Source: Clostridiales bacterium
GTDB lineage: Bacteria > Bacillota_A > Clostridia > Christensenellales > Aristaeellaceae
Assembly (NCBI GenBank): GCA_024684665.1
Contig: JAIKWN010000135.1
Location: 1-7,300 of the forward strand
Direction: 5' to 3'
DNA: 7,300 nucleotides
In this document: piece after piece, positions 1-7,300 of the stretch
Layout of the letters: each line of letters opens with the position of its first letter
How positions within the stretch are numbered: position 1 is the first letter of the stretch
Made by a program: the position numbers and the translations under genes
The notes under the pieces: generated by a model
The model's database searches: none
Seen by the model: the letters and a program-made list of their open reading frames with translations, nothing else
What the model was told of the DNA's origin: nothing

Positions 1-966
1 CATGGAATTCGACTGGTCTGAGCAGATACCGTAAACGGTCGGCTCGCCGATTGTCAGTGGTACGTTGTTGCCTCCGGTGCCGCACCTGGCGGTCAGGGTC
101 TGGCAGATGCCGTCTTCTTTGACTTTCAGCCTGCAGTCGGATGGATTGTACTCGATGGCGACCCCGGGAACGACTCCAGCGCGGAGCGTCGGGGATTCTT
201 CCTCGCCATAGCCTATACTGCGGCTGTCCGCGCTGTGCTCGGTGCAGAAGCCTGACGCTCCAGCGCGGATTTCAGGGCAGGCGGGAGTTCCTTTCCCCGG
301 CGCTTCGCCCGGAGGAGAATACCCTGACAGGCCTTCGGACTCAAACAGTACCGGTCCGGCACATGCTCCTCCAAGATCGAGGACAGCAAATATACGCCTC
401 CGTCTTTGTGCGACTCCCCAGCCCTTCGAGGCGTCGAGGATACGCCATGCGACAGAGTAACCGTCTCCCAGGATCTCGCCGGCGCCGAGCCATTTTCCTT
501 TCTCAGGCAGAGGAACATCTGCCTGTCCGTCTTTGATTTGGGCGAGGCTGCGGAGAACGGCCTGGAAGTCGCGCCCCTCATTGGAAGACAGGGCTCCAGG
601 CACGTTTTCCCACACAGCCCACCGTGGGTATTGTCCATGTGTGCTTCGCCTCATTTCTTTGATGATTCGGACGGCCTCGAAAAACAGGGAGGACTGTTCG
701 CCGCCCAGGCCGGCGCGCTTTCCCGCGACCGAAAGGTTCTGGCAAGGGCTGCCGAAGGTGATGATGTCCACGGGCGGGATTGCGCCGCCGTCAATGCCGT
801 GCACGTCGCCCAGCTGGAAAACGTCCGGGAAACGCTTCTCCGTTACCCTTACGGGGAACGGTTCGATTTCCGAAGACCACAGGGGCTTCACACCGGCATA
901 TCGTCCGGCAAGGCAGAATCCTCCGATGCCGTCAAACAGACTGCCCAGTGTAAGCGGCTGATTCAT
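1..966 (-). CDS. Phage-type DNA (cytosine-5) methyltransferase, 3' end outside window
   Basis: The frame is open without a stop from ATG at 966 to base 1 (322 codons), so the C-terminus lies beyond the left edge. Directly visible C5-methylase motifs are SAM-binding motif I (FDGIGG, residues 11-16), catalytic motif IV (GSPCQNLS, 72-79, nucleophile Cys75), motif VI (ENV, 120-122) and motif VIII (QRRRRIF, 187-193). The enzyme would transfer a methyl group from SAM to C5 of cytosine in a specific site, presumably protecting phage DNA from host restriction. The region after about residue 200 (FCTEHSADSRSIGY, TLTARCGTGGNNVP) is the long low-complexity insert I associate with phage Dcm-like enzymes; motifs IX-X should lie outside the window. 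The start is fixed by AAGGAGG nine bases upstream, embedded in the portal gene, whose last 35 bases overlap this gene: translational coupling is likely. No cognate endonuclease is visible. Family assignment is certain; target sequence is unknown. Confidence 0.95.
   Translation of the reverse strand, partial: MNQPLTLGSLFDGIGGFCLAGRYAGVKPLWSSEIEPFPVRVTEKRFPDVFQLGDVHGIDGGAIPPVDIITFGSPCQNLSVAGKRAGLGGEQSSLFFEAVRIIKEMRRSTHGQYPRWAVWENVPGALSSNEGRDFQAVLRSLAQIKDGQADVPLPEKGKWLGAGEILGDGYSVAWRILDASKGWGVAQRRRRIFAVLDLGGACAGPVLFESEGLSGYSPPGEAPGKGTPACPEIRAGASGFCTEHSADSRSIGYGEEESPTLRAGVVPGVAIEYNPSDCRLKVKEDGICQTLTARCGTGGNNVPLTIGEPTVYGICSDQSNSM
213..638 (-). CDS. Nested +1-frame ORF inside the cytosine methylase gene (candidate dual-coding gene)
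   Basis: A 141-codon ORF lies wholly inside the methylase gene, one base out of phase. It begins with ATG at 638, ten bases after GAGG, in codons for the methylase HGQYPRWAVWENV stretch. The first 80 residues look like a frame-shifted methylase (Ser/Pro/Arg/Cys-rich). Residues 86-129 look like a real amphipathic protein: DRYCLSPKACQGIL, then LRAKRRGKELPPALKSALE. From memory, a LSPKACQGILxRAxxRGKxLP signature recurs in uncharacterised phage proteins, sometimes starting MDNTxGG as here. That is recollection and has not been searched. The methylase frame over the same bases (VLFESEGLSGYSP) also looks conserved, so conservation of one frame could simply drag the other along. No function can be assigned. 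The methylase frame needs no frameshift, so this is not a broken gene. Confidence 0.4.
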   Translation of the reverse strand: MDNTHGGLCGKTCLEPCLPMRGATSRPFSAASPKSKTDRQMFLCLRKENGSAPARSWETVTLSHGVSSTPRRAGESHKDGGVYLLSSILEEHVPDRYCLSPKACQGILLRAKRRGKELPPALKSALERQASAPSTARTAAV

Positions 967-2302
967 CCGGCTGTTCCTCCTTTTTCGTTTTCTTCCGGCG
1001 CTGCGGACTTTTCTTCGGCTGCTCCGGTTCTGTTTCTTCCGGCGGGGGCTGTTCCTGCTGCTCCTGCTCCGCCTTATTGGCTTCCACCGCCGCCGCGACC
1101 GCGATATTGATTCCGGCAAGCCCGATGGGCACCATGTTCCCGTTGACCAGGTAGGTGTCTCCGCCTTCCTCCGGCGGGATCGGGTTCATGTTTTCCAGGG
1201 CGCGGATATCGTTGGCGCTGAGCCAGCCGTTCTGCCGTCCGATGGAATAGCCCTCCATGCGGCTCTTGTAGTCGCCCCGCATCAGCCCGTCGATGTTGAA
1301 CTGGACATAGAAATGACCCTTCTCACTCTCCGTGAAAAGGGCCCGGTTCATTGCCTGTTCAATTCTGACCAGCCAGGGGCGGATCGTGTGCACCGCGAAG
1401 TCGATGCTCTGGTTTTCGATGTTGGAGAAGGTCGCCCTGTCCAGGTTGCCGACCAGGTGAGGAGGGACACGGAAGATCCGGCAGATTTCCTCCACCTGAA
1501 ATTTGCGCGTTTCCAGGAACTGCGCCTCGTTGTTTGGCAGGCTGATCGGCGTGAAAGTCATGGATTCCTCCAGAATGGCGACCTTACTGCCGTTCGTCGA
1601 TCCGCCGTAGGCCGCATTCCAGCTTTCGCGCAGGCGCTTGGGATCCTTTACCGTGTTCGGGTGTGTCAGGATGCCGCTTGGACGCGCCCCGTTCTGGAAG
1701 AAACGGCTGCCGTATTCCTCCGCGGCGATCCCAAGACCGATAGCGTTCTTCTCCAGCGCGATTGGACTGTACCCCATTATGCCGTCGAAGCCCAGCCCGG
1801 GGATGTGCAGAACGTCCTGCGGGGAGAGCAGCACCGTAGCGCCTTCCGTGGTCGTGTAGGTATATGTCAGCACGCCGTTTTTATCCCGGTCAACCTCCAT
1901 CTTGTCAGGCAGCAGCGGGTACAGCCCGATGATCTTATTCCTGCCAGACCGGATAATCTGACTGTAGCTGTTTCCCCACAGGAGCAGGTGCGTGAGCATC
2001 GTTTCCCGCATGACGAAGGACGTCATTTCGGGATTCGGCTCATCGTGCAGCAGACGATACAGCGGATGGTCGGTCGCTTTCCGGTTGCCGTTTTCCTGTT
2101 CCTCATACACCCCGAAAGGCAATGATGCGACCGTTTCCGCGATGACGCGGACACAGGCGTAAACAGTGGACACCTGTACGGCGTTACGGGGATTGACCGC
2201 TTTGCCGGACGCGCTGGTGCCGAAGTAGAAGGTTGGCGCGCCGGAAACGGCGTCCTGGGGCTTATCGCGAGAACGGAAGAGAAACTGCAAAGGATTTTTC
2301 AT
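932..2302 (-). CDS. Phage portal protein, HK97 family
   Basis: A 456-residue protein, normal length for HK97-type portals, which form the dodecameric ring at one capsid vertex through which TerL pumps DNA and to which the tail joins. Family hallmarks are VSTVYACVRVIAETVASLP (residues 44-62), LLLWGNSYSQII (106-117), the DVLHIPGLGFDGIMGYSPI segment (163-181), FFQNGARPSGIL (201-212) and the crown/clip-side FQVEEICRIFRVPPHLVG (268-285). After about residue 405 the tail is low-complexity Glu/Gln/Pro then Lys/Arg, probably disordered. The ATG at 2302 is chosen because GGAGG ends eight bases upstream; the longer reading from GTG at 2317 would place the start inside that ribosome site. It is unusual that the gene upstream in the late operon (HNH, TerL) is separated from it by 1.9 kb of opposing genes, so it needs either long read-through or its own promoter. 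Confidence 0.97.
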   Translation of the reverse strand: MKNPLQFLFRSRDKPQDAVSGAPTFYFGTSASGKAVNPRNAVQVSTVYACVRVIAETVASLPFGVYEEQENGNRKATDHPLYRLLHDEPNPEMTSFVMRETMLTHLLLWGNSYSQIIRSGRNKIIGLYPLLPDKMEVDRDKNGVLTYTYTTTEGATVLLSPQDVLHIPGLGFDGIMGYSPIALEKNAIGLGIAAEEYGSRFFQNGARPSGILTHPNTVKDPKRLRESWNAAYGGSTNGSKVAILEESMTFTPISLPNNEAQFLETRKFQVEEICRIFRVPPHLVGNLDRATFSNIENQSIDFAVHTIRPWLVRIEQAMNRALFTESEKGHFYVQFNIDGLMRGDYKSRMEGYSIGRQNGWLSANDIRALENMNPIPPEEGGDTYLVNGNMVPIGLAGINIAVAAAVEANKAEQEQQEQPPPEETEPEQPKKSPQRRKKTKKEEQPDESAAYTGQSV

Positions 2303-2308
2303 AAATTT

Positions 2309-2315
2309 TCCTCCC
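2309..2315 (-). promoter_or_regulatory. Ribosome binding site of the portal gene
   Basis: On the minus strand this reads GGGAGGA, six bases before ATG at 2302. It decides the portal start: the alternative GTG at 2317 overlaps the site itself. Confidence 0.85.
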
Positions 2316-2353
2316 ACAAAGCAGGATTTTGGATGTAAAGCAAGAATAATTTA

Positions 2354-2378
2354 ACATCAATCTGCATGGTGTTGATGT
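2354..2378. repeat. Inverted repeat between portal gene and cassette promoter
   Basis: ACATCAA (2354-2360) and TTGATGT (2372-2378) are perfect inverted copies separated by 11 bases, in the A+T-rich divergent region between the portal start and the HTH gene. The arms are too A+T-rich for a strong RNA hairpin, so a protein-binding dyad (operator) is more likely than a terminator. Nearby are short direct repeats ATGTAAAG (2333-2340, 2396-2403) and ATGCTAT (2391-2397, 2417-2423). No binding protein is known; the adjacent HTH protein is the obvious candidate. Confidence 0.35.
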
Positions 2379-2407
2379 AGTCAGAAGAGAATGCTATGTA
2401 AAGTAGC

Positions 2408-2436
2408 TTGACATTTATGCTATCAAGTGATAAAAT
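2408..2436 (+). promoter_or_regulatory. Near-consensus sigma-70/sigma-A promoter of the plus-strand cassette
   Basis: TTGACA (2408-2413) is a perfect -35 box. A 17-base spacer leads to TAAAAT (2431-2436), a five-of-six -10 box. Transcription should start near 2442-2444, giving a leader of only about 15 bases that consists largely of the ribosome site GGAGGTGATC (2446-2455). A longer reading of the HTH gene from TTG at 2408 is ruled out because that TTG is the -35 box. Confidence 0.88.
2421..2432. promoter_or_regulatory. Palindromic candidate operator overlapping the -10 box
   Basis: TATCA-AG-TGATA is a perfect 5-2-5 palindrome lying in the spacer and reaching the first two bases of the -10 box. 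A protein bound here would block RNA polymerase. The first gene of the transcript encodes an XRE-type HTH protein, so autorepression is the simplest reading. The palindrome is seen; the regulator is inferred. Confidence 0.5.
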
Positions 2437-2458
2437 CTGCAGCACGGAGGTGATCACG

Positions 2459-2929
2459 ATGGATGAAGTATCCCGCCTGCAAAGGCATTTACCCCTTTTC
2501 CGCGCTTGCGCAGGATGGACAGCGAAGGATCTAGCTGACCAGCTGGAAGTTTCTCGGCAGTCCATCAGCGCCTGGGAAAACTATAATGGCGGTCAGGACA
2601 AAAAAGGTGTGAAGCTTTCCAAGGGTTATTACCTTGCTATTCGTCAGCTTCTTGAAACCGCTGTAAGGGCGGATGTTTCCGACGAAAAGGAGAAAAAGAA
2701 AAAGCACATCCTTGGGACCATGCTGGAAGTGCTGGTTGATAATCCGGAAAAGTATTCTTCGGACGACATAAATGCCGTCCTTGCCGAAGCCGAACTAATG
2801 GCTCCCTCAATAATGAAGCAACCAGAGAAGCGGAAAACCGTCTCAAAAATCTGGCCCGCGCTGTTAATTGGAGCCGGCGCGGTTTTGAGCGCAACGCTTC
2901 TCGCACTGTTAGGGCATGATGATGACTGA
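2459..2929 (+). CDS. Membrane-anchored XRE-type helix-turn-helix protein
   Basis: A 156-residue protein. Residues about 8-67 form an XRE/Cro-like HTH: LFRACAGWTAKDLADQLEVS is helices 1-2 and RQSISAWEN the recognition helix (33-41), followed by LSKGYYLAIRQLLE. Residues 72-130 are charged, with a KEKKKKH stretch and a predicted-helical section (EVLVDNPEKYSSDDINAVLA). Residues 131-151 (IWPALLIGAGAVLSATLLAL) are one transmembrane helix, preceded by KRKTVSK and ending GHDDD, which suggests a cytoplasmic N-terminus and an external tail of a few residues. XRE repressors are usually soluble, so this would tether a DNA-binding domain to the membrane. The ATG at 2459 follows GGAGGTGATC, a near-perfect match to the 16S 3' end. 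It is first in the cassette and probably controls its own promoter through the palindrome at 2421-2432. A sensor of membrane state or phage infection is speculation. Confidence 0.88.
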   Translation: MDEVSRLQRHLPLFRACAGWTAKDLADQLEVSRQSISAWENYNGGQDKKGVKLSKGYYLAIRQLLETAVRADVSDEKEKKKKHILGTMLEVLVDNPEKYSSDDINAVLAEAELMAPSIMKQPEKRKTVSKIWPALLIGAGAVLSATLLALLGHDDD

Positions 2930-2932
2930 ACT

Positions 2933-2940
2933 AAAGGAGG
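2933..2940 (+). promoter_or_regulatory. Ribosome binding site that fixes a TTG start
   Basis: AAAGGAGG lies nine bases before TTG at 2950. No ATG or other suitable start occurs nearby in this frame before the membrane segment, so this strong site supports initiation at the rare TTG codon. Confidence 0.8.
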
Positions 2941-2949
2941 AAAGCGGTA

Positions 2950-3321
2950 TTGAATTCCATCAAGGCCTGGTTTCACAAGCATCGTAAGGCTGTGATCGTG
3001 ACGGGAACGATTCTCGCTATCGTCGGTGTAGTTGCGATCATCGTGATTAACGGCAAGAAGGTCAAGGTCCCCGTCAAGGAATTGGCTAAAGCCATTGTAC
3101 CTGAAGTTCCTACTGCCGCAGAGGCAGCAGCGGAAACAGTAACCGTTAATATCGACGGAGTTGTAAAGACCTTCCCCAGGGAGTCTTTTATCCGGCATTT
3201 GCACGAAGGATGGAAAGCATCTGCAGCCAAGATAGCCCAGGCAGCTGATCTAGGCATCGACCTTAACCCCGGCGAAACATTGGTGGACGCGTGTATGGTT
3301 AACATGAAGATGGCGGCGTAA
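2950..3321 (+). CDS. Small single-pass membrane protein of unknown function
   Basis: A 123-residue protein starting at TTG behind a strong ribosome site. Residues 1-13 are basic (KAWFHKHRK) and 14-33 form one hydrophobic helix (AVIVTGTILAIVGVVAIIVI), followed by GKKVKV. With no signal-peptidase motif evident, it should be an N-terminal anchor; positive charge on both sides leaves the orientation open. Residues 50-66 are Ala/Pro/Glu-rich, a likely linker. Residues 67-116 form a small domain with VNIDGVVKTFPRESFIRHLH and AADLGIDLNPGETLVDACMV, which I do not recognise. The gene begins 20 bases after the HTH stop, so the two are co-transcribed and their products may act together at the membrane. 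Weak resemblance of the C-terminal part to a small helical binding module is all that can be said about function. Coding status rests on ribosome site, operon spacing and orderly protein structure. Confidence 0.8.
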   Translation: MNSIKAWFHKHRKAVIVTGTILAIVGVVAIIVINGKKVKVPVKELAKAIVPEVPTAAEAAAETVTVNIDGVVKTFPRESFIRHLHEGWKASAAKIAQAADLGIDLNPGETLVDACMVNMKMAA

Positions 3322-3333
3322 CAGCAAAAAGAG

Positions 3334-3340
3334 AAGGGGG
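3334..3340 (+). promoter_or_regulatory. Ribosome binding site for a second TTG start
   Basis: AAGGGGG lies ten bases before TTG at 3351. It is a weaker match to the anti-Shine-Dalgarno than the other sites in the cassette. The next in-frame ATG (codon 19) would delete the start of the apparent N-terminal domain, so TTG is preferred. Confidence 0.6.
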
Positions 3341-3350
3341 ACGAAGCAAT

Positions 3351-3923
3351 TTGGGTAAAAGCGCACGTATTCTTGGCGAAGACTTTGGCCTTACTGCTCA
3401 GGAAATGAACCAGCTGTTAAAGGATCAGGGATTCCTTGATGGCGATCCCGGTGCATACTTTCTGACTGAAAAAGGTGCGGAATTTGCGAAGGAGATCGAC
3501 TTTCATCGCGGCACGGGCGGATATGCTCAGTATAATCGTTACTGGACAGAAAGGACTTGGGATGAAAGCATTAAAGATGTGCTTGATACATCCTATGAAA
3601 GCCGCCGCGCCGCACGTGATGCTGTTGCTGAAGCACGTCGTTTAAGGTGGGATCAGATCAAAGCTGATCGTGCTGCATCAGATGCGGCTTTCCGTGCTTC
3701 TCGTCCGGATCTTTTCCCCGTAGAATCTTCGAATAACCCGCAGTTGCCTTCAATGATTCAGAACCAGCCTTCAAATGGCTGGGCTACAGCGGGAAAAGTA
3801 GCAGGCGGTATCGGTGTAGCCGCACTTGCCGGATACGGAATCTACAAAGCTGCACCGCACATCAAAAAGTGGTGGTGCGAGAAAGTAATCCCCTTCTTCA
3901 AAGGTGAAGACGCAAACGATTGA
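3351..3923 (+). CDS. Uncharacterised protein: N-terminal putative DNA-binding-like domain, helical middle, C-terminal hydrophobic segment
   Basis: A 190-residue protein. Residues 5-75 form a compact domain: ARILGEDFGLTAQEMNQLLK, then GFLDGDPGAYFLTEKGAEFA, then HRGTGGYAQYNRYWTERTW. The pattern 'L(T/S)xxExNxLLxxxGFL...YxLTEKG' resembles the C-terminal domain of phage antirepressors (KilAC-like winged helix), with an added aromatic YNRYW motif. This resemblance is by eye and unconfirmed. Residues 76-118 are Arg/Ala/Asp-rich and helical, possibly a coiled coil. Residues 119-145 are Pro/Asn/Gln-rich linker. Residues 147-166 (AGKVAGGIGVAALAGYGIYK) are Gly/Ala-rich and moderately hydrophobic, a weak membrane or membrane-binding helix, followed by a basic-aromatic stretch (HIKKWWCEKVIPFF). 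As in the first gene, a nucleic-acid-binding-like head and a membrane tail are joined in one chain. It follows the preceding gene by 29 bases. Function unknown. Confidence 0.8.
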   Translation: MGKSARILGEDFGLTAQEMNQLLKDQGFLDGDPGAYFLTEKGAEFAKEIDFHRGTGGYAQYNRYWTERTWDESIKDVLDTSYESRRAARDAVAEARRLRWDQIKADRAASDAAFRASRPDLFPVESSNNPQLPSMIQNQPSNGWATAGKVAGGIGVAALAGYGIYKAAPHIKKWWCEKVIPFFKGEDAND

Positions 3924-3930
3924 TCGGTGG

Positions 3931-3945
3931 CCGCAATGAATGCGG
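3931..3945 (+). repeat. Short hairpin before the fourth cassette gene
   Basis: CCGCA (3931-3935) and TGCGG (3941-3945) are perfect inverted arms around a five-base loop, directly after the stop of the third gene and just before the ribosome site AAAGGAG (3948-3954). It is too short and lacks a U-run to be a terminator; it may modestly tune expression of the last gene or be chance. Confidence 0.25.
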
Positions 3946-3960
3946 GGAAAGGAGCTCAGG

Positions 3961-4182
3961 ATGGTCATTTACAGGACAAACGAATGGAAGGGTTACGGAA
4001 AGCAGAATTATTATTGGAACGAGTACCGGCAGGAAGGAAACGAAGTTTCCAAGTATAAGTGCCACAGGCAGAAATTCTTCGATGGCGATGAAAACAACTG
4101 GGAAGAAGAGGAATCACTTGAAGAAACCTGGGCAGTCGACGATCCCGCAATGCCCGACTGGCTTAAACAGTATGTAAGGTAA
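3961..4182 (+). CDS. Small aromatic and acidic protein of unknown function (73 aa)
   Basis: The start is ATG at 3961, six bases after AAAGGAG; an in-frame ATG at 3940 would precede that site and is less likely. The first 40 residues are basic and very rich in aromatics ([20 protein letters not shown], then YKCHRQKFF). Residues 41-62 are strongly acidic ([20 protein letters not shown]), and the chain ends [12 protein letters not shown]. No membrane segment is present, unlike the three genes before it. I do not recognise the family. The acidic patch could suggest a nucleic-acid mimic or a partner for a basic surface, but that is speculation. The gene is last in the cassette, stops nine bases short of the convergent HNH stop, and is followed at 4220 by the terminator. 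It looks coding because of its ribosome site, operon position and non-random composition. Confidence 0.75.
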
Positions 4183-4190
4183 AACACGTA

Positions 4191-4532
4191 TTACAAGCCT
4201 TTACCCGTTTTACGATCATGGCAGTCCTTGCAAAGGGGCTGCCAATTTTTTATATCCCAGAACAACCCGGGATCGCCCCGATGCGGCACGATATGGTCAA
4301 CGACAGTTGCCGGGGTCACTCTGCCTTCCTTCATGCATTCCGCGCAAAGCGGATGCCTTTGCAGGAAGGCTTTTCTCGCTCTCCGCCAACGGGCGTCGTA
4401 GCCCCTGGCATCCGCGCCGCCGCGAACATGGTCTGTGCTCCATTGGATGTGTTCCCGGCAGAAGACCTGTCCGGGTTCGCAGAAGCCTGGGCATCCGGGA
4501 TACCGGCACGGTCTCGGAGGGGTTCTTGGCAT
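4191..4532 (-). CDS. HNH endonuclease, terminase-associated type
   Basis: A 113-residue protein with a complete HNH site: His80 (VVDHIVPH), Asn96 (KNWQPLC) and His105 (CKDCH). Zinc-type cysteine pairs are at 63/66 (LCAEC) and 101/104 (LCKDC), with extra cysteines at 9, 14, 18 and 25 and a basic ARWRRARKAFLQRHP helix at 47-61. It should be a metal-dependent DNA nuclease. Phage HNH proteins encoded beside terminase, such as HK97 gp74, are known to stimulate terminase cutting at packaging sites, and that is the likely role here. The ATG at 4532 is chosen because GAGGTGATC, matching the 16S end, sits three bases before it and overlaps the TerL stop; GTG at 4541 would lie in that site. It is unusual to find it after TerL rather than before TerS. 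Its 3' codons also form the plus-strand terminator. Confidence 0.93.
   Translation of the reverse strand: MPRTPPRPCRYPGCPGFCEPGQVFCREHIQWSTDHVRGGADARGYDARWRRARKAFLQRHPLCAECMKEGRVTPATVVDHIVPHRGDPGLFWDIKNWQPLCKDCHDRKTGKGL
4220..4251 (+). terminator. Intrinsic terminator of the cassette, embedded in the opposing HNH gene
   Basis: On the plus strand a ten-base arm (4220-4229, GGCAGTCCTT) pairs with 4234-4243 (AGGGGCTGCC) around a GCAA tetraloop, and six T residues follow at 4246-4251. Eight pairs are Watson-Crick and two (4225-4238 and 4228-4235) are U-G in plus-strand RNA. In minus-strand RNA those two would be A-C mismatches and no U-run follows, so the structure terminates only cassette transcripts. 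It begins 37 bases past the last cassette stop, within HNH codons for the NWQPLCKDC motif. Confidence 0.8.
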
Positions 4533-4542
4533 AACGATCACC

Positions 4543-6102
4543 TCACCAGTCCAGCGTCAGCATGTCGCGCACGTCGTAGATGCTACCGCCGTTCAGATTC
4601 TTCATTGCCCGGTCGAGAGCCATTACCAGCGCAACCGCGCCGTCCACCTTTTCGGTGCTCTTTTCTTTGTCCAGTTTGATGTTTCCGGCGGGATCCGTCC
4701 GCACGAAGGCGTTGTCCATGTTCCAGCGCAGAACCGGATGTCCGCCGTGGTTGATCTTGTGCTCCAGCACCAGGCGCATCAGCTCTTTCGTCGGCGGGGA
4801 CATATCCTTGAAGCCCTGTCCGAAGGGAACCATCGTAAAGCCGTCGTCCTGCAGATTCTGCACCATCATGCTCGCGTTCCATCTGTCATAGGCGATCTCG
4901 CGGATGTCGTATTTTTCAGCCAGCTCATTGATGTATTTCTGAATGAAGCCGTAGTGAACGACGTTGCCTTCTGTCGTGATCAGGTGATGTTGCCTCTCCC
5001 ATACGTCGTACATGACGTGATCGCGTCTCACGCGCAGGGGCAACGTTTCCTCCGGCAGCCAGAAGAACGGCAGCACGGTGTACACCCCGTCGTCGTCTGC
5101 TGGCGGGAAGACCAGCACGAGGGTCGTCAGGTCACTCGTGGAGGAAAGATCCAGACCGGCGTAACAGGCGCGGCCCTGCAGCGCGGAGAGATCGATGCTG
5201 CCGCCGCACTCGTCCCACTTGTCCATCGGCATCCAGCGGACGCTCTGCTTGACCCACTGATTCAGCCTCAGCTGGCGGAACATGTTCTCGTCCGCCGGGG
5301 TTTCCTGGGCTTTGCGGAAAGCGTCCCGCACTTTTTCGATGGAGATCGTCTGATCCAGGCTGGGATTTGCTTTGTACCAGTTCTCTTCGCTCGTCCAGTC
5401 CGCATCGTCCGGCAGGCCGAACAGCACCGGGTAGAAACGGGGATCGGCTTTCCGACCCTCCAGGATATCCAGCGCCTTCTGATGCACTTCCCAGCAGATG
5501 CTGTTCCGGTCTGTGCCGGCGGTGGTCAGAAAAAACCACAGAGGCTGTTTTCGCGCGTCGCCGCTGCCTTGGGTCATGACGTCGTAAAGGGCGCGGGTCG
5601 GCTGGGTGTGCAGCTCGTCGAAGATGCAGGCGGAAACGTTCAGACCGTGCTTGGTGGCAACTTCGCTGGACAGTACCTGATAGATGCTGCCCGTGGGCGT
5701 GTAAACCATCCGCTTCACTGACGGCACGATCTTGATCCGCTTGCTGAGAGCCGGGGACTGCTTGACCATATCCACGGCGACGTCGAACACGATGGCGGCC
5801 TGCTGGCGGTCGGAAGCGCAGGAGTACACTTCCGCTTTCCACTCGTCGTCGTTGCAGAGCATATTCAGCGCGATCGCCGCGCCCAGCTCACTCTTGCCGT
5901 TTTTCTTCGGGATCTCAATGTACGCCGTGGTGTACTGCCGCTGGTCGGGATAATCGTCCCGGACCGTGCCGAACACATCCGACACGATTCTTTTCTGCCA
6001 GGGCAGAAGCGTGAATGGCTTTCCGTGGAACTCACCCTTGGTGTGCTTCAGACACTCAATGAACCGGATCACGCGCTGCGCTTTCTTTTCATCAAAACCC
6101 AT
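4543..6102 (-). CDS. terL: Phage terminase large subunit
   Basis: A 519-residue packaging motor: ATPase that pumps DNA through the portal, and nuclease that cuts concatemers at the packaging site. ATPase motifs are Walker A IPKKNGKS (64-71, the R/K-x-NGKS variant of P27-associated terminases), Walker B ACIFDE (158-163) with catalytic Glu163, and coupling motif LTTAG (192-196). The RNase H-like nuclease has three acidic positions: Asp318 (AGLDLSS), Asp406 (AYDRW) and Asp487 (KVDGAV). The protein starts directly with FDEKKAQRVIRFIE and lacks the roughly 40-residue leader that many relatives carry before this point. It starts one base after the TerS stop, so translation is probably coupled; the ribosome site is weak. 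All catalytic positions are intact. Confidence 0.98.
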   Translation of the reverse strand: MGFDEKKAQRVIRFIECLKHTKGEFHGKPFTLLPWQKRIVSDVFGTVRDDYPDQRQYTTAYIEIPKKNGKSELGAAIALNMLCNDDEWKAEVYSCASDRQQAAIVFDVAVDMVKQSPALSKRIKIVPSVKRMVYTPTGSIYQVLSSEVATKHGLNVSACIFDELHTQPTRALYDVMTQGSGDARKQPLWFFLTTAGTDRNSICWEVHQKALDILEGRKADPRFYPVLFGLPDDADWTSEENWYKANPSLDQTISIEKVRDAFRKAQETPADENMFRQLRLNQWVKQSVRWMPMDKWDECGGSIDLSALQGRACYAGLDLSSTSDLTTLVLVFPPADDDGVYTVLPFFWLPEETLPLRVRRDHVMYDVWERQHHLITTEGNVVHYGFIQKYINELAEKYDIREIAYDRWNASMMVQNLQDDGFTMVPFGQGFKDMSPPTKELMRLVLEHKINHGGHPVLRWNMDNAFVRTDPAGNIKLDKEKSTEKVDGAVALVMALDRAMKNLNGGSIYDVRDMLTLDW

Positions 6103-6103
6103 G

Positions 6104-6580
6104 TCACCACCCGCCCTTCAGCAGGGATTCCATGGGATCGGCGTCATCGTCCGGGCCGCCGCTGTTCGCGATGATCCGGGAACGGGTCGCCGGGGTCAGC
6201 CCGAACTCAGAGCAGAAGGACTGCATGATCTTCAGATTCTGTTGGGCGATACTGACCTGCGGCACCTGCTGTACATAACCGCTTGGTGTCTGGAAGATGG
6301 ATCCGTGCTGGGAGATGAACTCCTCGGCTTCCTTCCATCTTGCGTACGCCTGACAGTATCCCGCGAAGGCGGTGATGTCCACGGAGGTCAGAATGCCCAT
6401 TGCCACCAAAGAGGGAGCGAGACGTTTCCATTCTTTTTTCGCTTCCGGTTCCAGCCACGCCGGACACCGGATGTTCGATTTCGGCGGCACCGGCTCATGT
6501 TCGTTGAGCTGCCGCTTGCCGGGATTCCCTTCCAGCTGCTTCAAAGCGGTCGGCTTCGGTTTTCGTCCTCTGACGGCCAC
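6104..6580 (-). CDS. terS: Phage terminase small subunit, P27 family
   Basis: A 158-residue protein that should bind the packaging site and load TerL onto phage DNA. The family signature is present from end to end: a basic N-terminus RGRKPKPTALKQLEGNPGKR (4-22), CPAWLEPEAKKEWKRLAP (39-56), a helical core with DITAFAGYCQAYARWKEAEE (68-87), and the conserved FGLTPATRSRI near the end (126-136). The gene starts at GTG (6580), eight bases after AAAGGAGG, which is a convincing choice. It follows the adenine methylase stop by 23 bases and is followed one base later by TerL. Length and layout are typical of this family, and nothing is missing. Confidence 0.96.
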   Translation of the reverse strand: MAVRGRKPKPTALKQLEGNPGKRQLNEHEPVPPKSNIRCPAWLEPEAKKEWKRLAPSLVAMGILTSVDITAFAGYCQAYARWKEAEEFISQHGSIFQTPSGYVQQVPQVSIAQQNLKIMQSFCSEFGLTPATRSRIIANSGGPDDDADPMESLLKGGW

Positions 6581-6603
6581 GCGCCGCGCCTCCTTTCATA
6601 GTT

Positions 6604-7300
6604 TCATTCGGGCTGACCGACGGCTTCGTCGTAGGTCAGCGTCTGCCCGTCCCGCAGAACGGTCACGTCCACGCCAGAGCCGATGAGATCCACGTACCGC
6701 TGAACGATGACGGAAGCGTACCGCTCATCCAGCTCCATCGTCCTGCATATCCGGTCCGTCTGCTCACAGGCGATCAGGGTGCTTCCGCTGCCGCCGAACG
6801 TGTCCAGCACCACGGCGTTGGGGGCGGAACTGTTCTTGATCGGGTAAGCCAGCAGCGGGATCGGCTTCATGGTCGGGTGATCTTTGCTCTGCTTGGGCTT
6901 GTCGTAGTTCCAAACGGTGGTCTGCTTCCGGTCGGCGAACCACTTGTGCTTGCCGTTGGGCAGCCAGCCGAAGAGAACCGGCTCGTGCTGCCACTGGTAT
7001 GGCGAACGCCCAAGCACCAGGCTGTTTTTCACCCAGACGCATACGCCGGAGATATGAAAGCCCGCCTCCTTGAAGGCGCGCCGGAAGTTCAGCCCTTCCG
7101 TATCGGCGTGGAATACATACGCCGACGCGCCTTCCGCCAGATGCGGCACCCAGTTCTGGAAAGCGGACAGCAGGAACGAGAAAAACTGCTCGTCCGCCAT
7201 GCTGTCGTTCTGGATGGACTTGCCGTCGGCGGACTCGTAGGCCACGTTGTAGGGCGGGTCCGTTACGATCAGATTGGCGCGGACGTCACCCATGAGCGTG
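6604..7300 (-). CDS. DNA N6-adenine methyltransferase (beta class), 5' end outside window
   Basis: The frame is open to the right edge, so the first Met seen (7293) is probably internal: in relatives the DPPYN motif comes well into the chain. Counting from that Met, motif IV DPPYN is at 12-16, the HPTMKP target-side motif at 139-144 and SAM-binding motif I DTFGGSGST at 164-172. Motif IV before motif I is the beta-class order (N6_N4_Mtase family, CcrM-like). The DPPY form favours N6-adenine methylation. Phage enzymes of this type often carry an N-terminal ParB-like nuclease domain; whether this one does lies outside the window. It precedes TerS by 23 bases, as in many clostridial phages. Likely role: protect phage DNA or mark sites for packaging. 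Confidence 0.95.
   Translation of the reverse strand, partial: TLMGDVRANLIVTDPPYNVAYESADGKSIQNDSMADEQFFSFLLSAFQNWVPHLAEGASAYVFHADTEGLNFRRAFKEAGFHISGVCVWVKNSLVLGRSPYQWQHEPVLFGWLPNGKHKWFADRKQTTVWNYDKPKQSKDHPTMKPIPLLAYPIKNSSAPNAVVLDTFGGSGSTLIACEQTDRICRTMELDERYASVIVQRYVDLIGSGVDVTVLRDGQTLTYDEAVGQPE

What the first reader, a model, noticed from the sequence alone, without database searches (positions are those of the whole stretch)
2403..4251. Self-contained opposing cassette splits the packaging operon between HNH/TerL and portal
Seen: a promoter, four plus-strand genes and a terminator sit between minus-strand genes that are normally contiguous. G+C is clearly lower (23/60 against 37/60 in two counted lines). 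Known: phage 'morons' are independently transcribed insertions, often expressed in lysogens, that alter host phenotype or exclude other phages. Inferred: this is such a module, possibly a multi-protein membrane-linked system not yet described. Three of the four products carry a hydrophobic segment, and two of those join a DNA-binding-like head to it.
Basis: partly seen in the sequence, partly recalled or inferred. Interest (0 to 1): 0.75.

Follow-up and report, generated by a model that had tools for sequence, protein, structure and literature searches.

The report
Swappable prophage cargo beside portal gene
In a gut-bacterium phage, four small genes with their own switch sit backwards inside the DNA-packaging gene row, at a spot where related phages carry nothing or other cargo such as toxin-antitoxin genes, so this is probably an uncharacterised membrane-linked module that helps the host cell that carries the phage.

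Summary
Between HNH (minus, 4191-4541) and portal (minus, start 2302) lies a plus-strand cassette: near-consensus promoter, four genes, terminator. G+C is 0.49 against 0.59-0.60 in the flanks.

Relatives show an insertion. Of 49 scorable HNH-portal junctions, 21 are empty and 28 filled by other cargo, by my reading on the opposite strand in 17 of 24 inspected. Control junctions in the same loci are filled less often (3 of 32, 5 of 37, 7 of 45). Toxin-antitoxin, Abi or Fic genes occur in 9 of 20 inserts scanned (6 of 17 before three look-alikes were added). P2 phages have a comparable portal-side antiviral hotspot.

g1 is an XRE helix-turn-helix protein with a C-terminal membrane segment; g3 has a winged-helix-like head, coiled coil and weak membrane segment. 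They occur together at this junction (window, L003, L005) and beside a portal remnant in a decayed prophage (L004). g3 is under purifying selection; g1, g2 and g4 are swapped. Elsewhere g3 lies beside other HTH genes. The exact four-gene set was seen only here.

Best explanation: a lysogen-expressed moron, probably a membrane-linked anti-phage or superinfection-exclusion module. The function is inferred; no defence family is matched end to end.

The parts
2303..4190 (+). inserted cassette (whole), between portal start and HNH stop
   Evidence: blastn of the window against L054, a close relative with a different insert, aligns the flanks up to 2302 and from 4204; junction empty in 21 of 49 scorable relatives
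2408..2436 (+). sigma-70-type promoter TTGACA-N17-TAAAAT with TG before the -10
2459..2929 (+). g1: 156 aa, XRE-type HTH (residues about 18-41) plus C-terminal membrane segment (134-152)
   Evidence: HTH_3 just above cutoff; 86 homologues; KD 2.19
2950..3321 (+). g2: 123 aa (TTG start), N-terminal membrane helix (15-33) plus small conserved domain (about 62-111)
   Evidence: 26 homologues; alignment A3; AF2 model, mean pLDDT 65
3351..3923 (+). g3: 190 aa (TTG start), winged-helix-like head (1-78), long helix (82-117), weak Gly-rich C-terminal membrane segment (about 150-168)
   Evidence: 165 homologues; AF2 block means mostly 92-97 over 1-120; fold matches
3961..4182 (+). g4: 73 aa small acidic soluble protein, exchangeable
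   Evidence: 8 relatives in other contexts without g1-g3
4219..4244 (+). intrinsic terminator stem, inside the 3' end of HNH
4191..4541 (-). HNH endonuclease (neighbour in packaging order)
   Evidence: Pfam HNH 1.1e-11
4543..6102 (-). terminase large subunit
932..2302 (-). portal protein, the neighbour cut off by the insertion
   Evidence: Phage_portal 1.4e-126

Best explanation
A moron cassette in an insertion hotspot of a Heliusvirales-like temperate phage of Christensenellales or related Clostridia. It is transcribed from its own strong promoter while the prophage is silent, against the late packaging operon, and stops at its own terminator inside HNH. Most likely role: a membrane-linked, lysogen-expressed anti-phage or superinfection-exclusion module. 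g1 (XRE head, membrane tail) is the regulator or sensor; it probably controls its own promoter and is held at the membrane. g3 (winged-helix-like head, coiled coil, membrane segment) is the conserved core, probably the effector or a DNA tether; g2 is a membrane accessory, and g4 or its replacement a soluble accessory. Shown: the insertion, the hotspot, the recurring promoter, g1-type plus g3 at this junction, purifying selection on g3, modular exchange. Inferred: expression in the lysogen, membrane location, DNA binding, autoregulation and the defence role.
For: (1) Hotspot: 49 scorable HNH-portal junctions, 21 empty, 28 filled; in 42 clusters at 97% identity, 17 empty and 25 filled. Control junctions in the same 49 loci with an insert of 200 bases or more: N6MT-TerS 3 of 32, TerS-TerL 5 of 37, TerL-HNH 7 of 45. 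(2) Cargo at this junction: of 17 inserts first scanned with Pfam (not every protein of each), 6 hold toxin-antitoxin, Abi or Fic genes; with three more scanned because they looked alike by eye, 9 of 20 (BrnT, PIN, ParE, Abi_2, Fic). PADLOC names AbiD (4.3e-21) and SoFic (4.8e-45) among 10 insert proteins scanned; 8 have no match at 1e-3. By my reading 17 of 24 inspected inserts lie on the opposite strand. (3) g1-type plus g3 at this junction in L003 and L005, and intact beside a portal remnant in L004. (4) Purifying selection: g3 L003/L004 dN 0.08, dS 1.15; third gene v117 dN 0.04, dS 1.34. (5) All 9 Clostridia or phage loci with g3 (window, L001-L008; 8 if the near-identical L002 and L007 count once) have a same-strand HTH gene just upstream or one small gene away: XRE with membrane tail in 4, MerR in 4, long XRE in 1. 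(6) Promoter with 10-12 of 12 consensus bases before all 10 g1-type genes examined, 20-25 nt before the start. (7) 75 of 77 g3 members match the PADLOC defence candidate PDC-S69 at E 0.01 or better (best 2.1e-7); the window's g3 does so over profile positions 81-132 of 289 only. (8) P2 phages carry a defence hotspot beside portal gene gpQ (PMC9122126, passages read).
Against: No assay. No full-length match to any defence, toxin or exclusion family. Hotspot cargo is mixed: NUDIX, DUF4238, an Antibiotic_NAT protein, and radical SAM plus MarR (L142) also sit there, and 6 of the 20 scanned inserts matched no family, so location alone does not imply defence. g1 and g3 do not travel as one unit: between L003 and L004, g3 is 86% and v117 91% identical but g1 only 50%. 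L012 and L013, the two actinobacterial plasmid copies of g3, show no HTH gene annotated next to them. g3 is rare: 1 of 391 and 2 of 396 genomes, both counts including the seed genome and the second one weak partial match. My terminator scan found none after the cassette in L003 or L004. g3's membrane segment is weak, and its fused zinc ribbons are hard to place if the helix spans the membrane once. The L004 relic is one case in a fragmentary MAG; the TerL search of that genome was empty but had no positive control.
Confidence: 0.5

Rival explanations
1. Regulatory moron: g1 and g3 are membrane-held transcription factors that reprogramme host surface or stress genes in the lysogen, with no direct anti-phage effect.
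For: Two DNA-binding-like heads; g3-type genes pair with MerR or XRE regulators in 9 of 9 Clostridia/phage loci; antirepressor-like fold.
Against: No target known; cargo at the same junction is often toxin-antitoxin, Abi or Fic.
Confidence: 0.22
2. DNA tether or stability factor: g3 (partition-like winged helix, coiled coil, membrane anchor) holds phage or plasmid DNA at the membrane, and g1 regulates it.
Confidence: 0.1
3. Addiction module: one small membrane protein (g2 or g3) is toxic and g1 or g4 neutralises it (toxin-antitoxin in the broad sense).
For: Toxin-antitoxin genes are common at this junction; small membrane proteins under an XRE gene with a strong promoter.
Against: No toxin or antitoxin domain above cutoff in any of the four (g1's HTH has only weak similarity to antitoxin HTHs); g3 stands with MerR or XRE genes alike.
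Confidence: 0.13
4. Neutral passenger DNA that landed in a tolerated gap and is decaying.
For: The full four-gene set was found only in the window.
Against: Open frames with ribosome-binding sites; dN far below dS for g3 and v117; recurring promoter; intact cassette genes beside a decayed portal.
Confidence: 0.05

Closest known systems
P2-like phage accessory hotspot between gpA and portal gpQ (old/tin; PMC9122126, passages read)
   Same: Variable accessory cargo next to the portal gene in temperate phages, including anti-phage genes
   Different: Different phage group; junction is HNH-portal inside the packaging operon; the g1-g4 products match no known system end to end by PADLOC; function untested
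Phage morons, such as those of lambdoid phages (recalled, not looked up)
   Same: Own promoter and terminator, lower G+C, inserted between conserved late genes, present or absent among relatives
   Different: Four-gene operon with two DNA-binding-like heads joined to membrane segments
PDC-S69 (PADLOC phage-defence candidate)
   Same: Shares a stretch with 75 of 77 g3 members at E 0.01 or better; in the window's g3 it is the winged-helix part
   Different: The rest of the 289-position profile is not matched by the window's g3; listed genome matches to the family lie mostly within positions 136-284
Phage antirepressor proteins (KilAC/ANT-type)
   Same: Four of the top eight viral fold matches of g3 are named antirepressors (E 5.6e-3 to 4.8e-2, probability 0.94-1.00)
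   Different: The only fold match at E 0.001 or better is unnamed; Pfam ANT matches 1 of 77 members; coiled coil and membrane segment follow the head in g3

Membership tests
Phage moron | Autonomous transcription unit (own promoter and terminator) against or between late genes | tested here: met
   Sequence features only, no RNA data; my scan found no terminator in L003 or L004
Phage moron | Present/absent polymorphism at a conserved junction | tested here: met
   21 empty, 28 filled of 49 scorable junctions; control junctions 3 of 32, 5 of 37, 7 of 45 filled
Phage moron | Expressed in the lysogen and changes host phenotype | not testable with these tools
   No expression or phenotype data
Portal-side antiviral hotspot (P2 type) | Variable cargo beside portal rich in defence or toxin-antitoxin genes | tested here: met
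   6 of 17 inserts first scanned, 9 of 20 with three chosen look-alikes, carry toxin-antitoxin, Abi or Fic genes; no background rate was measured
Portal-side antiviral hotspot (P2 type) | Cargo shown to block phage in assays | not testable with these tools
   -
Known anti-phage system (PADLOC-DB 2.0.0) | Full-length match of the cassette's proteins | tested here: not met
   Only short HTH or winged-helix stretches match
PDC-S69 | Match over most of the 289-position profile | tested here: not met
   The window's g3 matches positions 81-132 only
Type II toxin-antitoxin | Recognisable toxin domain | tested here: inconclusive
   None found by Pfam, NCBIfam or PADLOC; undescribed toxins cannot be excluded
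KilAC/ANT antirepressor | ANT domain recognised by Pfam | tested here: not met
   Window g3: no match; 1 of 77 members at 1.1e-3
RacA/pSK1-Par-like DNA-binding domain | Same fold with a clear structural score | tested here: inconclusive

The most novel reading that the evidence does not exclude
A general, undescribed class of mobile immunity modules in Clostridia and their phages: an XRE protein, usually membrane-tailed, under a stereotyped strong promoter (sensor/regulator) joined to exchangeable membrane partners, either the g3 winged-helix/coiled-coil/membrane protein (sometimes with zinc ribbons fused, or a cysteine-rich gene next door) or other small membrane proteins, sometimes with a small soluble third protein. 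Infection would be sensed at the membrane by DNA-binding heads held there.
Probability: 0.3. Interest if true: 0.78.

Novelty: new variant of a known kind. Interest (0 to 1): 0.55.

Why it matters
It points to a readable cargo junction (HNH-portal) in a group of gut phages, where comparing one junction lists candidate immunity genes. Nine of 20 inserts scanned carry toxin-antitoxin, Abi or Fic genes (three of them picked because they looked alike), while 6 of the 20, like this cassette's g2-g4, match no family above cutoff. It also points to a membrane-tailed HTH architecture that recurs with different partners and could be tested by simple expression.

Tried and rejected
Searches that gave little: scans of viral contigs with g3 alone, g2 and v117 found no relatives; g2 and g4 have no match in the phage collection; the g2 profile found none in 391 genomes, without a positive control. 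Fold search with the g2 model had no match at E 0.001 or better (mean pLDDT 65); nor had Foldseek of g3 against PDB. The g1 profile hits in 290 of 396 genomes are, by their short HTH-only range, mostly generic; only the five best genomes (E below 1e-13) were considered, and the four besides the seed were read in context. L011 (43 residues of the g3 tail only) and L104 (26 residues of g1) were dropped as partial or chance. L009, L010, L138 and L139 repeat L003, L004, L006 and L007; L007 is nearly identical to L002. Palindromic operators at the g1 promoter: the best (L014) was equalled by 12 of 200 shuffles, the other nine by 22 to 182 of 200, so autoregulation is inferred only. A sharp recombination breakpoint between the window and L054 was expected and not seen: identity falls from 0.87-0.97 beyond 6 kb to 0.76-0.79 at HNH, unevenly. 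Some g1 and g3 homologues share source and longest-contig length (4017, 4343, 2213), which fits one contig but was not verified and is not used. Papers: 'Heliusvirales' occurs in one held paper, not opened; 'PDC-S69' in none; listings (1 to 15 papers shown in each) showed no title or abstract start describing this cassette; only passages of PMC9122126 were read.
Full report
WHAT IS THERE. The window is the packaging region of a tailed phage. On the minus strand: N6/N4 DNA methylase, TerS (Terminase_4), TerL, HNH, then portal and a C5 methylase. The closest record in the phage collection by TerL is Christensenellales phage NatCom_6392 ('Ca. Heliusvirales', 88.8% identity). Between HNH and portal lies a plus-strand unit: promoter TTGACA-17-TAAAAT (2408-2436), g1 2459-2929, g2 2950-3321, g3 3351-3923, g4 3961-4182, each with a purine-rich ribosome-binding site (read by eye), and a terminator stem 4219-4244 inside the end of HNH. 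G+C is 0.486 against 0.594/0.595 in the flanks; no same-length flank window of 34 falls below 0.586.

IT IS AN INSERTION IN A HOTSPOT. I kept the 80 best of 582 HNH relatives in viral contigs and added NatCom_6392. Of these 81 loci, 49 show HNH followed by portal with no TerL between; 32 could not be scored (29 without a portal in reach, 3 with HNH upstream of TerL). Of the 49, 21 are empty (0-115 bases) and 28 filled (329-2223 bases). After clustering portal starts at 97% identity: 42 clusters, 17 empty, 25 filled. As a control, other junctions in the same 49 loci hold 200 bases or more in 3 of 32 (N6MT-TerS), 5 of 37 (TerS-TerL) and 7 of 45 (TerL-HNH) cases. I read ORFs in 24 of the 28 filled junctions (four near-duplicates left out): by my reading the main genes lie on the opposite strand in 17, the same strand in 5, mixed in 1, unclear in 1. 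Pfam scans of one or two proteins from each of 17 of these inserts found toxin-antitoxin, Abi or Fic genes in 6: L033 Abi_2, L034 PIN, L038 and L054 BrnT, L039 Fic, L057 ParE. Three more, scanned because they looked alike by eye, gave PIN (L041) and ParE (L058, L069), so 9 of 20; L047, L049, L085 and L103 were not scanned. Others held NUDIX (L024), DUF4238 (L028), Antibiotic_NAT with DUF6273 (L030), HTH_3 (L046), PDDEXK_2 (L055), or nothing recognised (L023, L025, L048, L050, L052, L072). PADLOC named AbiD (L033) and SoFic (L039) among 10 proteins scanned. A separate fragment in genome G001 (L142) carries MarR and radical-SAM genes backwards between an HNH gene (recognised by eye) and portal. 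L054, with N6MT, TerS and TerL 96-97% identical to the window's proteins, has a BrnT insert instead, and its alignment to the window stops at 2302 and 4204, at or within 13 bases of the cassette's edges.

THE CASSETTE'S RELATIVES. A g1-type gene and g3 stand at the same junction in L003 (Christensenella UBA2853), followed by a 117-aa gene in place of g4, and in L005 (IMG/VR), followed by an opposite-strand small ORF; I found no g2 in either. In L004 (goat-rumen Clostridia MAG) g1, g3 and the 117-aa gene are intact beside a portal fragment covering residues 3-67, with no HNH match beside them; the same genome has a second, longer portal on another contig, and a TerL search of it was empty without a positive control. 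The cassette thus seems to have outlived its phage, but L004 is a relic of the same junction and not an independent site. The parts have separate histories: between L003 and L004, g3 is 86% and the 117-aa protein 91% identical, g1 only 50%. g3 also lies between major tail and tape measure genes (L002 as annotated; L007 nearly identical; L008 similar upstream) and near recombinase or lysis genes (L001 as annotated; L006 by eye). In these loci a same-strand HTH gene lies just upstream or one small gene away, and a small cysteine-rich gene is next door with zinc-ribbon-like Pfam hits below cutoff where scanned. Some longer g3 homologues carry zinc ribbons at the C-terminus. Two actinobacterial plasmids hold g3 relatives without an annotated HTH neighbour. 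g1-type proteins occur with other small hydrophobic partners: L014 (phage NatCom_11578), L125 (HTH without the membrane tail, plus a 48-aa membrane protein), L127 (partner divergent, judged by eye) and L128, where a trio of HTH, membrane and small soluble genes lies between unrelated genes. A g1 relative (88% over 41 residues, cut by the contig end) sits near an AbiEii gene in L126. Of the eight g4 relatives, none lies with g1-g3; by eye, six sit near recombinases or integrases (L016-L019, L021, L022; L016-L018 near-identical), one upstream of a tape-measure-like gene (L015) and one near neither (L020). The cassette is therefore modular: g3 with an HTH gene is the constant core, the rest is exchanged.

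SELECTION AND PROMOTER. L003/L004: g3 dN 0.08, dS 1.15; 117-aa gene dN 0.04, dS 1.34. Window/L003: g1 pN 0.13, pS 0.88; g3 pN 0.19, pS 0.79, with dS saturated. Each of 10 g1-type genes examined has a promoter with 10-12 of 12 consensus bases (exact TTGACA in 9), spacer 16-17, ending 20-25 nt before the start codon; in the window 0 of 500 shuffles reached this, in the others 0 to 22 of 500.

READING. Shown: an insertion in a cargo hotspot, built as a self-contained unit, with a conserved core. Inferred: expression in the lysogen, membrane location, DNA binding, and an anti-phage or exclusion role. The nearest precedent is the P2 hotspot between gpA and portal gpQ (PMC9122126, passages read). 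Because cargo at this junction is mixed and part of my cargo sample was hand-picked, I put the defence reading at about one half; the moron reading, in the sense of an exchangeable self-contained insertion, is close to certain.

Noticed in passing
L055, L060, L062, L063, L064, L066, L068 (TerL-HNH, 1.4-2.2 kb); L071 2214-3220: A second, less often filled spot lies between TerL and HNH, and in L071 the TerL match is split by about 1 kb.
   Followed up: partly
L030:5043-6089 (-): An aminoglycoside 3-N-acetyltransferase family protein (Antibiotic_NAT, 5.7e-89) sits at the HNH-portal junction of a phage contig.
   Followed up: no
L016 4998-7077, L019 6006-8216, L020 6233-8219: g4 relatives end another recurring gene group (a roughly 330-390 aa protein and 64-81 aa proteins, with small membrane or zinc-ribbon-like genes in some), next to serine-recombinase-like genes in L016 and L019.
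   Followed up: partly
L084:5939-6577, L087:5785-6547 (-): A g1-like HTH protein with a hydrophobic-looking tail plus a 70-84 aa protein lies backwards between HNH and the N6 methylase.
   Followed up: partly
L128:4751-5865: Trio of HTH protein, 120-aa membrane protein and 87-aa soluble protein under the same kind of promoter, between unrelated genes.
   Followed up: partly
L052:1857-3377 (-): Three-gene junction insert with a cysteine-rich protein, a protein with a hydrophobic tail and a 168-aa protein, a possible analogue of the window's cassette.
   Followed up: no
L012:6001-6597; L013:about 5001-5583: g3-type sequences on a Dietzia plasmid and on Streptomyces clavuligerus pSCL3, far outside Clostridia; in L013 the match is split between frames.
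   Followed up: partly
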